Source of the DNA: Methanofollis fontis | GTDB lineage: Archaea > Halobacteriota > Methanomicrobia > Methanomicrobiales > Methanofollaceae | Assembly: GCF_004297185.1 (NCBI RefSeq) | Contig: NZ_PGCL01000002.1 | Coordinates: forward strand, 62,001 to 126,000 | Length of the DNA: 64,000 nucleotides | Direction of reading: 5' to 3' | In this document: positions 1-64,000 of the stretch, in pieces | Layout: the number at the start of each line of letters is the position of its first letter | Position numbering within the stretch: position 1 is the stretch's first letter | Made by a program: the position numbers and the translations under genes | Notes under the pieces: model-generated | What the model saw: only the letters and a program-made list of their open reading frames with translations | What the model was told of the DNA's origin: nothing | Databases searched by the model: none

Positions 1-13
1 AGGTGGTGCGCCT

Positions 14-946
14 GTGATCGGGATCGATGTGGGCGGGGCGAACCTGAAGGTGGTGGACGACGGCGGCGCCCATATCCACTACTGCCCTCTCTGGGCGGAA
101 GCGCCGCTCGCCGATCTCCTCTCCGCCTATGCGGGAAGGGGTGAGAACGCCGCTGTGGTGATGAGCGGCGAACTCGCCGACTCCTTTGCCTGCAAGGCCG
201 AGGGAATTCGGTTTATTGTGGATGCGGTCAGGGAACAGTTTCCGGATGCGCTCTTCTACGGCACGGACGGACGCTTCCACGACGGTCCGGTGCCAGAACT
301 TGCCGCCGCAAACTGGCTTGCATCCGCCGACTGGCTCCGGGAACGACATCCTTCTGCCGTCCTCCTCGATGTAGGCAGCACCACCGCCGATATCATTCCC
401 CTCGGCCAGTTTGACGACCTCCTCGGCCTCACCGATCTTCTCCGCCTCCAGAAGGGCTATCTGGTTTATACCGGCATGCTCAGGACGAATGTGGCGACGA
501 TCCTGCGGGCGGCCGAGATCAACGGGATCTTCACGCCGGTCTCGACCGAATATTTTGCCTGCAGCGCTGATGCCAATCTCGTGCTCGGCCAGATCGACGC
601 CGCCGACTACACCTCGGCCACACCGGATGGCGGCGCCGTGACGATGGAGGCGGCGCTGCGCAGACTTGCGCGGGTGGTCTGCTCTGACCTCGAGGAGATC
701 GGCGAGGAGGCCGCACGAGGCATCGCCATCCAGTTCTGCGCCGCACAGCAGGGGATGATCCTCCGCGCCGTTGGCGAGTGCATGCAGCGGTCCGGCGCAC
801 AGGAGGTCGTGTGTGCGGGGATCGGGGCCACCCTTTTTACGGAGATCCTGGGGAGTGTGAACCTGAACCGTGACCTCGGCGGGATGGCCGACGCCCTCCC
901 CGCCTGTGCCGTCAGGGAGGTGGCGAGACGGACCGCCTCCTCCTGA
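14..946 (+). CDS. mfnF: MfnF-like methanofuran biosynthesis enzyme
   Basis: The 310-residue product starts with an ASKHA-type phosphate-binding stretch (MIGIDVGGANLK) and has a second one near residue 118 (LLDVGSTTADIIPL), the pattern of the hydantoinase/oxoprolinase-like family long called 'H4MPT-linked C1 transfer pathway protein'. Established knowledge assigns this family to MfnF, which joins the aminomethylfuran and tyramine-glutamate parts of methanofuran, the first C1 carrier of methanogenesis. The start is GTG at 14, with AGGTGG at the very start of the window as ribosome binding site. The gene is complete at its 3' end; whether it heads an operon upstream cannot be seen. A small membrane protein gene appears to start at its stop codon. 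Confidence 0.85.
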   Translation: MIGIDVGGANLKVVDDGGAHIHYCPLWAEAPLADLLSAYAGRGENAAVVMSGELADSFACKAEGIRFIVDAVREQFPDALFYGTDGRFHDGPVPELAAANWLASADWLRERHPSAVLLDVGSTTADIIPLGQFDDLLGLTDLLRLQKGYLVYTGMLRTNVATILRAAEINGIFTPVSTEYFACSADANLVLGQIDAADYTSATPDGGAVTMEAALRRLARVVCSDLEEIGEEAARGIAIQFCAAQQGMILRAVGECMQRSGAQEVVCAGIGATLFTEILGSVNLNRDLGGMADALPACAVREVARRTASS

Positions 947-1161
947 GCATTCTGCTGCTGACGGGTTCCCTCCTGATCACCATCGTTTTATATGCCGTCG
1001 GCCTGCCGTTCTTCTTTCTCTTCCTGTTCATTCCGCTGATCCCCTTCTTCGGCCGCTCGCAACGGACGAAGCGTTGCCCGGTCTGCGGATGGGAAACCAC
1101 AGGCAACGAGAACTTCTGCCCCTTTGACGGTACCAGGCTCGACCATTCCGATGGTGAGTGA
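943..1161 (+). CDS. small membrane protein with C-terminal zinc ribbon
   Basis: A reading frame open from the stop at 871-873 to TGA 1159-1161 encodes a hydrophobic stretch of about 40 residues (two probable membrane segments, rich in Leu, Ile and Phe) followed by a compact zinc ribbon, CPVCGWETTGNENFCPFDG. This membrane-plus-ribbon architecture is common in small archaeal proteins of unknown role. There is no ATG, GTG or TTG in frame, so the start is uncertain: CTG at 943, which overlaps the mfnF TGA, or CTG at 904. The 3' half is antisense to the convergent gene that ends at 988. The composition looks like real protein, but the missing standard start lowers confidence. Confidence 0.5.
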   Translation: MSILLLTGSLLITIVLYAVGLPFFFLFLFIPLIPFFGRSQRTKRCPVCGWETTGNENFCPFDGTRLDHSDGE

Positions 1162-1620
1162 TACGATCGAGAGCAGTGAGTTGGGGATACGGAGTCCATA
1201 GAGCTCGGTCGACGGCACCGCCCCTGCCTGCCTTGTCGCATAGTTCCTCACCGATCCGCGATCGAGCACGATTCGCATGCTCTGTAGCAGTCGGGCGGCA
1301 TTGTTCATGCTTCGTCCCTCGGCGAGAACAAGGCAGAGGTCGACGATCAGGGAACCGACGCGGGTGTCTGGATAGAAGGGAGAGTCTGCCGATGCAAGTG
1401 CTCCGCAATCCACGCACCTGAACCGCCGCACCCAGACCGTGATCTCTCTTTTCCCGCCGGCCCCTTCGATCATGGCGAACCGCCGTCGCTTGATGTCATG
1501 GGGCCGCACCTCCCCGCCGCACTGCGGACAGCGTTCGCAATTTCCGAATTCAACGCCGTCAATGGCGGATATCGACATCACAACAAGGTCCGCAATCATC
1601 GGCGGGACACGCACCTGCAT
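988..1620 (-). CDS. zinc-ribbon/helical DNA-binding-like hypothetical protein
   Basis: The 210-residue frame has an N-terminal zinc ribbon of four cysteines (CPQCGGE near residue 35, CVDCGALAS near 70) followed by a helical region (VDLCLVLAEGRSMNNAARLL) that resembles the helix-turn-helix part of transposase N-termini and related archaeal regulators. I do not recognise a named family. From about residue 158 the sequence becomes low-complexity Glu/Arg/Gln, exactly where it runs antisense to the membrane zinc-ribbon frame on the other strand. The conserved-looking part ends near 'SLLSIVSLTIG', so the last 50 residues may be a read-through tail. There is no sign of a full transposase or inverted repeats. 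Confidence 0.55.
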   Translation of the reverse strand: MQVRVPPMIADLVVMSISAIDGVEFGNCERCPQCGGEVRPHDIKRRRFAMIEGAGGKREITVWVRRFRCVDCGALASADSPFYPDTRVGSLIVDLCLVLAEGRSMNNAARLLQSMRIVLDRGSVRNYATRQAGAVPSTELYGLRIPNSLLSIVSLTIGMVEPGTVKGAEVLVACGFPSADRATLRPLRAAEEGDQRNEQEEKEERQADGI

Positions 1621-1664
1621 GGATCAACCTGCGCCCCCCCGGTTTTTTAATCTATCAGACGGAG

Positions 1665-1677
1665 TTTGTTAAACAAA
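1665..1677. promoter_or_regulatory. inverted repeat upstream of fdhAB
   Basis: TTTGTT-A-AACAAA is a perfect 6-bp inverted repeat in the AT-rich interval between the divergent 988-1620 gene and fdhA, about 100 bp before the fdhA TATA box. A second short palindrome, GTTAAC, lies near 1688. This is a candidate regulator site; nothing in the sequence identifies the protein. Confidence 0.35.
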
Positions 1678-1774
1678 ACTGTGCTCAGTTAACATGATGC
1701 TATTATCGAAAAAACGGAAAATTCTTCGAATTTCCACAAATATTCACCAAAAAATACGCGCCGTGGGATAAGAG

Positions 1775-1817
1775 TTAAATATACCCGAGATGACGTTTTC
1801 GTATCCGAGGTAAGACT
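1775..1817 (+). promoter_or_regulatory. fdhAB promoter and ribosome binding site
   Basis: TTAAATATA at 1775-1783 fits an archaeal TATA box; a transcription start about 25 bases later (near 1804) would leave a short leader. GAGGT at 1807-1811 sits 6 bases before the ATG at 1818 and decides the fdhA start. Confidence 0.6.
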
Positions 1818-3884
1818 ATGGACATGAAGTATGTTCAGACAACATGCCCGTACTGTGGTACCGGGTGTACCTTTAACCTCGTTGTCAAGGACGGGAAGGT
1901 CTGCGGCGTCCAGCCGTACCACCGCTCTCCGGTCAACGAGGGTAAGGTCTGCCCGAAGGGCACCTATGCATGGGAGTTTGTGAACCGTGAGGACCGTCTC
2001 ACCACTCCCCTCATCAAGAAGGACGGAAAATTCGTCGAGGCGACCTGGGACGAGGCCTATGACCTCATCGCCCAGAAGTTCAAGTCCTACAAGCCCGACG
2101 AGTGTGCAGTGCTCTCATCGGCCCGTACCTCCAACGAGGACAACTACGCCCTGATGAAGTTCGCCCGCGGTGTACTGAAGACCCGCCACATCGACCACTG
2201 CGCCCGTCTCTGCCACGCCTCAACCGTTGCAGGGCTTGCCGCCTCGTTCGGTTCGGGTGCGATGACCAACTCGATTCTTGATATTGCAGAATCGAAGTGT
2301 GTCTTTATCATCGGGTCCAACACCTTTGAGCAGCACCCCCTCATCGGCCGCAAGATCGTGCAGGCGAGGGCAAACGGCGCCAAGGTCATCTACGCCGACC
2401 CGCGCTACACCCCCACCGCAAAGCAGGCCGACCTCTACATGCAGTTCAGATCGGGCTCTGATGTCGCCATCCTGAACTGTATCATGGGTGAGATCATCCG
2501 CAATGGCTGGGAGGACAAGGAATGGGTAGAGACCCGTGCAAAGAACTTTGAAGACCTGAAGGCGACTGTTCTGAAGGACGATTACCTGCCTGAGAATGTC
2601 GAGAAGATCTCGGGCATCCCGGCAGAGCAGCTCAAGACCGCTGCAGAGTGGATCGGGACCGCCGAATCGTCTGCCCTTCTCTACTCGATGGGCATCACCC
2701 AGCACACCGTTGGTGTTGACAATGTGAAGTCCACTGCAAATCTCCAGATGCTCACCGGCAACATCGGCAAGCGTGGAGGCGGTGTGAACGCTCTGCGTGG
2801 CCAGAACAACGTTCAGGGCGCCTGCGATATGGGTGCGCTCCCGGTTGTTTTCACCGGCTACCAGAAGGTCATCGACCCGGCAGCCCACGAGAAGTTCGCC
2901 AAGGCCTGGGGCTTCCCCGACGGCATCTGCGAACCGAAGAACGGCTATGAGGTCACCATCATGATGGACGTCCTCACCGACAACCCCGGCGAGCTCAAGG
3001 CGATGTACATCATGGGCGAGAACCCGCTCCTCTCAGACCCCGACCTCACCCACGTCGAGCACGCCATCGACAACCTCGAGTTCCTGGTTGTGCAGGATAT
3101 CTTCCTGACCGAAACGGCGGAGCGTGCAGATGTCGTGCTGCCTGCCACCTGCTATGCGGAGAAGGACGGTACGCAGACCTCGACCGAGCGGCGTGTCCAG
3201 ATGTGGCGCAAGGCCCAGGAAGCCCCCGGTCAGGCAAAGCTCGACTGGCAGATCATCGCCGAGCTCTCTGCAAAGATGGGCTATGCCGAGCAGTTCCCCT
3301 GGAAGACCTCCGAGGATGTCTTCAACGAGATCGCCGAGGTCACGCCGTCCTACCACGGCATGAACTACGAGCGGCTGAACCGGCCCGAGGCCCTCCACTG
3401 GCCCTGCCCCACGACCGAGCACCCCGGCACCCCGATCCTGCACATCGGCAAGTGCTCACACCCCGATGGCATGGGCGTCATGCACCCCATCGAGTGGAAG
3501 CCGCCGGCAGAGGTCCCGGACGAGGAGTACCCGTTCGTTCTCACCACCGGACGGTGCATCTGGCACTGGCACACCGGCACCATGACTCGCCGCTCCAAGC
3601 ACCTCGACGAGGAGGTCCCGACCGGATGGATCGAGATCAACCCCGAGGACGCAAAGGCACTCGGTGTCGTCGACGGCGAGCTTGTCAAGGCGACCTCGCG
3701 CCGTGGCACCGTCAACGTGCCCGCCAAGGTCACCAAGGACATCATGAAGGGTGTCATGTTCATGCCGTTCCACTTCAAGGAATGCGCGGCAAACGTGCTC
3801 ACCAACAATGCCCTCGACCCGATCGCCAAGATCCCGGAGTTCAAGGCGTGTTCTGTGAAGGTTGAGAAGATCCAGGAGGCCTGA
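1818..3884 (+). CDS. fdhA: formate dehydrogenase catalytic subunit (F420-dependent type)
   Basis: This is a 688-residue molybdopterin oxidoreductase that oxidises formate to CO2 and passes the electrons to FdhB and F420. The N-terminal [4Fe-4S] site is visible as C10, C13, C17 and C45. The active-site segment [17 protein letters not shown] carries Cys132-His133 where some homologues have selenocysteine, so this is a Cys enzyme. The pterin-binding core ([30 protein letters not shown]) and the C-terminal molydopterin-dinucleotide-binding domain ([20 protein letters not shown]) are intact. Length is normal for methanogen FdhA. It is followed by fdhB after 2 bases and lies 5 kb from a tungstate/molybdate transporter. 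Usually cytoplasmic and often coupled to heterodisulfide reductase, whose genes are not in this window. Confidence 0.96.
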
Positions 3885-3886
3885 AA

Positions 3887-5128
3887 ATGTCAGCAAAAGG
3901 CGATATGTATTACGCATGGTCCACCGATGAGGACCTCCTTGCAAAGGGCGAGTGCGGCGGTGCGGTCTCCTCGCTCCTGAAGTTCGCCCTCGAGAGCAAG
4001 ATGGTCGACGCCGTTCTGGCCGTCAAGAAGGGGCAGGACATCTACGACGCCGTTCCGGCCCTCATCACCGACCCTGCAGAGATTGCAGAGGCTGCGGGCT
4101 CGCTCCACTGCGGGACGCTCCTCCTCTCCAAGCTCTTCAAGAAGTACCTCGACGGTGCGAAGGACATGAAGATCGCCGTCACCGTCAAGGGCTGTGACGC
4201 CATGGGCATGTACGAACTGGCCAAGCGCCAGCAGATCAACCTCGACAATGTCGTGATGATCGGCCTGAACTGTGGTGGAACCGTGAGCCCGGTCACCGCC
4301 CGCAAGATGATTGCGGACAAGTTCGAGACCGACCCCGACGTCGTCGTCAAGGAGGAGATCGACAAGGGCCAGTTCATCATCGAGACCGCCGACGGTCACA
4401 AGGGCATCTCCATCGACGAACTCGAGGAAGAGGGCTACGGCCGCCGGAGCAACTGCCGCCGGTGCAAGATGAAAGTCCCGCGTCAGGCAGACCTCGCCTG
4501 CGGAAATTGGGGCGTCATCGGTGACAAGGCGGGCAAGGCCACCTTTGTCGAAGTCTGCTCCGAGAAGGGTGCAAAGCTCCTCGACGAGGCCGTGAAGGCC
4601 GGCAAGCTTGCCACCGATGCTCCGATCCCGAAGGGTATCGAGATCCGCGGCAAGGTCGAGAACGCCATGCTCAAGCTCGGCGACAAGTGGCGGGCAAAGG
4701 ACTTCGAGGCACTCGGCGAGGGCAAGGACCGCCTGAAGACGATTGTCGAGGAGACCTCCAAGTGTATCAAGTGCTACCAGTGCATTGAGAACTGCCCGAT
4801 CTGCTACTGTGTGGAGTGCTCCACCAAGAAGCCCTACCTGGTCAAGCCCGGAGAGGTTCCGCCGAACTTCATGTTCCACCTGATCCGGTTCGCCCACATC
4901 TCGGACTCCTGCATCAACTGTGGTCAGTGCCAGGAACTCTGTGCGATGGACATCCCCAATGCGCTGTTCATGCACGCCCTGCAGGTCGACCTCCAGGAGA
5001 TGTTCGGATTTGTGCCCGGTGTGGACATGACTCTCCCGGTGCTTGCGCTTGTTGAGGAAGGCGAAGAGAGGACGCGTCTGGCCGGAACCGGCAGCGACCA
5101 GATCTTCGACATCTTCAAGAAGGAATAA
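3887..5128 (+). CDS. fdhB: formate dehydrogenase F420-reducing subunit
   Basis: The 413-residue product belongs to the FrhB/FdhB family that binds FAD and [4Fe-4S] clusters and reduces coenzyme F420 with electrons from FdhA. The N-terminal FrhB-type region ([14 protein letters not shown], residues about 23-36; [19 protein letters not shown]-like motif) is followed by two C-terminal cysteine clusters: [19 protein letters not shown] (residues about 288-306) and [11 protein letters not shown] (about 344-354). The start at 3887 is preceded by GGAGG overlapping the end of fdhA, so the two genes are co-transcribed and probably translated at similar rates. A T-tract follows the stop. Confidence 0.95.
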
Positions 5129-5134
5129 AATCTC

Positions 5135-5142
5135 TTTTTTTT
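5135..5142 (+). terminator. T-tract terminator of fdhAB
   Basis: Eight consecutive T residues begin 7 bases after the fdhB stop, the usual archaeal termination signal; no strong stem precedes it. Confidence 0.55.
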
Positions 5143-5238
5143 GAGCCGGAACGAAGAAACCGGTATTGATAATGGTTCTCTGGGCCCTCCTGAGCGTTGG
5201 CAGGGATGGTCGAGGGAGAAAAAGGAGTGATCTGAACT

Positions 5239-5739
5239 CTACTGGAAGTTAGGAACAAATATCGGCACCCAGCATCCTGACCCGTCCGGGCATGGATGGA
5301 GTGAGAGTTCTGTCTTCCCTGTCTGGCCTTGGACCGGGTGCAACATGATGACCGTGCCGGTGTTTTCCCTGGAACAGCGTAGGGGAGCAGCATAGACATC
5401 GTAATCCCGGTATGCATGCTGAATCATGCCTCTGGAAGGAACGGCGAAATCAGCCGATCTCCGGGCATGTTTTTTCAGTGCCAGTGAGACCCCGGGAGAG
5501 AAGAAATCTTCCAGTTGTCCTCCGACAGAATCGAGGGGTTCAATACCAAATAGCGTGGCAGCTACGGTGTTCAGGTAAAGGAGGTCGTTGTTTCCCGATA
5601 GGGCGATCACAGGAAACGGGAGTGCTTCCAGGATGCAGAGAGGTGTGCGTGAGTCCAGGGCGGTCAGAGGTTCAGGTAGTTCCTGCTGCTGGTGATCGGG
5701 GTCATTGGTCATCGGGCGGTTCATAGAGTTCAGCTCCAC
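5239..5739 (-). CDS. single-PAS-domain protein
   Basis: A 166-residue protein with one recognisable PAS fold: residues about 36-130 read ALPFPVIALSGNNDLLYLNTVAATLFG and run through to VIMLHPVQGQTG, the usual PAS start and its last strand. No kinase, helix-turn-helix or membrane segment follows, so it is either a stand-alone sensor or a partner of another signalling protein. The C-terminal tail contains CPDGSGC, a possible metal or disulfide pair. Start choices are Met1 (5739), Met6 or Met10. It is divergent from a second PAS protein, with a palindrome between them, suggesting joint control. Confidence 0.7.
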   Translation of the reverse strand: MELNSMNRPMTNDPDHQQQELPEPLTALDSRTPLCILEALPFPVIALSGNNDLLYLNTVAATLFGIEPLDSVGGQLEDFFSPGVSLALKKHARRSADFAVPSRGMIQHAYRDYDVYAAPLRCSRENTGTVIMLHPVQGQTGKTELSLHPCPDGSGCWVPIFVPNFQ

Positions 5740-5776
5740 CTGAATGGTGGACGTATGAATATATAATTCTATGTAT

Positions 5777-5791
5777 TAGTGATAATCACTA
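5777..5791. promoter_or_regulatory. palindrome between divergent PAS genes
   Basis: TAGTGAT-A-ATCACTA is a perfect 15-base palindrome in the 129-base AT-rich interval between the genes starting at 5739 (minus) and 5869 (plus). The downstream gene has an N-terminal helix-turn-helix, so it may bind here itself (inference). Confidence 0.5.
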
Positions 5792-5868
5792 GGGATAATC
5801 AAACCCGGTTGCCCGTCCGTGCAATCTGAAGCCAACCTTCAAGATGGAGAAAAAGGAAATCCTAGTCC

Positions 5869-7284
5869 ATGGTGGAAGAGAGAAGGGAACTGACAGAGAT
5901 CAGGGAACTTCTCAGGGAGAATCCCCGGGGGATGTCGGTCACCCAGATAGCGGAGGCCATTGGGATGAACCGGATCACGGTTGCGCGCTATCTCGATGTG
6001 CTCCGTGCCTCAGGTCAGGTCGAAATGGAGCCGTATGGGCAGGCAAAAGTTTTTTTCATCGCGCAAAGGGTCCCTATCAATCTTATTTTCGATGTTCTGC
6101 CGGCCGGCATCGCGATGCTCGATCGACGGGGACGGATCATTGATGTTAATGACCGTTTTCGTTCGATACCGGGAATGGAAGAGAGAGAGGTGGTCGGTCG
6201 GTCAGTCGTTTCTCTCTTCTCTCCGGGCGAAGGATCCGAGGCGCTCGAGGAGGCGCTTCATGGGACGGAAGAGGGGCACCAGAGCGCCTGTGAAATCCGT
6301 ACAGGAACCGATGGCGAGGATACAATCTTCAGGGCGACGATCGTTCCGACCGTCTTCACCGATGGGACAACAGGCACGGTTCTGATTTTTGAGGACGTCA
6401 CCATGCAGAAATGGCAGGAAGAGCGCCTGATCGCACAGCGAGATCTTGCACTGGTTCTGTCGTCTGCAGAAACCCTCCATGAAGCGATGCCGGTGTGCGT
6501 TGAGACGGCGATCCGTATATCCGGCATGGAGAGCGGGGGCATCTATGTCGTGGATCGCCAGACTGGAGCGTTCCGTCTTGTGCATTCGACCGGCGTGACG
6601 AAGAGACTGATCCGCAACTTTTCGATTATCGAGGTGGATACCGACCTGGGGAGGATGATCCAGAACGGTCTTCCGGTCTACTGGGAGGGCGCCACAGACG
6701 AGCGAAAAGGTGGGATTTTTACCGCTCTTGAGGCAGAACTTACTTCCTATGCAATACTTCCGGTGCAAAACCGCGGCAGTGTGATCGCCTGTTTCACGAT
6801 GGGTTCTCCCACCAGGGGTGTCATCCGTCCGGAGAGTCGGCGGTCACTCGAAATGATCGCGGCATCCATCGGGAATGCGATCGCGCGGATACTGGCGCGT
6901 GATGAGATCCAGGAAAATGAGGAGAAGTACCGCATGCTCTTCAACAATCTCGATGATGCGATATTCCTCCATCTGATCGACAGCACCGGCCCTGGCAGGA
7001 TCATCGAGGTGAATGACACCACCTGCGAACGACTCGGGTATACGCGGGAGGATCTGCTCACCATGACTCCCCTCGAGATTAATGACCCCGATTATCCGGG
7101 CAATCTCCCCGGGATCATGTCTCGACTCCTGCGGGAGGGGCATGTCCTGTTCAGGTGGGCCCACATGACCCGCACCGGGGAGCGTATCCCGGTGGAGATC
7201 AATGCCCATCTCTTCACCTTCAGGGGGGAGCAGGTGGTGCTCTCCATTGTGCGCGATCTCAGGCAGTGCGAAGAACGGGGATGA
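5869..7284 (+). CDS. HTH-PAS-GAF-PAS sensory regulator
   Basis: The 471-residue protein begins with a winged-helix-like DNA-binding segment (residues about 18-50, MSVTQIAEAIGMNRITVARY), then a PAS domain (about 65-180, INLIFDVLPAGIAMLDRRGRI), a GAF-like domain (about 190-345, covering ETAIRISGMESGGIYVVD to SIGNAIARILARDEI), and a second PAS domain to the C-terminus (about 350-465). No histidine kinase or receiver domain is present, so it looks like a one-component transcription regulator that reads small-molecule or redox signals. Many Methanomicrobiales encode such proteins. It is divergent from the single-PAS gene, and its end is 18 bases from the convergent ornithine-cyclodeaminase-like gene. 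Confidence 0.75.
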   Translation: MVEERRELTEIRELLRENPRGMSVTQIAEAIGMNRITVARYLDVLRASGQVEMEPYGQAKVFFIAQRVPINLIFDVLPAGIAMLDRRGRIIDVNDRFRSIPGMEEREVVGRSVVSLFSPGEGSEALEEALHGTEEGHQSACEIRTGTDGEDTIFRATIVPTVFTDGTTGTVLIFEDVTMQKWQEERLIAQRDLALVLSSAETLHEAMPVCVETAIRISGMESGGIYVVDRQTGAFRLVHSTGVTKRLIRNFSIIEVDTDLGRMIQNGLPVYWEGATDERKGGIFTALEAELTSYAILPVQNRGSVIACFTMGSPTRGVIRPESRRSLEMIAASIGNAIARILARDEIQENEEKYRMLFNNLDDAIFLHLIDSTGPGRIIEVNDTTCERLGYTREDLLTMTPLEINDPDYPGNLPGIMSRLLREGHVLFRWAHMTRTGERIPVEINAHLFTFRGEQVVLSIVRDLRQCEERG

Positions 7285-7302
7285 ACGGACGACAGGTGCC
7301 TC

Positions 7303-8280
7303 TCACCATGGCACTTCAGATCCGATGCCCATCATTTCTGCCCTTTTCAAGGTCTCAACTGCGGCATATGTATCCTGAACGCCGATTCCGACTGATTTGA
7401 AAAGGGTAACTCCATCCGCATCCAGGCGGCCGGGGAGGGTGCCGGAGGCCGCCTGACCGATCTCACCGGCGATGCTATCCGGTGTAATCAGACCGCGAGA
7501 GAGGGGGATGATGATATCTCCTGCCTCGACAGAGGCGGCATCATATGCATCAACAAAGAGGCGTGCCCGACAGATGGTTTCACCGGGTATTTCCTGCATA
7601 TCAGGCCTGTATGCCCCGACAGCGTTAACGTGGGTTCCGTCTTCGAGAGCGCTGTCACAGAACACCGGTGTCATTGAACTGGTGGCTGTGCAGACGATGT
7701 CTGCTCCCCGCAGTGCTTCATCCGGTGAATCCGCCGCAATAAAGGAGCATGCAAAACCCCTGTCGCTCATTTCATTGACAAAATTCCGGACATGAGCAGC
7801 CTTTCGGGCATATACCCTCACCTCCTCTATCGGGCGCACCGCGCAAACCGCCTCGATCTGGGTGCGGGCCTGCACGCCGGCTCCGATCACCGCCGCCACG
7901 CTGCTGCCCGGGCGGGAGAGGAGATCGGTCGCCAGACCGGAGGCGGCACCCGTCCTGATCGCCGTCAGGGCCGATCCCTCCATCAGGGCCAGGGGTCGAC
8001 CGCAACCTGGATGGAAGACGAGGACCGCCCCATGGATCAGGGGCAGGCCCGCACCCTCATTGTTGGGGAAGAGTGTGACGACCTTCACCGAGAGGGCGGG
8101 TTCTGGCCCGGTGACTGCGGCGGGCATGCTGAGACATTCACCGATCCCGGTTTCTGCCCTGTTCCTGAGGGGTGTGTCGGTTGTTCCCTGAGAGTGAGCG
8201 ATGAATGCCCTTCTCATTGCGTCGATTGCCGCCCACATGGGGAGGGCGGTTACAACGTCCTCAGCACTGAGAACTCGCAC
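7303..8280 (-). CDS. ornithine cyclodeaminase/mu-crystallin family protein
   Basis: From the GTG at 8280 the product is 325 residues, normal for the family. It shows the family's substrate part (VKVVTLFPNNEGAGLPLIHGAVLVF) and the NAD-binding Rossmann motif VIGAGVQARTQIEAV, followed by DIVCTATSS and the conserved FVDAYDAASVEAGDI. Members include ornithine cyclodeaminase, archaeal alanine dehydrogenase and imine reductases; the sequence alone does not separate them. The frame stays open upstream to 8421, but those 47 residues are not family-like, and AGGAAAGG lies at a good distance from GTG 8280 (GTG 8289 is an alternative). It faces the PAS regulator convergently. Confidence 0.8.
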   Translation of the reverse strand: MRVLSAEDVVTALPMWAAIDAMRRAFIAHSQGTTDTPLRNRAETGIGECLSMPAAVTGPEPALSVKVVTLFPNNEGAGLPLIHGAVLVFHPGCGRPLALMEGSALTAIRTGAASGLATDLLSRPGSSVAAVIGAGVQARTQIEAVCAVRPIEEVRVYARKAAHVRNFVNEMSDRGFACSFIAADSPDEALRGADIVCTATSSMTPVFCDSALEDGTHVNAVGAYRPDMQEIPGETICRARLFVDAYDAASVEAGDIIIPLSRGLITPDSIAGEIGQAASGTLPGRLDADGVTLFKSVGIGVQDTYAAVETLKRAEMMGIGSEVPW

Positions 8281-8600
8281 TCCCAACACCTTTCCTTGGG
8301 AGGAGAACTGACAGGAGCACGTGCCCACGAGAAAATTTTGGGTCAATTTTTGAGGTGATCTCGCACGTATTCTGTTGTGTCGGTGGATTTTCTGGTGGGG
8401 GGTCTTGCGCCATTGACACAACCTTCGATCGGTGGCATGATGAAACCTTTGACTTCGTGTATTCCAGATGCTTAAAACAGGATATCATGGGTTTGAAAGT
8501 CTGATACCGTCCCTGCCGGATTCCCCCACACGGGATCCGGCCACGGCATAGCCGGCGCCAATATAAGAAACATAAAGGATGTTTGTGTGGTGAAACCGGT
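8281..8600. other. 320-base interval with no gene; contains a hairpin
   Basis: No convincing coding frame lies between the cyclodeaminase-like and acylphosphatase genes, both on the minus strand. The interval has AAAATT-N7-AATTTT near 8332-8350 close to the cyclodeaminase promoter position, and a strong hairpin at 8516-8540: CCGGAT/ATCCGG and CCC/GGG with one bulged T and a six-base loop. The hairpin could be a 3' element of the acylphosphatase mRNA or a leader element of the cyclodeaminase gene. Confidence 0.4.
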
Positions 8601-9071
8601 TCATCGTGCCGGTTCATCGCGGTTCTGTTCCTGGACAATCGCTCTGAGGAGTTCATTTGTTCTGCGCTGTTCAGCAAGCAGCGCCTGTTCTGTCCGGAGG
8701 ATCTCCCTGAGGAGGTCGAGGGCAAACCCGCTCCGCCGGAAATATTCCTCATCGCGATCGCCGAAATGTGCAGAAAAACCCGGATGCCTGCCGGTCGCCT
8801 CCGTCACCTCCGCTTCGATCCCCCGGACGGCGATCATCGGATCGTCGGATGCCCATGCCTCCTCCAGAAATGCCGTCAGGTCCGCCGCCTCGCCCTCGGC
8901 CACAATCTCCACCGTGCCATCGGGCCGGTTCTCCGCATACCCGGAGAGAGAGTGGGCGGCGCCGCGGGAGGCGATATACCCGCGGTAACCGACCCCCTGT
9001 ACCCGTCCACTGGCAACGGCCCGCAGTCCCATGACCCCCTGCCTGCCGGAAAAAGGATTCTTCTGCACCAT
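8601..9071 (-). CDS. acylphosphatase-domain protein with helical C-terminal extension
   Basis: Residues about 14-103 are an acylphosphatase fold: the phosphate-binding loop GRVQGVGYRGYI with its catalytic Arg, and GYAENRPDGTVEIVAEG with the catalytic Asn, are both kept. Such enzymes hydrolyse acyl phosphates. Typical acylphosphatases are about 90 residues, but this one continues for about 50 residues in a charged helical tail (LLREILRTEQALLAEQRRTN) likely to form a coiled coil for self-association or partner binding. Met14 (9032), preceded by AGGGGG, is an equally good start and matches the usual N-terminus of the family. It lies 39 bases downstream of wtpC on the same strand, perhaps as a distal gene of that operon. 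Confidence 0.8.
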   Translation of the reverse strand: MVQKNPFSGRQGVMGLRAVASGRVQGVGYRGYIASRGAAHSLSGYAENRPDGTVEIVAEGEAADLTAFLEEAWASDDPMIAVRGIEAEVTEATGRHPGFSAHFGDRDEEYFRRSGFALDLLREILRTEQALLAEQRRTNELLRAIVQEQNRDEPAR

Positions 9072-9110
9072 GCCGGAAAAGTGGGAAAAGAGAGAATATA
9101 CGGGTGACGG

Positions 9111-10181
9111 TCAGGCGCCGTCCGGGATGACGTGAACAGCGCTTGCCTTCACAGAGATGGTCACCCGCATTCCGGGCCTGAGTTCACCCTCCTCCGCAGA
9201 GCGGCTGGTGACCAGGGCGGTCACCGGGAAACCGACATCCAGCCTCACCTCGGTCAGGGGACCGCCCATCGGCACCACGGCCGTGATCCCGCCCTCAAAC
9301 TGGTTGCGGGCAGAGACATCGGTGCAATCTGTGCGGGAGAGCGTCACGTCTGCTGCCCTGAACACCACATCGACGGTACTTCCAGGGACGATATCGGTGA
9401 CCGCTTCGATCGTCCGGTTGCCCACCCGGATTGTCGCAAGCCCTTCGACATTCGTTTCAACCGTGCCGTGGAGGATGTTCTCCATGCCGACAAACCGTGC
9501 GACGGCCGTACTGTGCGGTGCCTCGAAGACCACACCGGTGACATCTTCCTGGACCAGGGAACCATCGATGATCACCGCGAGTCGTGTCGCCAGCCTGAGG
9601 GTCTCCTCCCGTGCATGCGTCACCTGGACGATGGTCAGGCGGCGCTCCTGGTGGATCTGCTGGAGATCGGACATCAAACTCTCCCGGGTGACCGGATCCA
9701 GGGCGGCAAAGGGTTCGTCGAGGAGGAGGATCTCCGGTTCGACGGCAAGGGCGCGGGCGATGGCCACCCGCTGCTGTTCACCCCCGCTCATCGTCCCCGG
9801 ATACCGATCCCTCAGATGGGCGATCCCGAACTGCGAGAGCAGGGCATCGACCCGCTCCCTGATCAGCCCCTTATCCATCCGTTGCATCCGCAGCCCGAAA
9901 CCGATATTCTGCTCCACGGTCATGTGGGGAAACAGCGAATAATCCTGGTAGACCAGGGTGACCCGGCGCCGTTCGGGCGGGACGCTTGAGGCATCCTCGC
10001 CGCCGATCAGGACCGAGCCCGAATCCGGGAGGTGCAGTCCCGCAATGGATTCGAGGATCACTGTTTTTCCGGCACCCGAGGGCCCGATAATGAAATAATA
10101 GTCCCCTTCATGGATCTGCAGGGAGACGTCCCGGAGGGAGAACGCCCCGAGGCTGAGGGAGACGTGCCTAAACTCGATCAT
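9111..10181 (-). CDS. wtpC: tungstate/molybdate ABC transporter ATPase
   Basis: The 356-residue ATPase has Walker A GPSGAGKT (residues about 33-40), the signature MSGGEQQRVAIARAL, Walker B ILLLDEPFAALD and the switch His in VTHAREE. After residue about 230 comes a C-terminal TOBE/Mop-like oxyanion-sensing region (VRVGNRTIEAVTD and the last 120 residues), as in ModC and WtpC. It overlaps the permease gene by 14 bases. The neighbouring binding protein and permease, and fdhAB a few kilobases away, fit import of tungstate or molybdate for the pterin cofactor. Whether W or Mo is preferred cannot be read from this subunit. Confidence 0.85.
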   Translation of the reverse strand: MIEFRHVSLSLGAFSLRDVSLQIHEGDYYFIIGPSGAGKTVILESIAGLHLPDSGSVLIGGEDASSVPPERRRVTLVYQDYSLFPHMTVEQNIGFGLRMQRMDKGLIRERVDALLSQFGIAHLRDRYPGTMSGGEQQRVAIARALAVEPEILLLDEPFAALDPVTRESLMSDLQQIHQERRLTIVQVTHAREETLRLATRLAVIIDGSLVQEDVTGVVFEAPHSTAVARFVGMENILHGTVETNVEGLATIRVGNRTIEAVTDIVPGSTVDVVFRAADVTLSRTDCTDVSARNQFEGGITAVVPMGGPLTEVRLDVGFPVTALVTSRSAEEGELRPGMRVTISVKASAVHVIPDGA

Positions 10182-10980
10182 CGGACCTCCCCAGGAAGCG
10201 CGACAGATATCTGAGCATCATGAACACGACAAAACAGGCCAGTATCATCACAAATGCTATGGTGCTGCTCTCCTTGATCCCGCTTGTAGTGAACCGGTAA
10301 TAGATGAGCGTGGAGATCACCATCGGGTAGTAGGCGATCATGATGATGGCGGCGAACTCGCCGATCGCCCGGCCCCATGCCATGATGGCGCCGTTATAGA
10401 TGTGGCGGGCAGAAAGGGGGAGGGCAATCCGGAAAAAAGCCGTCATCCGGCTTGCCCCCAGGGTGCGCGCCACATTTTCGAGGTGGACCGGCACCTTCTC
10501 AAACCCCTCCCGCGCCGAGTTGATGAAGTAGGGCGAGGCGACAAAGAGCATCGCCACCACGATCCCCGGGTAGGCATCCTCAAAGACGATCCCCACACTC
10601 TGGAGGGGGGCGCCGATGAGGCCGCGTTTCATGAAGAGGAGGTAGACCAGGATGCCGGCCACGGTGTGGGGGAGCATCAGCGGGATGTCGACGATGCTCT
10701 CCACCATCCCTTTTCCCCGGAAATCCGCCCGTGCAAGCACGTATGCGAGCGGTATGCCGAAGATCAGCAGGAGTGCGATGGCGTTCGCCCCGGCCCCCAT
10801 GGTCAGGACGATCGAGTCGATCACCTTGGCGTCCATTGCCACCCGCACCAGGTGGGGGATGTCCGAGAGTTCCTTCACGGTCATCGAGAGGAGCGAGAGG
10901 ACGGTGATGCCCAGGATGACGCCGCCCAGGATGGAGAAGGAGACGAGGCAGCGGTCGCGCAGGAGTGAGGTCTGTGCCAT
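10168..10980 (-). CDS. wtpB: tungstate/molybdate ABC transporter permease
   Basis: A 270-residue protein with about six membrane segments and the cytoplasmic EAA-type loop seen as EGFEKVPVHLENVARTLGAS (residues about 155-174), which contacts the ATPase. The family includes WtpB/ModB/TupB. The first membrane segment starts near residue 11 and the last one ends with MILACFVVFMMLRYLSRFLG. The gene lies between wtpA (32 bases upstream) and wtpC (14-base overlap), so the three form one transcription unit, with a T-tract between wtpA and wtpB that may reduce readthrough. Confidence 0.88.
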   Translation of the reverse strand: MAQTSLLRDRCLVSFSILGGVILGITVLSLLSMTVKELSDIPHLVRVAMDAKVIDSIVLTMGAGANAIALLLIFGIPLAYVLARADFRGKGMVESIVDIPLMLPHTVAGILVYLLFMKRGLIGAPLQSVGIVFEDAYPGIVVAMLFVASPYFINSAREGFEKVPVHLENVARTLGASRMTAFFRIALPLSARHIYNGAIMAWGRAIGEFAAIIMIAYYPMVISTLIYYRFTTSGIKESSTIAFVMILACFVVFMMLRYLSRFLGRSDDRV

Positions 10981-10996
10981 GGTTCACCAGTTTGAT

Positions 10997-11004
10997 AAAA
11001 AAAA
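10997..11004 (-). terminator. T-tract between wtpA and wtpB
   Basis: Eight A residues on the plus strand give a U8 tract in the minus-strand mRNA just after the wtpA stop and before the wtpB start. In archaea this can act as a partial terminator, giving more binding protein than permease. Confidence 0.4.
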
Positions 11005-11011
11005 GAGGAGA

Positions 11012-12067
11012 TCAGGAGGACTCAGTGAGGTCCTTCAGTTCGGCCGGGACATTGCCGAAGCCGCCCGCCGGAACGATCGGGGGCTGGCCCTGGGCGTTCA
11101 TGATATCCTGACCGGGCGTGTCGATGAGCATCTCGACGAATGCAAGACCGGCGTCCGGGTTTTCGGCGTTGTTCGGGACGGTGGCGCCGTACACGATCGG
11201 CTTTCCTGCGATCAGGCCGCCTGCAGTGTCAATCTGCACAGTTGCATAGTCATCGGCGTATTTCACCGCGGAGAGGTCGATTGCTTCAGGGAGTTCGACG
11301 AAATTCAGACCGTTCTGGACGGCGACCGAGCGGTACTCCCATGCATAGTCAAGACCGCCGCTCTCGAGCATCTGGACGAGTTCTACCGATTTCGGCCGGA
11401 TCTGCAGGGTGCCAACCGGTTCGGGCGAGGTGGCGTGGATCGTATAGACGCCGCCCTCCTCGGTCACGGTGATGTTGGAGTTGGCGCTGACAATCCTGTC
11501 GAAGAGCTCGTTGTCACCATAGTAGCCCTCGGCGAGCTGGATGACCATCGGAGTGCGGTAGCCGCAGGGGTCAACGTTCGGGTCTGCGAAGGCCCATGCG
11601 ATGTCCTCCTTCTCCAGGATCAGGTACCAGTTCTCGGCGTTGATCTCATCGGCATACTTGCTGTCGTCTGTGTAGCAGAGGACCATCTGGTTCTTGGCGA
11701 AGGTGACGTACCAGTCGGTGTAGTCGGGGATCATCAGACTCGGGATGAGCGTGTAGTCGGCAGAGGCGAGCACATCGGCGCTCTTGCCGAGTTCGGTGAT
11801 CTCCTTGACCATCTTCGTCGATCCGCCGGGGACAAGCTGGACGTCGGTGCCCGGATAGGCGGCTTCAAACTGCTTTTCCATGTCCTCGAAGGGTGCAGTG
11901 AGGCTGCCGGCATGGAAGACCGTGACGGTCCCGGTGATTTCAGCGGGTGCCGCTGTGGTCGGGGCAGTGGTAACAGGCCCTTCACTTTCGGTTGTCGTGC
12001 AACCGCACAGGAAAACAGCGGCGCAAAGGAGAAGCACCGCCGGAATCAAGAGATATGTTCTCTTCAT
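11012..12067 (-). CDS. wtpA: tungstate/molybdate-binding lipoprotein
   Basis: The 351-residue product (from ATG 12067) has a signal peptide with a lipobox ending LCGC (cysteine about residue 23), then a Thr/Ala/Pro-rich linker, then an extracellular oxyanion-binding fold beginning GTVTVFHAGSLTAPFEDMEKQFEAAYPG, as in WtpA/ModA. SGSTKMVKEI-type residues (PGGSTKMVKEITELG) and the DVLASADYTLIPSLM segment are typical of WtpA. An upstream in-frame ATG at 12085 is less likely because the TATA-like box at 12101-12110 would put the RNA start near 12078. It captures tungstate or molybdate outside the cell for WtpBC. Confidence 0.87.
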   Translation of the reverse strand: MKRTYLLIPAVLLLCAAVFLCGCTTTESEGPVTTAPTTAAPAEITGTVTVFHAGSLTAPFEDMEKQFEAAYPGTDVQLVPGGSTKMVKEITELGKSADVLASADYTLIPSLMIPDYTDWYVTFAKNQMVLCYTDDSKYADEINAENWYLILEKEDIAWAFADPNVDPCGYRTPMVIQLAEGYYGDNELFDRIVSANSNITVTEEGGVYTIHATSPEPVGTLQIRPKSVELVQMLESGGLDYAWEYRSVAVQNGLNFVELPEAIDLSAVKYADDYATVQIDTAGGLIAGKPIVYGATVPNNAENPDAGLAFVEMLIDTPGQDIMNAQGQPPIVPAGGFGNVPAELKDLTESS

Positions 12068-12100
12068 AATGAAATGGTGGGACATGAGAGTACATAAGCC

Positions 12101-12110
12101 TTTATATTCA
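12101..12110 (-). promoter_or_regulatory. wtpABC TATA box
   Basis: Read on the minus strand, TGAATATAAA lies about 27 bases from a start near 12078, just ahead of the wtpA ATG at 12067. GTTAAC lies just upstream at 12118-12124. Confidence 0.5.
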
Positions 12111-12186
12111 CCGGCATTGTTAACTTGACTTGGTTTACTCCTGCCATGGCAAGCCTTAATGGTGCCCCCGCCAACCTTTAGGCGCT

Positions 12187-13437
12187 ATGTGGCAGGCGCT
12201 GGAGATAGAGCAATGGCAGGACCGACGCCGGTCCGATCTTGCCGGGGTGACGGATGCCGTCAGGGCCATCGTGGAGCGGGTGCGGAATGAGGGGGATGAG
12301 GCGCTCCTTGCACTCACGCGCCAGTTCGACCGGATCGATGTCGAGGACCTTGCGGTCGCACCCGAGGAGTTCGAGGCGGCATACGACGATGTGGACGACA
12401 CCCTGATCGAGAGTCTTGCCGAGGCCGAGGCCAGGATCCGGCGATTCCATGAACTTCAGCGGAACCGTTCGCTCTGGCTCGACGAGGTGGAGCCCGGCGT
12501 CATCCTGGGCGTGAAGACCACCCCGCTCGAGCGGATCGGTGCCTATGTCCCGGGCGGACGGGCGTCCTATCCCTCGACCGCCCTGATGACCACCGTCCCG
12601 GCACAGGTGGCGGGAGTGGCGGAGATCTGTGTCTGCACCCCGCCGCCCGTCCACCCCCTCACCCTCGTCGCCCTCGACATCGCCGGTGTCGACGAGTGTT
12701 ACCGGGTCGGTGGTGCGCAGGCGGTGGCCGCCATGGCGCTCGGCACCGAAACCGTCGATCCGGTGCAGAAGATTGTGGGGCCCGGGAACGTCTATGTGAC
12801 GGCCGCAAAGATGATGCTCAGGGACCATGCGGAGATCGATTTCCCTGCCGGTCCGTCGGAGATCGGGATCCTCGCCGACGGCAGCGCGGATCCTGCGTTT
12901 GTCGCTGCCGACGTGCTTGCACAGGCCGAACACGACCCCCACGCCGCATGCATCCTGGTCACCACTGATCCCGCCCTTCCCGCCCGTGTCGGGAAGGAGA
13001 TCGAGCGGCAGCTGGAGGGGGCACAGCGCCGGGAGATCATCGAGGCGGCGCTGAAGAACTCCGGTTACGTGGTTGTATCCGATATCGACGACGCCATCGC
13101 GGCGATGGACACCGTCGCCCCCGAGCACCTCTCGGTGCAGGTGACCGATCCGATGACAGTGCTCACCGCCGTCAGGAATGCTGGCTCCATCTTTGTCGGT
13201 CCCTATACTGCCGTCGCCTTCGGGGACTACGCCTCCGGCACCAACCATGTGCTGCCGACCGCCGGATACGCCGCCACCTATTCGGGCCTGGATGTCCACC
13301 ACTTCTGCAAGACCTCATCGGTCCAGATGATCAGCCGCGAGGGCCTCGAATGGATCGGGGGGATCGTCGAGACCCTGGCCGATGCCGAAGGGCTGCATGC
13401 CCACGCAAACTCGGTCCGTATCCGCAGGAAAAAATAA
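12187..13437 (+). CDS. hisD: histidinol dehydrogenase
   Basis: The 416-residue enzyme catalyses the last two steps of histidine synthesis, oxidising histidinol to histidine with NAD and zinc. Diagnostic segments are YVPGGRASYPSTALMTTVPAQVAGV (glycine-rich substrate region), KIVGPGNVYVTAAK, the zinc and catalytic region DFPAGPSEIGILAD, QAEHDPHA, and the late VAPEHLSVQVTDP with the catalytic Glu-His. The length is normal. A weak TATA-like CCTTAAT about 27 bases before the ATG would make the mRNA leaderless. It stands alone here; hisC is found 16 kb away in another operon. Confidence 0.95.
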   Translation: MWQALEIEQWQDRRRSDLAGVTDAVRAIVERVRNEGDEALLALTRQFDRIDVEDLAVAPEEFEAAYDDVDDTLIESLAEAEARIRRFHELQRNRSLWLDEVEPGVILGVKTTPLERIGAYVPGGRASYPSTALMTTVPAQVAGVAEICVCTPPPVHPLTLVALDIAGVDECYRVGGAQAVAAMALGTETVDPVQKIVGPGNVYVTAAKMMLRDHAEIDFPAGPSEIGILADGSADPAFVAADVLAQAEHDPHAACILVTTDPALPARVGKEIERQLEGAQRREIIEAALKNSGYVVVSDIDDAIAAMDTVAPEHLSVQVTDPMTVLTAVRNAGSIFVGPYTAVAFGDYASGTNHVLPTAGYAATYSGLDVHHFCKTSSVQMISREGLEWIGGIVETLADAEGLHAHANSVRIRRKK

Positions 13438-13461
13438 TACCCGGGTCTGTTCCCGCCCCTA

Positions 13462-13468
13462 TTTTTTT
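13462..13468 (+). terminator. T-tract after hisD
   Basis: Seven T residues 24 bases after the hisD stop, in the 175-base gap before the convergent OB-HD gene. The rest of the gap shows no gene. Confidence 0.45.
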
Positions 13469-13612
13469 GAGAAGGGATCCCCGTCCCGGCGCATACGGTG
13501 CTCCTCAGCAACCGGACTTAAATCGAGGATATCCTACTCTTGATGCCGGAAACGATGGACCTGACATACGGCTGAATGGAGTCAGGCGAACAACCGCTCT
13601 TCTGAAGGGCAC

Positions 13613-14566
13613 TCAGAACCGCCAGACCGGTCCGCCGATCCGTTTGCCGGAGCGAGTGCCGGTGCCGGCGCTGAGGAGTGCCTGATCGTCGGTGATCTCC
13701 CGCAACGTGGCGCTCGAGAGATCGGCAAGGTGGACCGACCATGCCTCCGGGGTCTGGCATGCCACCTCCCCGTAGGGTCCATGATGAGACTGGATGATAT
13801 GGAGCAGATGAGAGGCGGTTTCAGGTGCAAGATGCCCTGCGGCACGCGAGACTATGGTGACACCGAGAGTGACATGACCGATCAGGTCATACTCGGGTCG
13901 TGCCGTATACCACAGGCCCTGCTGTTCAAAACAACTGGTTTTACCGATATCGTGGAGGAGCGCCCCGGCAATGACAAGATCGGCGTCATTTTCGCCGCGT
14001 ACCGAACCCGCCATCGAGGCGGCAATGGTTGCAACCTCAAGCGAGTGTTCGGCAAGCCCTCCCGGATATTCATGATGCTTCATTTTGGCTGCCGGTTTTG
14101 TAAAATACCCGTCTGATGTTGCGATCACATTCAGGACCAGATCCCTGAGTTGCGGATCGTTGATCCTGTTCGCCATGCCCAGGATGCGACTCTTGAGGTC
14201 CTCCTCCACCACCGGCGAGGATATGAAGTCAGAGGGTTCAATCGACTCAACCGGTTCATCGAGTTCTGCGATCCCCTCGTTGACCGAGATCTGGATCCCG
14301 CCGTTGTAGTCGCGTGCCTGACCGCAGATGCGGTAGACCGCACCGCACTGGAGGGTGGAGGCGATCTGCATCACCCGTTCTCCGTCACCCTGAATGCCCC
14401 AGATATAGCAGCCGAGCGTGCCGCTGGCATCGGCGATCTGAGAGAAAATATAGGGGCTTGAATCTTTTTTCTGACGTATTTCCGCCGATTTCAGGAGAAA
14501 GAGGTCGTCGACCTGGTCCCGGTCCCTGATCTCACCGGCAAATATGGTTTTCGAGGGGGCGGACAT
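13613..14566 (-). CDS. OB-fold/HD-domain nuclease-like protein (YhaM type)
   Basis: The 317-residue protein combines an N-terminal OB fold (residues about 10-105: DRDQVDDLFLLKSAEIRQKK, then a strand pattern to GGIQISVNEG) with an HD phosphohydrolase domain (about 155-300). The metal residues are visible as HHEYPGGLAEHSLEVA, LLHDIGKTS and HIIQSHHGPYG. This is the layout of bacterial YhaM, a 3'-5' exonuclease. The C-terminal tail (GTGTRSGKRIGGPVWRF) is basic and could touch nucleic acid. It lies 45 bases downstream of the BrxD-like ATPase gene on the same strand and may be its partner. The nuclease activity is inferred from architecture only. Confidence 0.78.
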   Translation of the reverse strand: MSAPSKTIFAGEIRDRDQVDDLFLLKSAEIRQKKDSSPYIFSQIADASGTLGCYIWGIQGDGERVMQIASTLQCGAVYRICGQARDYNGGIQISVNEGIAELDEPVESIEPSDFISSPVVEEDLKSRILGMANRINDPQLRDLVLNVIATSDGYFTKPAAKMKHHEYPGGLAEHSLEVATIAASMAGSVRGENDADLVIAGALLHDIGKTSCFEQQGLWYTARPEYDLIGHVTLGVTIVSRAAGHLAPETASHLLHIIQSHHGPYGEVACQTPEAWSVHLADLSSATLREITDDQALLSAGTGTRSGKRIGGPVWRF

Positions 14567-14611
14567 GGGTGAAGGGTTTTGCTCCCGGCCATATACCTCT
14601 TTCCCGACCGC

Positions 14612-15883
14612 TCAGAATTCAACCTCCAGGAACGCCGCTTCCTCGTCCCTGAGGTCTTCTCCCACCCGCTCCCCTTCATAGGCGAAAGAGGGTTCATAAT
14701 CAGGATAGAGTTCACATTTGTCGAGCACATCCACGAACTCCCTGAGAAAGAGGCGTGGGATGACGTCCACCCGTCCCCCGAAACGGCCGGTGATCCGGTC
14801 GATCATCGACCGGATAAAGCGGTGGGAGATCCTGTCCCTATCGACAGGAGAGGCCGATTCAGAGTAGATCTCACACACCCTGAGGGCCACCTCGCCGAGT
14901 CTGTCGAGGTCGAAGGGGCGGAGCACGATCTGCGCCTGGAGGGGGTTTGAGACGTCGCCGGACCCGACGATCCGCAGGCGGTCGTAGAGGGGGGGGAGCG
15001 ATTTTATTCCCTTTGAGCCCTCGAAAAAGGCCGGTGTTCCGGTGAAGAGGAAATAGCAGTGCGGCATGGCGCCCCGGTCGACTGCATCGACGATCTGGCG
15101 GAGGTTGTTATAACCCTTCTCCCTGAGGTTCGAGGGGAGGGCCTGCACCGTCTCCACCTCGTCAACGGCGATTGCCACCCCGGCATATCCGGCGGCCCTC
15201 ACAATCCGCACGATGCCCTCAAGAAACACCAGCGCCGTCACATCGTCCACCTCGCCCTTCACTCCGGCGGCACGCCTGAAATTCCGGCCGATATGCGGTT
15301 CGCCGGACAACCAGCCGAGGGCGGACTGTGCAAGGGAGTAGTCGCCGGCGGCATTTGCCGTGTAGTACACCCTGAGCGCCGATGCAAGCGCCGGGTTGAT
15401 CGCCGAGATGTCGGAGAGCGCCGCCTCCATCCGGGCCACCGTCTCCTCGCCGAGAATGGGGGCGTCCTCAGGCACCCCCTCCACCTCCATGATCCGGTCC
15501 TCGATCGCATAGATCCAGGTGTCGATGATCTCCTTCAGGGCGTTCTCATGCTCCCCGGTCCTGAGGGAGGAGATGATCCGGTAATAGAGCGCACTCATCC
15601 GGTGGAGCGGAGTGTCGGCGGAGATCATCACATGCGCCGTGGCGAACTGTTTTTCCCTGGCAATTTCAAGGGCCCTCGCCACCAGGAACGTTTTCCCGCT
15701 CCCGTAATCTCCCCTGACAAATTTTACATCGGCGCCACCGGAGGCGACATACTCCAGCTGGTCCCGGATCACGCGCTCCTCCACCGAAAGCCCGACTGCA
15801 AGCCGCGCCAGTCCTGTCGCCGGGACCGTGCCGCGCCTGAGGGCATTGATGATCCCGGTTGTCTCTGCTCTTTTGCCGTCCAT
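14612..15883 (-). CDS. BrxD-like (DUF2791-type) P-loop ATPase
   Basis: The 423-residue protein has Walker A GDYGSGKT at residues 58-65, preceded by the typical ATTGLARLAVG/EERVIRDQLEYVASGGADVKFVRG start, and Walker B VAIAVDEVETV near 245. After the ATPase core comes a helical region with RLFLREFVDVLDKCE. The closest family I recall is the DUF2791/BrxD ATP-binding proteins, known from BREX type 2/Pgl phage defence and from other uncharacterised contexts. No PglX methylase, PglZ, BrxHI helicase or other BREX gene is nearby. It begins 4 bases after the stop of the TPR/winged-helix gene, so the two proteins are very likely made together. Role unknown. Confidence 0.7.
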   Translation of the reverse strand: MDGKRAETTGIINALRRGTVPATGLARLAVGLSVEERVIRDQLEYVASGGADVKFVRGDYGSGKTFLVARALEIAREKQFATAHVMISADTPLHRMSALYYRIISSLRTGEHENALKEIIDTWIYAIEDRIMEVEGVPEDAPILGEETVARMEAALSDISAINPALASALRVYYTANAAGDYSLAQSALGWLSGEPHIGRNFRRAAGVKGEVDDVTALVFLEGIVRIVRAAGYAGVAIAVDEVETVQALPSNLREKGYNNLRQIVDAVDRGAMPHCYFLFTGTPAFFEGSKGIKSLPPLYDRLRIVGSGDVSNPLQAQIVLRPFDLDRLGEVALRVCEIYSESASPVDRDRISHRFIRSMIDRITGRFGGRVDVIPRLFLREFVDVLDKCELYPDYEPSFAYEGERVGEDLRDEEAAFLEVEF

Positions 15884-15887
15884 CCTA

Positions 15888-17675
15888 TCACTTCCCGATA
15901 TAGCCGTATATCTCTCCGTTCTCGCCCATGCCCCGTTTTTCGATGAGGGTTACGCCTGCATCGGCGGCCTTCCGGATCACGCTGTTCGCGATGCGGCTGA
16001 CCCGTCTGGTGGAGAGCACCTTGCGGAGTTCCTCTTCACTGGTTTCTCGGTGCTGTCGTAAAAAGGCGACGAGCGCCTCTTCCTGTTCGTCAAGGCCGGG
16101 ATCAGGCTTCTCTTCGGCAGGGGTTGCCGCTGAAGACGCCGGCTTCGTTCTGGAGGGGGCGATGACCGGTCGTTCGGCCACTGTCTCCTGCTTGCACCGC
16201 GTGATCAGGTCGAAGAAGGGGGCCAGATCTCTCTTCGTCAGGTCAAGGCCCCTGAGGCAGCACTCCTTGCACCGTGAATAATCCCCGAGAGAAAGTGCGC
16301 CCTCGGCCGCCTGGAGGTAGATGCGGGAGAACACCTCCATACCGGCAGGAGAGAGCGAGTCCAGCATTCCGGAGAAACGATCGATGAGGGCATCAAAGAG
16401 GCGGCGCATACCCTGCCAGTCGGCGCCCGCATCGATGACCACCCCTGCCACACGCTCGATATCCTCGCTCTTCCTGATGGTGCCAAGGATATGGAGGAGG
16501 ACCTTCTCGCATTCGCGACGATCCCCCTCCTCTGCACAGAACCGGGCATATTCTATCCCGCCGTTGAGAAAGTCGAGACGATATGCCCGGTAGAGCCATT
16601 CCTTCGCCTCGTCGCTCTGGCCGAATGAGGCATAAAATAGCCCGGTTCGGATCAGGCTCACCGTATTTGTGCTCGATGAGACGGTGTCCAGATAACATTC
16701 GGGGACCGAACTGCAGGAGCACTCCCTGCGCAGGAACGTTTCATAGGCGCCGATCACCATGGAAAGAGTTTCTGGATCCTCCACCCTGTCGATCTCCTCC
16801 CTGATCAACCCCTCATACCCCTCCTGGGCAAGGTCGGTCCTTCCCATGTCCCGGATCAGTTCGCATGCCACGAGTTTGTAGATCGGATCCGGGCAGCGTG
16901 CGATCAGGGGTTCGCAGAGATCCAGCGCCTCCCTATACTGCCCTTCGGCCTTGAGCAGCAGCACATAGTCAAAGACGAGGTCCTCATCACTGCAGTCCTT
17001 GAGGAAACGGGGAAAAAGGCGCAGCGCTCCCTGCCGATCAAACGCGGAGATTGCAGCAAGATATTGGCGTAAAAAGGATGGATCGCACCGTTTCCTGAAG
17101 GCGGCGATGGAGGCGGAGGCGGCGTCCCGGTGGCGACCGGCAACCATCAGTGCATCAATTCTTTCTGCCTCGGCGTTTTCCCCGCCGAGCAGTTCCGCAT
17201 GGATACTGAGCGCCCCCTCACCATCACCGGTCTCGATGAGGGCGCGCATCAGGGCAGATGCATCCTCCCGTTTTCGTGACAGGCGGGCAAGAGCCCTGAG
17301 AAGAGGTATTGCAGAAATATGATCTTTTTTTTCACAAAAATATTCAGAATATGCCCGGAGCGCTTCTTCGTTGGAGGGATCGAGCCGGATCGCCTCTGCA
17401 TACTCGGCAATCGCCCCACCGTCTCCCCGTGCGGCAAGCACACGGCCGAGGAAACTATGGATATAGGAAGAATCAGGCAAATTTCGCAGGAGATCCCGGA
17501 GATGCGCCTCCGCCTCATCTGCCTTTCCCATCATGAAGAGGTTTCTGGCAACAAGTATGGAGAGGGAGGGATCGTCAGGCGCCCGTGAACAGACTTCAAT
17601 GGATTCAGGATATTTTCCGGCCTCGTAGAGCGTCAGCGCCTCACGTCTGAAATCAGCGGATGGGTCATGGATCAT
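15888..17675 (-). CDS. TPR-repeat protein with C-terminal winged helix
   Basis: Residues about 10-500 are repeated helical pairs of the tetratricopeptide type (for example ADEAEAHLRDLLRNLPDSSY, AIAEYAEAIRLDPSNEEAL, QYREALDLCEPLIARCPDP, SDEAKEWLYRAYRLD), giving a long protein-binding scaffold. A low-complexity Pro/Ala/Lys linker (about 505-530) leads to a C-terminal winged-helix-like domain (EEALVAFLRQHRETSEEEL to EKRGMGENGEIYGYIGK), possibly for DNA or protein contact. I recognise no named family at full length. Its stop is 4 bases ahead of the BrxD-like ATPase start, indicating translational coupling. A plausible reading is scaffold plus remodelling ATPase (inference). Confidence 0.7.
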   Translation of the reverse strand: MIHDPSADFRREALTLYEAGKYPESIEVCSRAPDDPSLSILVARNLFMMGKADEAEAHLRDLLRNLPDSSYIHSFLGRVLAARGDGGAIAEYAEAIRLDPSNEEALRAYSEYFCEKKDHISAIPLLRALARLSRKREDASALMRALIETGDGEGALSIHAELLGGENAEAERIDALMVAGRHRDAASASIAAFRKRCDPSFLRQYLAAISAFDRQGALRLFPRFLKDCSDEDLVFDYVLLLKAEGQYREALDLCEPLIARCPDPIYKLVACELIRDMGRTDLAQEGYEGLIREEIDRVEDPETLSMVIGAYETFLRRECSCSSVPECYLDTVSSSTNTVSLIRTGLFYASFGQSDEAKEWLYRAYRLDFLNGGIEYARFCAEEGDRRECEKVLLHILGTIRKSEDIERVAGVVIDAGADWQGMRRLFDALIDRFSGMLDSLSPAGMEVFSRIYLQAAEGALSLGDYSRCKECCLRGLDLTKRDLAPFFDLITRCKQETVAERPVIAPSRTKPASSAATPAEEKPDPGLDEQEEALVAFLRQHRETSEEELRKVLSTRRVSRIANSVIRKAADAGVTLIEKRGMGENGEIYGYIGK

Positions 17676-17727
17676 GGTGTGCAGGGATAGATCTGTTCTG
17701 CAGGACCGATAAGCATACTGAAAAAAG

Positions 17728-20700
17728 TCAGGTGGAGAGCAGATCCCTCAGCACCTTGCTCAACGCTCCTGCCATATAGGGTTTTGTGATACTCCCGGAG
17801 AAGCCGTACTTCCTCGGGTTCCGCATGATGGGATCGTTCAGGTAACCGCTTGACACAACAACCTTCACGCTGCCGTCCATCTCCCGGAGGCACTCCATCG
17901 TTTCGCTCCCCCCCATCTTTCCAGGGACGGTCAGATCAAGGATCACGCCGTCAAATGGTGCTCCCCTCTCCAGTGCCGCTCTGAAGAGACGGATCGCCTC
18001 TTCGCCGTCTGTTGCCGTTACAACCGAGTATCCCAGACAGTGGAGAATTTCGCGGGTAGTTTCAAGGATGCCGATCTCATCGTCCATGAGCAGGATCGAT
18101 CCCATCCCTCCCTCCATCTCACCCTCCGGTTCGGTCTTCACATCAATATTCTCTGTGGACGATGGCAGATAAATGAAGAAGATTGTACCAGCTCCCACCT
18201 CTGTGACAAAATCGATCAGACCTCCGTGATTTTTGATGATCGGGAGTGCCATCGAGAGCCCCAGACCGGTGCCGTGTTCCTTGGTGGTATAATAGGGATC
18301 GAAGATACGGTTGATATATTCAGGGGGGATCCCCCCACCCTCGTCCTCCACATACACACGCACATAGCTGCCGGGTGGCAGCGGCACCGTATCACCCTCT
18401 TTGATGACAACTGTTTCCGCCCCGACCAGGATCTCGCCGCCATCCCGCATTGCCTGATCGGCATTCTGGATCAGCGCCTGGAGGACCTGGTGGATCTGGG
18501 TTGCATCGGCCTGAATGGGCAGGGTGCCTTTCGGGAGATCCATGCGGCAGACATTCCGCGATCCGCGGAGCGAATAGGATACGGCCTCTCGAAGAACCTC
18601 ATTCAGGTCGACTGTCTCTTTTTCAGGTTCTGAACGGTCCGAGAAACTGAAGAGCTGTTTTGTAATCTCACCGGCGCGCATTGTTGCGGCTTCGGCCTCT
18701 GTCAACCGGTGGTAGACAAAATCTTCCGGTGAAATCCGCATTTTTGCGAGGTTCAGGTTTCCGACGATGGTGGTCAGGATATTGTTGAAGTCATGGGCGA
18801 TGCCGCCGGCCAGTTCGGAGAGGGAGAGCATCTTCTCAGTCCTGAGATACTCCTCCTCTGCGCGCTTCCTCTCGGTGATGTCCTGTCCGACCGCCTGATA
18901 TTCACATATTGAACCATCAGGCCGGTAGAGTGCCCGGATCGTCCATTGATGCCACCGCTCGCCAGTGACAGGATTGTTGCGGCGTCCTTCGAACATGGCG
19001 CTCTGCGGTCCTCCATCTCCTGCCCCCTCCAGAGAGGAGAGCACGGATTGCAGGCCATCAGGCATGATCTCTGTTGCCGAAACCGCAGGATTCTCATCGT
19101 TGAGGCCAAAAGACCGTTGGCATGCTGTGTTGGCAAATGTGAGGCAGAGATCCCCGCCGAACCTGCAGATCCATTCGGTCTGATCCTCGACCACGGCCCG
19201 GTACCGCGCCTCACTGGTCCTGATCGCCTCTTCAGCCTTTTTTCGTTCGGCCACTTCAGCACTGAGGAGATCGTTTGCCCGTGTCAGTTTCTCTGTCCGT
19301 TCAAGGACCATTTCCTCAAGATGGGTCCGGTACGAGGCCAGTTCCTTCTCGATCTCGATTCTTTCGGTGATATCTGTAAACGAGAGCATGATGCAGAGCG
19401 GATCCTCCTCGTCGTCGGTGACCATGCTGGCCGATACCGATGCATTGAAGCGTTTTCCGCCCTTCTTTCTGCCGACAAGTTCGCCCATCCAGCCGCCGTC
19501 CTTGTCGATCTGCTCAAGCAGTCTGGTGACTTTCTTTTTCGGAAGCCAGAAACGTTCCAGGGGTTTTCCGATCACGTTTTTGGCGTTCTCATACCCCCAG
19601 AGGTGGAGGGCCGAGTCGTTGGCAAACACCAGGTCCCCCTCGAGGTCGGTGATCGTGATCGGGTTGATCGCCGAGGTGATGGCGCTGTCCATCACCCTGA
19701 GCGCCTCCTCGATCCGTTTTCTCTCCGAGATGTCGATCGAGGATCCGATCACCTCCGTCGGAGTGCCCTCATCGTCCCTGATCAGTTTCAACTCGGTGTG
19801 GAGCCAGCGATATTTGCCGTCCTTATGGCGGATCCTGAACTCAAGTGTCAGTGAACCGGCGTCTGTGAGGGCGTCATACTCATCACCAAATATCCTCTTT
19901 CTGTCCACCGGGTGGATATAGGTCGACCAGAATGAGGAGTCATACAGAACCTCCTGCTGCTCATATCCGATCAGTGCAAGGATATTTTCAGTGACGAAGG
20001 TGATCGTTTTCATGCCCTCTCCGGGTTGTCTGGGTGGTTCGAGCGAGAATATCATCGCCGGACTGGAGGAGAGGATATGATGGAGGTGGGACCTCGTGTG
20101 TTCGAGATCCATTCCAAGCTGGTGCCGCTGGAGCGCCACCGATGATAGATGAATGAACGTCTCGATCGTGGATACTGAATTCATTAGAATATCGTTGCGC
20201 TGAATGAGAAGCACACACCCGTAGAGCGTATTTCCCCGGGCAATACCGATGGCGGAGCAACGCTTCAGGACGCCACCCGAATATGCCTCGGCGATGGAGC
20301 GTATATGTCCGTTCAGGAGCGAGACGACTTCTCTCTCTTCAAAGGTGAAAAGGACACCTTTCAACATCTTATCTCGTATCTCATCAGATATGGGAATACG
20401 AATTCCAACGATGCTCCTGCTGAGGGAATAGAGTTTTGGCTGTCTGTCTTCATCAATGCCGGAAAAGGAACGGAGGGAGAGGATACCGCCGCCGAACTCG
20501 TCATAGTCGGTGATCAGGATGAGTGTGTCCTCAATCAGACTGCCGATATGTTCGCCGATGAATCTGAAGATCTCCTCCTCTGGTGGGAGTTCCACAAACC
20601 CCATTGAGGCGCTTGACAGGAAGGAGAGTTCTCTGATGTACTCGTTCTCACGCTCTTCTGTAGATTTCCTCTCTCTGATATCCCGCATCACTCCAAGAAA

Positions 20701-22518
20701 TCCATACGGGGCGCTGCCGTCAGCGGTCAGCGGAGTGATCTGCACTTCCATCCAGATTGGTCCTCCATCTGCCTGAACCACCTCGATCTCAACGGTGGGG
20801 GACGTATCAGGGGCCAGATCCGGTTCGCTGCTATGAGCAGATAGTTCGAGGATTGTGTCTGATAGACGTGCAAAAGAAGGTGGCGTGAGGCATTCGGCAG
20901 GAGATCGTCCGATCATTCCGGCAACTGGACGGCCGCAGAGGCGTTCGAACGAGGGATTCAGGTACGTGAATATGAGCCCTTCGTCAAGGGTGAAGATCAC
21001 ATCCCCGGCGTTTTCCGCAATCACCCGGTATACACTTTCGTCCATATCCGGTCCTGGATCCGCGGCGATCCCGGTCATCGCATTGGAAAGCCAGATGATG
21101 CACTCTCCGTCAGATCCTATCCGTATGGCGGTGACAACCATCTGATGCACGGTCGTATCGGCGGTGATGATCCCGCACTCATAGGCACCGGACTCCTTCG
21201 CCCCCTCTCCCTCGTGGAAGGAACGGACATGGACACGGTCTCCATCGGCAATAAAGGAGGTCCAGTCGGCACCCGGACGATGGTCCATGGGAGGAGGATA
21301 TACCAGATGATAAAATCGGTCATTTGCCGCAACCACATGTAAATCCCGATCGATTACGGCGCAGGGGATCTCTGCGGTGCCGATGACCGACTCCCATACA
21401 CCTGCTGAAGGGGCAGCAGCACCGATCACCGGTCCCCTCCGGAGATATGCGGACACCGCTCCGGCGGCCGACTCGATGAAGAGCGCCGTGATCGCCGGTT
21501 CAGCGGATTCTTCGGCCTGATAGATGAGGATCTCCCCTTCAAAGCCGCCGGGAACATGGACGAGCGGTCGGCGCAGAACGGCATCAGTAGAAACGCCTGC
21601 GGTGACCTCTCCTGCCGCACCTGCGCGGATGGTGATGCCGGCGATCCAGGGGACCGATGTGACGATCACCCCGGCAACACGGACCAGGGGATCCGGGATC
21701 TCGTCCTCCTCCTCACCGAGGATCTGATGGACGATCGAGAGGCACCCCACGTCGGGTTCCGACACTCCTCCCGTCTTTTCTGCCGGCACAGGCGCGGTCC
21801 ACATCAGTTCCGAGATCACGGGTTCAGCAGTGAAGAGAGCTGACACCCGCCACTCTCTCGTCCCCTGCCCGATGACAGTATGCGGTGATGATGGTGATAG
21901 GGAGTTCAGGACAGAATCAATCTCGACCGCAATACTGCCTGGGAGAAAATCTCTGAGGTTTTTTCCAGGATTGCAGGGCTCTTTACGAACCGCCCGGCAA
22001 AATGCGTCGTTCACCGAGATGATGGTGAGGTCCGGAGCGGTCCTGCAGAGTGCCAGAGGGGTGGCGGAGAGGAGGGCATTATACTCTCTCTCTTTCTGCT
22101 GGATCATTATTTCTGCGGCTTTTACCCGCGAGGTGTCCCTGAAGATATCGATTCTGAAGCCTTCAAGCCCTCCCTTTCTCACGCAGTGGCTGGAATACGT
22201 AATCCAACGCTGTTCCTTCCCTCTGATTGAGAGGTCCATACCTGAAATGTCCCGATTTTTCCTGTATGCCGCCTCGATAGGGACAGTGACCTCATTGGCA
22301 TCATCCAGTCTGGGGATGAGTTCGGACTCCATGACCTCGGTGACATCTCTCCCGATAACCGCCTCAAGAGGCAGACCGAAGAGCAGGGTGAACGTTTCAT
22401 TCACATACGTGACCGCCAGGTCCGGATCGCTAATCAGAACGGCATCACCGGAGAGGGCCACCGCAGACAACAACGAAGAAATATTTGATTCAGGGGGATT
22501 TGACTTCGAACTTTCCAC
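17728..22518 (-). CDS. 1596-residue multi-PAS hybrid histidine kinase
   Basis: No membrane segment is evident, so this is a cytosolic sensor. From the N-terminus it has PAS domains at about 15-130, 140-240, 375-480 and 490-620 (last with REKST PAC end), a GAF-like region about 625-800, PAS-PAC at about 815-945 and 950-1070, a coiled coil (ELASYRTHLEEMVLERTEKL) and another PAS-PAC to about 1235. The kinase core follows: phospho-acceptor His in GGIAHDFNNILTT (about 1249), N box QNADQAM, G boxes DEGGGIPPEY and GTGLGLSM. A receiver domain ends the protein (SILLMDDEIGILE; phospho-Asp in VILDLTVPG; TKPY). The start is GTG 22518 with GGGAG upstream. It may phosphorylate a regulator elsewhere; none is adjacent. 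Confidence 0.9.
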   Translation of the reverse strand: MESSKSNPPESNISSLLSAVALSGDAVLISDPDLAVTYVNETFTLLFGLPLEAVIGRDVTEVMESELIPRLDDANEVTVPIEAAYRKNRDISGMDLSIRGKEQRWITYSSHCVRKGGLEGFRIDIFRDTSRVKAAEIMIQQKEREYNALLSATPLALCRTAPDLTIISVNDAFCRAVRKEPCNPGKNLRDFLPGSIAVEIDSVLNSLSPSSPHTVIGQGTREWRVSALFTAEPVISELMWTAPVPAEKTGGVSEPDVGCLSIVHQILGEEEDEIPDPLVRVAGVIVTSVPWIAGITIRAGAAGEVTAGVSTDAVLRRPLVHVPGGFEGEILIYQAEESAEPAITALFIESAAGAVSAYLRRGPVIGAAAPSAGVWESVIGTAEIPCAVIDRDLHVVAANDRFYHLVYPPPMDHRPGADWTSFIADGDRVHVRSFHEGEGAKESGAYECGIITADTTVHQMVVTAIRIGSDGECIIWLSNAMTGIAADPGPDMDESVYRVIAENAGDVIFTLDEGLIFTYLNPSFERLCGRPVAGMIGRSPAECLTPPSFARLSDTILELSAHSSEPDLAPDTSPTVEIEVVQADGGPIWMEVQITPLTADGSAPYGFLGVMRDIRERKSTEERENEYIRELSFLSSASMGFVELPPEEEIFRFIGEHIGSLIEDTLILITDYDEFGGGILSLRSFSGIDEDRQPKLYSLSRSIVGIRIPISDEIRDKMLKGVLFTFEEREVVSLLNGHIRSIAEAYSGGVLKRCSAIGIARGNTLYGCVLLIQRNDILMNSVSTIETFIHLSSVALQRHQLGMDLEHTRSHLHHILSSSPAMIFSLEPPRQPGEGMKTITFVTENILALIGYEQQEVLYDSSFWSTYIHPVDRKRIFGDEYDALTDAGSLTLEFRIRHKDGKYRWLHTELKLIRDDEGTPTEVIGSSIDISERKRIEEALRVMDSAITSAINPITITDLEGDLVFANDSALHLWGYENAKNVIGKPLERFWLPKKKVTRLLEQIDKDGGWMGELVGRKKGGKRFNASVSASMVTDDEEDPLCIMLSFTDITERIEIEKELASYRTHLEEMVLERTEKLTRANDLLSAEVAERKKAEEAIRTSEARYRAVVEDQTEWICRFGGDLCLTFANTACQRSFGLNDENPAVSATEIMPDGLQSVLSSLEGAGDGGPQSAMFEGRRNNPVTGERWHQWTIRALYRPDGSICEYQAVGQDITERKRAEEEYLRTEKMLSLSELAGGIAHDFNNILTTIVGNLNLAKMRISPEDFVYHRLTEAEAATMRAGEITKQLFSFSDRSEPEKETVDLNEVLREAVSYSLRGSRNVCRMDLPKGTLPIQADATQIHQVLQALIQNADQAMRDGGEILVGAETVVIKEGDTVPLPPGSYVRVYVEDEGGGIPPEYINRIFDPYYTTKEHGTGLGLSMALPIIKNHGGLIDFVTEVGAGTIFFIYLPSSTENIDVKTEPEGEMEGGMGSILLMDDEIGILETTREILHCLGYSVVTATDGEEAIRLFRAALERGAPFDGVILDLTVPGKMGGSETMECLREMDGSVKVVVSSGYLNDPIMRNPRKYGFSGSITKPYMAGALSKVLRDLLST

Positions 22519-22559
22519 AGGTGATCAGCTCCCACGTCCAACAGAATTTCATAATCATC

Positions 22560-22580
22560 TGGACTTATAATATTTGTCCA
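22560..22580. promoter_or_regulatory. inverted repeat in the kinase promoter
   Basis: TGGAC (22560-22564) and GTCCA (22576-22580) flank an 11-base AT core (TTATAATATTT) that, on the minus strand, has the position of the TATA box for the kinase starting at 22518. A protein bound here would block the promoter. Confidence 0.4.
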
Positions 22581-22648
22581 ATATTTCGGCTTTTGCAGCA
22601 ATAATAGTGTTTTTATATGGGCTGAAGGCCCCGGCCATTGGGGGAGAG

Positions 22649-22685
22649 GTCACTGTTATCCCTGCCCGAGCAGGACGTCTGTGAC
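22649..22685. other. nested hairpin in the DJ-1/kinase gap
   Basis: GTCAC (22649-22653) pairs with GTGAC (22681-22685) and inside it CCTGC (22661-22665) pairs with GCAGG (22670-22674) around CCGA. It lies in the 228-base gap between the kinase start and the end of the DJ-1 gene, where no coding frame is seen. Role unknown. Confidence 0.3.
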
Positions 22686-22734
22686 TGTTGTCCCGCCTTT
22701 CTGTCAGGGCTTATTTTGTCTGTCCCGGTCGGTC

Positions 22735-22742
22735 AAAAAAAA
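22735..22742 (-). terminator. T-tract terminator of the DJ-1 gene
   Basis: Eight A residues on the plus strand, that is U8 in the minus-strand RNA, directly after the stop of the DJ-1/PfpI gene. Confidence 0.55.
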
Positions 22743-22746
22743 GATG

Positions 22747-23259
22747 TTACAGGAGAAGGGAGAGAATCGCACGGGCAAACTCTTCTGCCGCTGAGGGTCC
22801 GTCTGCGGTCACCACGTTCCCGTCGGTGACCACAGGACGCTCGCTCAGACGCGCCCCTCCCTTCTCTATCTCACGGATGGATGCCGGACTCCTGAAGACC
22901 GTTGCCTCTCTGCCCGGAAGGATTCCCGCCCGTGCGAGCACCACCGGGGAGAGACAGATCGCCGCGACGACCTTCCCTGCACCATTGAACTCCTGCACCA
23001 GACGTTTTAGTTCTGCGTCATTCCAGAGGACGTCCTGCGCTCCAATGCCGCCCACCACAACAATGGCATTATAGTCTGCCGGAGAGACATCGGCAAATGA
23101 TACGGTCGCCTCGGCGGTGGCACCGATCATTCCCTCGCAGGTGCCGGTGTGCGTCGAGGCGACGACCGTCTCAACATCGGCATCTGAGAACGTCTGCTGC
23201 GGGACAAGCAGTTCTTCATCCCTGAATCGTGCAGGAGCAATTGCGCATAAGATCTTCAT
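22747..23259 (-). CDS. DJ-1/PfpI family protein
   Basis: The 170-residue protein has the DJ-1/PfpI fold: N-terminal MKILCAIAPARFRDEELLVPQQTFSDADVE with the conserved Glu near residue 16, the nucleophile-elbow Cys in VVAAICLSPVVLARAG, and the usual strand AIVVVGGIGAQD before it. Family members act as cysteine-dependent hydrolases, glyoxalases or redox chaperones; the exact activity cannot be read here. Length and conserved residues are normal. It ends in a T-tract and starts 38 bases from the end of a small gene on the same strand. Confidence 0.85.
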   Translation of the reverse strand: MKILCAIAPARFRDEELLVPQQTFSDADVETVVASTHTGTCEGMIGATAEATVSFADVSPADYNAIVVVGGIGAQDVLWNDAELKRLVQEFNGAGKVVAAICLSPVVLARAGILPGREATVFRSPASIREIEKGGARLSERPVVTDGNVVTADGPSAAEEFARAILSLLL

Positions 23260-23297
23260 ACCAGAGCATATGGACAGGCAGCGGATTAAGGTGATCG

Positions 23298-23525
23298 TTA
23301 CTGATGGCCGCGAAGATGAGGGCCGAGTGCTGTTCCGGGTCGGTAGGATTCTGCAATCGCAAGCGCCTTCTCTCTGAGAGCTCGATGTTCGACAAGACAG
23401 GATTCGGGTGGGGGCTGTTGTCTCAGGATCTGCGAGGTGTTCTCGGTGATCTGGATCAGTTCAGTGGCGATCACGGCATTGAGCCAGATCAGGTCCTTGA
23501 GCATCTCCTGTTCTTCTTTGTCCAT
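23298..23525 (-). CDS. small acidic-to-neutral helical protein, unknown
   Basis: A 75-residue frame, MDKEEQEMLKDLIWLNAVIA followed by an amphipathic helix pattern to ILRQQPPPESC and a basic C-terminal tail. The regular spacing of hydrophobic residues and a good Met start suggest a real gene, but I recognise no family. It is divergent from the thioesterase gene by about 70 bases and is followed on its own strand by the DJ-1 gene. An overlapping plus-strand frame is the 5' extension of the thioesterase and is not convincing. Confidence 0.45.
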   Translation of the reverse strand: MDKEEQEMLKDLIWLNAVIATELIQITENTSQILRQQPPPESCLVEHRALREKALAIAESYRPGTALGPHLRGHQ

Positions 23526-23594
23526 AACGGGAAATTCATTCTTCAGAGATGTCTAATTTTCGTTTTGACAACGCTTATCCTGCCCGTCGCCGAT

Positions 23595-24017
23595 ATGATC
23601 CGCATGGGCTATCTGGAGGATCTTGGAGAGAGAGGAGGTGCAGCAAACCCATTTTTTGTGCTTATGGGGATAGAACCGGTCTCTTTTGGTGACGGCAGGG
23701 CCGAACTCTCGATGCCGGTCAGGCCGGATATGCTGAACGGTGCCGGATGGCTGCAGGGGGGACTCTACACCGCACTTGCCGACGAGGCGATGGCCCTGGC
23801 GCTCCTAACCGTCCTCGGCGAAGGGGAACGGATTGCAACCATATCGCAAACAACGCAGTATCTCTCGGGAGTCAGGGAGGGGTGCCTGAAGGGCACTGCC
23901 CGTGTTGTCAGAAAGGGAAGAACGATCGCCTTTACTGATGGAGAGATCCGCGGCAGCGACGGTGCCCTCTGTGCGCGTACGACCGCTTCCTTTGCTGTTA
24001 TGGCCAGACAGGGGTGA
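23595..24017 (+). CDS. PaaI-like hotdog thioesterase
   Basis: From ATG 23595 (ATG 23604 is an alternative) the product is 140 residues with a hotdog fold: FFVLMGIEPVSFGDGRAELS, then the central helix motif MLNGAGWLQGGLYTALADEAMALALL in the position of the 'HGG...ADxA' motif, then strands to ALCARTTASFAVMA. Such enzymes cleave acyl- or aryl-CoA esters. The His before Gly-Gly seen in many homologues is Leu-Gln here (WLQGG), so catalysis may differ. The frame stays open about 290 bases upstream, but that part is antisense to a likely small gene. CTTATC near 23568-23573 could be a weak TATA box. Confidence 0.75.
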   Translation: MIRMGYLEDLGERGGAANPFFVLMGIEPVSFGDGRAELSMPVRPDMLNGAGWLQGGLYTALADEAMALALLTVLGEGERIATISQTTQYLSGVREGCLKGTARVVRKGRTIAFTDGEIRGSDGALCARTTASFAVMARQG

Positions 24018-24117
24018 AGCGCCCGGTTGACGGGTCAAATCGGCCTGTCCCTCTTCCCGGTCCAGTAATACTATAATCCACCGGTGCGAGATAATAAGCA
24101 GACGAGAACCGCGGGGT

Positions 24118-25713
24118 ATGGGTGTGAAGTATATATTCGTTACTGGCGGCGTAATGAGCGGCCTTGGCAAGGGGATTACAGCGGCATCAATCGGGAGAAT
24201 CCTCAAGAACCGGGGCTATGGGGTCACGGCGATCAAGATCGATCCCTACCTCAATATTGATGCGGGCACGATGAACCCTGCCCAGCATGGCGAGGTCTTC
24301 GTGCTCAGCGACGGTGGCGAGGTCGACCTCGACCTCGGCAACTATGAACGCTTCCTGGATATCGAACTGACGAGCGACCATAACATCACCACCGGCAAGA
24401 TCTACCGGAGCGTCATCGAAAAGGAGCGTCACGGCGATTTCCTGGGGAGCACGGTCCAGATCATCCCGCACATCACCGATGAGATCAAGGGCCGCATCAC
24501 CGGGGCGGCGGAGGAGTTCAGGAACAACGGTCACCTCGCCGAGGTCTGCCTTGTGGAGATCGGCGGAACGGTCGGTGATATCGAGAGCATGCCCTTCCTT
24601 GAGGCGGTGCGCCAGATGCGCGGTGAACTCCCGCAGACTGACACCGCCCTCGTGCATGTCACTCTGGTGCCGGCGGACACGATGGGCGACCTGAAGACAA
24701 AGCCGACCCAGCACTCGGTGAAGGCATTGCGCGAACTCGGTCTGCGCCCTGATATCATCGTCTGCCGGAGCGACCGGGTAATGCCCATCCATTCCCGCAA
24801 GAAGATCTCGGACTTCTGCGATGTACCCCTCACTGCCGTGATCTCTGCCGCCGATGCACCCGACATTTATCAGGTGCCGATGGAGCTCGAAAAGGAGGGG
24901 GCGGCAAATGTCATCCTCGAGCACCTCGGACTGGAAAAACGCGGGGTTGACACCGAATGGTACCGCACGGTAACGGCGGAATACACCAGCCGCGTGACGA
25001 TCGGGGTGGTGACGAAATATGGCGTTGAAGATGTCTATCTCTCCATCAAGGAAGCCCTGAAGCATGCCGGTCGGGCGCACTCCACCGAGGTGCAGATCCG
25101 CTGGCTCGATGCCGAAACCTATGACACCCCCGATCTCGCCGAAGTGGACGGAATTCTCGTTCCCGGCGGGTTCGGGCAGCGGGGGATCCCCGGCAAGATC
25201 CGGGCGATCCAGTACGCCCGTGAGGAGGGGGTACCATTCCTCGGTATCTGCCTGGGCTTCCAGATGGCGGTCGTGGAGTTCGCCCGTGACGTCCTCGGCT
25301 ACGAGGATGCGATCTCTGAGGAGTTCGGGGAGGGAACGCAGGTGATCGCACTGCTGCCCGAGCAGCAGGAAGTGACCGATATGGGCGGCACAATGCGCCT
25401 TGGCAGTTATCCGGTCGAGCTGGTGCCCGGAACCCGTGCGCATGTTCTCTATAGCGGCGGTGAGATCGTCGAACGGCACCGGCATCGCTATGAGGTGAAC
25501 CCTGATTATATCGCAGAGTTCGAAGGGAATGGCCTGAAATTCTCAGGAATGAACGGAAACAGGATGGAAATCCTGGAGATTACCGATCACCCGTTCTTCT
25601 TCGCCACCCAGTTCCACCCGGAGTTCAGATCCAGACCGACCCGGCCTTCGCCACCCTACGTCGGCTTCGTAAATGCCTGCAGGGAGAATAAAAATCAGCA
25701 GAACAGGGGATGA
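24118..25713 (+). CDS. pyrG: CTP synthase
   Basis: The 531-residue enzyme makes CTP from UTP, ATP and glutamine. The N-terminal synthetase domain begins [19 protein letters not shown] with the P-loop, and contains [15 protein letters not shown] and GGTVGDIES. The C-terminal glutaminase domain has the nucleophile Cys in [11 protein letters not shown], the [11 protein letters not shown] oxyanion region and the catalytic His-Glu in FHPEFRSRP. All key residues are kept and length is normal. It is the first gene of a run of at least seven; its stop overlaps the guaAb start. AGATAATAAG, centred about 24 bases before the ATG, may be the TATA box. Confidence 0.96.
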
Positions 25714-26636
25714 TCACAATGGTCAAGGTAGAAAAATTCATCGAAAACGCGATTGAAGAGATCAAACGAGAGGCAGGGGACGAAAAGGTTGTCGTTGCCC
25801 TTTCCGGGGGTGTGGACTCATCGGTCTGCGCCATGCTTGCCTCACGCGCCATCGGGAAGAACCTGATCCCGATCTATGTGGACACCGGGCTGATGCGCAA
25901 GGGGGAGAGCGAGCGGATCTGCGAACTCTTCTGTGATATCGGGGTGAAGAGAGTCAATGCAGCCGACGAATTCTTTGCGGCGCTGAAGGGGGTCACCGAT
26001 CCCGAGGAGAAACGGAAGATCATCGGGGAGCGTTTCGTCCGGATCTTTGAGCGTGAGGCGCATGAAACCGGCGCCAGGTTCCTGCTGCAGGGGACGATCT
26101 ATCCTGACCGGATCGAGAGCGAGGGCGGGATCAAGAGCCATCACAATGTCGGCGGGATGCCCATTGACATGATGTTCGAGCGGGTGATCGAGCCCCTGCG
26201 CGACCTCTACAAGGACGAGGTGCGCGAGGTGGCCGGCGGCGTCGGACTGCCGGCCGAAATCCAGCACCGGATGCCCTTCCCGGGACCGGGGCTTGCGGTG
26301 CGCGTGCTCGGCGAGGTGACACCCGAGGCGGTTGCCGTCGTCAGGGAGGCGAACGCCATCGCCGAGGAGGAGCTGGTCGAGGCCTACCGCCCGTGGCAGT
26401 GCTTTGCCGCTCTCCTTGGCAGAGGAACCGGAGTGAAGGGCGACATCCGCTGCTTCGGCTGGGTCGTCGCCGTCCGGGCGGTAAACTCCCGCGACGGCAT
26501 GACCGCCGATCCCCTCGAGCTCCCCTTCGAGGTGCTCGAGCGGATCGCCGGGCGGATCACCTCCGAGATCGCCGAGGTCTCGCGGGTCGTCTATGACATT
26601 ACCCCCAAACCCCCTGCAACCATCGAATATGAATGA
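25710..26636 (+). CDS. guaAB: GMP synthase PP-loop ATPase subunit
   Basis: The 308-residue subunit B of the archaeal split GMP synthase activates XMP with ATP; a separate glutaminase subunit, not in this window, supplies ammonia. The PP-loop SGGVDSSV is at residues about 34-41, followed by [11 protein letters not shown], and the C-terminal dimerisation domain ends with PPATIEYE as usual. ATG 25710 overlaps the pyrG stop (ATGA); ATG 25722, giving [17 protein letters not shown], is closer to the family N-terminus. Adjacent nucleotide-synthesis genes fit coordinated expression. Confidence 0.94.
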
Positions 26637-26645
26637 GATGAGTAT

Positions 26646-27803
26646 ATGGACCTGAGCACACATTACCGGGAACTGGACGCCCGCTACTTCATGCCGGCCT
26701 TCTCCCGCGCCATCGAGATCGTGCGGGGCCGCGGCGCAATGGTATGGGACGCCGATGGAAAGGAGTATATCGACTGTGTGGCCGGCATTGCCGTCTGCAG
26801 CACCGGCCACTGCCACCCGGCGGTGGTGGAGGCGATCTGTGATCAGGCGCATGAACTGATCCACTGCTCCAACCTCTATTATGTCCCGCACCAGGCCGAA
26901 CTGGCCGAGCGGGTTGTCGGGATATCTGGTCTTGCCGGCGGCAAAACGTTCTTCTCCAACTCGGGCGCCGAGGCGAACGAGGGGGCGATCAAGCTTGCCC
27001 GGCTTGCAACCGGCAAAAAACGCTTTGTCGCTTTCACCCACGGCTTCCACGGGCGGACGATGGGTTCGCTGGCGGTCACCCACAAGCCCGCCATCAGGGA
27101 ACCCTTCGAGCCCCTCGAGCCGCGCTGCACCTTTGTGGACTTCGGCGACGCCGATGCCCTCAGGCGTGTGGTGGACGACGAAACGGCCGGCGTGTTCGTC
27201 GAACCGATCCAGGGCGAAGCGGGTGTGGTCCCGGCACCCGACGGATTTCTCGAGGAGGTCAGGGAGATCTGCGACAGCCGCGGCGCCCTGATGATCGCCG
27301 ACGAGGTGCAGACCGGCATGGGCCGGACCGGGAAATGGTTTGCATTCCAGCATACCCGGGCCGTCCCGGACATCATCACGATGGCGAAGGGGATCGCCTC
27401 CGGGTTCCCGATGGGTGCCCTGATCGCCAGAGAAGGGCTGGAGTTTCGGACGAGCGAGCATGGCAGCACTTTTGCCGGCGGCCCGCTCGCCTGCGCCGCC
27501 GCACGTGCGACGATCGATGTGGTCGAGGGACTCCTGCCATCTGTCCCCACAAAAGGGGAGCGGTTCGCTCAGGCCCTCTCCTCCCTCTCGCCGCGGGTGC
27601 GCGGCCTGATGGTCGGGATGACGATCGGTGGGGTCTGTCCTGCGGTGGCGGGGCGCTGCCTGGAGCAGGGCCTCATCGTGAACTGCGCCGCCGACGGCAA
27701 CCTGCGGCTGGTGCCGCCGCTCGTGATCACTGATTCTGAGATCGATGCGGCTGCCGGCATTCTTCTTGCGGCGGTGGAGGAGAGCGGGCGGCGGACGCCG
27801 TGA
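26646..27803 (+). CDS. argD: class III aminotransferase, acetylornithine type (copy 1)
   Basis: A 385-residue PLP enzyme. The PLP lysine is in TMAKGIASGFPMGA, preceded by the LMIADEVQTGMGRTGKWF cofactor pocket; FFSNSGAEANEGAIKLAR and FHGRTMGSLAVT are typical of ArgD/LysJ. These enzymes convert N-acetylglutamate semialdehyde to N-acetylornithine in arginine synthesis, and some also act in lysine or GABA metabolism. It is followed, with a 4-base overlap, by a clearly related second copy. Which of the two is the arginine enzyme is not decidable from sequence reading. It starts at ATG 26646, ten bases after guaAb. Confidence 0.85.
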   Translation: MDLSTHYRELDARYFMPAFSRAIEIVRGRGAMVWDADGKEYIDCVAGIAVCSTGHCHPAVVEAICDQAHELIHCSNLYYVPHQAELAERVVGISGLAGGKTFFSNSGAEANEGAIKLARLATGKKRFVAFTHGFHGRTMGSLAVTHKPAIREPFEPLEPRCTFVDFGDADALRRVVDDETAGVFVEPIQGEAGVVPAPDGFLEEVREICDSRGALMIADEVQTGMGRTGKWFAFQHTRAVPDIITMAKGIASGFPMGALIAREGLEFRTSEHGSTFAGGPLACAAARATIDVVEGLLPSVPTKGERFAQALSSLSPRVRGLMVGMTIGGVCPAVAGRCLEQGLIVNCAADGNLRLVPPLVITDSEIDAAAGILLAAVEESGRRTP

Positions 27804-27826
27804 AGAGATCACCTGCCGGAACAAGA

Positions 27827-28972
27827 ATGCAACCAGAACCCGATTACCGCCAGCTCGATGCGGAATATGTGATGCGGGTCTTTTCCCGCGATCTGATGAT
27901 GGTCCGTGGCGAGGGGGCGCGGCTGTGGGACGATCGCGGCAACGAATACATTGACTGTGTGGCCGGCATCGCCGTCTGCTCCACCGGTCACGCCCACCCG
28001 CGGGTGGCGGCGGCGATCGGCGAGCAGGCACAGAACCTGATCCATGTCTCCAACCACTATTATATCCCCGGGCAGGCGGAGCTTGCACGCCGCCTGGTCG
28101 GGATCACCGGCATGGAGGGGGGGCGCGTCTTCTTCTCCAATTCCGGCACCGAGGCGACGGAGGCGGCACTGAAACTGGCGCGGGTCAGGAGCGGACGGAC
28201 ACGATTTCTTGCATTTACCAACGGATTCCACGGCAGGACCTGCGGTGCGCTCTCGACGACCTTCAAGCCCTCCATCCGAACTCCCTTCCTCCCCCTCCCC
28301 TATGAATGCTCGTTTGCCGATTACGGCGACCTTGAGAGTGTCGATGAGATGCTGGACGGATCGGTGGCGGCGGTGATCGTCGAATCAGTCCAGGGTGAGG
28401 GGGGCGTGGTGCCGGCACCAGCGGGTTTCCTGAGTGGACTGCGGAGACTCTGCGACGATGCCGGCAGCCTGCTGATCCTGGACGAGGTGCAGACCGGCTT
28501 TGGCCGGACGGGGAGATGGTTCGGTTACCAGCATGATGAGATCACCCCTGATATCGTCACGATGGCAAAGGGGATCGGCAGCGGCTTCCCGATGGGGGCG
28601 ATCGTGGCGCGTGAGGGGCTGGAGTTCAGGCCGGGCGAGCACGGGGGAACCTATGTCGGCGGCCCTCTGGCCTGCGCCGCCGGGAACGCCACAATCGATA
28701 TCATCGAGGAGATCCTTCCTGATATCCGGCGGAAAGGCGATCTCTTTGCAGAGGCGCTCTCCGCCTATAATCCCCGGCATGCCGGGCTGATGCTGGGCAT
28801 TACGGTCGGCGAGCGGTGCGGGGATGTGCAGCGGCGCTGCCAGGAGAACGGTGTGCTTGTCAACTGCACGAACGGGCATATCAGGATCGTCCCGCCGCTG
28901 GTGATCACTGATGAAGAGATTGAGAAGGCTGCGGAGGTGATTGATGAGGCGCTCTGTTCGGTCGTGCTATGA
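27827..28972 (+). CDS. class III aminotransferase, acetylornithine type (copy 2)
   Basis: A second ArgD-like enzyme of 381 residues from ATG 27827; GTG 27800, overlapping the stop of copy 1, is also possible, but alignment with copy 1 (DYRQLDAEYVMRVFSRDLMMV against HYRELDARYFMPAFSRAIEIV) supports the later start. The PLP lysine is in TMAKGIGSGFPMGA and the pocket in LILDEVQTGFGRTGRWF. The two copies are alike along their whole length and probably arose by tandem duplication, but differ in the substrate-side segments (STTFKPSIRTPFLPLPYEC here). It may serve a related substrate such as ornithine, lysine-pathway or polyamine intermediates (inference). Confidence 0.82.
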   Translation: MQPEPDYRQLDAEYVMRVFSRDLMMVRGEGARLWDDRGNEYIDCVAGIAVCSTGHAHPRVAAAIGEQAQNLIHVSNHYYIPGQAELARRLVGITGMEGGRVFFSNSGTEATEAALKLARVRSGRTRFLAFTNGFHGRTCGALSTTFKPSIRTPFLPLPYECSFADYGDLESVDEMLDGSVAAVIVESVQGEGGVVPAPAGFLSGLRRLCDDAGSLLILDEVQTGFGRTGRWFGYQHDEITPDIVTMAKGIGSGFPMGAIVAREGLEFRPGEHGGTYVGGPLACAAGNATIDIIEEILPDIRRKGDLFAEALSAYNPRHAGLMLGITVGERCGDVQRRCQENGVLVNCTNGHIRIVPPLVITDEEIEKAAEVIDEALCSVVL

Positions 28973-30002
28973 CGGTGAGGGGGGCTATGTGTTTGCCGAG
29001 AGCCCTGACGCTATCGCACGAAAAAAAGGCATTTCACAAATCGCACGGCTTGCGAGCAATGAAAACCCCTTCCCGCCGCCGGAAACGGTGATCGAGGCCG
29101 GCGTGGCGGCGCTCAGGCAGGCGAACCGCTATCCTGAGGCGTCCCCGGAACGGCTGATGGCGGCGCTCAGGCGGTGCCACGGCGAGTACTCGTTTATCAT
29201 CGGGAACGGCATGGATGGTGTGATCGAGACGGTGATCCGGACCGTGGTGGACCCGGGTGACCGGGTGGTGATCTCCACCCCGACCTTCTCCTTCTATGGG
29301 CTTGCGGCCACCGCACAGGGTGCGCGGGTCGTCCAGGTGCCGCGGGAGGCGGACTTCTCGGTGGACCCCGGACGCTTTGCCGAGGCCTGTCGGGGGGCGA
29401 AGGTCGCCTTCCTCTGCTCGCCGAACAACCCCACCGGCAATGCCTGCCCCATCGAGACGGTGCGCGAGATCCTGGATGCGACCGACTGCCTCCTCTTCCT
29501 GGACAATGCCTACGTCGAATTCTCTGATATCGACTACCGCCCCCTGATGCGGGACTACGACACCCTCATCGAGGGGAGGACGATGTCGAAGATCTATTCG
29601 CTGGCCGGACTGCGTTTCGGCTATGCATTTGTGCCGCCATGGCTTGCGCCCCACCTGAACCGGGCGGGCACGCCCTTTGCGGTCAACGCCGTGGCATGCG
29701 CAGCGGCGGAGGCGGCGCTGGGTGAGGCGGGGCACATCGAGCGTACCGCCACCCATGTGCGGCGGTGGCGCGAGCGCTTCGTCTCCGCCATCCCCTTTCC
29801 GGTGCTGCCCTCGGACGCCAACTTCGTGCTCATCGACGTGGCCCCGCTCGGCGGGGACGAGGCGTCGGCCCGCCTTGCCGAACAGGGAATCATCGTGCGC
29901 TCGTGCCGGAGTTTCCCCGGGCTTGAGGACCGGTATATCAGGGTGAGCATCGGGGAAGACTGGGAGAATGAACGCTTCCTGGCCGGGATTACACAACTAT
30001 GA
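28944..30002 (+). CDS. hisC: histidinol-phosphate aminotransferase
   Basis: A 352-residue class I/II aminotransferase that converts imidazole acetol-phosphate to histidinol phosphate. Typical segments are LASNENPFPPPETVIEA near the N-terminus, the nucleotide/PLP region FIIGNGMDGVIETVIRT, FLCSPNNPTGNACP, and the PLP lysine in GRTMSKIYSLAGLRFGYAF. It starts at ATG 28944 inside the end of the preceding aminotransferase gene (29-base overlap; an in-frame TTG lies just before it). hisD is elsewhere in the window, so histidine genes are scattered as usual in archaea. Confidence 0.88.
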   Translation: MRRSVRSCYDGEGGYVFAESPDAIARKKGISQIARLASNENPFPPPETVIEAGVAALRQANRYPEASPERLMAALRRCHGEYSFIIGNGMDGVIETVIRTVVDPGDRVVISTPTFSFYGLAATAQGARVVQVPREADFSVDPGRFAEACRGAKVAFLCSPNNPTGNACPIETVREILDATDCLLFLDNAYVEFSDIDYRPLMRDYDTLIEGRTMSKIYSLAGLRFGYAFVPPWLAPHLNRAGTPFAVNAVACAAAEAALGEAGHIERTATHVRRWRERFVSAIPFPVLPSDANFVLIDVAPLGGDEASARLAEQGIIVRSCRSFPGLEDRYIRVSIGEDWENERFLAGITQL

Positions 30003-30511
30003 TGACCTGCATCACCGGCACGCCCGGTACCGGAAAGAGCACGGTGGCCACCGAACTGGAGCGGCGCGGCCATCGGGTCGTGCGGGCAGGGGAGACGGTC
30101 GGCGCCTATCTCCTGGGGGACGACCCTGAACGTGAGACCCATGTCGTGGACGCCGAAGCCTGGGCGGCGGCGTTCACCCCTGTGGATGGTATCGTCGAGG
30201 GGCACCTCGCCCATCTGCTCGGGTGCGACCGTGTCGTCGTGCTCAGGTGCCGGCCCGACCTGCTGACAGAACGCCTCGCCCGCCGGGGGTATGGACAGGA
30301 GAAGATCAGGGAGAACGCCGAGGCCGAGGCCCTGGACGTGATCCTGATCGAGACGCTGGAGAGGCACACTGATGAGGCGGTGCTGGAGGTCGATGTCACC
30401 GATATGAGTGTATCCGGGATCGCCGATCAGATTGAGGGATTCGTGGCAGGGAGGGTACCGCCCGCCTCCGGGCTGGTGGACTGGTCATTCTGGCTGCTGG
30501 AGGGGGCATGA
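29999..30511 (+). CDS. AK6/Fap7-type adenylate kinase-like protein
   Basis: The 170-residue NTPase has a P-loop TGTPGTGKSTV (residues about 6-16), DAEAWAAAFTPVDGIVEGHLAHLL, a lid-like LVVLRCRPDLLTERLARRGY with the two conserved Arg, and NAEAEALDVI. These features mark the archaeal AK6/Fap7 family, linked to ribosome small-subunit assembly and nucleoside monophosphate phosphorylation. It overlaps hisC by 4 bases and the next gene by 4 bases, so expression is coupled. It is about the usual length. Confidence 0.85.
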   Translation: MMTCITGTPGTGKSTVATELERRGHRVVRAGETVGAYLLGDDPERETHVVDAEAWAAAFTPVDGIVEGHLAHLLGCDRVVVLRCRPDLLTERLARRGYGQEKIRENAEAEALDVILIETLERHTDEAVLEVDVTDMSVSGIADQIEGFVAGRVPPASGLVDWSFWLLEGA

Positions 30512-31101
30512 CCCTCGACCGCTTCCGCCCCTATGTGGCCGGTCTCATCGATCCGCCGGTCCGCCTCTCGGTCAGGCTCGGGCTCACCCCGAACTTCTTC
30601 TCGGTCGCCGCCCTTCTGGCGGCGTTTGCGGCTGGGTATGCGTTCTACCTGGGCTGGATCGCTGCCGCCGTGCTGCTGGTGGCCGGGAACGCCGTCTTCG
30701 ACGCCCTTGACGGTGCGCTGGCGCGGGAGCTGAAGATCGCAAGCCTGCGCGGCGATTTCATCGACCATGTCTCAGACCGCTATGCCGATATCGTGATCAT
30801 CGTCGGCATATTTGCCGGGGGGGCGGCATCCTGGCAGATCGGGGTTTTCGCCCTCACCGGCGTATTGATGTCCTCGTATATGGGTACACAGGCGCAGGCC
30901 CTGGGCGTCGGGCGATATTATGGTGGCATCCTCGGCCGCGCCGACCGCCTGGTGCTGCTGATCATCGCCGGTGTGCTGGACCTGGTCGTCGGATCACCGG
31001 TCTTTGGCCTCCCCTATCTCGGCTGGCTCCTCGTCATCTTCGGCGTCCTCGGGCACTATACCGCCCTGCAGCGTATCCTGTATGTGTGGAAGCGGATCTG
31101 A
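30508..31101 (+). CDS. CDP-alcohol phosphatidyltransferase, archaetidylinositol-phosphate synthase type
   Basis: A 197-residue membrane enzyme with about five to six hydrophobic segments and the family signature D-A-L-D-G-A-L-A-R followed by G-DFI-D-HVS-D (residues about 73-97), which binds Mg2+ and the CDP-archaeol. It probably makes archaetidylinositol phosphate, a phospholipid precursor in archaea, though related enzymes use glycerol or serine. It is the last gene of the pyrG-led run and ends before a T-tract. Confidence 0.8.
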   Translation: MTLDRFRPYVAGLIDPPVRLSVRLGLTPNFFSVAALLAAFAAGYAFYLGWIAAAVLLVAGNAVFDALDGALARELKIASLRGDFIDHVSDRYADIVIIVGIFAGGAASWQIGVFALTGVLMSSYMGTQAQALGVGRYYGGILGRADRLVLLIIAGVLDLVVGSPVFGLPYLGWLLVIFGVLGHYTALQRILYVWKRI

Positions 31102-31112
31102 GAGATTTTCCC

Positions 31113-31120
31113 TTTTTTTT
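31113..31120 (+). terminator. T-tract terminator of the pyrG-led operon
   Basis: Eight T residues start 12 bases after the phosphatidyltransferase stop, followed by another T-rich stretch near 31130. The convergent deacetylase-like gene ends at 31156. Confidence 0.55.
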
Positions 31121-31155
31121 GTCTATCTGTTTTTCCGTGAGGGGAGGGTCCCATA

Positions 31156-32484
31156 TTATCGGCCATCGGAGGTCTCCACAATATACAGGTGCCCCTGTTC
31201 ACCCTGAAATGTAGTGAGTGATCCGCTTCTCTCTACGTCACAGCGCATCGGTGTCTGATCGGGTGAGACATCGGTCACCGTGATCGCTCCTGCGCGAGTA
31301 TTTTCTGATCTGAAGGGGATGAGATGGCTGTATCGACATTCCTGAAGGTCGATGAAGTAGGTGGAATCATCAATCTGTCCGGTCCGAATTGCGGGTTTGT
31401 CGATCTGCCAGTAATATGCCTCTCTGAGGGTCATGAACTGGACATTCTTCCCGGTGAGATAGCGGATTATTTGATCGAACTGTTCGGTTCTGGTGGCATT
31501 GAGGCGACCCCCCTCATCAAGAAATGACCAGTCATGCAGGTAGATTAGATAAAATTCCTCTGATGAGGTGTTGAATTCATCAAAACTCCTGAAAAAATCC
31601 TCATAACTCCTGTGCATGGGGGGGGAGTAACTGGATTCGTATTCAAAACTGCTGATAAAATTGGTCAGATAACAGGGATAACCGGTCATATCGGTGATGA
31701 TCGCATATCCATGCATTCTGGCTGCCCGGGATGTGTCCACATTCCCGCTGCTTTTCGGGGGCACAAAGGATGTCGGGCGGTAATTGAGGAGATCTTCGAT
31801 GATTGCGGTCCCGCATCCGATCAGGTGGGACTGCTCTTCATAGGATAGGGGAAAAAAGGATTCATGCGCGTATCCATGTGTTGCGAACTCCACCCGACTT
31901 CGGTCGAGTGTATTTAAATATTGGGCGGTTTCCGGATATTTTGCCAGTTCTGCCGGGATAATTGCAAATGTGACCTTGATATCGTCTTCGGCACGGGTGG
32001 CGATCCACCTGACTGCAGGAAGAGCGGTGGCGTTGCCAACATCGTCGTCCCGGATGATGACTTTTTTTGTATAAAAGGGATTGTTCTCGTCCATTGATGC
32101 CATCATCAGGTAGCTGTCTTTCAATTCTTCACCCCACCGTGTCTGGATGATGGTGGTCTGATGGACCACTGCATAGGCGGTGAAGGTCAGCATCCCGGCA
32201 AGAACGATTGACAGGACGATCAGGACCACGGCATCTGCCTTGTTGAGATCGGATCGTTGCTGTCCATGGTCTGTCTGCCTGAGGAGGATGAGAGATGCTC
32301 CGACGGAGAGCAGAACCATTCCGGGTATGAGAAGCGGAATAATGATGCCGTGTACACTCAGGAGGGGGAATGTATCCACGAATCCCGGTGCTATTGCCAC
32401 AAGAGTGATACACAGACCTGCAAGAACGACCCCGCTATAAAACCGGCTTCGACCGTCCATCCTGCTCCTTCCTGATGTTTCCAT
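31156..32484 (-). CDS. membrane-anchored polysaccharide-deacetylase-like protein
   Basis: Three hydrophobic segments near the N-terminus (residues about 15-35, 43-63, 78-100) anchor a large outer domain with NodB/DUF2334-like features: VIIRDDDVGN with the paired Asp, FATHGYAHESFFPLS with two His, and a late LIYLHDW. These residues form the metal site in this fold. Such proteins may remove acetyl groups from cell-surface glycans or act as peptide or sugar hydrolases. Base use is a little more AT-rich than its neighbours. Start Met1 (32484) or Met9 (32460); the second fits the membrane topology equally well. Confidence 0.7.
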   Translation of the reverse strand: METSGRSRMDGRSRFYSGVVLAGLCITLVAIAPGFVDTFPLLSVHGIIIPLLIPGMVLLSVGASLILLRQTDHGQQRSDLNKADAVVLIVLSIVLAGMLTFTAYAVVHQTTIIQTRWGEELKDSYLMMASMDENNPFYTKKVIIRDDDVGNATALPAVRWIATRAEDDIKVTFAIIPAELAKYPETAQYLNTLDRSRVEFATHGYAHESFFPLSYEEQSHLIGCGTAIIEDLLNYRPTSFVPPKSSGNVDTSRAARMHGYAIITDMTGYPCYLTNFISSFEYESSYSPPMHRSYEDFFRSFDEFNTSSEEFYLIYLHDWSFLDEGGRLNATRTEQFDQIIRYLTGKNVQFMTLREAYYWQIDKPAIRTGQIDDSTYFIDLQECRYSHLIPFRSENTRAGAITVTDVSPDQTPMRCDVERSGSLTTFQGEQGHLYIVETSDGR

Positions 32485-32652
32485 GTATTAATCTTTTCTG
32501 AATGGAATCATCGGGACGGGGGCCGCATTGAAAAATCACCTCATGCCGCGTCCTCAGGGGTGTGCATGAGCGAGGACATGGGCATATCAGATAGGATCCT
32601 GTTCGGTCCCGTTGATATGCCCTTCCTCTGTTCTGTCATCGGGGAGAGAGGG

Positions 32653-33654
32653 TTAAAACCAGGCGTCCAGCGTGCGCTGTCCAGACCGCACACCGATCTT
32701 TTCGAGTGCCGCCTCCACCCTGCCTGTTGAGAAGGCGTATTCGTCACAGAGCATCCCGATGATCCCCTCTCTGTCTGCTTCTCCCCACTCGAGGCGGTAA
32801 TCGGTCGAGACCGGGGGGTTGAGGAAGAAGGAGCGCACCGGTTCGGGATCGAACTCAGGGGCTTTCTCCTCCAGCACTTTCTCGAACTCTCCCTTTCCGA
32901 CAATCTTCAGGGCGGTCTTCGCCCCGACCCCCCGTATCCCCGGGTTGAAATCGGTCCCGACAAGGATGGCGATCTCGACGAGCTGTTCCCGGTCCAGGGA
33001 GAGACCATTGAGGACGGCGGCAAGTTCGATCCGTTCGGGCCTGACCACGACCGTCCTACCACGGAACCGCCGTTTCCCGGAGACCGTCAGGTTTCGGACC
33101 AGCGAAGGGGCGCCAAAGAGGAGGGCATCGTAATCCTGTGATGCGGCGGCTGAAACGTCCCCCTGCATTGCCATATACGCCGCCTGGGCCTCTCCCTCGC
33201 TCGGCGCAACACACCAGGGGATGCCCATCAGGTCGAGCAGGCGCTCGGACGACGCGATGATCGCATCGTCGATACGGGCCGACTGCCGGGCCTGCCGATA
33301 GGCCTCCTCGGTGTCCCCGCGGACCAGTGCCTCCTTCCAGCGTTCACCTGCGGCGTCCCTCACCTCGCGGCGTTTTGCCACGGTTTCGGCCTTCAGGTCC
33401 GGGGGCGCGCCGTCGAAGACATAGACCGGGCGCATCCCGCTCTCCAGGAAGTTGATGTTCCTGAAGAACAGTCCCGAGAGATGGGACGTGATCCGTCCCT
33501 CGCCGTCCATCAGGGGCGTGCCGTCAGGCTGCCTGATGATCGTCAGAAACTGGTAGAGTGCATTGAATGCATCCACGGCAATGGCGCCACGGAGGGTTCC
33601 GGGGTCCACATCCTGCCGATAGTCCTCAAGAATATCCCTGAGTGCAACACCCAT
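32653..33654 (-). CDS. fen: flap endonuclease 1
   Basis: The 333-residue enzyme removes 5' flaps in DNA replication and repair. Active-site acids are seen in AIAVDAFNALYQF, in the YVFDGAPPDLKAETV region, in WCVAPSEGEAQAAYMA and ASQDYDALLFGAP, and the helix-hairpin-helix-like segment LVGTDFNPGIRGVGAKTALKI. The C-terminal QRTLDAWF matches a PCNA-binding PIP box. Length is normal. The gene is followed on its strand by no other coding frame; the 168 bases up to the deacetylase-like gene hold nothing I can support. Confidence 0.95.
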   Translation of the reverse strand: MGVALRDILEDYRQDVDPGTLRGAIAVDAFNALYQFLTIIRQPDGTPLMDGEGRITSHLSGLFFRNINFLESGMRPVYVFDGAPPDLKAETVAKRREVRDAAGERWKEALVRGDTEEAYRQARQSARIDDAIIASSERLLDLMGIPWCVAPSEGEAQAAYMAMQGDVSAAASQDYDALLFGAPSLVRNLTVSGKRRFRGRTVVVRPERIELAAVLNGLSLDREQLVEIAILVGTDFNPGIRGVGAKTALKIVGKGEFEKVLEEKAPEFDPEPVRSFFLNPPVSTDYRLEWGEADREGIIGMLCDEYAFSTGRVEAALEKIGVRSGQRTLDAWF

Positions 33655-33671
33655 GTTCGATCAAAAAATGG

Positions 33672-33986
33672 TTATCTGTACATCCTGCGAGAGAGATCGC
33701 TTACTGTCGCATCGATGTGCTGCACCGTATTGTCGTATTTCTGTGCCATCATATTGGATATCTCCTCAAGGTTCACCCGCATCGTCCGCTCCCGGGCGAT
33801 GACGCTGGCATCGAGGCGCTGTATTTTATACCCGAGGGAGAGAAAGAGCCCGCCCAGGGAGAGCATCATCAGGGTCACCGCCACCGCCATGGTCAGGTCC
33901 TGCCAGACCCGCCAGACCAGTACAAGGGTGGAGACGACAAGAAGGATTGTGAGAACAATGTCAACGATGACTTCACGGATCTCCAT
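33672..33986 (-). CDS. small two-segment membrane protein
   Basis: From ATG 33986 the product has 104 residues: two membrane segments (VIVDIVLTILLVVSTLVLVW and MAVAVTLMMLSLGGLFLSLG) and a charged helical C-terminal part (NLEEISNMMAQKYDNTVQHI). An upstream ATG at 34043 would add 19 residues overlapping the divergent gene start and is unlikely. I recognise no named family. It is 17 bases upstream of fen on the same strand, so they may be co-transcribed, and it is divergent from the presenilin-like protease gene. Confidence 0.6.
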   Translation of the reverse strand: MEIREVIVDIVLTILLVVSTLVLVWRVWQDLTMAVAVTLMMLSLGGLFLSLGYKIQRLDASVIARERTMRVNLEEISNMMAQKYDNTVQHIDATVSDLSRRMYR

Positions 33987-34042
33987 GCTTTTAGATGATA
34001 ACGAACCATTAATTAATCTAACGATACTAGAAGAGGTCTGCA

Positions 34043-34951
34043 ATGGATATCAGGAATAACGCCCCCCTCTTTGCGATGCCGGTCATGCTTCTTGTGGTCG
34101 AGGCGATCGCGATCCTTCTCGCTCTCCCCCTGCAGTCTGCAGGCGTCGCCGCCTTCGAAGACCCGACATCGGTTGCAAATCCATTTATCTTCCTGGGGAT
34201 CCTGCTCGTCTTCACCCTGCTCATGCTCCTGCTGATCAGGCTGGGCGGGAAGCGGGTGATCCTTGCACTGATAGCAGTCTCGATATTTTTCACCTTCTAC
34301 TACGTCTTCTGGACATTCTCAAGCCTTCTGGCAGGGCCCGGCCTCTATGGTGTCATCGGGGCACTCTGTATGGCCGCGGGAGCAACCGCCCTCCTCTTTC
34401 TCTACCCGGAATGGTATGTGATCGACGGCCTCGGTCTTCTGATTGCAGGGGGGGTCGCCTCGATCTTCGGGATATCGCTTGCTGTCCTGCCGGTGGTCAT
34501 CCTTCTCACGCTGCTCGCCGTCTATGACGCCCTCTCAGTCTATCGGACAAAACACATGATCACCCTGGCCGAAGGGATCATCGACATGAAGACCCCCATC
34601 CTGTTTGTGATCCCGAAACGCATGGACTACTCCTACAGACGCGAGGGGATGGACCTTGCCGAGAAAAAAGAAGAGCGAGGGGCCTTCATCATGGGGATGG
34701 GGGACCTGATCATGCCTTCCATTCTGGTGGTATCCGCGCAGGTCTTTCTTCCCGGAGCAGCGATTGGACCACTCTCAATCCCTTCAATCGGGGCAATCGT
34801 AGGTTCAATCGCCGGTATGGCGCTGCTCCTTCACTTTGTGCTCTCAGGGAAGCCTCAGGCCGGTCTCCCGCCCCTCAATGGTGGTGCCATCCTCGGTTTC
34901 CTCATCGGGTGCGCACTGAGCGGGAGCTGGGGATGGCTCACGATACTGTGA
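34043..34951 (+). CDS. presenilin-like intramembrane aspartyl protease
   Basis: The 302-residue protein has about nine hydrophobic segments. The catalytic pair of the presenilin/signal-peptide-peptidase family is visible: VYDALSVY (YD, residue about 169) and GMGDLIMP (GxGD, about 226). The C-terminal PAL motif is altered: the expected place reads AGLPPLNGGAILGF. Archaeal homologues cleave membrane-spanning peptides; substrates here are unknown. ATTAATTAATC about 30 bases before the ATG may be the TATA box. Its last 108 bases are antisense to the end of the GTPase gene on the other strand. Confidence 0.8.
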   Translation: MDIRNNAPLFAMPVMLLVVEAIAILLALPLQSAGVAAFEDPTSVANPFIFLGILLVFTLLMLLLIRLGGKRVILALIAVSIFFTFYYVFWTFSSLLAGPGLYGVIGALCMAAGATALLFLYPEWYVIDGLGLLIAGGVASIFGISLAVLPVVILLTLLAVYDALSVYRTKHMITLAEGIIDMKTPILFVIPKRMDYSYRREGMDLAEKKEERGAFIMGMGDLIMPSILVVSAQVFLPGAAIGPLSIPSIGAIVGSIAGMALLLHFVLSGKPQAGLPPLNGGAILGFLIGCALSGSWGWLTIL

Positions 34952-35866
34952 TCTGATCAGGTCCAGCATCCCCTCAACACCCTCGCCGGTGGCAGTCGAC
35001 ATGGCAGGACGGTCCCCGGTCGAGGTGATGTCCGCCTTGTTATCAACCACGATCATCGGAACCTCCGCCATCTTTTCAATGATTGAGAGGAGGCGATACT
35101 GGTCCTCGATCGGGTAGCCGCAATACTCGCTCGGGTCAAGGATGAACAGGATCAGGTCCGCCGTATGAACGATGGCCGAGATCGCCTGCTCTTCGATAGC
35201 GTTGCGCTCCTCCTCGGGCCGGTTCAGGAGTCCGGGGGTGTCAAGGAACTGAATCCGATGGCGTCCTTCATACCGGTGCCCGACGATCACTCCCTTGGTG
35301 GTGAAGGGGTAGGATGCCACCTCTGGCGCCGCCGATGACACCTGCCTGATAAAGGACGATTTGCCCACATTCGGGTATCCGGCGATCACCACGGTAAACT
35401 CGTCGTCCCTGACATCGGGAAGTTTTCTGAGGACATTTCTGGCATCGTTGAGGAAACGAAGATCCCTATCGATCTGGTGGACGATGGATGCGATCCGTGC
35501 GACGGCGCGTTTTCGCATCGCTGCCGTATCCTCTGCACGCCGGATCCGCCTCCCTCCGTGTTCAAAACCCATGCGCTTTGTATGCATCGCCGCCCATCCA
35601 ACATTGCCGAGCGCCATCCGCAGGCGTTCAATCCCGAACAACGCCTCGACAGTGTCCCGATAGAAAGGAGGCTGGGCCTCAAACACCGGGAACGACTGGA
35701 TCACGTGGACCAGGCGGTCGTGGACTGCGCTCGAGACCGCCCGGACAAACTCCTCGTTGGCGCGATCCTTGTTGGCCTTTTTTCGCATTTTCGCGGCGGC
35801 ACGTCGGAAACTCCGGTCCAGTACTTCGTCGGCCGTTGGCACGGTCGGAATCCGTTCAAACTCCAA
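34844..35866 (-). CDS. NOG1/OBG-type GTPase
   Basis: From TTG 35866 (giving MEFERIPTVPTADEVLDRSF) the product is 340 residues. The GTPase motifs are G1 GYPNVGKSSF, G3 DTPGLLNRPEEERN and G4 VDNKADI. The N-terminal helical domain and overall order match archaeal NOG1, a factor of large ribosomal subunit assembly. An ATG at 35881 adds five residues but would leave almost no space after the TATA box at 35883-35892; the TTG start also matches the family. The last 30 residues (SPAPAQCAPDEETED...) are low complexity and antisense to the presenilin-like gene, which suggests a relaxed C-terminus. Confidence 0.88.
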   Translation of the reverse strand: MEFERIPTVPTADEVLDRSFRRAAAKMRKKANKDRANEEFVRAVSSAVHDRLVHVIQSFPVFEAQPPFYRDTVEALFGIERLRMALGNVGWAAMHTKRMGFEHGGRRIRRAEDTAAMRKRAVARIASIVHQIDRDLRFLNDARNVLRKLPDVRDDEFTVVIAGYPNVGKSSFIRQVSSAAPEVASYPFTTKGVIVGHRYEGRHRIQFLDTPGLLNRPEEERNAIEEQAISAIVHTADLILFILDPSEYCGYPIEDQYRLLSIIEKMAEVPMIVVDNKADITSTGDRPAMSTATGEGVEGMLDLIRSQYREPSPAPAQCAPDEETEDGTTIEGRETGLRLP

Positions 35867-35882
35867 GGCTCCCACAACCATG

Positions 35883-35892
35883 ATATTTATAG
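35883..35892. promoter_or_regulatory. shared bidirectional TATA-like box
   Basis: ATATTTATAG reads CTATAAATAT on the other strand. It is centred about 27 bases before the CBS gene ATG (35914) and about 22 bases before the GTPase TTG (35866), so a single AT box could serve both divergent, nearly leaderless genes. Confidence 0.5.
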
Positions 35893-35913
35893 TGGGTCAT
35901 AAAAAACTCCTGT

Positions 35914-36792
35914 ATGGATTTGTCTCTCATCCAGAAAGAGATACTCATCACACTTATCACCCTCTATCATCGCCACTCACGCGCCATCAAGGGCGAGGAG
36001 ATTGCCGAAGTCCTGAAACGCAACCCCGGGACGGTCCGAAACCAGATGCAGTCACTCAAGGCCCTGGGCCTTGTGGACGGCGTGCCGGGGCCGAAGGGTG
36101 GTTATAACCCCTCCACCAGTGCCTACACCGAACTCGATCTCGGCACGTATGATCGGGACTCCCATGTCATCATCAGCCGTGGGGGCATGGAGATACCGGG
36201 CGTGAACGCTGCGGAGATCGACTTCACCACCCTCTGCCACCCGGATATCTGTCATGCCCTCATCAAGATCATCGGCAGCGTGAAGGTCTTTGAGATCGGT
36301 GACGAGATCACCATCGGACCGACGCCGGTGAACAAACTGATGGTGAGGGGAGAGGTGTTTGGCAAGGATGAAGGACAGAGTTCGCTCCTTATCTCTATTA
36401 TTGAGATGATCTCCCTCCCGAAACAGTCCATTCGCCACTATATGAGTGCACCTCTCATCTCCCTCCCGCCGCATGCCACGCTTCATGATGCCATGCGGAC
36501 CTTTGCGCACAACCACATCCACGGCGCTCCGGTCATGGATGGGGATCGTCTTCTCGGTATCGTGACCCTGACCGATATCGCCTGCAGTTATGAACGCGGC
36601 ACCGATTTTTCCGCCGCGGTTACGGAGGTGATGACGCACGATGTTGTCAGGGCAGACGCAGATACCCCCTTTTATGACGTGATCCGGCGCTTCAAGGAGC
36701 GGGAGATCGGGAGACTGATCGTCGTTGATGAGGACAGACCGATCGGCATCATTACCCAGTCAGACATCATTGGAGTCTTCCCGGCACTATAA
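35914..36792 (+). CDS. HTH and CBS-domain regulator
   Basis: The 292-residue protein begins with a winged helix (residues about 10-65, IAEVLKRNPGTVRNQMQSLK, then GYNPSTSAY), has a middle region of about 95 residues, and ends with two CBS domains (about 175-290: MSAPLISLPPHATLHDAMRT and MTHDVVRADADTPFYDVIRR), each with the typical GIVT/GIIT strand-turn. CBS pairs usually bind adenosine nucleotides, so this may be a transcription regulator reading cell energy state (inference). Related methanogen genes are widely conserved but uncharacterised. Confidence 0.8.
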   Translation: MDLSLIQKEILITLITLYHRHSRAIKGEEIAEVLKRNPGTVRNQMQSLKALGLVDGVPGPKGGYNPSTSAYTELDLGTYDRDSHVIISRGGMEIPGVNAAEIDFTTLCHPDICHALIKIIGSVKVFEIGDEITIGPTPVNKLMVRGEVFGKDEGQSSLLISIIEMISLPKQSIRHYMSAPLISLPPHATLHDAMRTFAHNHIHGAPVMDGDRLLGIVTLTDIACSYERGTDFSAAVTEVMTHDVVRADADTPFYDVIRRFKEREIGRLIVVDEDRPIGIITQSDIIGVFPAL

Positions 36793-36834
36793 ACAGGGTG
36801 GTAACAGGCAGAAGTCGGAACAAACCACCCACAA

Positions 36835-36844
36835 CTATAAATAT
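36835..36844 (+). promoter_or_regulatory. histone gene TATA box
   Basis: ACTATAAATA gives a predicted RNA start near 36866, leaving a leader of about 58 bases; AGGTGAT at 36912-36918 is a good ribosome binding site 5 bases before the ATG at 36924. Confidence 0.6.
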
Positions 36845-36923
36845 GGGCATCCACATTGACAGATGTGTTCTTTCAATTCTCTCATCTCTGATGAGGCAGG
36901 ATTGGGAAGAGAGGTGATATATT

Positions 36924-37133
36924 ATGGGCGAACTACCGATTGCACCTGTGGGGAGAATCATCAAGAACGCCGGCGCCGAGCGGGTCAGTGCCGACGGTAG
37001 CGAAGCGCTGGCAGTGCTGATGGAAGAGTTTGGGACGGCGATGGCAAAAGAGGCGATCAAGCTCACCCGTCATGCCGGCCGCAAGACCGTCAAGTCCGTC
37101 GACATCAAGATGGCAGCAGAGATCCTCAAATAA
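36924..37133 (+). CDS. archaeal histone
   Basis: A 69-residue protein with the complete HMf-type histone fold and no tails: LPIAPVGRIIKNAGAERVS (helix 1 and loop), a long central helix around EALAVLMEEFGTAMAKEAIK, then RHAGRKTVKSVDIKMAAEILK. The loop Arg and Lys residues that contact DNA are kept. It wraps DNA as dimers and larger assemblies. Single gene with its own promoter; the next gene has a separate promoter. Confidence 0.95.
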   Translation: MGELPIAPVGRIIKNAGAERVSADGSEALAVLMEEFGTAMAKEAIKLTRHAGRKTVKSVDIKMAAEILK

Positions 37134-37180
37134 ACTCCCTGAAATTCAATGGGATATGGAATTATCCCTCTTTTCAACAA

Positions 37181-37190
37181 TTTTATATAG
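37181..37190 (+). promoter_or_regulatory. TATA box of the PRC-barrel gene
   Basis: TTTTATATAG is centred about 27 bases before ATG 37213, predicting a leaderless mRNA that starts at or next to the start codon. Confidence 0.6.
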
Positions 37191-37212
37191 CGAGGAAGCG
37201 CACCCAGTTTCC

Positions 37213-37464
37213 ATGAGCAAGATTTTTTCCCGCACTCTCGCCCGCAAGCGCGTCATGAGCAATGACGGCATGGTGATTGGACAGATCAAGAACCTGATGG
37301 TCGATCTTGACACCGGCGAGGTGATCGATCTCATCGTCAAACCGGAGACCTCATTCGACACTTCTGGATACCGGATGGACGGAGAGCAGATGCTCATACC
37401 CTTCGAGGCGGTCAAGGACGCCCGTGACTATATCGTTGTCGACCGTTATCTCTCAAAAAAATAG
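37213..37464 (+). CDS. PRC-barrel domain protein
   Basis: The 83-residue product (MSKIFSRTLARKRVMSNDG) is almost entirely one PRC-barrel: VIGQIKNLMVDLDTGEVIDL, then FDTSGYRMDGEQMLIPFEAV and DYIVVDRYL. Small archaeal PRC-barrel proteins are widespread and often lie beside cell-division or RNA-handling genes; their exact role is unclear. The start at 37213 is set by the TATA box 27 bases upstream; an open frame back to 37030 is antisense-free but overlaps the histone gene and is not used. Confidence 0.85.
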   Translation: MSKIFSRTLARKRVMSNDGMVIGQIKNLMVDLDTGEVIDLIVKPETSFDTSGYRMDGEQMLIPFEAVKDARDYIVVDRYLSKK

Positions 37465-37491
37465 GGGCGCTGAAAAGGATATCGCCCTATT

Positions 37492-38196
37492 TCAGACTAT
37501 TTCCGGGCGGTATTTCTCAATAATTTCGACGAAACCGTCCCCATATTTCTTTTTAGAGACGTAATCGGCGGCTTTTCTCAGATCGTCGGTTGCATTGCCA
37601 ACGGCGGCACCGACACCGGCGCGGCGGATCATATCGGTGTCATTCTCGGAATCTCCGATTGCAAGAAAATCCGAGGGTTCCAGCCCCATGAGAAGGGCGA
37701 GGTCGCCGAGGGCCGAACCCTTTGATATTCCTTCGTACTGGAGGTGGATCGCAAACCCGGTATCGATCACCCGGACCGGCATCCCCTCGATCACCCCCGC
37801 CGCCTCGACCGGATCGACGGTCCGCGCGAATGCAACGTCGGCGAACCGGTATTCGGGGGAGTAGAGTGTCAGCACCTCTCCCTGCGCGATGAAGTGCTCC
37901 TCAATCCGGTGATACGCATCCCAGCAGACAGACTGGCGACCGGTGACATGGATCTGCCCATCATAACGGAAACGGTAAAGGCCGCCGTTTTCGCCGATAA
38001 TGCTGCCGTCGGTCCCGATCATCTTGCAGAGCATGTCAAGGGAGCAGACCGTATTCCCGCTGGCAACAACCACCGTTATGCCGGCGTCCACAAGACTCCT
38101 GATCGTCCTGATCGCCTCGGTGGAGAGACGCCGCCGCCGGTCGGTGAGTGTACCGTCGATATCAGTTATAACCGCCTTCAGCACGACAACGACCAC
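37492..38196 (-). CDS. archaeal phosphoglycolate phosphatase (HAD family)
   Basis: The 234-residue HAD hydrolase has the nucleophile motif VITDIDGTLTD (residues about 9-19), a class IIB cap domain in the middle, and the final motif FLAIGDSENDTDMIRRAGV with the metal Asp pair. This set matches archaeal phosphoglycolate phosphatase; other HAD phosphatases of this size, such as sucrose- or mannosyl-phosphate phosphatases, are alternatives. The start may be one or two codons downstream (MVVVVLKAV). It lies 1 base downstream of radA on the same strand. Confidence 0.8.
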   Translation of the reverse strand: MVVVVLKAVITDIDGTLTDRRRRLSTEAIRTIRSLVDAGITVVVASGNTVCSLDMLCKMIGTDGSIIGENGGLYRFRYDGQIHVTGRQSVCWDAYHRIEEHFIAQGEVLTLYSPEYRFADVAFARTVDPVEAAGVIEGMPVRVIDTGFAIHLQYEGISKGSALGDLALLMGLEPSDFLAIGDSENDTDMIRRAGVGAAVGNATDDLRKAADYVSKKKYGDGFVEIIEKYRPEIV

Positions 38197-38197
38197 C

Positions 38198-39178
38198 TCA
38201 GGGTTTGAGCCCGGTCATCTCGACGACAAACGCCGCCTCGCCGTCAGGTAGATTCGGACTGTCCACGAGTTTTGCAATCCTGCGCCCGCCCTTGCTCTTG
38301 CGGAGGTAGAGCCTGAACTTTGCGGCGTGACCGACGATGTTGCCGCCGATCGGTTTTGTGGGGTCGCCAAAGAAGACGCCGGGGTTGGACTGGACCTGGT
38401 TGGTGACAAGGGTGACGGCATTGTACTCTTCGGCCAGTTTTGCAAGGTCGTACATGTGCCGGTTCAACTTCTGCTGCCGCACCGAGAGGGTGCCCCGTCC
38501 CGCGTATTCTGCCCTGAAGTGGGCGGTCAGTGAATCGACGATGATCAGTCTGACCGGATATTCGCTCTCCTTCAGTTCATTGCAGAGGTCGCGGGCGCTG
38601 TCGACGAGGAGCATCTGGTGGTCTGAGGTGTATCCCTTCGCCACATGGATACGCTCGAGGAATTCGGTGAACGGCGGCACCTCATACCCGGGGACCTCCA
38701 GACCGTCGACCATCTGCTCGATGCGCTCCGGACGGAAGGTGTTCTCGGTATCGATATAGATGCACGAACCGCCGAGGCCGCCGAACTCCTCCGGGATCTG
38801 GGAATTGACCGCCATCTGGTGGGCGATCTGACTTTTCCCGGAACCGAACTCGCCATAGACCTCGATGATCGACTTGGTCTCCATACCGCCACCGAGGAGG
38901 GTGTCGAACTCCGGGACGAAGGTCTGGAGTTTTTTGACCTCTTTACGGTCCTCGAGGACGGCAATGCCGGTCTTGAAACCCCCGATATCGGCGATTTCCC
39001 GTGCCCCCTTGATCATCTTCTTTGCGGTTGATTCACCGATCTCCGCCGCCTCGGCGAGGTCGGCGGGCGATGCGGTTGCGATGCTCTCCACCGTGGCGTA
39101 TCCGGCCTCCCGCAGTTTGTCCGCGGTGGTCGGTCCGACGCCGGGGAGGTCTTCAAGATCCAGAGAACCCTGTGACAT
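38198..39178 (-). CDS. radA: DNA repair and recombination protein RadA
   Basis: The archaeal RecA/Rad51 homologue, 326 residues from ATG 39178 (an upstream ATG at 39190 adds four). N-terminal helix-hairpin-helix domain [20 protein letters not shown], Walker [14 protein letters not shown], Walker [12 protein letters not shown], and loop L2 region [18 protein letters not shown]. It forms filaments on single-stranded DNA for homologous recombination. The RPA-like gene lies upstream on the same strand, separated by a 178-base intergenic region with an inverted repeat. Confidence 0.96.
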
Positions 39179-39286
39179 GGTATATCTCACTCCGTCTGTA
39201 TTGATTGGTCACACACCAGCAGAAGAAGGTGCGGGAAGCCCGATGCGCGACGACTGAAGCGTGGCATGCGGGCACACATATCATTT

Positions 39287-39305
39287 ACGTATCCTGCATA
39301 TACGT
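39287..39305. promoter_or_regulatory. inverted repeat upstream of radA
   Basis: ACGTAT (39287-39292) and ATACGT (39300-39305) flank a 7-base spacer, about 110 bases before the radA ATG. The minus strand also reads GTATATGC here, a possible TATA box. Candidate operator or promoter element. Confidence 0.4.
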
Positions 39306-39356
39306 CGCGGCCGTGTGCGGTGTGAAAGTGTATCCCGGGCCCGCCCCCATCCTGTA

Positions 39357-40661
39357 TCATGCATCCGGATCCGCCCTCAAACGTGCCATCACGCCTTCAA
39401 AACGCCGTTCGAGAGACTGAATTGAGAGGGCGACACGTTCAACCGAATGCGGCGTGATCACCCTTCCGTGCACCGTGCCTTCAGCCCGCACTTCCAGACC
39501 GGGCAGGAGATCGCCGCCGATGAGATATGCCTCGGTGCCGTTGTCGATCGTCGGTCCATAGCAGGAGGGGACGACGGTGCCCTCGAAGGATATCTCTCCC
39601 CATTCCGCCGCCGGCAGATGAATATGACTCCCCTGTCCGACGGAGATCTCAAGGGTCCTGTCCCGTCCCTCTCGCCCCCGGGCATGCCAGACGGTGATCG
39701 CATCGCCCGGCAAAAGCGCCGAGAGGGCGTGGTCCCCCCAGAGGGCCAGACGGACCGTGCCGGAGTCGTCCGCAAGGTCGATGTTCCTGACCCGGGACTC
39801 CCGCCCGTTGCGGGTGGTGAACGACCGCGGGGGCATGACGGCGGTGACCGTCCCGGAGACCGAGACGTATGCGCCGGTCTGCACCTCCGCAAGTGGGGTG
39901 ATCGGAACGGACACCTCATCCTCTGCAGGTGAGATACGCCCGCGATCGTTCAGGGAAAACTCCACCTCGTCACCCCGGAACGATGAACGGACCCCGCTGA
40001 TACGCACGCTCTCTCCTGCCTTGCAGCCATCCAGAACCGTCGGTTCCCAGCAGACAAGCCGCGCCGTACCGCTGGCGTCACCGATGAGCAGCGGCACCAT
40101 CGCCCCTTCCCTCCCGTCCCGTCGCGAGAAGGTCTTCTGCTCGCCGATCAGGATGATACGAACGACGAGATCGCCGCTGCCTGTGGGATCGGCGCACCGC
40201 AGATCTGTCTGGAGCGGACAGTCGATGATCACATGCGACTTTCGCAGGGCAAGCGCCGTAACGCTCCTGCCGCCCCGTGCCGAGAGTCTGCCGATCACCT
40301 CCAGCACCTCCCCGCATTCAATCTCACCCGCTGCTCCGGCCTTTTCGTCCCAGAGCAGCACCTCAACCCTGCCGGTGGCGTCACCAAGAAGAATGGAGGC
40401 CCTGAATCCCTCTTCGCCGTCAGAACGCGTAAACGTTTCGGGTTCGCCGGCCGAGAGCACTTTACCGAAAAAAGAAAAGAGTGTCGGGCCGGGTTTTATA
40501 TCGCGGATCCGGAGGTGACGCCGCCCGCAGTCGGCGACGACCAGGAGGGCGGCGGCATCTTCGTCCAGAAGGCCGCCGGATTCTTCAATCCGGGTGAATA
40601 CCCGCTTTTCAAACTCTTCCCGGCTGATCAGATCGTCGACGAGGGCGTAATGAAAATTCAC
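39357..40661 (-). CDS. RPA-like single-stranded DNA-binding protein with three OB folds
   Basis: The 434-residue protein has three OB folds marked by a repeated strand pattern: RSDGEEGFRASILLGDATGR (residues about 80-100), RRDGREGAMVPLLIGDASGT (about 185-205) and TRNGRESRVRNIDLADDSGT (about 285-305), each ending VxLxxWxx. The N-terminal 60 residues are helical. This matches the OB-rich replication protein A family of methanogens, which coats single-stranded DNA in replication and repair. No C-terminal zinc finger is visible. It begins 1 base after the end of lysA on the same strand, an odd functional neighbour but probably co-transcribed. Confidence 0.85.
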   Translation of the reverse strand: MNFHYALVDDLISREEFEKRVFTRIEESGGLLDEDAAALLVVADCGRRHLRIRDIKPGPTLFSFFGKVLSAGEPETFTRSDGEEGFRASILLGDATGRVEVLLWDEKAGAAGEIECGEVLEVIGRLSARGGRSVTALALRKSHVIIDCPLQTDLRCADPTGSGDLVVRIILIGEQKTFSRRDGREGAMVPLLIGDASGTARLVCWEPTVLDGCKAGESVRISGVRSSFRGDEVEFSLNDRGRISPAEDEVSVPITPLAEVQTGAYVSVSGTVTAVMPPRSFTTRNGRESRVRNIDLADDSGTVRLALWGDHALSALLPGDAITVWHARGREGRDRTLEISVGQGSHIHLPAAEWGEISFEGTVVPSCYGPTIDNGTEAYLIGGDLLPGLEVRAEGTVHGRVITPHSVERVALSIQSLERRFEGVMARLRADPDA

Positions 40662-40662
40662 A

Positions 40663-41961
40663 TCATCTCTTCCAGAGGGGGGCCGGATCGGTCATGGTGG
40701 CGGTGATGTCGTCAAGGGATTCGGCCCGGCGCATCAGGGCATGGCGTCCGCCGCTCACCGCAACCTCTGCACACCTCGGACGGGAGTTGTACTGGGAGGA
40801 CATCGAGAAGCCATAGGCCCCGGCATCCAGGACGGCGATGAGATCCCCGGCACGTGGGGCGGGGAGGGGGCGGTCCTGGGCGAGCAGATCTCCGGTCTCG
40901 CAGATCGGGCCTGCGACCGTATAGGTGCCGTCTGCCGGTTCTGCCGCCCGGTTTGCCACGATCACCTCATGGTAGGCGTCATACATGGTCGGACGGGCGA
41001 GGAGGTTGAATCCGGCGTCCACATTGACGAAGGTCCGGTGGGCCCTCTTCACCGAGTTCACGCCCACGAGCAGGACTGATGAGTCGCCGACAAGCCAGCG
41101 GCCCGGTTCCACCCAGAATGCGGGGTCGATCCCGCATTCCGCGATCCCGTCCAGGAACACCGGCATGACGGCAGCCGCATACTCCTCAGGCGTGGGAGCG
41201 GGATCGGTGTCATGATGGTAGGGGATCCCGAGACCCCCGCCGACGTCCACAAACCGGAGTCTGACACCGATATCGGTGACCTCGCGCGCCACGTCCACCA
41301 TCACGCCCGCCGCCCGCGCAAAGGGTTCGACCTCCAGGATCTGTGATCCGATGTGGCAGTGGATGCCGACCGGTTCGATATGCTCGCATGCAAGCGCCTC
41401 CGCATATGCCGCACTGATCTCTTCGGCAGGGATGCCGAATTTGCTCGTCCGAAGACCGGTGGCGATCTTCGGATGCGTCGGCACTTCCAGGGCAGGATTC
41501 ACCCTGAAGGCGATCTCTGCCGTCTTTCCGGCCTCGGCCGCGGCGGCGTCGAGCTGCGTCAGCTCGTCGAGCGAGTCCACGGAGACTCGAACACCGGCTT
41601 CGACTGCCCGGGCGAGATCTGACCGGCTCTTTGACGAACCGTTGAAGAGGAGGAGTTCAGGTTTCATGCCGGCCCGGAGTGCGAGATCGAGTTCTCCGGA
41701 TGAGAACACGTCCGCACCTGCTCCCTCCCGAGCGAGCGCCTGCATCACGGCGAGGTTCCCGTTTGCTTTCGCGGCGAAGAGCACCTGCACCTGTGGGTAG
41801 CGTTCGGAGAGGCAATCGCGAAAGCGACGGTAGTTCCCGGTGATCCTGTCAAGATCGGTGACATACAGGGGAGTGCCATAGGCTCCGGCAAGCGCTGTGG
41901 TGTCGATCCCGCCGATGTTCAGGTGTCCCTCTTCCACCGAGAGGTGCTGGGGCATCTTCAT
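40663..41961 (-). CDS. lysA: diaminopimelate decarboxylase
   Basis: A 432-residue fold III PLP enzyme that makes lysine from meso-diaminopimelate. Typical marks are the PLP lysine in [14 protein letters not shown], the HIGSQI motif, GGGLGIPY, and the C-terminal [11 protein letters not shown] with the catalytic Cys-Glu, then [19 protein letters not shown]. All are present and length is normal. It overlaps dapL by 4 bases, so the pair forms the end of the lysine pathway that uses the LL-diaminopimelate aminotransferase route. Confidence 0.95.
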
Positions 41962-43106
41962 GCTCCGATCCTCCCGATACGCTCCACGGCCTCCTGGATA
42001 CGCTCCACCGAGCGGGTGATGGCGAACCGCACATAGCCCGCTCCGCTCTCACCGAAACCGACGCCCGGTGTGACGACGACGCCCGCTTCATCGAGGAACC
42101 GGGCGGCGGTTGCCATACAGTCGTCCACCGGCATCCAGACATAGAAGGTCGCCTTCGGTGCCTGCACATCGTAGCCGAGATCACTGAGACCCCGGACCAG
42201 AGCGTCCCGCCGCTCCTGGTAGACAGTGCAGGCATCAGCGATGCACTGCTGCGGCCCGGAAAGAGCGGTGATCGCTGCATGCTGGACTGCATCGAAGACC
42301 CCGGAATCGACATTGGACTTCACCCGACCGAGGCCCGAGAGCACTTCCTTGTTGCCGACGGCCATACCGATCCGCCATCCGGTCATGTTGTAGGTCTTGG
42401 AGAGGGAGTGCATCTCCACACCCACCTCCCGTGCACCGTCCGCCTCCAGGAAGGAGGGCGCCCGGTAACCGTCGAAGGTGATCTCTGAGTAGGCGTTGTC
42501 GTGGACGACGACGATATCGTGCTCCCGGGCGAAGGCAACGACCTCATCAAAAAAGGACATCGGTGCCGTCGCCGCCGTCGGGTTGTTCGGATAGTTGAAA
42601 AAGAGGAGCTTTGCCCGCTCGAGAACATCGCCGGGAATATCCTCGAGAAGCGGGAGGAAATTATTCTCTTCAAGGAGTGGCATGAGATGGACCCGTCCCT
42701 CGGCAAAGAGGGTCGAGGTGCTGTAGACCGGATACCCGGGGTCGGGAACGAGCACATACTCGCCGGGGTTCACGAAGGCCTCGGGGATATGGGCAATCCC
42801 GTCTTTGGACCCCATCAGGGCGACGACTTCCTCTGCGGGATCGAGCGAGACCGAAAACCTGGTGTTGTACCATCCGGCAACCGCTTCGCGGTACGCGGCC
42901 ATTCCTTCGTACGCCGGATAATGATGGTTTTTCGGATCTTTCACCGCATTGACCATCGCATCGACGATGTGACCGGGTGTCGGAAGATCAGGGTCGCCGA
43001 CACCGAGGTCGATGACATCAACACCTTCCTTTCTCTTCTGGGCCTTCAGGGCATCTATCCGGGCAAAAAGATAGGGTGGCAGGTTCTCCAGCCTCTGCGA
43101 ATACAT
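41958..43106 (-). CDS. dapL: LL-diaminopimelate aminotransferase
   Basis: The 382-residue class I aminotransferase starts [20 protein letters not shown], typical of DapL of this lineage, and has [32 protein letters not shown] and the PLP lysine in [15 protein letters not shown]. It converts tetrahydrodipicolinate straight to LL-diaminopimelate, saving several steps. It lies upstream of lysA with overlapping ends. No dapA/B/F lie in this window. The 87-base gap upstream of the gene shows only the end of the regulator gene. Confidence 0.9.
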
Positions 43107-43193
43107 CGTCTGATCTATTGCTGGATAAGAATAATTAAGTTCGCACCGCCCGGGAACAGGGGGGTGGCAGGGTGCAGCAGTGCAGAATTGTGA

Positions 43194-43586
43194 TCAGGGG
43201 TTTTTGTTCTGATCGGTCTGAGCGGCGAGGTTGCAGATCAGATCGCGAGCGCACGGTCCCTCGTCAAGACCGTCCAGGGCCCCCTGCGAACGTACCTGCA
43301 TGCAGATATCACACATCCGCAGGCCCATATTCCCGACAGTGCCCGACACCATGTCGTCAGCAAGCTCCTGGATCGACAGGATCGCCGGGTCTCCGAGTTC
43401 TATTGTGCATCCTCGCTTCTTCGATGCGTACTGGGATACCGAGGCGGGGGTAATGTCCAGCATGGATGCCACTTTCTTCTGAGAAAGTCCTTTTATTATC
43501 AACTCCTGCACAAGGGATGCGCGGATACAGGGAAGAATGAGCCATACACCAGTCTCACAGGGAAGTTTCATGCAATCACAATCCAT
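43194..43586 (-). CDS. COG2522-type HTH regulator with cysteine-rich ends
   Basis: A 130-residue protein with a helix-turn-helix near residues 30-57 (GLSQKKVASMLDITPASVSQ) and a lead segment LPCETGVWLILPCIRASLVQ, matching the predicted regulator family COG2522. Cysteines at both ends (CDCMKLPC; CDICMQVRS...CARDLIC) could bind iron-sulfur or metal, which would make it a redox or metal sensor (inference). ATG 43586 is about 26 bases from the AT core of the palindrome at 43603-43620, fitting a leaderless mRNA; Met6 (43571) is an alternative. It is divergent from the fdhD operon. Confidence 0.75.
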   Translation of the reverse strand: MDCDCMKLPCETGVWLILPCIRASLVQELIIKGLSQKKVASMLDITPASVSQYASKKRGCTIELGDPAILSIQELADDMVSGTVGNMGLRMCDICMQVRSQGALDGLDEGPCARDLICNLAAQTDQNKNP

Positions 43587-43602
43587 AAATCGGGAGAGTT
43601 CC

Positions 43603-43620
43603 GATTAACAATTGTTAATC
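43603..43620. promoter_or_regulatory. 18-bp perfect palindrome between the regulator and fdhD
   Basis: GATTAACAATTGTTAATC reads the same on both strands. It covers the presumed core promoter of the COG2522-type regulator and lies just upstream of the TATA-like ATCATATAAC at 43625-43634 for fdhD (ATG 43687). This is the position of a shared operator for autoregulation and for the fdhD operon. Confidence 0.65.
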
Positions 43621-43686
43621 CGAAATCATATAACCATTGGGAACGTGTCAATTGCCGCGGGGCGTTCGGGCAGATCGGGAGGGAGA

Positions 43687-44415
43687 ATGGATCTCTACAG
43701 CTATACCGGAATACAGGTGAGAAATGGAGAGATCAGGAAGGTGACAGATGATATCTGCATCGAGAGCAGGTTTGATCTCTTCCTGAACGATGAAAAAGTA
43801 ACCGGCATCGTCGCTTCAGACGAGCAGATCCGGGAACTCGGTGCAGGTTTTGTGATCGCCGAGGGGCTCTGCGATCAGATCAGCGGTGTCGTTGTGGAGG
43901 GCGCGCAGATCCGGGTCACCGCGCCCGTCCGTCCGGGCGGAGAACGGGTGCTGGAAACTTCAGGGGGAACCGCATTTGTCGGGGAGCTGCCGGTGATTGC
44001 GACCGACCTCACGATCGGCATCGAGGATGTCTATCGGATGACCGCGGCCATCGAGTCCGAGGACTGGCGCCGCACCGGGGGTCTCCACTGCTCGGTTCTG
44101 TTCTGCGACGGCGAACTCTGCGCCAAGGCATGTGACGTGGGACGGCACAACACCGTGGACAAGGTGATCGGTCATGCCGTGCTATCCGGGCTTGACCGCT
44201 CGCGGTGCGTGATCGGATGCACGGGCCGCCAGCCCTCGGGTATGGTGTCCAAGGCTGCACGGGCCGGGATTCCGATCATCATCTCCAGGGCCGCCTCGAC
44301 CGATGGGGGGATCAGGACGGCGTCCGGGTCCGGGATCACGCTGATATGCTTCTCCCGTGGTGACCGCTTCACGATATACACACACCCGGAGCGGGTAGAC
44401 GGAGTGGGACGGTGA
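43687..44415 (+). CDS. fdhD: FdhD-like formate dehydrogenase accessory protein
   Basis: From ATG 43687, preceded by GGGAG, the product is 242 residues. FdhD proteins carry sulfur from a cysteine desulfurase to the Mo/W-pterin cofactor of formate dehydrogenase. The family core is present: DDICIESRFDLFLNDEKVTG, LGAGFVIAEGL, the HCSVLFCDGELCAKACDVGRHNTVDKVIG region and TGRQPSGMVSKAARAGIPII. The CxxC pair of E. coli FdhD is not seen at its usual place (SGGTAFVGE here). The sulfur-relay residues may thus be the cysteines in FCDGELCAKACD. It leads a five-gene run with overlapping ends. Confidence 0.85.
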   Translation: MDLYSYTGIQVRNGEIRKVTDDICIESRFDLFLNDEKVTGIVASDEQIRELGAGFVIAEGLCDQISGVVVEGAQIRVTAPVRPGGERVLETSGGTAFVGELPVIATDLTIGIEDVYRMTAAIESEDWRRTGGLHCSVLFCDGELCAKACDVGRHNTVDKVIGHAVLSGLDRSRCVIGCTGRQPSGMVSKAARAGIPIIISRAASTDGGIRTASGSGITLICFSRGDRFTIYTHPERVDGVGR

Positions 44416-45155
44416 TGCTGTCGTCCGACCGTTACATCAGGCAGAAAGAGACCGTCGGCGAGGGTGGTCAGGAACTCCTTCAGGCTGCCACCGTCCTGAT
44501 CGCCGGCGCTGGAGGGCTTGGAAGTCCGGCAGCGCTCTACTGTGCCGCTGCAGGTGTGGGAAGGATTCGGATTGTCGATCATGATGCCGTCGAAGAGAGT
44601 AACCTGAACCGGCAGATCCTCCATACCGGGGATGCAATCGGCAGACCGAAGGTGGTCTCTGCGGCCGCCCGCATCGGGGCATTGAACGATGACGTCGAGA
44701 TCGAACCCCTCAGACTCCGGATCGACCCGGAGAGTGTGGGGACGGTTGTGCGCGGTGCCGATCTGATCATCGATGCCATGGATTCCTACGAGTCGCGGTA
44801 TATCCTCAACACGGCGGCCCTTGCGGCCGGAATCCCCCTGATTCACGGGGCGGTGAAGGGTTATTATGGGCAGGTGACGGTGATCCGGCCTGGTGTGACC
44901 CCCTGTCTCCGATGCATTCTGCCCGTTCCTCCCGCACCGGAGAAGACAGACGTCATTGGCCCCACGTGCGGGATTGTCGGTTCCATTCAGGCGATGGAAG
45001 CGATAAAGTTGATAACCGGAGAAGGAAAGCCCCTTGAAGGCAGAGTTCTCCTCATTGATGGAAAAAACGGTAGGGCTGATGAAATGCCAGTCGAACGTGA
45101 GGCTGAGTGTCCGGACTGTGGCGGCATTATGAGACCGCCCATGGAGGAGTTATGA
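44415..45155 (+). CDS. moeB: MoeB/ThiF-type ubiquitin-like-protein-activating enzyme
   Basis: The 246-residue adenylyltransferase activates the C-terminal Gly-Gly of a MoaD/ThiS protein. The nucleotide site is AGAGGLGSPAALYCA (residues about 30-44), followed by ESNLNRQILH with the catalytic Arg; the thioester Cys is in GPTCGIVGS; the zinc site is C-L-R-C and C-P-D-C. GTG 44412 is the other possible start. A MoaD-like partner is three genes downstream in the same operon, so a dedicated sulfur-activation pair for the tungsto/molybdopterin cofactor is likely. Confidence 0.88.
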   Translation: MLSSDRYIRQKETVGEGGQELLQAATVLIAGAGGLGSPAALYCAAAGVGRIRIVDHDAVEESNLNRQILHTGDAIGRPKVVSAAARIGALNDDVEIEPLRLRIDPESVGTVVRGADLIIDAMDSYESRYILNTAALAAGIPLIHGAVKGYYGQVTVIRPGVTPCLRCILPVPPAPEKTDVIGPTCGIVGSIQAMEAIKLITGEGKPLEGRVLLIDGKNGRADEMPVEREAECPDCGGIMRPPMEEL

Positions 45156-45637
45156 ATACACAGAATTCTATGACAGATACAAATACCGGGCAAAAAGGGC
45201 TGATCCTTCTCGGTTGTCCCGAGGCGCCGGCACAGGTGAGTCTTGCCCTCCATCTTGCGCATGGTCTTCGGAGCATGGGCCTGGATCCGGTGATCACCGG
45301 CAACCCCTCGTCCCGCAAGCTCGTGGAGATGGCGGATCCTGATCGGCACTACTGTAGCGGGATGATAGATCTCGATGCGTGCATCGAGTCGATGGCGACG
45401 GGCGAGGCAGACTATGTGGTCTCATTTGTCCTGATCCATATTGAGAGCGGAGTCAGTTACGCGGGAACCCTCAGCGCCATCTCACAGGGCAGGGTCGTTG
45501 CAGTGGTGTTTGGCAGGGATGCGGACAGTCTTGCCGATCTGATTGATTTCCCGTGTGAAAAGGTTGTGGTGGCAACGGTTCATAAACCCGGTCCGCTCAG
45601 GGCGGCGATTGCAAAGGTGATGACATGGGATGTGTAG
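45152..45637 (+). CDS. DUF1890 methanogen-specific protein
   Basis: The 161-residue product starts at ATG 45152, overlapping the moeB stop (ATGA). A P-loop is absent; the sequence GLILLGCPEAPAQVSLALHL to CEKVVVATVHKPGPLRAAI matches the methanogen-restricted DUF1890 family as I recall it. Function unknown. Sitting between the cofactor-sulfuration genes and DUF1894 suggests a role in formate dehydrogenase or tungsten-cofactor maturation (inference). Confidence 0.7.
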   Translation: MNTQNSMTDTNTGQKGLILLGCPEAPAQVSLALHLAHGLRSMGLDPVITGNPSSRKLVEMADPDRHYCSGMIDLDACIESMATGEADYVVSFVLIHIESGVSYAGTLSAISQGRVVAVVFGRDADSLADLIDFPCEKVVVATVHKPGPLRAAIAKVMTWDV

Positions 45638-45900
45638 AGTCCCTGAAGTACGAGGTTCTCCTGAGACACTGTAGTTTCAGGGAGTACAGGGAATATATTC
45701 GGAAAAATTACCCCGAGAATTATGATGTGATGCCGGGTTACCGTATCTTCGATCTGGCGCTGATCGGTGTACCGCCCATCCCCATCGGTGTTGACGGCGA
45801 TCATGTGATCTTTCCCTATACAAAACCCTGTCACGGCACGTTCGTTCTCAGGGTCGAGGGGAAAGAGGAGATCGAGCGGTTGAAGAGGATGAAGAAGTGA
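45625..45900 (+). CDS. DUF1894 methanogen-specific protein
   Basis: A 91-residue protein (VESLKYEVLLRHCSFREYRE to HGTFVLRVEGKEEIERLKRM), matching the methanogen-only DUF1894 family, which is usually found beside DUF1890. It overlaps DUF1890 by 13 bases and the MoaD-like gene by 4. The N-terminal CVESLKY and C-terminal basic helix are the only visible features. Function unknown. Confidence 0.7.
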   Translation: MGCVESLKYEVLLRHCSFREYREYIRKNYPENYDVMPGYRIFDLALIGVPPIPIGVDGDHVIFPYTKPCHGTFVLRVEGKEEIERLKRMKK

Positions 45901-46175
45901 GAGTGAAGGTGCGGGCGTTTGCCACGTTCAGGAAGGTCCTCAGTGTGGAACAGGACGTGGACCTGCCGGACGGTTCCACGGTCGGCGATCTGGTTGTTAT
46001 GCTGACCGTTGCACATGCGGGCCTCACTGATGCACTGTTTTCTGCACCCGGTGTGTTGAGAGATCATGTAAACATTCTCAGGAACGGAAGAAACATTCAT
46101 TTTGAAGAAGGACTCGGCACGCTTCTGAGAAACAATGATGTCGTCGCCCTCTTCCCACCTGTCGGTGGAGGATGA
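45897..46175 (+). CDS. moaD: MoaD/ThiS ubiquitin-like sulfur carrier
   Basis: The 92-residue protein has the beta-grasp fold (VKVRAFATFRKVLSVEQDVDLP and the end NNDVVALFPPVGGG) and ends in the Gly-Gly needed for activation by MoeB and sulfur transfer. It starts at GTG 45897, overlapping DUF1894. It completes the fdhD operon, and probably serves molybdopterin/tungstopterin synthesis. A TATA-like box directly follows the stop. Confidence 0.85.
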   Translation: MRVKVRAFATFRKVLSVEQDVDLPDGSTVGDLVVMLTVAHAGLTDALFSAPGVLRDHVNILRNGRNIHFEEGLGTLLRNNDVVALFPPVGGG

Positions 46176-46186
46176 ATATAAAAAAA
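46175..46186 (+). promoter_or_regulatory. TATA box ahead of a structured RNA candidate
   Basis: AATATAAAAAA starts at the moaD stop. A start 25-27 bases downstream falls at about 46205, just before the long stem at 46211-46266. No good coding frame follows directly, which points to a non-coding transcript. Confidence 0.5.
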
Positions 46187-46204
46187 TGAAGTCAGGTGTG
46201 GCCT

Positions 46205-46440
46205 GTCAGAGGCAGGGAAAGGAACGGCGTCCATGCCCCCCCAGAATGGACCGCCTCCTTCCTGCCAGCAGATCGGGGCTGCCTGAAAAGATCCCCATCC
46301 ACTGTTATCCGCATGTCCTCGCGGACAATGCCGTGATGAACTCCGGCAACCAGCATGTGGTACCGTCTCACCTTCTGTCCCGGTGGGGACAACCGGTGAG
46401 GCCGGCAGGCCTGTACTTCCTTTCGTACCTGTTTTACCAG
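46205..46440 (+). ncRNA. candidate structured non-coding RNA
   Basis: A chain of strong stems: a long imperfect stem 46211-46266 (GGCAGG/CCTGCC, AAGGA/TCCTT, GGC/GCC, GTCCAT/ATGGAC, about 20 pairs); TGTCC-TCGC-GGACA near 46315; TGCCG/CGGCA with a 10-base loop near 46330; CTCACC-TTC-TGTCCC-GGTG-GGGACA-ACC-GGTGAG near 46370-46403; and AGGCC-GGCA-GGCCT. It starts right after a TATA box and overlaps no convincing gene. It does not show the conserved SRP or RNase P motifs. It could be a regulatory RNA or a leader. Ends are approximate. Confidence 0.45.
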
Positions 46441-46534
46441 TAGGTGCCCCGTCATAGCATGCGTGAATTGTGTCCCCCCACGTTCACAATTCATCTCCCT
46501 CTCAGGGGCAATGCTCTCTATTACAATGTCAGCA

Positions 46535-46540
46535 TATAAA
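46535..46540 (+). promoter_or_regulatory. TATA box of a leaderless small ORF
   Basis: TATAAA in AGCATATAAATG, centred about 27 bases before the ATG at 46566, predicting transcription starting at or beside the start codon. Confidence 0.45.
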
Positions 46541-46565
46541 TGTTTCGCATGCCCGAACTCTCGAT

Positions 46566-46712
46566 ATGGTGGCAGGATCAAAAAATACTTCTAATTTAGT
46601 AGATGTGCACATTGCAGCGGCAATCCGATATGGGTTTATCTGTTCAGATGGACTCTCATATCTCTTCTTCGTCCAGAAGGAGGGTGAATACCCCGATGAT
46701 GGGCCAACCTAA
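46566..46712 (+). CDS. small leaderless ORF, 48 residues
   Basis: MVAGSKNTSNLVDVHIAAAI followed by a mixed hydrophobic/polar stretch to EYPDDGPT. No family is recognised. The main support is the TATA box placed for a leaderless start and an AT-rich region after its stop that could hold the next promoter. It may be a real small gene or a chance frame inside an RNA-producing interval; longer in-frame starts at 46470 exist but lack promoter logic. Confidence 0.4.
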   Translation: MVAGSKNTSNLVDVHIAAAIRYGFICSDGLSYLFFVQKEGEYPDDGPT

Positions 46713-46755
46713 AGTTATATATATTAAATAACAATATATGATATAATTTGTCGAT
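46711..46755 (+). promoter_or_regulatory. AT-rich promoter region before the TauE/SafE gene
   Basis: A run of alternating A and T (TTATATATATTAAATAAC and AATATATGATATAATTT) with ATATAT half-sites in inverted orientation, the strongest AT stretch in this part of the window. It probably carries the promoter of the gene at 46913, leaving a leader of about 140 bases. Confidence 0.45.
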
Positions 46756-46912
46756 TATGGATCTCTCCCGGCCGCATATCCTTCTGGTCCGCCGGTGCGG
46801 TGAAGATCCCGTGCCCCTGAGGGAATGATTGACAGCGCACAACACACAGTATCTGCCTGGACCGTCACCGGACAGGTTATTGTATCATGATGCGATTGTT
46901 CTCAGGAAATTC

Positions 46913-47740
46913 ATGATCGGCACCGGATACCTCATTGTCCTTGTTCTCACCGGTCTGCTCGTCGGGACACTCTCGGGTATGCTCGGTGTCGGCGGCGGTT
47001 TTCTGATGGTGCCCATCCAGTTATGGCTCTATTCATCAACAGGACTGCCCGAGGACCTTGCACTCAGACTTGCCCTCGGCACCAGTCTTGCGGTGATCAT
47101 TCCGACTGCGGCAAGCGGGGCGATCGGGCACCACCGGAAGGGTGCGGTCGTATGGAGAGCTGGGTTTCTTCTTGGTGTATCCGGAGCATTCGGTGCCGTG
47201 GCAGGGGGTCTGCTTGCAACGCACCTCCCTGCAGAACCGGTCGAGATCTTCTTCGGTCTGATCGTGCTGGCGGCGGGCATCAGGACGATCGCCACCCGCG
47301 GTTCTGAACGCTGGGATGTTCCGAAGATCCCTGATCGCCGCTATCTCATATGGGGAGTGCCGGTCGGGGTGGTCTCCGGACTTGCAGGCATCGGGGGAGG
47401 CGTACTCCTGATACCTGTCCTCACCTCTGTGTTCAGGTTTGAAATGCACCGTGCGGTCGCCACCTCGACTGTCGTGATGATCTGTGCTGCCACCGGCGGC
47501 GTGCTCACCTACCTGATCGGCGGTCTTGGCATTCCCGGTCTCCCCGAATGGACGATTGGTTATATTGACCCATTACAGGCGTTCATTATCGCGGCGACAT
47601 CGATACCGGCGGCGCAGGCGGGTTCCGTCATCGCCCATCGCATCCCGTCCCGCGTCCTCAGGATCGGTTTTCTGCTCCTGACAGGGTATATTGGACTGCG
47701 TATGATTGGTGTATTCTCATGGGCCGGCATCACACCCTGA
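46913..47740 (+). CDS. TauE/SafE-type sulfite exporter family permease
   Basis: From ATG 46913, with CAGGAAA as ribosome binding site, the product is 275 residues with about seven to eight membrane segments. The two family repeats start with GLLVGTLSGMLGVGGGFLMVP and GVPVGVVSGLAGIGGGVLLIP, the typical glycine-rich signatures of DUF81. These permeases move sulfite, sulfonates, thiosulfate or related anions; the substrate is not readable. An upstream ATG at 46829 adds 28 non-hydrophobic residues and is less likely. Confidence 0.85.
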   Translation: MIGTGYLIVLVLTGLLVGTLSGMLGVGGGFLMVPIQLWLYSSTGLPEDLALRLALGTSLAVIIPTAASGAIGHHRKGAVVWRAGFLLGVSGAFGAVAGGLLATHLPAEPVEIFFGLIVLAAGIRTIATRGSERWDVPKIPDRRYLIWGVPVGVVSGLAGIGGGVLLIPVLTSVFRFEMHRAVATSTVVMICAATGGVLTYLIGGLGIPGLPEWTIGYIDPLQAFIIAATSIPAAQAGSVIAHRIPSRVLRIGFLLLTGYIGLRMIGVFSWAGITP

Positions 47741-47773
47741 AGGGATGCTTTATCGGGGGAAGGGGAGAATGCC

Positions 47774-48268
47774 ATGCCCATGAACGCCACCACCCTTCGC
47801 CATGCGGCCATGCTGGTTGCCGCCATCATCATCACAAATCTGGCCGGGATCATCGGTTCATTGTTTACCGCGCCGAATATCCCGGTCTGGTATGCGGGTC
47901 TTGAAAAATCCTCTTTGAACCCGCCTTCATGGGTGTTTGCACCCGTATGGACCATCCTTTTCATCCTGATGGGTATCTCCCTCTACCTGTTCTGGCGTGA
48001 AGGGCTGGAAAGACCGGCGGTCAGGATCGCAATCGTCGCCTTTGCGGTCCAGCTGGTGCTCAACACTCTCTGGTCCATCCTTTTCTTCGGTCTGCGCTCG
48101 CCGTTTCTTGCTCTGATCGAGATCGTCATTCTCTGGGTGGCGATTGCCGCAACGATCTGGCTGGGCTACCGGGTCTCCCGCCCCGCCGCCTATCTGCTCG
48201 TCCCCTATATTCTCTGGGTGAGTTTTGCGGCATACCTGAACTGGACGATCTGGGTCCTCAACCCCTGA
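47774..48268 (+). CDS. TspO/MBR family membrane protein
   Basis: The 164-residue protein has five membrane helices. Typical family segments are LEKSSLNPPSWVFAPVWTILFILMGISLYLFW (helix 1 end and helix 2) and YLLVPYILWVSFAAYLNWTIWVLN at the C-terminus. TspO binds porphyrins and is linked to redox stress and tetrapyrrole handling. The start at 47774 has GGGGAAGGGGAG upstream. Its stop touches the ATG of a frame that could belong to the next gene (see findings). Confidence 0.88.
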   Translation: MPMNATTLRHAAMLVAAIIITNLAGIIGSLFTAPNIPVWYAGLEKSSLNPPSWVFAPVWTILFILMGISLYLFWREGLERPAVRIAIVAFAVQLVLNTLWSILFFGLRSPFLALIEIVILWVAIAATIWLGYRVSRPAAYLLVPYILWVSFAAYLNWTIWVLNP

Positions 48269-48374
48269 TGCACCATACGGAAAGATCGATATACCGGGAC
48301 GTGGACATTCATCCACGTACATCCCCCTCCTCATCGTCTGTGCCGTTGTCGTCCTTATCGCTCTCAGACAGGCG

Positions 48375-49553
48375 GTGGGATTTCGCATTGCCATCTGGCA
48401 GATTATGCTCCTCGGAGCGATTGCAATGCTTTTCACCGGATCGGTGGGCCCGCTGGACGCCCTCAGGGCGATTGATCCCGGGATCATGCTCTTCCTCTTC
48501 TGTATGTTCATTGTGGGCGGCGGCCTCCACAGAAGCGGTCTCCTGGTGAGCTGGAGCGAACGGGTGTTCGGAAGAGTCCGGAGCGGTGCCGTCTTCATCG
48601 TGCTGCTGGTCATGGGTGCGGGCGCCGGTTCGGCACTCCTGATGAACGACACCCTTGCGGTTATCGGGACTCCTCTGGTACTCGGGTGGGCTGCACGAAC
48701 GGGTATACGTCCACAAACACTGCTGTTTGCCCTTGCCTTTGCGGTGACCACAGGGAGTGTCACCAGTCCGGTAGGAAATCCGCAGAACCTCCTGATTGCC
48801 ACGCAGGGAGGAATGGATCAACCCTTTGTCGAATTTTTCGCCATGCTCTGTGTGCCGACGATCATTGCACTCCTCCTTGTCTGTGCTGCCATTTTCTTCT
48901 CTGATCGTGCTGCATTTCACCGGAAGATCCCGGTGGCAGCAGCACGACCCGAGACACCGGACGAGCCCTCCAGTGGTGTTCTGCCTGCTGTGGCACTCGC
49001 CTCCATCCTGGTACTGATCGCCGTCCGCATCATCGCCGGCATTATCGGCGGCCCTGAGATCCCTGTCGTGGCAATCGCCGTTGCAGGGGCCATTCCCCTT
49101 CTCATTGGGCCAGGGAGAGGCGATCTGATCCGTGGGGTCGACTGGGCGACGCTCATCTTTTTTGCCGCCATGTTTGTTGTGATGGCCGGCGTCATGCAGA
49201 GTGGTGCGGTCCCGGTTCTGCTCGAATGGTGTGGGACCGGTGTCCCGACGATTCCGGTGATCATCGGGGGGAGTATCATTGCCAGCCAGTTCATCTCCAA
49301 TGTTCCCTGCGTCGCCCTCGTCCTCCCCCCGCTTCTCGGCAGCGGAGGGGGCGTCAGAGAGATGTGCGCACTTGCAGCAGGCAGCACAATTGCAGGGAAT
49401 CTCACCGTCATCGGGGCGGCGAGCAACGTGATCATCTGCGGTGAGGCCGAGCGGCGGGGCAAGGCTCCCGGATATCTGGAATTTTTTATCGTCGGTTTTC
49501 CGTTGACAATTCTGCAGGCGGCCGTCTATTACGCATGGCTGACCCTGATCTGA
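48375..49553 (+). CDS. SLC13/arsenite-permease-like anion transporter
   Basis: A 392-residue transporter from GTG 48375 with about ten membrane segments, with GAGAGSALLMNDTLAVIGTPL and FISNVPCVALVLPPLLG as family marks of the ion-transporter superfamily (SLC13, ArsB-like). The same frame is open upstream and encodes another hydrophobic segment (YIPLLIVCAVVVLIALRQ, about 48318-48371) without any standard start, so the true N-terminus is probably longer; adding one C in the run at 48323-48327 would join it to GTG 48301 or ATG 48268 in another frame. Confidence 0.75.
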   Translation: MGFRIAIWQIMLLGAIAMLFTGSVGPLDALRAIDPGIMLFLFCMFIVGGGLHRSGLLVSWSERVFGRVRSGAVFIVLLVMGAGAGSALLMNDTLAVIGTPLVLGWAARTGIRPQTLLFALAFAVTTGSVTSPVGNPQNLLIATQGGMDQPFVEFFAMLCVPTIIALLLVCAAIFFSDRAAFHRKIPVAAARPETPDEPSSGVLPAVALASILVLIAVRIIAGIIGGPEIPVVAIAVAGAIPLLIGPGRGDLIRGVDWATLIFFAAMFVVMAGVMQSGAVPVLLEWCGTGVPTIPVIIGGSIIASQFISNVPCVALVLPPLLGSGGGVREMCALAAGSTIAGNLTVIGAASNVIICGEAERRGKAPGYLEFFIVGFPLTILQAAVYYAWLTLI

Positions 49554-49616
49554 TTTCCCAGGGCCGCATTCGGTAAAATTATATTGTATAAGGGGCCAGA
49601 TGAGTTCTGGTGAACC

Positions 49617-49778
49617 ATGGAACGGTATCAGTGCATGGTATGCGGATATATCTATGACCCCGAGAAGGGAGACCCGGACGGCGGCATCTCGCCGGGGACG
49701 GCATTTGACGACCTTCCTGAGACCTGGGTCTGTCCGGTCTGCGGGGCGGCGAAAAGCAATTTTGCAAAGATGCAGTAG
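49617..49778 (+). CDS. rubredoxin (first copy)
   Basis: A 53-residue rubredoxin: [17 protein letters not shown] and [13 protein letters not shown] give the four iron-binding cysteines. It carries single electrons, here probably to the flavodiiron oxidase and superoxide reductase encoded just downstream. GGTGAA before the ATG is the ribosome binding site, and an AT-rich stretch 30-40 bases upstream is the promoter. Confidence 0.95.
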
Positions 49779-49791
49779 GCATCGAGGTTGT

Positions 49792-49815
49792 GCTCCGAAA
49801 GGAGCGCTTCTTTTT
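49792..49815 (+). terminator. hairpin and T-rich terminator between the rubredoxins
   Basis: GCTCC-GAAA-GGAGC followed by GCTTCTTTTTC forms a compact stem with a T-rich tail, between the two rubredoxin genes. It could set different levels for the two proteins. Confidence 0.5.
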
Positions 49816-49883
49816 CTGTTTGGACAGAATGTCGTTTAAGCGAAGCATTATTAGTGGATCCATACGAGTGAGGAGCTGATATC

Positions 49884-50045
49884 ATGGAGAAATACAGGTG
49901 TATGATCTGCGGCCATGTGTATGACCCGGCAAAGGGGGAGCCAAAACAGAACATCCCGCCCGAAACCGATTTTGCGGATATCCCGGACGACTGGACATGC
50001 CCGGTCTGCGGAGCGTCCAGGGATAAATTCAGAGCGGTGGCATGA
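49884..50045 (+). CDS. rubredoxin (second copy)
   Basis: A second 53-residue rubredoxin, [20 protein letters not shown] and [13 protein letters not shown], with the four iron cysteines. It overlaps the flavodiiron oxidase start by 4 bases (ATGA) and is thus the likely direct redox partner of that enzyme. GAGGAGCT precedes the start. The two copies differ in surface charge, which fits two electron routes. Confidence 0.95.
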
Positions 50046-51235
50046 CGATGGCGGTCAGAACTATTGCCCCGGACATCTACTCTGTCGGTGCTGTCGACTG
50101 GGAGCTCCGTCTCTTCGATGCCCTGATCGGTACCCCGCAGGGGACCAGTTACAATGCCTTCCTGGTGATCGGTCAGGAAAAGACCGCACTCATCGATACT
50201 GTCGAACCGCGGTTTGAGGAGGACCTGCTGAAAAATCTGATGCGGATCGGCATCTCTTCCCTCGATTACATCGTCATTAATCATGCAGAACAGGACCATT
50301 CAGGAACCCTTCCGCTCCTTCTCGAGATGTTCCCGGGAGCGACTGCGGTCACCAACGAAAAGTGCAAAGATCTGCTTGTCCATCTCCTTCAGGTCCCTGA
50401 ACACCGTATCAAGACCGTAAAAGACGGTGAAACGCTCGATCTTGGTGGAAAAACCCTTGAGTTCATGATCACGCCGTGGGTGCACTGGCCCGAGACGATG
50501 ATCACCTTCGAACGGGAGCAGGGTGTTCTCTTCTCGTGTGATCTCTTCGGGTCGCATCTGGCAACGAGCGAACTTTTTGTGCGGGACTTCACCGATGTGA
50601 TCGGTCCGGCGAAACGGTATTATGCCGAGATCATGATGCCGTTTGCCGCCAGCGTGCGGGGGGCGATGGAAAAAATCGCCGACAGAGACGTGCGGGTCAT
50701 CGCCCCGAGTCATGGACCGTTCTACGACGACCCCTCGCTCATCATGGACGCCTATGCGGAATGGTCCTCAGACCGGGTGAAAAATCTGGTGCTCCTCCCG
50801 TATGTCTCGATGCATGGGAGCACCAGGAAGATGGTTTCGGTCTTTACCGATGCCCTGATCGAGGGAGGGGTGGAGGTCCGCCCCTTTGACCTGACCTCTT
50901 CCGATCTCGGTGAGATCGCCATGACGGCCGTCGATGCCGCCACGATTGTCATCGCGGCGCCGACCGTGCTTTTCGGTCCGCATCCTGCCGCCTTCCATGC
51001 CGCATATGTGCTCTCAGCACTCAGGCCAAAGACGCGGTATGTCTCGATCATCGGATCCTATGGCTGGGGGGGGAAGACGGTCCAGAACCTGACCGATACC
51101 CTCTCTCATATCGGCGCCGAGTTGATCGATCCGGTCTACATCAGGGGGTATCCGAAGAGTGAGGATCTGACGGCGCTCAGGAACCTTGCAGACACAATCG
51201 TTAAGAAGCATGAGGGTGTCATCACTCGTCCATAG
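50042..51235 (+). CDS. fprA: flavodiiron F420H2 oxidase
   Basis: A 397-residue flavodiiron protein: N-terminal metallo-beta-lactamase-like diiron domain with HAEQDH at residues 81-86 (H81, E83, D85, H86), a WVHWPETM His, an Asp in FSCDLFG and a later SHGP His; then a flavodoxin-like FMN domain ([20 protein letters not shown]). In methanogens it oxidises F420H2 with oxygen to water, protecting the cell. It starts overlapping the rubredoxin stop and ends close to the superoxide reductase gene. Confidence 0.95.
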
Positions 51236-51246
51236 GAGGAATCGAG

Positions 51247-51630
51247 GTGACGAAACTCTTAGACGTCTACAAATGCGAAACCTGCGGCAATGTCGTCAAG
51301 ATCGCCCATGCAGGGGATGGTGAACTGGTCTGTTGCGGCGTGCCCATGATCCAGATGAAGGAGCAGTGGGAGGAGAGCGGTGTCGGTGAGAAGCATGTCC
51401 CTGTGCTCGAGGCAACGCAGGACGGGATTAAGGTAAAGATCGGGTCTATACCCCACCCGATGGAGGAGAAGCACCACATCGAGTGGGTCGAGGTCAGAAA
51501 GGGCAAAAAACTCTATGTCCACAAGTTGAAACCCGGCGAGGCACCGGAAGCCGAATTCCCGGTGAGCGATACCGGTGCGAAGACCCGGATCTACTGCAAT
51601 ATCCATGGTCTCTGGACCAACAAACCATAA
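51247..51630 (+). CDS. desulfoferrodoxin/superoxide reductase
   Basis: The 127-residue protein has an N-terminal desulforedoxin domain (C10, C13, C29, C30: YKCETCGN and VCCGVPM) and the active-site domain with GVGEKHVPVLE, HPMEEKHHIEWV and IYCNIHGLW, giving the four His-one Cys iron site. It reduces superoxide to peroxide with electrons from rubredoxin. Start GTG 51247, AGGAGG-like sequence just before. It is the last gene of the rubredoxin-FprA set, an oxygen-defence cassette. Confidence 0.95.
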   Translation: MTKLLDVYKCETCGNVVKIAHAGDGELVCCGVPMIQMKEQWEESGVGEKHVPVLEATQDGIKVKIGSIPHPMEEKHHIEWVEVRKGKKLYVHKLKPGEAPEAEFPVSDTGAKTRIYCNIHGLWTNKP

Positions 51631-51693
51631 CCCTCTTTTCCAGATCTCTGGTTCAGAGAATCTTTAATGCTCCGTCCACCCGTACAGGGAGCA

Positions 51694-52668
51694 ATGGAAA
51701 CACCCATGTTCAGGGAACGGATCAGTGCCTCTTCTTCGGTGTTTGTCATAGGGGTTGCCGGTGACAGCGGTTCTGGCAAGACCACCTTCACCCGCTCCAT
51801 CAGGGAGATCTTCGGGGATGATGTCGTCGCCACCATCACCCTGGACGATTATCACCGTTATGACCGGCGGGAGCGCAGGGCCCTCGGGATCACCCCCCTC
51901 CATCCGGGCGCAAACAATCTCGAACTGCTTGCAGGGCATGTGCGCACCCTCAAAGGCGGCGGGACAATCCTGAAACCTGTGTACAACCATGACAACGGAA
52001 CATTCGGGCCGGATATCCCATTCGGGCCATGCCGGGTGCTGATCCTGGAGGGACTCCACACGCTCTTCACCCGCGAACTCAGGGGCCTCCTCGATTTTTC
52101 CCTGTTTGTCGATCCCGACACCGACGTGAAGGAGCTCTGGAAGGTGAGGCGGGATATGCAACGGCGGGGCTACAGTCGGGCCGAGGTGCTCGCTGAAATG
52201 GAGGAGCGAAGACCGGACTATGAGCGTTTTATCGCCCCGCAGCGGGACCATGCCGATGTAATCATCCGGATATCCCGATCAACCTTGGGGACGGAGGCCA
52301 GCGAGGAATGCAACATCTACCGGGTCATGGTATGCCAGAAAAAACTCCTCGCCCGGATGATGGAGATTGGACTCTCAATCGACCTGGGAGAGGTCTTCAT
52401 GCTCTGTGAACGGCCGTTCCTCTTTGAATACGGCATTATCCCCGACCGTGCAATGAGTTCGCTCACCCTTGACGGCGAACTGAACGCCTCGGCGATACGG
52501 AAACTGGTCCGCACCATCGGAGACCAGGCAGGGCCTGAAAAACTCAGGATCCTCTCGAACCGCCATTATGTGACGGCCACCGATATCGCGGAACTGATCA
52601 TCGCATGGCGGATCATCAACCGGTGGTGTGTACTGGATGATCGTATGGCCGGGGATACAAAAGGATAA
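51694..52668 (+). CDS. prk: archaeal phosphoribulokinase
   Basis: The 324-residue kinase has the P-loop VAGDSGSGKTTF (residues about 22-33), the TLDDYHRYDRRERRALG segment, KPVYNHDNGTFGP and EGLHTLF of the phosphoribulokinase/uridine kinase fold. Closely similar proteins in Methanospirillum-type methanogens phosphorylate ribulose 5-phosphate and work with archaeal RuBisCO in a reductive hexulose-phosphate pathway. No RuBisCO gene is in the window. The ATG at 51694 with GGAGCA is preferred to 51667. Uridine kinase is the alternative function. Confidence 0.82.
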   Translation: METPMFRERISASSSVFVIGVAGDSGSGKTTFTRSIREIFGDDVVATITLDDYHRYDRRERRALGITPLHPGANNLELLAGHVRTLKGGGTILKPVYNHDNGTFGPDIPFGPCRVLILEGLHTLFTRELRGLLDFSLFVDPDTDVKELWKVRRDMQRRGYSRAEVLAEMEERRPDYERFIAPQRDHADVIIRISRSTLGTEASEECNIYRVMVCQKKLLARMMEIGLSIDLGEVFMLCERPFLFEYGIIPDRAMSSLTLDGELNASAIRKLVRTIGDQAGPEKLRILSNRHYVTATDIAELIIAWRIINRWCVLDDRMAGDTKG

Positions 52669-52695
52669 AAATCCGGCAGCCGTACCTTTCTCTGA

Positions 52696-54156
52696 ATGGG
52701 CCGTCTTGAGTATTTCTCCATTATCGCTCCTGATATGGGGAGAATTTTCAGGTTCATGGGGTTTGTTACTCTGCTTCCCCTCGGTGTTGCGGCCTACTTC
52801 GAGGAGTGGGACATGCTCGTCCCGATGGGTCTTGTGCCCCTCATCTTTGTCCTTCTCGGGAGTGCTCTCCTCACCATTCCCCGTCCCCCCCGGGAGGCGC
52901 GGCTCTCCGTTGCCTTTACGGCCGTGGCCCTGATCTGGTTCACCGCCGCAGTCATCGGGTCGGTGCCGTTTATTGTCGGGCTGCATATGCCGGTGACCGA
53001 CTCCATATTTGAGGCGATGTCGGGGTGGACGGATACCGGTCTCACCCTCCTTCCTGATGTCGATGCCACGCCAAAAACCCTGCTCTTCTGGCGTTCGTTC
53101 ATGCAATGGCTCGGCGGTCTCGGCATCGTCGCCTTCACCGTGGCCCTTGTCAGCAGGTCAGGGCTCACCCAGCGGGGACTCTACCGTTCCGAGGGGCGCT
53201 CGGAGGCCTTCATGCCGAGTGTGGTCGGCACCGGCATTGCGATGTGGCGGATCTACGGCATCATCACCCTCCTCTCCATCGGCCTCATCCTCCTCTCCGG
53301 CGTCCCGGTATGGGACGCGGTGAACCTCGCCCTCACCGCCATCGCTACCGGTGGGTTTACCGTGCATTCGGAGGGTATCCCCTACTATGACAGCGCACTT
53401 CTCGAATTTTTGCTAGTGCCGGTGATGCTGGCCGGAGCGATGCCCTTCAAACTCTATTATCTGATGTATTACAAACGTAAAGCAAGTTTTTTCGGTGACA
53501 GGCAGGCTGTTGCCCTCCTCTCCCTTGCCCTGATAGGGATTTTTGTGCTTTTTGGCGATCTCATCTTTCTGAGCGGGATCGATGCCTTCAGCGCCTTCAG
53601 ACAGTCGGTCTTCATGGCCACAGCGGCAATCACAAGCACCGGTTTCCAGAATACGTCCCCCTTCACATGGCCAACAGTGACAACCCTCTATCTGATCATG
53701 TTCATGCTCATCGGGGGGTCGTCCGGGTCGACCGCCGGCGGAATGAAGATCTCCCGCGTGCTGCTCGGACTGGAGGGATTGGTCTGGTGGTTCAAGAGGA
53801 TCTTCGTCTCGGGCAAGGCGATCGTCCCCTTCAGGCATGAGGGTCGGACGGTCCAGAGAAATATTGCAGAGGTTGAGGTCTCGAAGAATATGCTGATCAT
53901 CATCCTCTACTTCCTCACCGTCTTTGTAGGGACCATTGCCGTCCTCCACTTTGAGACCCCCACGATGTTTGAGTCGTCCAATGTGATCTTCGAGGTGGTC
54001 TCGGCGTTCTGCAACAATGGAATTTCCACCGGTTTTGTCAATCCAGAGATGAGTATCGGGGCAAAGTGGGTGTTTATCTTTGTGATGTGGTTTGGGAGAC
54101 TTGAGATCATGCCGGTGCTTGTGCTCTTCGTCGGACTGATCAAGGGGTTCGACTGA
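52696..54156 (+). CDS. trkH: TrkH/KtrB-type potassium transporter subunit
   Basis: The 486-residue protein has about ten membrane segments with the four repeated pore loops typical of Trk/Ktr channels, such as AMSGWTDTGLTLLPD, AIATGGFTVHSEG, AAITSTGFQNTSP and SAFCNNGISTGF, each with the selectivity-filter glycine. It moves K+ with a cytosolic TrkA partner not seen here. A 69-base gap to the nitrogenase-like operon holds that operon's TATA box. Confidence 0.92.
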   Translation: MGRLEYFSIIAPDMGRIFRFMGFVTLLPLGVAAYFEEWDMLVPMGLVPLIFVLLGSALLTIPRPPREARLSVAFTAVALIWFTAAVIGSVPFIVGLHMPVTDSIFEAMSGWTDTGLTLLPDVDATPKTLLFWRSFMQWLGGLGIVAFTVALVSRSGLTQRGLYRSEGRSEAFMPSVVGTGIAMWRIYGIITLLSIGLILLSGVPVWDAVNLALTAIATGGFTVHSEGIPYYDSALLEFLLVPVMLAGAMPFKLYYLMYYKRKASFFGDRQAVALLSLALIGIFVLFGDLIFLSGIDAFSAFRQSVFMATAAITSTGFQNTSPFTWPTVTTLYLIMFMLIGGSSGSTAGGMKISRVLLGLEGLVWWFKRIFVSGKAIVPFRHEGRTVQRNIAEVEVSKNMLIIILYFLTVFVGTIAVLHFETPTMFESSNVIFEVVSAFCNNGISTGFVNPEMSIGAKWVFIFVMWFGRLEIMPVLVLFVGLIKGFD

Positions 54157-54189
54157 TCGGAAGACAGGAGATTTTGTGTTAATATCAAT

Positions 54190-54225
54190 GAATTATATAT
54201 CCGATGCACGCCCATTTGAGAAGGA
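54190..54225 (+). promoter_or_regulatory. promoter of the nitrogenase-like operon
   Basis: ATTATATATCC (54190-54200) is a TATA box centred about 30 bases before ATG 54226; AGAAGGA just before the ATG gives a ribosome binding site or a very short leader. Confidence 0.55.
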
Positions 54226-55044
54226 ATGAAACAGATCGCCCTCTACGGGAAGGGAGGTATTGGAAAATCCACCACATCGGCCAATCTTTCTGCCGCACTG
54301 GGTGAGAGCGGCCTTGACATCCTGCAGATCGGCTGCGATCCAAAGCATGACTCCACCAGGATGCTGATGCACGGCGAGTGGATTCCAACGGTGCTTGACC
54401 TTGTCCGGGAACGCGGTGATGCCGGGATCGCCGTCGATGAGGTGGTCTTCCGGGGGTATGCGGGAGTCCGGTGCGTCGAGGCGGGGGGGCCCGAACCCGG
54501 TATCGGGTGTGCCGGGCGCGGCATCATCGCCACCTTCCAGCTCCTTGAACGGCTTGGAGCACTGGATGGAGATGTGATCGTCTATGACGTCCTCGGCGAT
54601 GTGGTCTGTGGAGGGTTTGCGATGCCGATGCGGGAGGGCTACGCCGAAGAGGTCTACCTGGTCACCTCCGGCGAACTGATGGCGCTGTATGCGGCAAACA
54701 ATATTGCAAAGGCCATTACGCGTCTGTCTGCACGCTCCCGGAAGAAATGCGCCCTTGCCGGCGTCATCTGCAATTCCAAGAATATGGAGGGCGAAGAGGA
54801 CCTGGTGCGTGAGTTTGCGTCCATGATCAACTCCGAGATGGTCGCCTGTATCCCGCGCTCCCGCACCGTCACCCTTTCCGAACTCAACCGGCAGACCGTG
54901 ATCGAATATGCGCCCGAATCCGAACAGGCGGAGGTATATCGCAGACTCGCACGGACCGTTGTGGAGAATGACCGGACGTCGATACCGACCCCCCTCACGA
55001 TCGATGAACTCGAGGACCTTGCCCGACGATTCGTGCAGGTATGA
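54226..55044 (+). CDS. NifH-like reductase (Fe protein homologue)
   Basis: A 272-residue NifH-like ATPase. Walker A GKGGIGKS (residues 9-16), [11 protein letters not shown], and the cysteines that hold the bridging [4Fe-4S] cluster: C95 in GIGCAGRG and C128 in [13 protein letters not shown]. It is close to CfbC, the F430 reductase component, but its downstream partners are two component-1-like proteins instead of the single CfbD. It delivers low-potential electrons to them with ATP. The nifH of true nitrogen fixation lies in nif operons with nifDK, nifEN and nifB, none of which are here. Confidence 0.85.
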
Positions 55045-56044
55045 GGGCTGCACCCTCACCGGCGCACTCTCGGTGACCACACAGATACGGGATGCTGTGA
55101 CGGTCGTCCATGGGCCTGCCGGGTGTGCCCATCACAATTTTTCAATTCTTCATGCCATCTCAGCCGAACAGGAGAGACCCTTCCTTCCTCCCCTGGTGTC
55201 GACGGCCCTTGGAGAGAATGATGTGATATTTGGCGGCGAAGAACGACTGGGGGAGACACTCGATCGTGTGGCGCGGCAGGGACCGGCGGCGATCTTTGTG
55301 CTGAGCACCTGCATCACCGAGACGATCGGTGACGACTGCGGGGCAGTCTGCGGGGAGGAGCGGGGAGTTCCGGTGATCCCGGTGCCCTCCGCCGGTTTCT
55401 TCGGTGGTGCCTTCTCTGAGGGTCTGAACGGCGCGCTCTCCACAATCATCGGTCTCTGTGACGGCGAGATGGGCGAGGAGACGACCGTCAATATCATCGG
55501 TGAAAAAAATCTCGAGTTTGAGGTTGACCAGAATTATGCGGAGGTGGAGCGACTGCTCTCCCTGATCGGTGTCAGGGTGAACCTCAGGTTTGTGCGCAGC
55601 ATAGCGTTTGACGACCTCAAACGGGTCGGTGACGCACGCCTGAACATCCTGCGGGAACCTGCCCTCAGGGCTGCTGGTGATGAGCTGAAAGAGCGATTCG
55701 GGACACCATTTGTCGATTCTTTTCCAATCGGGCTTGAAGGGAGCATCGCCTTTCTGCAGGAGGTCGGCGATGCCCTCGGTGTCCCTGTAGATGATGCCGT
55801 CGAGGCCGAAACAGCACGGCAGACCGAGATGCTTGCGTCTTTTGAGGATATGCGGGGCATGAGCGTTTCGCCCGATTCGTTCAGCCTCGGTTCCCTGGAG
55901 TATGCACCGGTGCGTCGGGTGATGGATGCCCTCGACCTGCAGTCCGATTCAGGGGATCGCCGTCCCCTCCCCTACAGCCCGCCTGTCGGCACTGCCGGGA
56001 TCCGCCGGTTGCTCCACCGCTGGAGGAGGGGAAGCCGTGTCTGA
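55004..56044 (+). CDS. nitrogenase component-1-like protein, D-type
   Basis: A 346-residue protein from ATG 55004 (TTG 55019, after GAGGA, is an alternative), overlapping the NifH-like gene. Cluster-type cysteines C16 (EGCTLTGAL), C41 (HGPAGC) and C103 (STCITET) match the three Cys per subunit that hold a P-cluster or [4Fe-4S] cluster between two subunits. No Cys or His for an iron-molybdenum cofactor is apparent near the C-terminus. CfbD, as I recall it, has the N-terminal 'HPRPSPI' segment, which is absent here, and it works as a homodimer. The protein is shorter than NifD (about 480). Confidence 0.78.
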
Positions 56045-57140
56045 GCATCTGTGCGCCGATCCCCTCTGGCCCTGCGCCATGTGCGGGGCGGTCTCGTGCC
56101 TCTCAGGATTTGAAGGTCTGGAGGTCGTGATCCATGGCTCTTCGGGCTGCTATTTCTATCCTGCCTCCCTGATTGGACGGCCGATCCATTCCACCCTGCT
56201 GATCGAAGAGGAGGTGATCTTTGGTTCGGCCGAGCGGTTGCGTCTGACGGTGGAGGGTGTGGGGGCATCGGGACAACCCATTGCGGTTGTGCAGACCTGC
56301 GTTCCGGCGGTCACCGGCGAAGATTTCGGGGCAATGCTCGACGGCGGGCAGGTCCTTCTCGTCGACAGTCCGGGTTTTGCCGGCGGCATGGAAGAGGGCT
56401 ACCGGCGGGCAATCGAGGCGCTTGAACCCCGTGTCGATCCCGATCAGACTGGGGTCACCATCGACGGTCTCAACCCGATGGACCCCTTCTGGCGGGGAAA
56501 CCTTCTCGAGGCCGAACGGCTGATCCGTCGGGCGGGGGGGCGAGTGGCAACGGCGATCGCTGCAGATCGATTTGAAACCCTTAAACACTGTGGACAATAC
56601 GTGGTATCCACAAATCCAGGGCTTTCCTGTGGGATCGGGGAATCTGCCGGCAATCTGCTCGGCCTGGGTGCGACCATTGCCGCTTTCTGCTGCCTTGCTG
56701 ATCGGAACGAACTCGATGCATCCCCGATCATACAAGAGGCGGAAGAGGCAGGAGGGCGTATCGAGCGCGCCTGCGACAAATATCTCTCCAGATCGGATCC
56801 GCCGTCCGTGGCGATCTTTGCGGAGGAGGCATATGCGGGGTATGCGGCCGACACCCTCAGGCGCTATCTTGATGCGGAGATCGTCGTGTGCGCACCCAGG
56901 ACCGGACCGGATGCGGTCACCTCCCTTGCAGAGGTCAGGGAACTGATCGACGATGGACAACCCGACCTGATCCTGGGATCCACCTATGAGCAGGCGGCGG
57001 CGCCGGGGATCCCCTATGTCCCCCTCACCTTCCCGCAACGCGGTCGTATCCGTCTCCATGCCCGCCCGATCGTCGGGATCGAGGGAACCCTCTCCCTGAT
57101 GGACGATGTGCTCACTGCCTGCGGTGGCAGGGGTTCATGA
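56037..57140 (+). CDS. nitrogenase component-1-like protein, K/E-type
   Basis: A 367-residue second component-1-like protein from GTG 56037 with an excellent GGAGGAGGGG ribosome binding site, overlapping the D-type gene by 8 bases. Cysteines C13/C16/C21 (PCAMCGAVSC), C38 (HGSSGC) and C88 (VQTCVPA) fit a subunit that shares a cluster with the D-type partner. Later parts (NPGLSCGIGESAGNLLG, FAEEAYAGYAADTLRRYL) are typical of the Rossmann-like domains of this superfamily. A D2K2 heterotetramer is the natural inference. The stop codon abuts that of the convergent ECF operon. Confidence 0.76.
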   Translation: MSEHLCADPLWPCAMCGAVSCLSGFEGLEVVIHGSSGCYFYPASLIGRPIHSTLLIEEEVIFGSAERLRLTVEGVGASGQPIAVVQTCVPAVTGEDFGAMLDGGQVLLVDSPGFAGGMEEGYRRAIEALEPRVDPDQTGVTIDGLNPMDPFWRGNLLEAERLIRRAGGRVATAIAADRFETLKHCGQYVVSTNPGLSCGIGESAGNLLGLGATIAAFCCLADRNELDASPIIQEAEEAGGRIERACDKYLSRSDPPSVAIFAEEAYAGYAADTLRRYLDAEIVVCAPRTGPDAVTSLAEVRELIDDGQPDLILGSTYEQAAAPGIPYVPLTFPQRGRIRLHARPIVGIEGTLSLMDDVLTACGGRGS

Positions 57141-57920
57141 GAGCAGGAGGACGAGCGGCACACATGCCATCACGAGGACGAGGAGCACAATATCCTCCCT
57201 TCCAAACGGATGCGTCTTCCAGCATGTCACCCTGCTGCTGCAGCCAAAACCCCGGCATTGCATCGCCTCCGACACCTGTTTTGCACGTGAGAGTACGGTG
57301 ACGGTTGCCGGGATAAATAGCGCCATCATTTTATGCCGGTTGTGTACGATGGTGCCCCGGTCGAATTCGAGTGCCCGAGATCTCTGGGCGTCCATTATTG
57401 CCTCAATATCACTTGAAAGTGCTGAGATCGACCTGAGAGCGTAGCCGAGAGAGAAAGCAAGGGTATTGGGGAGGCCGATTGCCCTGAGGCTCCCGACAAA
57501 ATCCGAGTAGGGCGTTGTCATCATGAAGAGGACCGATGCCCCGCCGATCAGGAGGAGTCGCAACCCCATTGCGATCGAGAAGAGGAGGCCGTCGGTCGAG
57601 AGTGTCGGGTGGAGTAACCAGATTTCCGCCGAAAACCAGATTGTCCCGCCGACAACACGCGAGAAAAAGGCATCGATGACGAGAATGAAGATCAGGAGGG
57701 GGATAAAAAGGCGCATCGCCCGGATAAACGGTCTGAAGAGATCGCATGCGAGTGCGGCAGTGGTTACAAGGGCAAGCATGAGGGCGAGGGGGAGGGGCTG
57801 CTGTGTGAGCAGGGCGGCGGCGCTGAGGATGATCAGGGCGGCCGCCTTTGTCACAGGGTTCAGGCGGTGGAGATAGGATGAACCGCTGATATAGCGGATA
57901 CCCCCTGAGCGGTGCTTCAT
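57135..57920 (-). CDS. ECF transporter T component (CbiQ-like)
   Basis: The 261-residue membrane protein has about five to six hydrophobic segments and the coupling motif region MDAQRSRALEFDR followed by the second A-R-G-like QVSEAMQCRGFG, which contact the ATPase. These are the T components of energy-coupling-factor vitamin or metal importers. It overlaps the ATPase gene by 4 bases upstream and its stop meets the stop of the K-type gene in TCATGA (57135-57140). Confidence 0.85.
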   Translation of the reverse strand: MKHRSGGIRYISGSSYLHRLNPVTKAAALIILSAAALLTQQPLPLALMLALVTTAALACDLFRPFIRAMRLFIPLLIFILVIDAFFSRVVGGTIWFSAEIWLLHPTLSTDGLLFSIAMGLRLLLIGGASVLFMMTTPYSDFVGSLRAIGLPNTLAFSLGYALRSISALSSDIEAIMDAQRSRALEFDRGTIVHNRHKMMALFIPATVTVLSRAKQVSEAMQCRGFGCSSRVTCWKTHPFGREDIVLLVLVMACVPLVLLLS

Positions 57921-59359
57921 GGTCCTTCCCCCCGCAGGAGTCGCCCGCCCTGGAGAGTCACAACTCTCCCGCCGGTCAGGGTGATGAAGTCCGGATCATG
58001 TGTGGCGATGAGCACGGCGGCGCCATGTGCCGAGCGCTCCCTGAGCACCGCCGCAAGGTCGGTCTTTCTCCGGACGTCGAGCCCGAGCGTCGGTTCGTCA
58101 AGGATGATGATCGGTGTGTCCATGGCGAGGATGGAGGCGATGGCGAGGCGCTGTTTTTCGCCCACGGAGAGGGAGAGGGGAGGGGCGTCGGGCCCGATCG
58201 CCAGGAGATCGAGCGCCCGGATCAGGTGTTTGATGCTCCGTTCAATCCTGCCGGGTTCATGATCCAGGTTCCCGGGGCCGAAGGCGATCTCCTCCCGGAC
58301 CGTCTCGGCGAAGAGGTGGGTGTCGGCGTGCTGGGGGAGAAAACCGACTGATGAGGCGACTTCCGCCACCGAACGCGTCCCGATCGGTCTGCCCCTGACA
58401 TTCACTTCGCCGCTGTCAGGGCGGAGAAGACCGTTCGCACACCGCAACAGCGTGGTCTTCCCGGAACCATTGGGTCCGGTGAGAAAGACGATCTCTCCGG
58501 CATGGACAGAGAGACTGACCGAATCGAGGACGGGTTCCTCTCTCCCCGGTCGGCAGACGGTGATCTCTTTGAAGGTGATGGCGGGTGTCGTGCCGGGGGA
58601 GATCAGGGGCCCTTCCATCCCTGCCGAGTGTCCGGGTGCAGCGGCATACCCCTCCGCCGGACCGTCGTAGATCATTTTCCCGTCATGGAGGGCGATGACG
58701 CGGGTGCACGACGGCAGAACCGTGCCGATACGGTGTTCGGCGAGGATCACCGTCAGGCCCCGCTCCTGGTTCAGGCGTGCGAGCGTGTTGAGGAGGTGTT
58801 GTGCCGTTTCTGCGTCGATGCCGGAGACCGGTTCGTCGAGGAGAAGCACTGCGGGCTCCATCGAGAGCACAGCGGCGATGGCAAGGCGCTGCCGCTCGCC
58901 CCACGAGAGGGCGTCTGTCTCCCGGTTGATGAGATGGGCGATGTCGACTGCCGACATGGCATGCTCCACCCGCGCCGTGATCTCGTCGGGTGGGATGCCG
59001 CACTGTTCCGGGCCGAAGGCGATCTCGCTCTCGACATCGGTGCAGAAGAGCTGGTAGTCGGGGTTCTGGAAGACCGTGCCGACCTGTTGGGCGATCTCGC
59101 AGACCTGATGTTCCCGCGTATCCATGCCGACGACGCTCACGCGCCCTGCCATTGCACCGTCATGGGAATGCGGGATGAGACCGTTGATGCAGCGCAGGAG
59201 GGTGGATTTGCCCGACCCTGACGCCCCTGCAAGCAGAACGAATTCGCCTCGCCGGATGGAGAATGTGAGATCGTCGAGGACCGTCGCCCTCTCCACCCGC
59301 CGCCCGCCCCCATAGGAGACGGTGAGGTGGTCTGCCGCCACGACAGGGTCAGGTCTCAT
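57917..59359 (-). CDS. fused duplicated ECF ATPase (A1-A2)
   Basis: A 480-residue fusion of two ABC ATPase domains: Walker A GASGSGKST (about 40-48) and GPNGSGKTT (about 290-298), signatures LSWGERQRLAIAAVL and LSVGEKQRLAIASIL, and Walker B ILLLDEPVSGID-like (VLLLDEPVSGID) and IIILDEPTLGLD. ECF systems usually encode EcfA and EcfA' separately; here one chain carries both. It overlaps the S-component gene by 11 bases and the T gene by 4, so one operon. It powers import of the S-component substrate. Confidence 0.88.
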   Translation of the reverse strand: MRPDPVVAADHLTVSYGGGRRVERATVLDDLTFSIRRGEFVLLAGASGSGKSTLLRCINGLIPHSHDGAMAGRVSVVGMDTREHQVCEIAQQVGTVFQNPDYQLFCTDVESEIAFGPEQCGIPPDEITARVEHAMSAVDIAHLINRETDALSWGERQRLAIAAVLSMEPAVLLLDEPVSGIDAETAQHLLNTLARLNQERGLTVILAEHRIGTVLPSCTRVIALHDGKMIYDGPAEGYAAAPGHSAGMEGPLISPGTTPAITFKEITVCRPGREEPVLDSVSLSVHAGEIVFLTGPNGSGKTTLLRCANGLLRPDSGEVNVRGRPIGTRSVAEVASSVGFLPQHADTHLFAETVREEIAFGPGNLDHEPGRIERSIKHLIRALDLLAIGPDAPPLSLSVGEKQRLAIASILAMDTPIIILDEPTLGLDVRRKTDLAAVLRERSAHGAAVLIATHDPDFITLTGGRVVTLQGGRLLRGEGP

Positions 59360-59894
59360 TGGTTCCGATCACTCCGGCCCTCATCAGGCGGGCAAGAACC
59401 AGTGCACCGATCACACCGCCGATCCCGCCGAAGATCAGATGCGTCACCGAGGAGATGCCGATGCCGAGGAGGATGAAGGTTGCGGGAACACCGAGGAGAA
59501 GGTGGACGGCATAGTTCACCGACATCTTGACGATGCTCCCCGCACCACCGGCAATGAACCCGACCACCGGGTGGTCCATGCGGTGTGAGAAGGCGACACC
59601 AACGATATCGATCGTCACGCCCATCGCAAGGAACTTCAGGATGTCAAAGATGTGATAGGCTTCAAAACCGAAGAACGAAGCCAGCAGGCCGGAAATAAGT
59701 CCGATATACGCGCCCGCTCCCGCTTTCCGTACAACACCGCACCCGAACACGAACGGAACAGCGACGAGCAGATACGAGTGGCCCGGAAGATGGAGGGAGA
59801 GGTTGACGAAGGTCTTTGCCACAAAAACCAGGGCGCCGCAGAGTGAGAGGATGGCGGTCTGATAGAGGGTAAAATACGGTTTTCTCATCTCCAT
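59349..59894 (-). CDS. ECF transporter S component, substrate unknown
   Basis: A 181-residue membrane protein with five to six hydrophobic segments (AILSLCGALVFVAKTFVNL; YLLVAVPFVFGCGVV; GAYIGLISGLLASFFGF; IGGVIGALVLARLM) typical of ECF S components, which bind the substrate. The family cannot be told from sequence reading; it is not the CbiM/NikM nickel-cobalt type because the N-terminal His-rich start is missing. ATG 59888 would give an ATGA overlap with the preceding gene; 59894 is two codons earlier. Its placement suggests the operon imports the substrate or cofactor of the nitrogenase-like enzyme (inference). Confidence 0.75.
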   Translation of the reverse strand: MEMRKPYFTLYQTAILSLCGALVFVAKTFVNLSLHLPGHSYLLVAVPFVFGCGVVRKAGAGAYIGLISGLLASFFGFEAYHIFDILKFLAMGVTIDIVGVAFSHRMDHPVVGFIAGGAGSIVKMSVNYAVHLLLGVPATFILLGIGISSVTHLIFGGIGGVIGALVLARLMRAGVIGTNET

Positions 59895-60700
59895 CCAGCC
59901 GCCTCCGCAGGTTCGGTGTGTATCCACAGCGAGAAGGAGTCGGGCTGTGGTTGATCGACCGCCACGCAGAGGCAGACGCTTCCCACCTCGCTGCCGCCGG
60001 TATGGGTGATAAAAAATCGTCCGGAGGGTGGGGCGTCGGTGACGATCTCGCCCTTCCAGTGTGCGAGATCAGAGGTGATGTGGATGGCGTCCTCGCCGCT
60101 CCCGACGAGCGGGAACCAGAAGGTCATGACGCCGGTGGTGATCTCGTCTGGCCCGAGGCCCATGGTGTTGGCAAGTCGCACCCGCACCGGGAAGGTGTTC
60201 TGGAGCACGGAGACCTGCGGCATCACCTCGCCTGCCGGTGCATCGCCCCGGACGGTCCAGCCGCAGGCGCCATAGCCCTCCTGTCTGGAGGTCCAGGATT
60301 TCCCGAATCCGGCACGCGTGCCGTAGAGGTAGAAGGCGGCGGTGCCTGAGAGGTTCTGGAAGGCGTAGTCCACCGCCACCGAGCGCTGCCTGAAGAGGGC
60401 GGGGTTGCCGCCCTGCGGTGTGTCGTTGAGCATCACAAAGGCAAGGTACCACAGGGTGCCGTTGTCTGTCTCCGGTATGGTGTTCAGGGAGAGGGGTTTG
60501 GCATAGGGCCGGTAGTCCTGTGGGCCGTAGAGAAAGGCGACTGCAGTCAGGGTGATCTCAGAATGAGGGATGGGGGACGCCACCTCCTCTCCGGTGATGG
60601 CCATGACCTCACGTTCGGCGATCCCCTGTGCGATCATGGCGGCGGCAACTGCAAGGATCAGAAGGGCAACCGCAATCGCCGCCTTCCGTTCAAAATCCAT
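59885..60700 (-). CDS. membrane-anchored exported protein, unknown
   Basis: A 271-residue protein with one N-terminal hydrophobic segment (AAIAVALLILAVAAAMIAQG, residues about 7-26) and then a soluble outer domain rich in beta-strand patterns (LWYLAFVMLNDTPQG, AAFYLYGTRAGFGKSW, RVRLANTMGLGPDEITTG). A late CLCV pair is the only cysteine cluster. No family is recognised. It lies between the TiaS-like and S-component genes (1 base upstream, overlapping downstream), so it is a likely extracytoplasmic partner of the ECF importer, perhaps binding the substrate. Confidence 0.6.
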   Translation of the reverse strand: MDFERKAAIAVALLILAVAAAMIAQGIAEREVMAITGEEVASPIPHSEITLTAVAFLYGPQDYRPYAKPLSLNTIPETDNGTLWYLAFVMLNDTPQGGNPALFRQRSVAVDYAFQNLSGTAAFYLYGTRAGFGKSWTSRQEGYGACGWTVRGDAPAGEVMPQVSVLQNTFPVRVRLANTMGLGPDEITTGVMTFWFPLVGSGEDAIHITSDLAHWKGEIVTDAPPSGRFFITHTGGSEVGSVCLCVAVDQPQPDSFSLWIHTEPAEAAGWR

Positions 60701-60701
60701 C

Positions 60702-61406
60702 TCAGTCCCGTTTCACGGCAACCATCCGGCCGTCGATCTCCTCAACAAACAGAACAGTCTTCCCGCCTACAGGACAGGGTTTCACCGATTTGCCGGTTTC
60801 TGCCTCGATGGTCCCACTGAGGACCGGTCTTCCGTCAAGGGTATGGATGCAGTCGATGCCGGCGGCGAGGAGTGCCGTTGCCTCGGCAGGGCCGGTGATG
60901 CTCCGAATGCCGCCAATCTGGAGGAAACGTCCGTCGTTCCCTGCGTGTGCAAGACCGAGACCTGCCATGCAACCGATGACCCCATCTTCTGTTCCTCCCA
61001 GTCCTTCCAGCATGATGCCGAGGTTTTCCGCCAGTGAACGCGCCTTTGTCTGCGTGAGCACCGTGGATTTTGCATCTTTGCCGAAGGCCATCAGCGAGGG
61101 GGTAATGCGCCCCTCGGCGGCGACGGCAAGGCCTGGATCACTCCCTTCGATAAAGTCGTCGAGCATCATCTCTCGCACCGTTCCGAAGATGGAACGAACA
61201 TTGTTTTCACCTGCATCACGCAGGTGGATGACGGCACACGAGTTGTGCGAGGTGTAGGGGATGGCCTCGTTGACATAGAGCTGGTGACGGGTGACGCCGA
61301 AGACGTCGTATTCCCGGGCAAGTGCGGCGGCGACTGCACGCGCCAGACGCCCTGTGCCACGGGAATTCAGGTTATCGGTATCGTCCATCGATACATAGAC
61401 GGTCAT
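60702..61406 (-). CDS. TiaS N-terminal-like protein
   Basis: A 234-residue protein beginning MTVYVSMDDTDNLNSRGTGR, the acidic DDTD nucleotide-binding start seen in archaeal TiaS (the enzyme that adds agmatine to tRNA-Ile), but lacking TiaS's long C-terminal RNA-binding part. HNSCAVIHLRDAGENNVRS, GKDAKSTVLTQTKARSLAE and GLGGTEDGVIGCMAGLGLAH suggest a kinase- or ATP-using domain of its own. It is the first gene of the ECF operon. A TATA-like CTTTTATTCA about 30 bases upstream gives a near-leaderless start. The substrate is unknown. Confidence 0.65.
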   Translation of the reverse strand: MTVYVSMDDTDNLNSRGTGRLARAVAAALAREYDVFGVTRHQLYVNEAIPYTSHNSCAVIHLRDAGENNVRSIFGTVREMMLDDFIEGSDPGLAVAAEGRITPSLMAFGKDAKSTVLTQTKARSLAENLGIMLEGLGGTEDGVIGCMAGLGLAHAGNDGRFLQIGGIRSITGPAEATALLAAGIDCIHTLDGRPVLSGTIEAETGKSVKPCPVGGKTVLFVEEIDGRMVAVKRD

Positions 61407-62058
61407 AGAGATCTGATCTACTCCTTGTCGGGCATTGAATAAAAGGATGCGGAAATGATCGCAAAATAACGGCGGCAACTCCTGAAATCCGGTCATATGG
61501 AAATGGTTGAGTTAATGATTTGTAGTTACCATCCTCCCCCCATCCGTCGATGAGCGGGCGCGGCCGTCCGGTCGGGTGACGGGTATGGGGAAGGTCGACC
61601 ATGCCGAAACTATTATATTGTGTGGGATCATTAACAATAATTGGTTGATTAACCTGGAATGTTAATCAACAAATATGTACTGGCAGACCACACCATCGGT
61701 TGCACATCGGGCACATGTGCGTATCGGGGGATCTGGGGGCACACTCTCTCCATCATGTTGTCGGTTGAAGGGCAGAAACGGGCCTGTTCGGTCTGTTCCA
61801 TGGCGTTTCGCTGCACTGCACACATACCCTCACACCGGGAAAAACGTTTCACCCACCACCTTCCTGCTTTCGGATGATCCCCCTTTTTCTTTCTGTGAAT
61901 GTGCCCGCAAAGACGCTTGATTGAGACTTTTCAGGGCTCTATGGCATTATGGCAGCATTCAATCCCTGCAGGCGCCTCATATCAACACCCACAAATACTA
62001 TCGTTCTCAATCAGTGCACATGGTTATTTCCGCCTGCCCGAACAATCAGGAGATCACC
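61407..62058. other. 650-base interval without a supported gene
   Basis: Frames seen here (for example from 61659) are short and not protein-like. The interval holds the ECF operon promoter at its left end, the inverted repeat at 61644-61670 with a nearby TTAACAATAATTGG, and otherwise nothing that I can assign. Confidence 0.4.
61644..61670. promoter_or_regulatory. inverted repeat with GATTAAC half-sites
   Basis: GTTGATTAAC (61644-61653) and GTTAATCAAC (61661-61670) are perfect 10-base inverted arms around a 7-base spacer. The half-site GATTAAC is shared with the 18-bp palindrome at 43603-43620 and with two further single sites at 62373-62379 and 62461-62467. Confidence 0.5.
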
Positions 62059-62163
62059 ATGTCCGTTCCAGATTCCACGCCGCCGTCAGCCTGTACGTCT
62101 GCACTCATCGTCATCCTCATCCTCATGGCGGTCACCTGCATCTTGCCGGGGATCCCCGCCTGA
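62059..62163 (+). CDS. 34-residue hydrophobic peptide gene
   Basis: MSVPDSTPPSACTSALIVIL and a membrane-like tail (IVILILMAVTCILPGIPA). AGGAGATCACC before the ATG is a good ribosome binding site, the main reason to call it a gene. It would be a single-pass membrane peptide of unknown role; chance cannot be excluded. Confidence 0.4.
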   Translation: MSVPDSTPPSACTSALIVILILMAVTCILPGIPA

Positions 62164-62340
62164 GGGGTTCATCTCACCACCAGAACCCTCTCTCCGCTTC
62201 ATCGATCTCACCGTCTGCGCTCTCTGTGCCAATGCTCTGTTCTCCGTTTTTATGATTGTTAGTAATTTGGATGTTTAATGCCGGATTCTTCAATATTTGA
62301 GGCCGTATAATTCTGCTTTTCTCTTTATCGTCCATTAAAA

Positions 62341-62440
62341 TTAACGGCGTTAAAATCGGGTCAATTTAATCCGATTAACAGGCGGATAAATAATAAATCA
62401 TATATTCTGCGGGTCAGATCTAAATCTGTTATTTATTATT
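62341..62440. promoter_or_regulatory. operator-rich AT region upstream of the surface protein gene
   Basis: The 355-base interval before the surface protein gene is AT-rich and holds TTAACG-G-CGTTAA (62341-62353), GATTAAC at 62373-62379 and 62461-62467, and inverted arms AATAATAAAT (62389-62398) and ATTTATTATT (62431-62440) with an inner CAGAT-CTAA-ATCTG hairpin (62415-62428). No coding frame is seen. It looks like a multi-site regulatory region. Confidence 0.45.
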
Positions 62441-62518
62441 CGGCGGAGTTAAGTTGATCAGATTAACAATTTCTGTTACAGATCTCGCTTTTTCCCGAAA
62501 TAGTAGGTGAATGCGTAC

Positions 62519-64000
62519 ATGACGACCAGATCATCCAGAACAGACGGAAGGTTCATGCGGTGGATCGCCGCAACGTTCCTCCTGCTTCTTCTCTTCAGTA
62601 TCGCCCCGGCTTCGGCCGATCCCCTCGAACAAACACGCCACGTATTCGTCGAAGTCTCGAATGCCGACGGGGTGAAGTACGACCTTGACGGTGCGGCGTT
62701 CGTCGGACCGAACAACACGTATTACATCAAGGCCGACGGTGGTGGCCTGAACGAGCTTCACATCACCGCCGATGCTGCCGATGCCCAAGGACAGGTGACG
62801 ACGAGTAGCGACCAGTCCGGTGTCTTTTATGTTTCTAATACCGGCGGCCGCGGCTTTGACGACGAGATCGTCCTCCTTCTTGCGGTGAACGGCACGGTCC
62901 CCGATGACTTCGCCGTGCACATCAAGACGAGCGGCTACACATGGACGCCCTCCGCTGTCACCAACCAGATCCCGACGAATTACACCTATGTCGAGGGTGC
63001 GGTGGACGAAACCTTCACGAAGGAGGACTTCCTGTACGGTCCGCAGACCTGGAAACCCGGTCCGGGCAACCCTGAGCCCTATCTTCCGCCCGGTCTGCCG
63101 CTCTACGAGTATCAGGACGTCGCCGACACGAGCGACAACTTCAGCCTGATGTTCATCGACCTCGATGTCGGGAACATGTATCCCTCGAAGTTCGGCACCA
63201 GTCTCACCGACAACGGCGCTGCAAAGGTGGAGTACTCCTTCGAGAACCTGGAGACCTTCGCCTCGTTCAACGCTTACGGCTGGTGTCTTGCCGCCAACCA
63301 GGGGCAGGGCATCTCATGGACCAACCGGGTGAATGCTGCAGGCGAGACTGCTGTCGGCGCGAGCAGTTATGCGGTCATCGGCATCCCGCCGGTGCTGACC
63401 TCGATTGCGGTCACCCCTGCGAGCGTTGACGCCGAGATCGGCGATTCGATACAGTTTACCGCCACCGCCTATGACGGCGACGACGAGGTAATGAGTGATA
63501 TCTCCTTTGCGTGGTCGAGTTCTGACGAGACGGTCGGCACGGTGAACGCCACCGGATACTTCAACGCTCTGACCGCCGGCACGACCACGCTCACCGCGGC
63601 GAACGGTATGGTCGAGGGTACGGCCGAGGTGACGGTCACCGCCGCGCCCTCGGGCCCGCAGCCCCTCCCCGACTACAACAACGTCTTCTTCAAAGTTGCC
63701 AACGACGGCGGCGTGAAGTACAACGCCTTCGGGAACAACACCTATAATTTCAGGTTCGAGGGCTACGACCGCGGCCTCAACGCCCTGCACATCTCTACCG
63801 ACCCGGTGAGCAACTTTGGTCAGGTGACGCTCTCTGAAAACCAGAGCGGCACCTTCTTCGCGACCGACTCCGGAGGCAAGGGCTATGAAGATGATATTAT
63901 TCTGATGGTCGCCGTGAACGGGACGATTTCGGACAATTTCATGCTCCACATCACAGCCGACGGCTACACCTGGACACCGAACCCGGTGAGCAACCAGGCC
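62519..64000 (+). CDS. secreted surface protein with repeated modules and BIG2 domain (partial)
   Basis: The frame starts at ATG 62519, with AGGTGA 8 bases before it (62555 is an alternative), and is open to the window end: 494 codons, incomplete at the 3' end. The N-terminal signal peptide is RWIAATFLLLLLFSIAPASA. A module at residues about 40-140 (VFVEVSNADGVKYDLDG to SGYTWTPSAVTNQ) is repeated at about 385-494 (VFFKVANDGGVKYNAFGNNT to DGYTWTPNPVSNQ). Between them lies a BIG2-type Ig-like domain, about residues 295-375 (LTSIAVTPASVDAEIGDSIQ to TAEVTVTAA). It is probably an adhesin or cell-envelope protein; many N-x-S/T sites could be glycosylated. Confidence 0.8.
   Translation, partial: MTTRSSRTDGRFMRWIAATFLLLLLFSIAPASADPLEQTRHVFVEVSNADGVKYDLDGAAFVGPNNTYYIKADGGGLNELHITADAADAQGQVTTSSDQSGVFYVSNTGGRGFDDEIVLLLAVNGTVPDDFAVHIKTSGYTWTPSAVTNQIPTNYTYVEGAVDETFTKEDFLYGPQTWKPGPGNPEPYLPPGLPLYEYQDVADTSDNFSLMFIDLDVGNMYPSKFGTSLTDNGAAKVEYSFENLETFASFNAYGWCLAANQGQGISWTNRVNAAGETAVGASSYAVIGIPPVLTSIAVTPASVDAEIGDSIQFTATAYDGDDEVMSDISFAWSSSDETVGTVNATGYFNALTAGTTTLTAANGMVEGTAEVTVTAAPSGPQPLPDYNNVFFKVANDGGVKYNAFGNNTYNFRFEGYDRGLNALHISTDPVSNFGQVTLSENQSGTFFATDSGGKGYEDDIILMVAVNGTISDNFMLHITADGYTWTPNPVSNQA

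Follow-up and report, generated by a model that had tools for sequence, protein, structure and literature searches.

A candidate stand-alone structured RNA gene conserved in the archaeal genus Methanofollis

The window analysed here, a stretch of 64,000 nucleotides from Methanofollis fontis, very probably contains, on its minus strand at positions 46178-46512, a stand-alone gene for a non-coding RNA. This reading is based on a conserved promoter, a covarying fold of two domains, a U-tract at the 3' end, the lack of a conserved open reading frame, and the presence of the gene as a single copy at a locus of its own. The ends of the predicted RNA were placed from the promoter and the U-tract, with the 5' end at about 46512 and the 3' end within the U-tract, at about 46178-46186. 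The coordinates of the individual features are given in Table 1.

Table 1. Predicted features of the RNA gene, in positions of the window
Feature	Position	Strand	Basis
Predicted gene for a structured non-coding RNA of ~335 nt	46178-46512	-	11 of 12 genus members; covarying consensus structure
Putative archaeal promoter: BRE CGAAACA (46547-46541) and TATA box TTTATAT (46540-46534)	46534-46547	-	sequence match, spacing
5' domain: H1 TGCCCC (46510-46505) / GGGGCA (46450-46445), enclosing hairpin H2 (46493-46485 / 46472-46464)	46445-46510	-	consensus structure
G6 tract, hairpin loop 1; context GUGGGGGGAC (46481-46472)	46474-46479	-	UGGGGGGAC invariant in 11 genomes
3' domain, with H3 as its closing helix: GAAAGGAAGUACAGG (46424-46410) / CCUGACUUCAUUUUU (46196-46182)	46182-46424	-	consensus structure
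Arm H4/H5/H6: GCCG/CGGU; CUCACC (46400-46395) / GGUGAG (46372-46367); UUGUCCCC/GGGACAGA	46362-46406	-	consensus structure
Invariant 25-mer CAUGCUGGUUGCCGGAGUUCAUCAC of the core, covering the 5' strand of H7 and the first part of H8	46333-46357	-	identical in 11 of 11 genomes
H7: GGUUGCCGGAG (46351-46341) / CUCUGACAGGCC (46211-46200)	46200-46351	-	98% of cells paired
Hairpin H8	46307-46337	-	both-side changes at 4 pairs
Hairpin H9/H10 with CUUUUC loop	46266-46304	-	both-side changes at 4 pairs; loop invariant
Hairpin H11/H12/H13	46212-46265	-	covariation between species
G7 tract, hairpin loop 2; context CUGGGGGGGCA (46244-46234)	46236-46242	-	CUGGGGGGGC invariant in 11 genomes
Predicted U-tract terminator ATTTTTTTA, directly after invariant CACCTGACTTC; the 'TATA box' of the preliminary description	46179-46187	-	T-rich run in 11 genomes

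Conservation and consensus fold

The DNA search, the covariance models and the exact 25-mer all detected the RNA region at the same locus in 11 of the 12 genomes of Methanofollis, including that which contains the window (G000). In 29 genomes taken as a sample of the order's other families, the DNA search gave no match. The 25-mer, with up to three mismatches allowed, was absent from the 220 genomes of other genera of the order (232 were searched in all), and among 185 genomes of the order the covariance models R1 (3' core) and R2 (5' domain) identified the RNA in this genus only; the strict filters of these searches could miss very diverged relatives. There was also no significant match at the DUF1894 locus in other families of the order, and no match in viral contigs. 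An exact 20-mer found in a Planctomycetaceae contig (L041) was not matched by the covariance model and was attributed to chance. At G001:C31:1482-1542 (L091), the 5'-domain model gave a second, weak match, with 27 bits and an E-value of 0.0096 per genome.

The 11 sequences were aligned and folded, and a coherent structure appeared with RIBOSUM scoring. The consensus comprised 93 pairs in 13 helices, and an independent count over the 11 genomes gave standard pairing in 93.6% of the cells. Covariance analysis, which the preliminary description of the window had proposed as a check, detected changes on both sides at 22 pairs in the 11 genomes (shuffles gave 13.0 +/- 1.9, and 0 of 500 reached 22); since the sequences come from few lineages, this covariation represents several, not dozens of, independent events, fewer than the cells. 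When the partners were slid by 1-3 columns as a control, pairing fell to 37-45%. In the window itself, the segment 46190-46445 folded more stably than shuffled sequences on both strands (z -2.6 on the plus and -3.1 on the minus strand).

The consensus fold consisted of two domains, the 5' domain formed by H1 and H2, and the 3' domain closed by H3. Both sides had changed in five of the nine pairs of H2, and the 5'-domain model R2 matched 11 of the 12 genus members. Inspection of H1 by eye gave no support for a kink-turn. In H3, GAAGUACAGG and CCUGACUUC were invariant and all cells (100%) were paired. A pair of H4 changed from G-C to A-U in four genomes, and H5 was UGCCA/UGGCA in the relatives versus CUCACC/GGUGAG in the window. 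Helix H7 was retained through G-U wobble where AACC had changed to AGCC or GGCC, and H11 covaried between species as GGCAGGA/UCCUGCC, GGCGGGA/UCCCGCC and GGCGGAA/UUCUGCC. Pairing in H6, H11 and H12 was only 75-85%, partly as a result of misalignment.

Two of the stems pointed out in the preliminary description were recovered as parts of the structure that covaries across the 11 genomes: the imperfect stem of about 20 pairs (46211-46266) corresponds to H11-H13, and CTCACC...GGTGAG (46367-46372 / 46395-46400) around TGTCCC/GGGACA corresponds to H5-H6. A third, AGGCC-GGCA-GGCCT (46399-46412), did not form a conserved hairpin; its bases fall in H3 and H4, and most relatives read GCAAGCCTG.

G-tract loops and possible mode of action

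The transcript would start at about 46512 and stop at about 46180, facing the moaD operon in convergent and TauE in divergent orientation; it would be a free RNA of ~335 nt that may act in trans. Two of its hairpins would expose the invariant G6 and G7 loops as putative contact sites, with the remainder serving as a rigid scaffold. By analogy, the loops may pair with C-rich single-stranded RNA, a tentative reading that we rank first: in sRNA154 of Methanosarcina, two loops contact mRNAs (PMC5867862). A search of the genomes for complements of the G loops revealed no enrichment over reversed-pattern controls, and thus offered nothing positive for base-pairing to particular targets, which are neither proven nor excluded by this result.

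Close behind the loop-pairing reading we place the possibility, doubtful in its turn, that the same minus-strand RNA acts as a scaffold without pairing to targets, either by binding protein or by forming oligomers, for example through G-tract contacts between copies or intermolecular G-quadruplexes. The large, compact, multi-helix fold is consistent with such a role, as are the invariant core motifs in its junctions, the CUUUUC loop and the G loops, and the lack of enrichment of the loop complements. In addition, homo-oligomers are known among bacterial RNAs, in GOLLD, ROOL and OLE (PMC12286853). A more far-reaching form of the scaffold, which we regard as unlikely, is that the RNA belongs to a new class of scaffold RNAs in archaea, whose invariant G6/G7 loops would hold copies or partners together, for instance by intermolecular G-quadruplexes, in an RNA-only or ribonucleoprotein complex particular to Methanofollis.

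Strand, promoter and 3' end

Four lines of sequence evidence, namely the consensus energies, the asymmetry between G-U and A-C cells, the BRE/TATA element and the U-tract, point to the minus strand as the one that probably encodes the RNA. The RNAalifold consensus energy was -81.5 kcal/mol on the minus versus -59.6 kcal/mol on the plus strand, and with RIBOSUM scoring the values were -163.7 and -147.0, respectively. The structure read on the minus strand contained 89 G-U cells versus 19 A-C cells, which is the reverse of what would be expected for a plus-strand RNA and thus favours the minus strand. The putative promoter was the sole match to the BRE/TATA pattern RWAANNTTTAWA in the 64 kb window, and in all 11 genomes the TATA box was located 29-31 nt upstream of TGCCCC, the first helix. 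At the other end, a T-rich run follows the invariant CACCTGACTTC, which closes the 3' domain, on the minus strand of 11 of the 11 genomes. An intergenic position with a promoter and a terminator of its own is one of the features expected of a trans-acting archaeal sRNA; here the conserved BRE/TATA element and the U-tract are the predicted counterparts. A scan for sigma-70 promoters and bacterial terminators gave no matches, as expected for an archaeon.

According to the preliminary description, a structured RNA extended over 46205-46440 and was transcribed on the plus strand from a TATA box at the moaD stop (46177-46186). The proposal of a structured RNA with its own promoter was supported, with the strand reversed and the promoter moved to 46534-46547; the proposed extent lies inside the feature, which reaches about 46512, and its promoter reaches 46547. 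A plus-strand RNA that begins at the TATA-like sequence is now very improbable. The window does read GAATATAAAAAAATG, and single-sequence folds are equally stable on the two strands; the mean z-scores of -2.8 (minus) and -3.3 (plus) did not separate them. However, the TATA box is not kept in the relatives (GGCATCAAAAAATG, GGATAAAAAAGAAAAG, GATAAGAAAAAAAGTTG), whereas the T-run of the other strand is, and there was no match to the BRE/TATA consensus on the plus strand of the window. A transcription start about 25 nt downstream would also remove the invariant GAAGTCAGGTG at 46188-46198, and both the G-U asymmetry and the consensus energies favour the minus strand. The U-tract is TATA-like on the plus strand in the window only, where it reads TATAAAAAAA, and this misled the preliminary reading. 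The locus also illustrates how one sequence by itself can suggest the wrong strand, which comparison then puts right.

Genomic context, known RNA classes and significance

The RNA is flanked on one side by FdhD, ThiF/MoeB, DUF1890, DUF1894 and a ThiS/MoaD-like protein, and on the other by a TauE/SafE exporter. Its position between DUF1894/moaD and TauE was constant, including in G002 and G004 (L014, L015), where moaD is replaced by ~100 bp of unrelated sequence and the RNA and DUF1894 are retained. The identity of the moaD protein was only 55-63%; the RNA, by contrast, contains long invariant blocks, for example, CATGCTGGTTGCCGGAGTTCATCAC. DUF1894 was found in all 41 genomes of the order searched, usually as two copies at separate loci of one genome. 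The spacer between the first helix of the RNA and TauE (46520-46906 in the window, 277-535 bp across the genomes) aligned poorly from one subgroup to another, despite an identity of ~60% in TauE itself, and is partly A+T-rich, with TATA-like runs at 46715-46760.

In G007 (L081, 1279-1492), the gap between DUF1894 and TauE is 213 bp long and lacks both moaD and the RNA. Of the genes from FdhD to TauE, this species is thus left with DUF1890 and DUF1894 in between, whereas moaD, ThiF/MoeB and the RNA are gone. Models R1 and R2 found no RNA elsewhere in the genome, which is 88% complete. Since the protein tree places G007 as the sister of G002 and G004, both of which carry the RNA, its lack of the RNA is most likely explained by loss, and the RNA would thus be dispensable in that species.

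The constant position could suggest a cis-acting element, such as a 3' UTR or a terminator belonging to the moaD operon, or the leader of TauE. We consider this highly improbable: the RNA persists without moaD in G002 and G004, it is gone in G007 though TauE and DUF1894 are kept, and it is directed away from TauE, the start of which lies 277-535 bp past the first helix. A cis-regulatory leader or riboswitch was also rejected, as the RNA lies on the minus strand, heads into the moaD operon from its 3' side and ends in a U-tract.

It is scarcely to be expected that the RNA modulates RNase P, in which case loop 1 GUGGGGGGAC would bind the fully complementary GUCCCCCCAC that RNase P RNA carries in its CR-I/P4. 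This exact complement is located at G000:C3:15445-15454 and at equivalent positions, and GTCCCCCCAY matches inside the RNase P RNA of at least seven genomes. However, the CR-I/P4 motif is near-universal and internally paired, so that the matches amount to one coincidence, not seven; in addition, there was no enrichment elsewhere, and the complement of loop 2 had no match in RNase P RNA. The complementarity of loop 1 is most likely a coincidence.

A short protein-coding gene is the least credible alternative: a 102-aa ORF on the plus and a 129-aa ORF on the minus strand are open in the window, but neither had a Pfam match above the cut-off, stops and indels break the frames in the relatives so that none is open throughout, in agreement with the earlier view that no gene covers the region, and the pattern of conservation tracks the base pairs.

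The comparison with Rfam 15, also proposed in the preliminary description, was performed at gathering and relaxed thresholds for the window and four relatives, and the best results were sub-threshold matches at chance level. The archaeal RNase P RNA (RF00373; CR-I GAGGAAAGUCC / CR-V ACAGAA) gave no match at gathering or at E<=10, and the archaeal SRP RNA (RF01857) gave no covariance-model match, as the preliminary description had anticipated; the true copies were found with full score at G000:C3:15399-15732 and G000:C1:349511-349822, respectively. A C/D box sRNA (RUGAUGA and CUGA, 50-70 nt) was rejected, the conserved alignment blocks containing no C/D box pair; a weak sR52 match (17 of 50 bits) lay on the plus strand across the moaD stop. 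The scan for tRNA and tmRNA identified none, and a search of a literature library found no report of the Methanofollis RNA. The RNA family is new in the searched libraries.

The Methanofollis RNA resembles sRNA154 of Methanosarcina mazei (PMC5867862) in being an intergenic, stand-alone RNA of a methanogen, conserved in one genus and with a predicted fold of two contact loops. It differs in its about 13 helices, two domains and G-tract loops, and the likeness concerns general features, with no sequence relation claimed. In length, high GC content and compactness it is similar to the archaeal RNase P and SRP RNAs, but scores with neither model. To our knowledge, few archaeal non-coding RNAs of such size and structural complexity are known beyond RNase P, SRP and rRNA. 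The bacterial GOLLD, ROOL and OLE RNAs were also first reported without a known function. Like these large ornate RNAs (PMC12286853), that of Methanofollis is large, highly structured and non-coding; unlike them, it is archaeal, about 335 nt long and without an Rfam match.

In conclusion, this RNA offers a structure that can be tested, a promoter placed with precision and several host species, one of which has lost it naturally, so that its function is directly approachable. The predicted RNA appears to represent a clear new archaeal RNA family of narrow range.

Follow-up and report, generated by a model that had tools for sequence, protein, structure and literature searches.

The NifH-type Fe protein encoded in this window (H) is best read as the CfbC of the order Methanomicrobiales, which feeds CfbD, and the two nitrogenase-like component 1 proteins encoded with it (D and K) as a second, heteromeric acceptor that reduces an organic compound, possibly a tetrapyrrole of the F430 type, with the neighbouring ECF importer uninvolved. 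The probability of this reading is put at about 50%. The pair itself is real: D and K occur across the order as an uncharacterised pair of nitrogenase-family proteins, presumably a complex, and they probably draw on the F430 Fe protein.

The window is the whole stretch of DNA analysed, 64,000 nucleotides (G000:C2:62001-126000). The layout given in the initial annotation is present in full: a NifH-like gene and two component 1-like genes with overlapping ends, a TCATGA junction, and a convergent ECF operon. NCBI models would call H CfbC, and D and K generic component 1 proteins. The features, in window positions, are:

51667..52668, + strand: phosphoribulokinase/uridine kinase-like protein ("PRK", a sequence-based name), often upstream of H, also in genomes without D and K
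52696..54156, + strand: TrkH-like transporter, often upstream of H across the order (synteny)
54226..55044, + strand: H, NifH-type Fe protein, functionally CfbC (PF00142; NCBIfam F430_CfbC; the genome's sole NifH-like gene)
55004..56044, + strand: D, alpha-type nitrogenase-like component 1 without domain III (PF00148; alignment; model pLDDT 86)
56037..57140, + strand: K, beta-type nitrogenase-like component 1 with three domains (PF00148; alignment; model pLDDT 92)
57135..57920, - strand: ECF T component, CbiQ-like (PF02361, E 2e-28); a neighbour, judged to be outside the system
57917..59359, - strand: fused ECF A1-A2 ATPase (PF00005 in two stretches; TIGR04520/04521 above cut-off); neighbour
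59349..59927, - strand: putative ECF S component, a membrane protein with no Pfam or NCBIfam match; neighbour
59885..60700, - strand: X, exported or membrane-anchored protein with no Pfam match, co-occurring with S; neighbour
60702..61496, - strand: TCKD/Mmp11-like protein, start possibly at 61406 (sub-threshold TiaS_TCKD and methan_mark_11 matches), co-occurring with S and X; neighbour

The Fe protein and CfbD

H is 272 aa long and belongs to the Fer4_NifH family (Pfam PF00142, E 1.5e-108), with its cluster cysteines C95 and C128 invariant in an alignment of 18 relatives. It passes the cut-off of the NCBIfam model F430_CfbC (414.7 bits vs 402), as do the four further H proteins of the Methanomicrobiales that were scored (406-422 bits); elsewhere, CfbC of the Methanosarcinaceae and Methanocella type (families f8 and f14) reaches 404-416 bits and that of family f15 378 bits. 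A search of the window's genome returned one NifH-type gene, H itself at 362 bits, with the runner-up at 44 bits. Most of the 149 Methanomicrobiales genomes, many of them closed, likewise carry a single H.

Each methanogen genome examined has one CfbD. The initial annotation had proposed a search for a true cfbCD copy elsewhere in the genome, and half of it is there: a single cfbD lies at C2:549-1622, about 115 kb from H, but there is no second Fe protein in the genome and cfbC is missing from the cfb operon. The Methanomicrobiales operon reads cfbE-cfbD-cfbB (the identities of CfbE, CfbD and CfbB were confirmed by NCBIfam), whereas the order in f8, f14 and f15 is cfbD-cfbC-cfbB. A cfbC hidden in a contig gap upstream of cfbD was ruled out, as closed relatives have cfbE-cfbD-cfbB with nothing between. 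Family f7 offers a parallel: its sole Fe protein is also in an HDK operon, and in the one genome examined the cfb operon is without cfbC.

Since H is the sole NifH-type protein, scores over the CfbC cut-off and is found where the cfb operon has no cfbC of its own, it almost certainly also serves CfbD. Two genomes (G115 and G025) make the same point in another way: H is present and CfbD is the only component 1 protein, so there H must work with CfbD. H also persists in genomes that have lost D and K. The idea that H is dedicated to the HDK system was thereby rejected. The comparison with CfbCD is accordingly mixed: by its family score H counts as CfbC, and the genome's CfbD has no other Fe protein to draw on, but H is encoded with D and K and not with cfbD.

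The trees speak less clearly on where H came from. In ML trees, which contain no Class I methanogens, H groups closer to Fe proteins that are encoded in other HDK operons than to the CfbC encoded beside cfbD. AU tests with H on a common branch with CfbC gave p values of 0.032 (33 rows) and 0.10 (50 rows), with Class I methanogens again absent from both. An AU test that grouped scattered single H genes (p 7.6e-48) is uninformative on the window's H, because some of the grouped genes sit in other clades.

The D and K proteins

D (346 aa, ATG start at 55004; Oxidored_nitro, PF00148 E 6e-63) and K (367 aa, GTG start at 56037; Oxidored_nitro, PF00148 E 9e-33) are co-directional with H, with overlaps of 41 nt between H and D and 8 nt between D and K. 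The three genes are under purifying selection: within the genus, dN/dS comes to about 0.05-0.15 in H and to 0.2-0.3 in D and K. Together with the conservation of HDK across the order, this range (about 0.05-0.3) makes the arrangement more than chance.

In an alignment of 26 relatives, C16, C41 and C103 of D and C13, C38 and C88 of K are invariant, as is an additional cysteine, C6, in K. All six P-cluster cysteine positions of NifD and NifK are kept, three in each protein (columns 62, 88 and 169), a likeness to Mo-nitrogenase. CfbD, a homodimer, keeps two cysteines at the P-cluster columns, and BchB keeps one plus Asp: Pro, Asp and Cys of BchB align with the three cysteines of K. The DPOR pattern combines 3 Cys in BchN with the Asp in BchB. 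D and K are by contrast a heteromeric pair with a 3+3 set, and they fall in clades separate from CfbD.

The catalytic half of D is different. At the alignment column of NifD Cys275 and NifE Cys250, D shows a gap, adjoining an invariant arginine, R217. D covers only positions 1-265 of the 399 in PF00148, so that the third domain is absent; this domain, which BchNB has and D lacks, holds the FeMoco histidine (His442) in NifD. Neither of the FeMoco ligands Cys275 and His442 is found in D: the cysteine column is the gap and the histidine-bearing domain is missing. The length of D stays near 347 aa throughout its relatives (about 350 aa vs about 480 for NifD), and a frameshifted or assembly-truncated gene was ruled out because every relative's D is similarly short. 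Residues on the active-site side are strongly conserved in the alignments, including GEKNLE, SFPxGL and R217 in D and RPxxGxEG in K. Judged by its residues, DK has no site for FeMoco or for an L-cluster of known type, and it is built to receive electrons via a putative interface cluster.

The initial annotation had inferred a separate nitrogenase-like reductase, and for D and K an 88-protein tree bears this out: the D clade (99/100) and the K clade (100/100) both lie outside CfbD, NifDE, NifKN, BchN/B and the MarDK-like clade, although long branches (BchN, fused HD) attract D at deep nodes. The MarDK-like clade owes its name to the solved MarD chain of R. rubrum, which it matches at 248 bits (the next best match reaches 103). 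Family models agree: against the CfbD model TIGR03282, D and K score 39.7 and 32.8 bits (cut-off 268) and both stand outside the 100% CfbD clade, and the BchB family score is 92.6 bits (cut-off 490). By profile, the best solved relatives of D are NifE chains (163 and 119 bits), with MarDK at 96-99 bits, and those of K are NifE/NifK (93 and 85 bits). The AlphaFold model of D (pLDDT 86) matches NifE and BchB chains, and that of K (pLDDT 92) matches NifN and NifK chains.

Distribution in the Methanomicrobiales

K is present in 138 of the 149 Methanomicrobiales genomes. Nine absences are well supported (the seven genomes of g26, plus g14 and g30), and a PF00148 search of these nine K-less genomes found no H-linked D/K of the window's type; two further genomes without K (G145 and G146) are fragmented assemblies. 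The g26 genomes, which are probably Methanospirillum, have lost D and K and kept H. Among 295 genomes of the wider phylum no K orthologue was found: full-length matches above 400 bits are all in Methanomicrobiales, and the others reach at most about 118 bits. The best 80 K loci from a scan of species genomes share 43-67% identity and all belong to Methanomicrobiales or Euryarchaeota MAGs; the nearest hits that bear a name are Methanofollis MAGs, which makes Methanofollis the probable genus of the window. Most loci keep H, D and K side by side, but in Methanoculleus-like genomes K lies a few kb away. True Mar-like pairs are also present at other places in the order (L090 and L098).

The neighbouring ECF importer

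The 3' ends of the convergent K and ECF T genes overlap in TCATGA at 57135-57140. The importer lies beside K in eight genomes, all from the window's genus (G000, G023, G026, G030, G045, G054, G081 and G111). Conservation of this synteny across methanogens had been set beforehand as the test of a coupled system, and linkage was seen only inside the window's genus. The S component occurs in 30 of the 149 genomes, leaving 119 without the importer. None of the 21 importer-bearing genomes outside the genus has it at the HDK locus, nor does G120, and no importer lies near K among the best 80 further K loci of the species-genome scan. Coupling of ECF and HDK is thus ruled out by synteny outside the genus, and the association, being confined to that genus, is a local neighbourhood.

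The importer operon is instead a conserved unit of its own: in the 20 loci read, S always comes together with A and X and, in nearly every case, with the TCKD-like protein too. The TCKD/Mmp11-like protein scores 19.8 bits against TiaS TCKD (cut-off 27) and 34 bits against methanogenesis marker 11 (cut-off 256).

Possible function of D and K

In the proposed mechanism, H would, on strong grounds, pass electrons under ATP gating to CfbD, whose gene lies elsewhere, in the synthesis of F430, and D and K would form a second, heteromeric acceptor for the same Fe protein. The entry point for electrons would be a putative metal cluster between D and K, bound by the 3+3 cysteines at the P-cluster position, from which they would pass to an organic substrate held where nitrogenase has its cofactor. 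The substrate is predicted at this site because D lacks both the cofactor cysteine and the domain with the cofactor histidine. BchNB (DPOR) and BchYZ share the fold of D and K and are likewise without a catalytic metal-cluster site, so an organic substrate is plausible.

For that substrate, an F430-pathway tetrapyrrole is the best guess, suggested by the precedents of CfbD and DPOR and by the shared CfbC. CfbCD itself removes three double bonds from the tetrapyrrole ring (PMC7242693), and modified F430s exist whose biosynthesis is not known (PMC9081873, which also reports that a member of the order has been manipulated genetically). Known tetrapyrrole reductases are without part of the six-cysteine set (PMC9391474), and the complete set in D and K argues mildly against a substrate of the DPOR/CfbD kind. 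D and K are outside the cfb operon, and Methanospirillum-like genomes without them must still make F430, so DK is not needed for basic F430. A wider proposal, tentative and at rather less than even odds, is that DK is a nitrogenase-family enzyme with the P-cluster half complete and the catalytic-cofactor half of alpha discarded, that the F430 Fe protein serves two unrelated acceptors, and that DK catalyses a reduction in the Methanomicrobiales, possibly a modification of F430 specific to the order.

Several other roles can be considered. The complete set of six P-cluster cysteines, kept as in Nif and Mar, would fit a reductase for some small substrate other than a tetrapyrrole, such as a sulfur compound or an unsaturated metabolite, like methylthio-alkane reductase or the isethionate enzyme, and the HDK organisation is that of MarHDK. 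D and K nevertheless branch apart from the MarDK-like clade, no sulfur genes are in the neighbourhood, and D lacks the catalytic-cluster ligand of Mar and Nif (in Mar, the ligand of the [8Fe-9S-C] active site), which leaves such a substrate unlikely, though still to be reckoned with. Somewhat less credible is a NifEN-like scaffold, in which DK would hold or mature an Fe-S cluster, for example one of the [8Fe-9S-C] type found in the MCR activation complex, and H would play the part of the usual NifEN partner. In sequence, D matches NifE best or nearly so, and NifE is also its top fold neighbour, as NifN is for K; L-type clusters occur in the MCR activation complex (PMC12176620). On the other hand, D is without the NifE (L-cluster) cysteine and the third domain in all relatives, nifB and nifDK are not neighbours, and the D and K clades lie apart from NifDE and NifKN; moreover, all methanogens share MCR activation, but DK is found in one order only and is missing from its Methanospirillum-like members.

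A role without a product of its own is doubtful: DK could be an accessory or regulatory partner of CfbD (an electron buffer or a chaperone for Ni-sirohydrochlorin diamide), as the common CfbC, the order-wide presence and the truncated D would allow, but the active-site-side residues of D and K are too strongly conserved to sit easily with it, and gene order shows no CfbD-specific link. Very improbable is the model of the initial annotation, in which the ECF importer supplies a separate HDK reductase with its substrate or cofactor: the two operons do abut, tail to tail or side by side, in the eight genomes of the genus, but the importer is away from the HDK locus in 21 of 21 genomes outside it and is lacking or distant in the rest of the survey described above.

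A second acceptor for CfbC would be of wider interest. Nitrogenase-like enzymes reduce some of biology's hardest bonds, and every characterised branch has given a new reaction. The D/K branch is near-universal in a main order of methane producers and has its electron donor in common with synthesis of coenzyme F430; its occurrence there with the sole Fe protein points to a reduction step not yet known. Its architecture (a P-cluster-type site, no catalytic-cluster site and an alpha subunit without the third domain) separates electron entry from a metal active site. No description of the D/K pair was found in open-access papers, and the main text of the 2009 Methanomicrobiales genome paper mentions neither nitrogenase nor F430. 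A different nitrogenase-like pair, from Methanocorpusculum, with 2+1 cysteines and an adjoining ABC transporter, was described by Dos Santos et al. (2012).

Gene neighbourhood

Two gene groups flank H (a NifH-type Fe protein) and the component-1-like pair D and K:

50042-54156, upstream of H: FprA, desulfoferrodoxin-like, phosphoribulokinase-like and TrkH-like genes
57135-61496, minus strand, tail to tail with K: ECF importer operon, which also encodes a putative kinase (TCKD/Mmp11-like) and an exported protein; its S component has no Pfam hit

The upstream genes recur 5′ of H across the order, also in genomes that lack D and K. The ECF operon is kept as a unit in 30 of the 149 Methanomicrobiales, and may serve the import and modification of a vitamin-like compound.

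Related proteins in other genomes

In Methanoculleus-like genomes a nitrogenase component-1 protein, about 400 aa long, stands alone, with neither H nor a partner (L099:6930-8159 in G001; L100:5996-7183 in G149; also G002, G004, G008 and G020). It lies 2.4 kb from the F430 gene cfbD, and in the tree these proteins form a separate clade (100%).

A NifH-NifD fusion protein of roughly 730-800 aa occurs at loci L086 (G262; the only one with Pfam confirmation), L223 (G086) and L228 (G137), and also in G109, G079, G128 and G265. Its hosts are Methanosarcinaceae-type genomes and Methanomicrobiales of genus g26, which lack D and K; in several genomes the fusion gene is followed by one for a K-like protein (about 430 aa).

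In a second archaeal lineage (family f7 genomes and L101 of G149), the sole Fe protein is encoded within a different HDK operon; the f7 cfb operon, read in one genome, lacks cfbC. DK pairs resembling methylthio-alkane reductase are also found in Methanomicrobiales (L090 in G007; L098 in G014), one genome having three.
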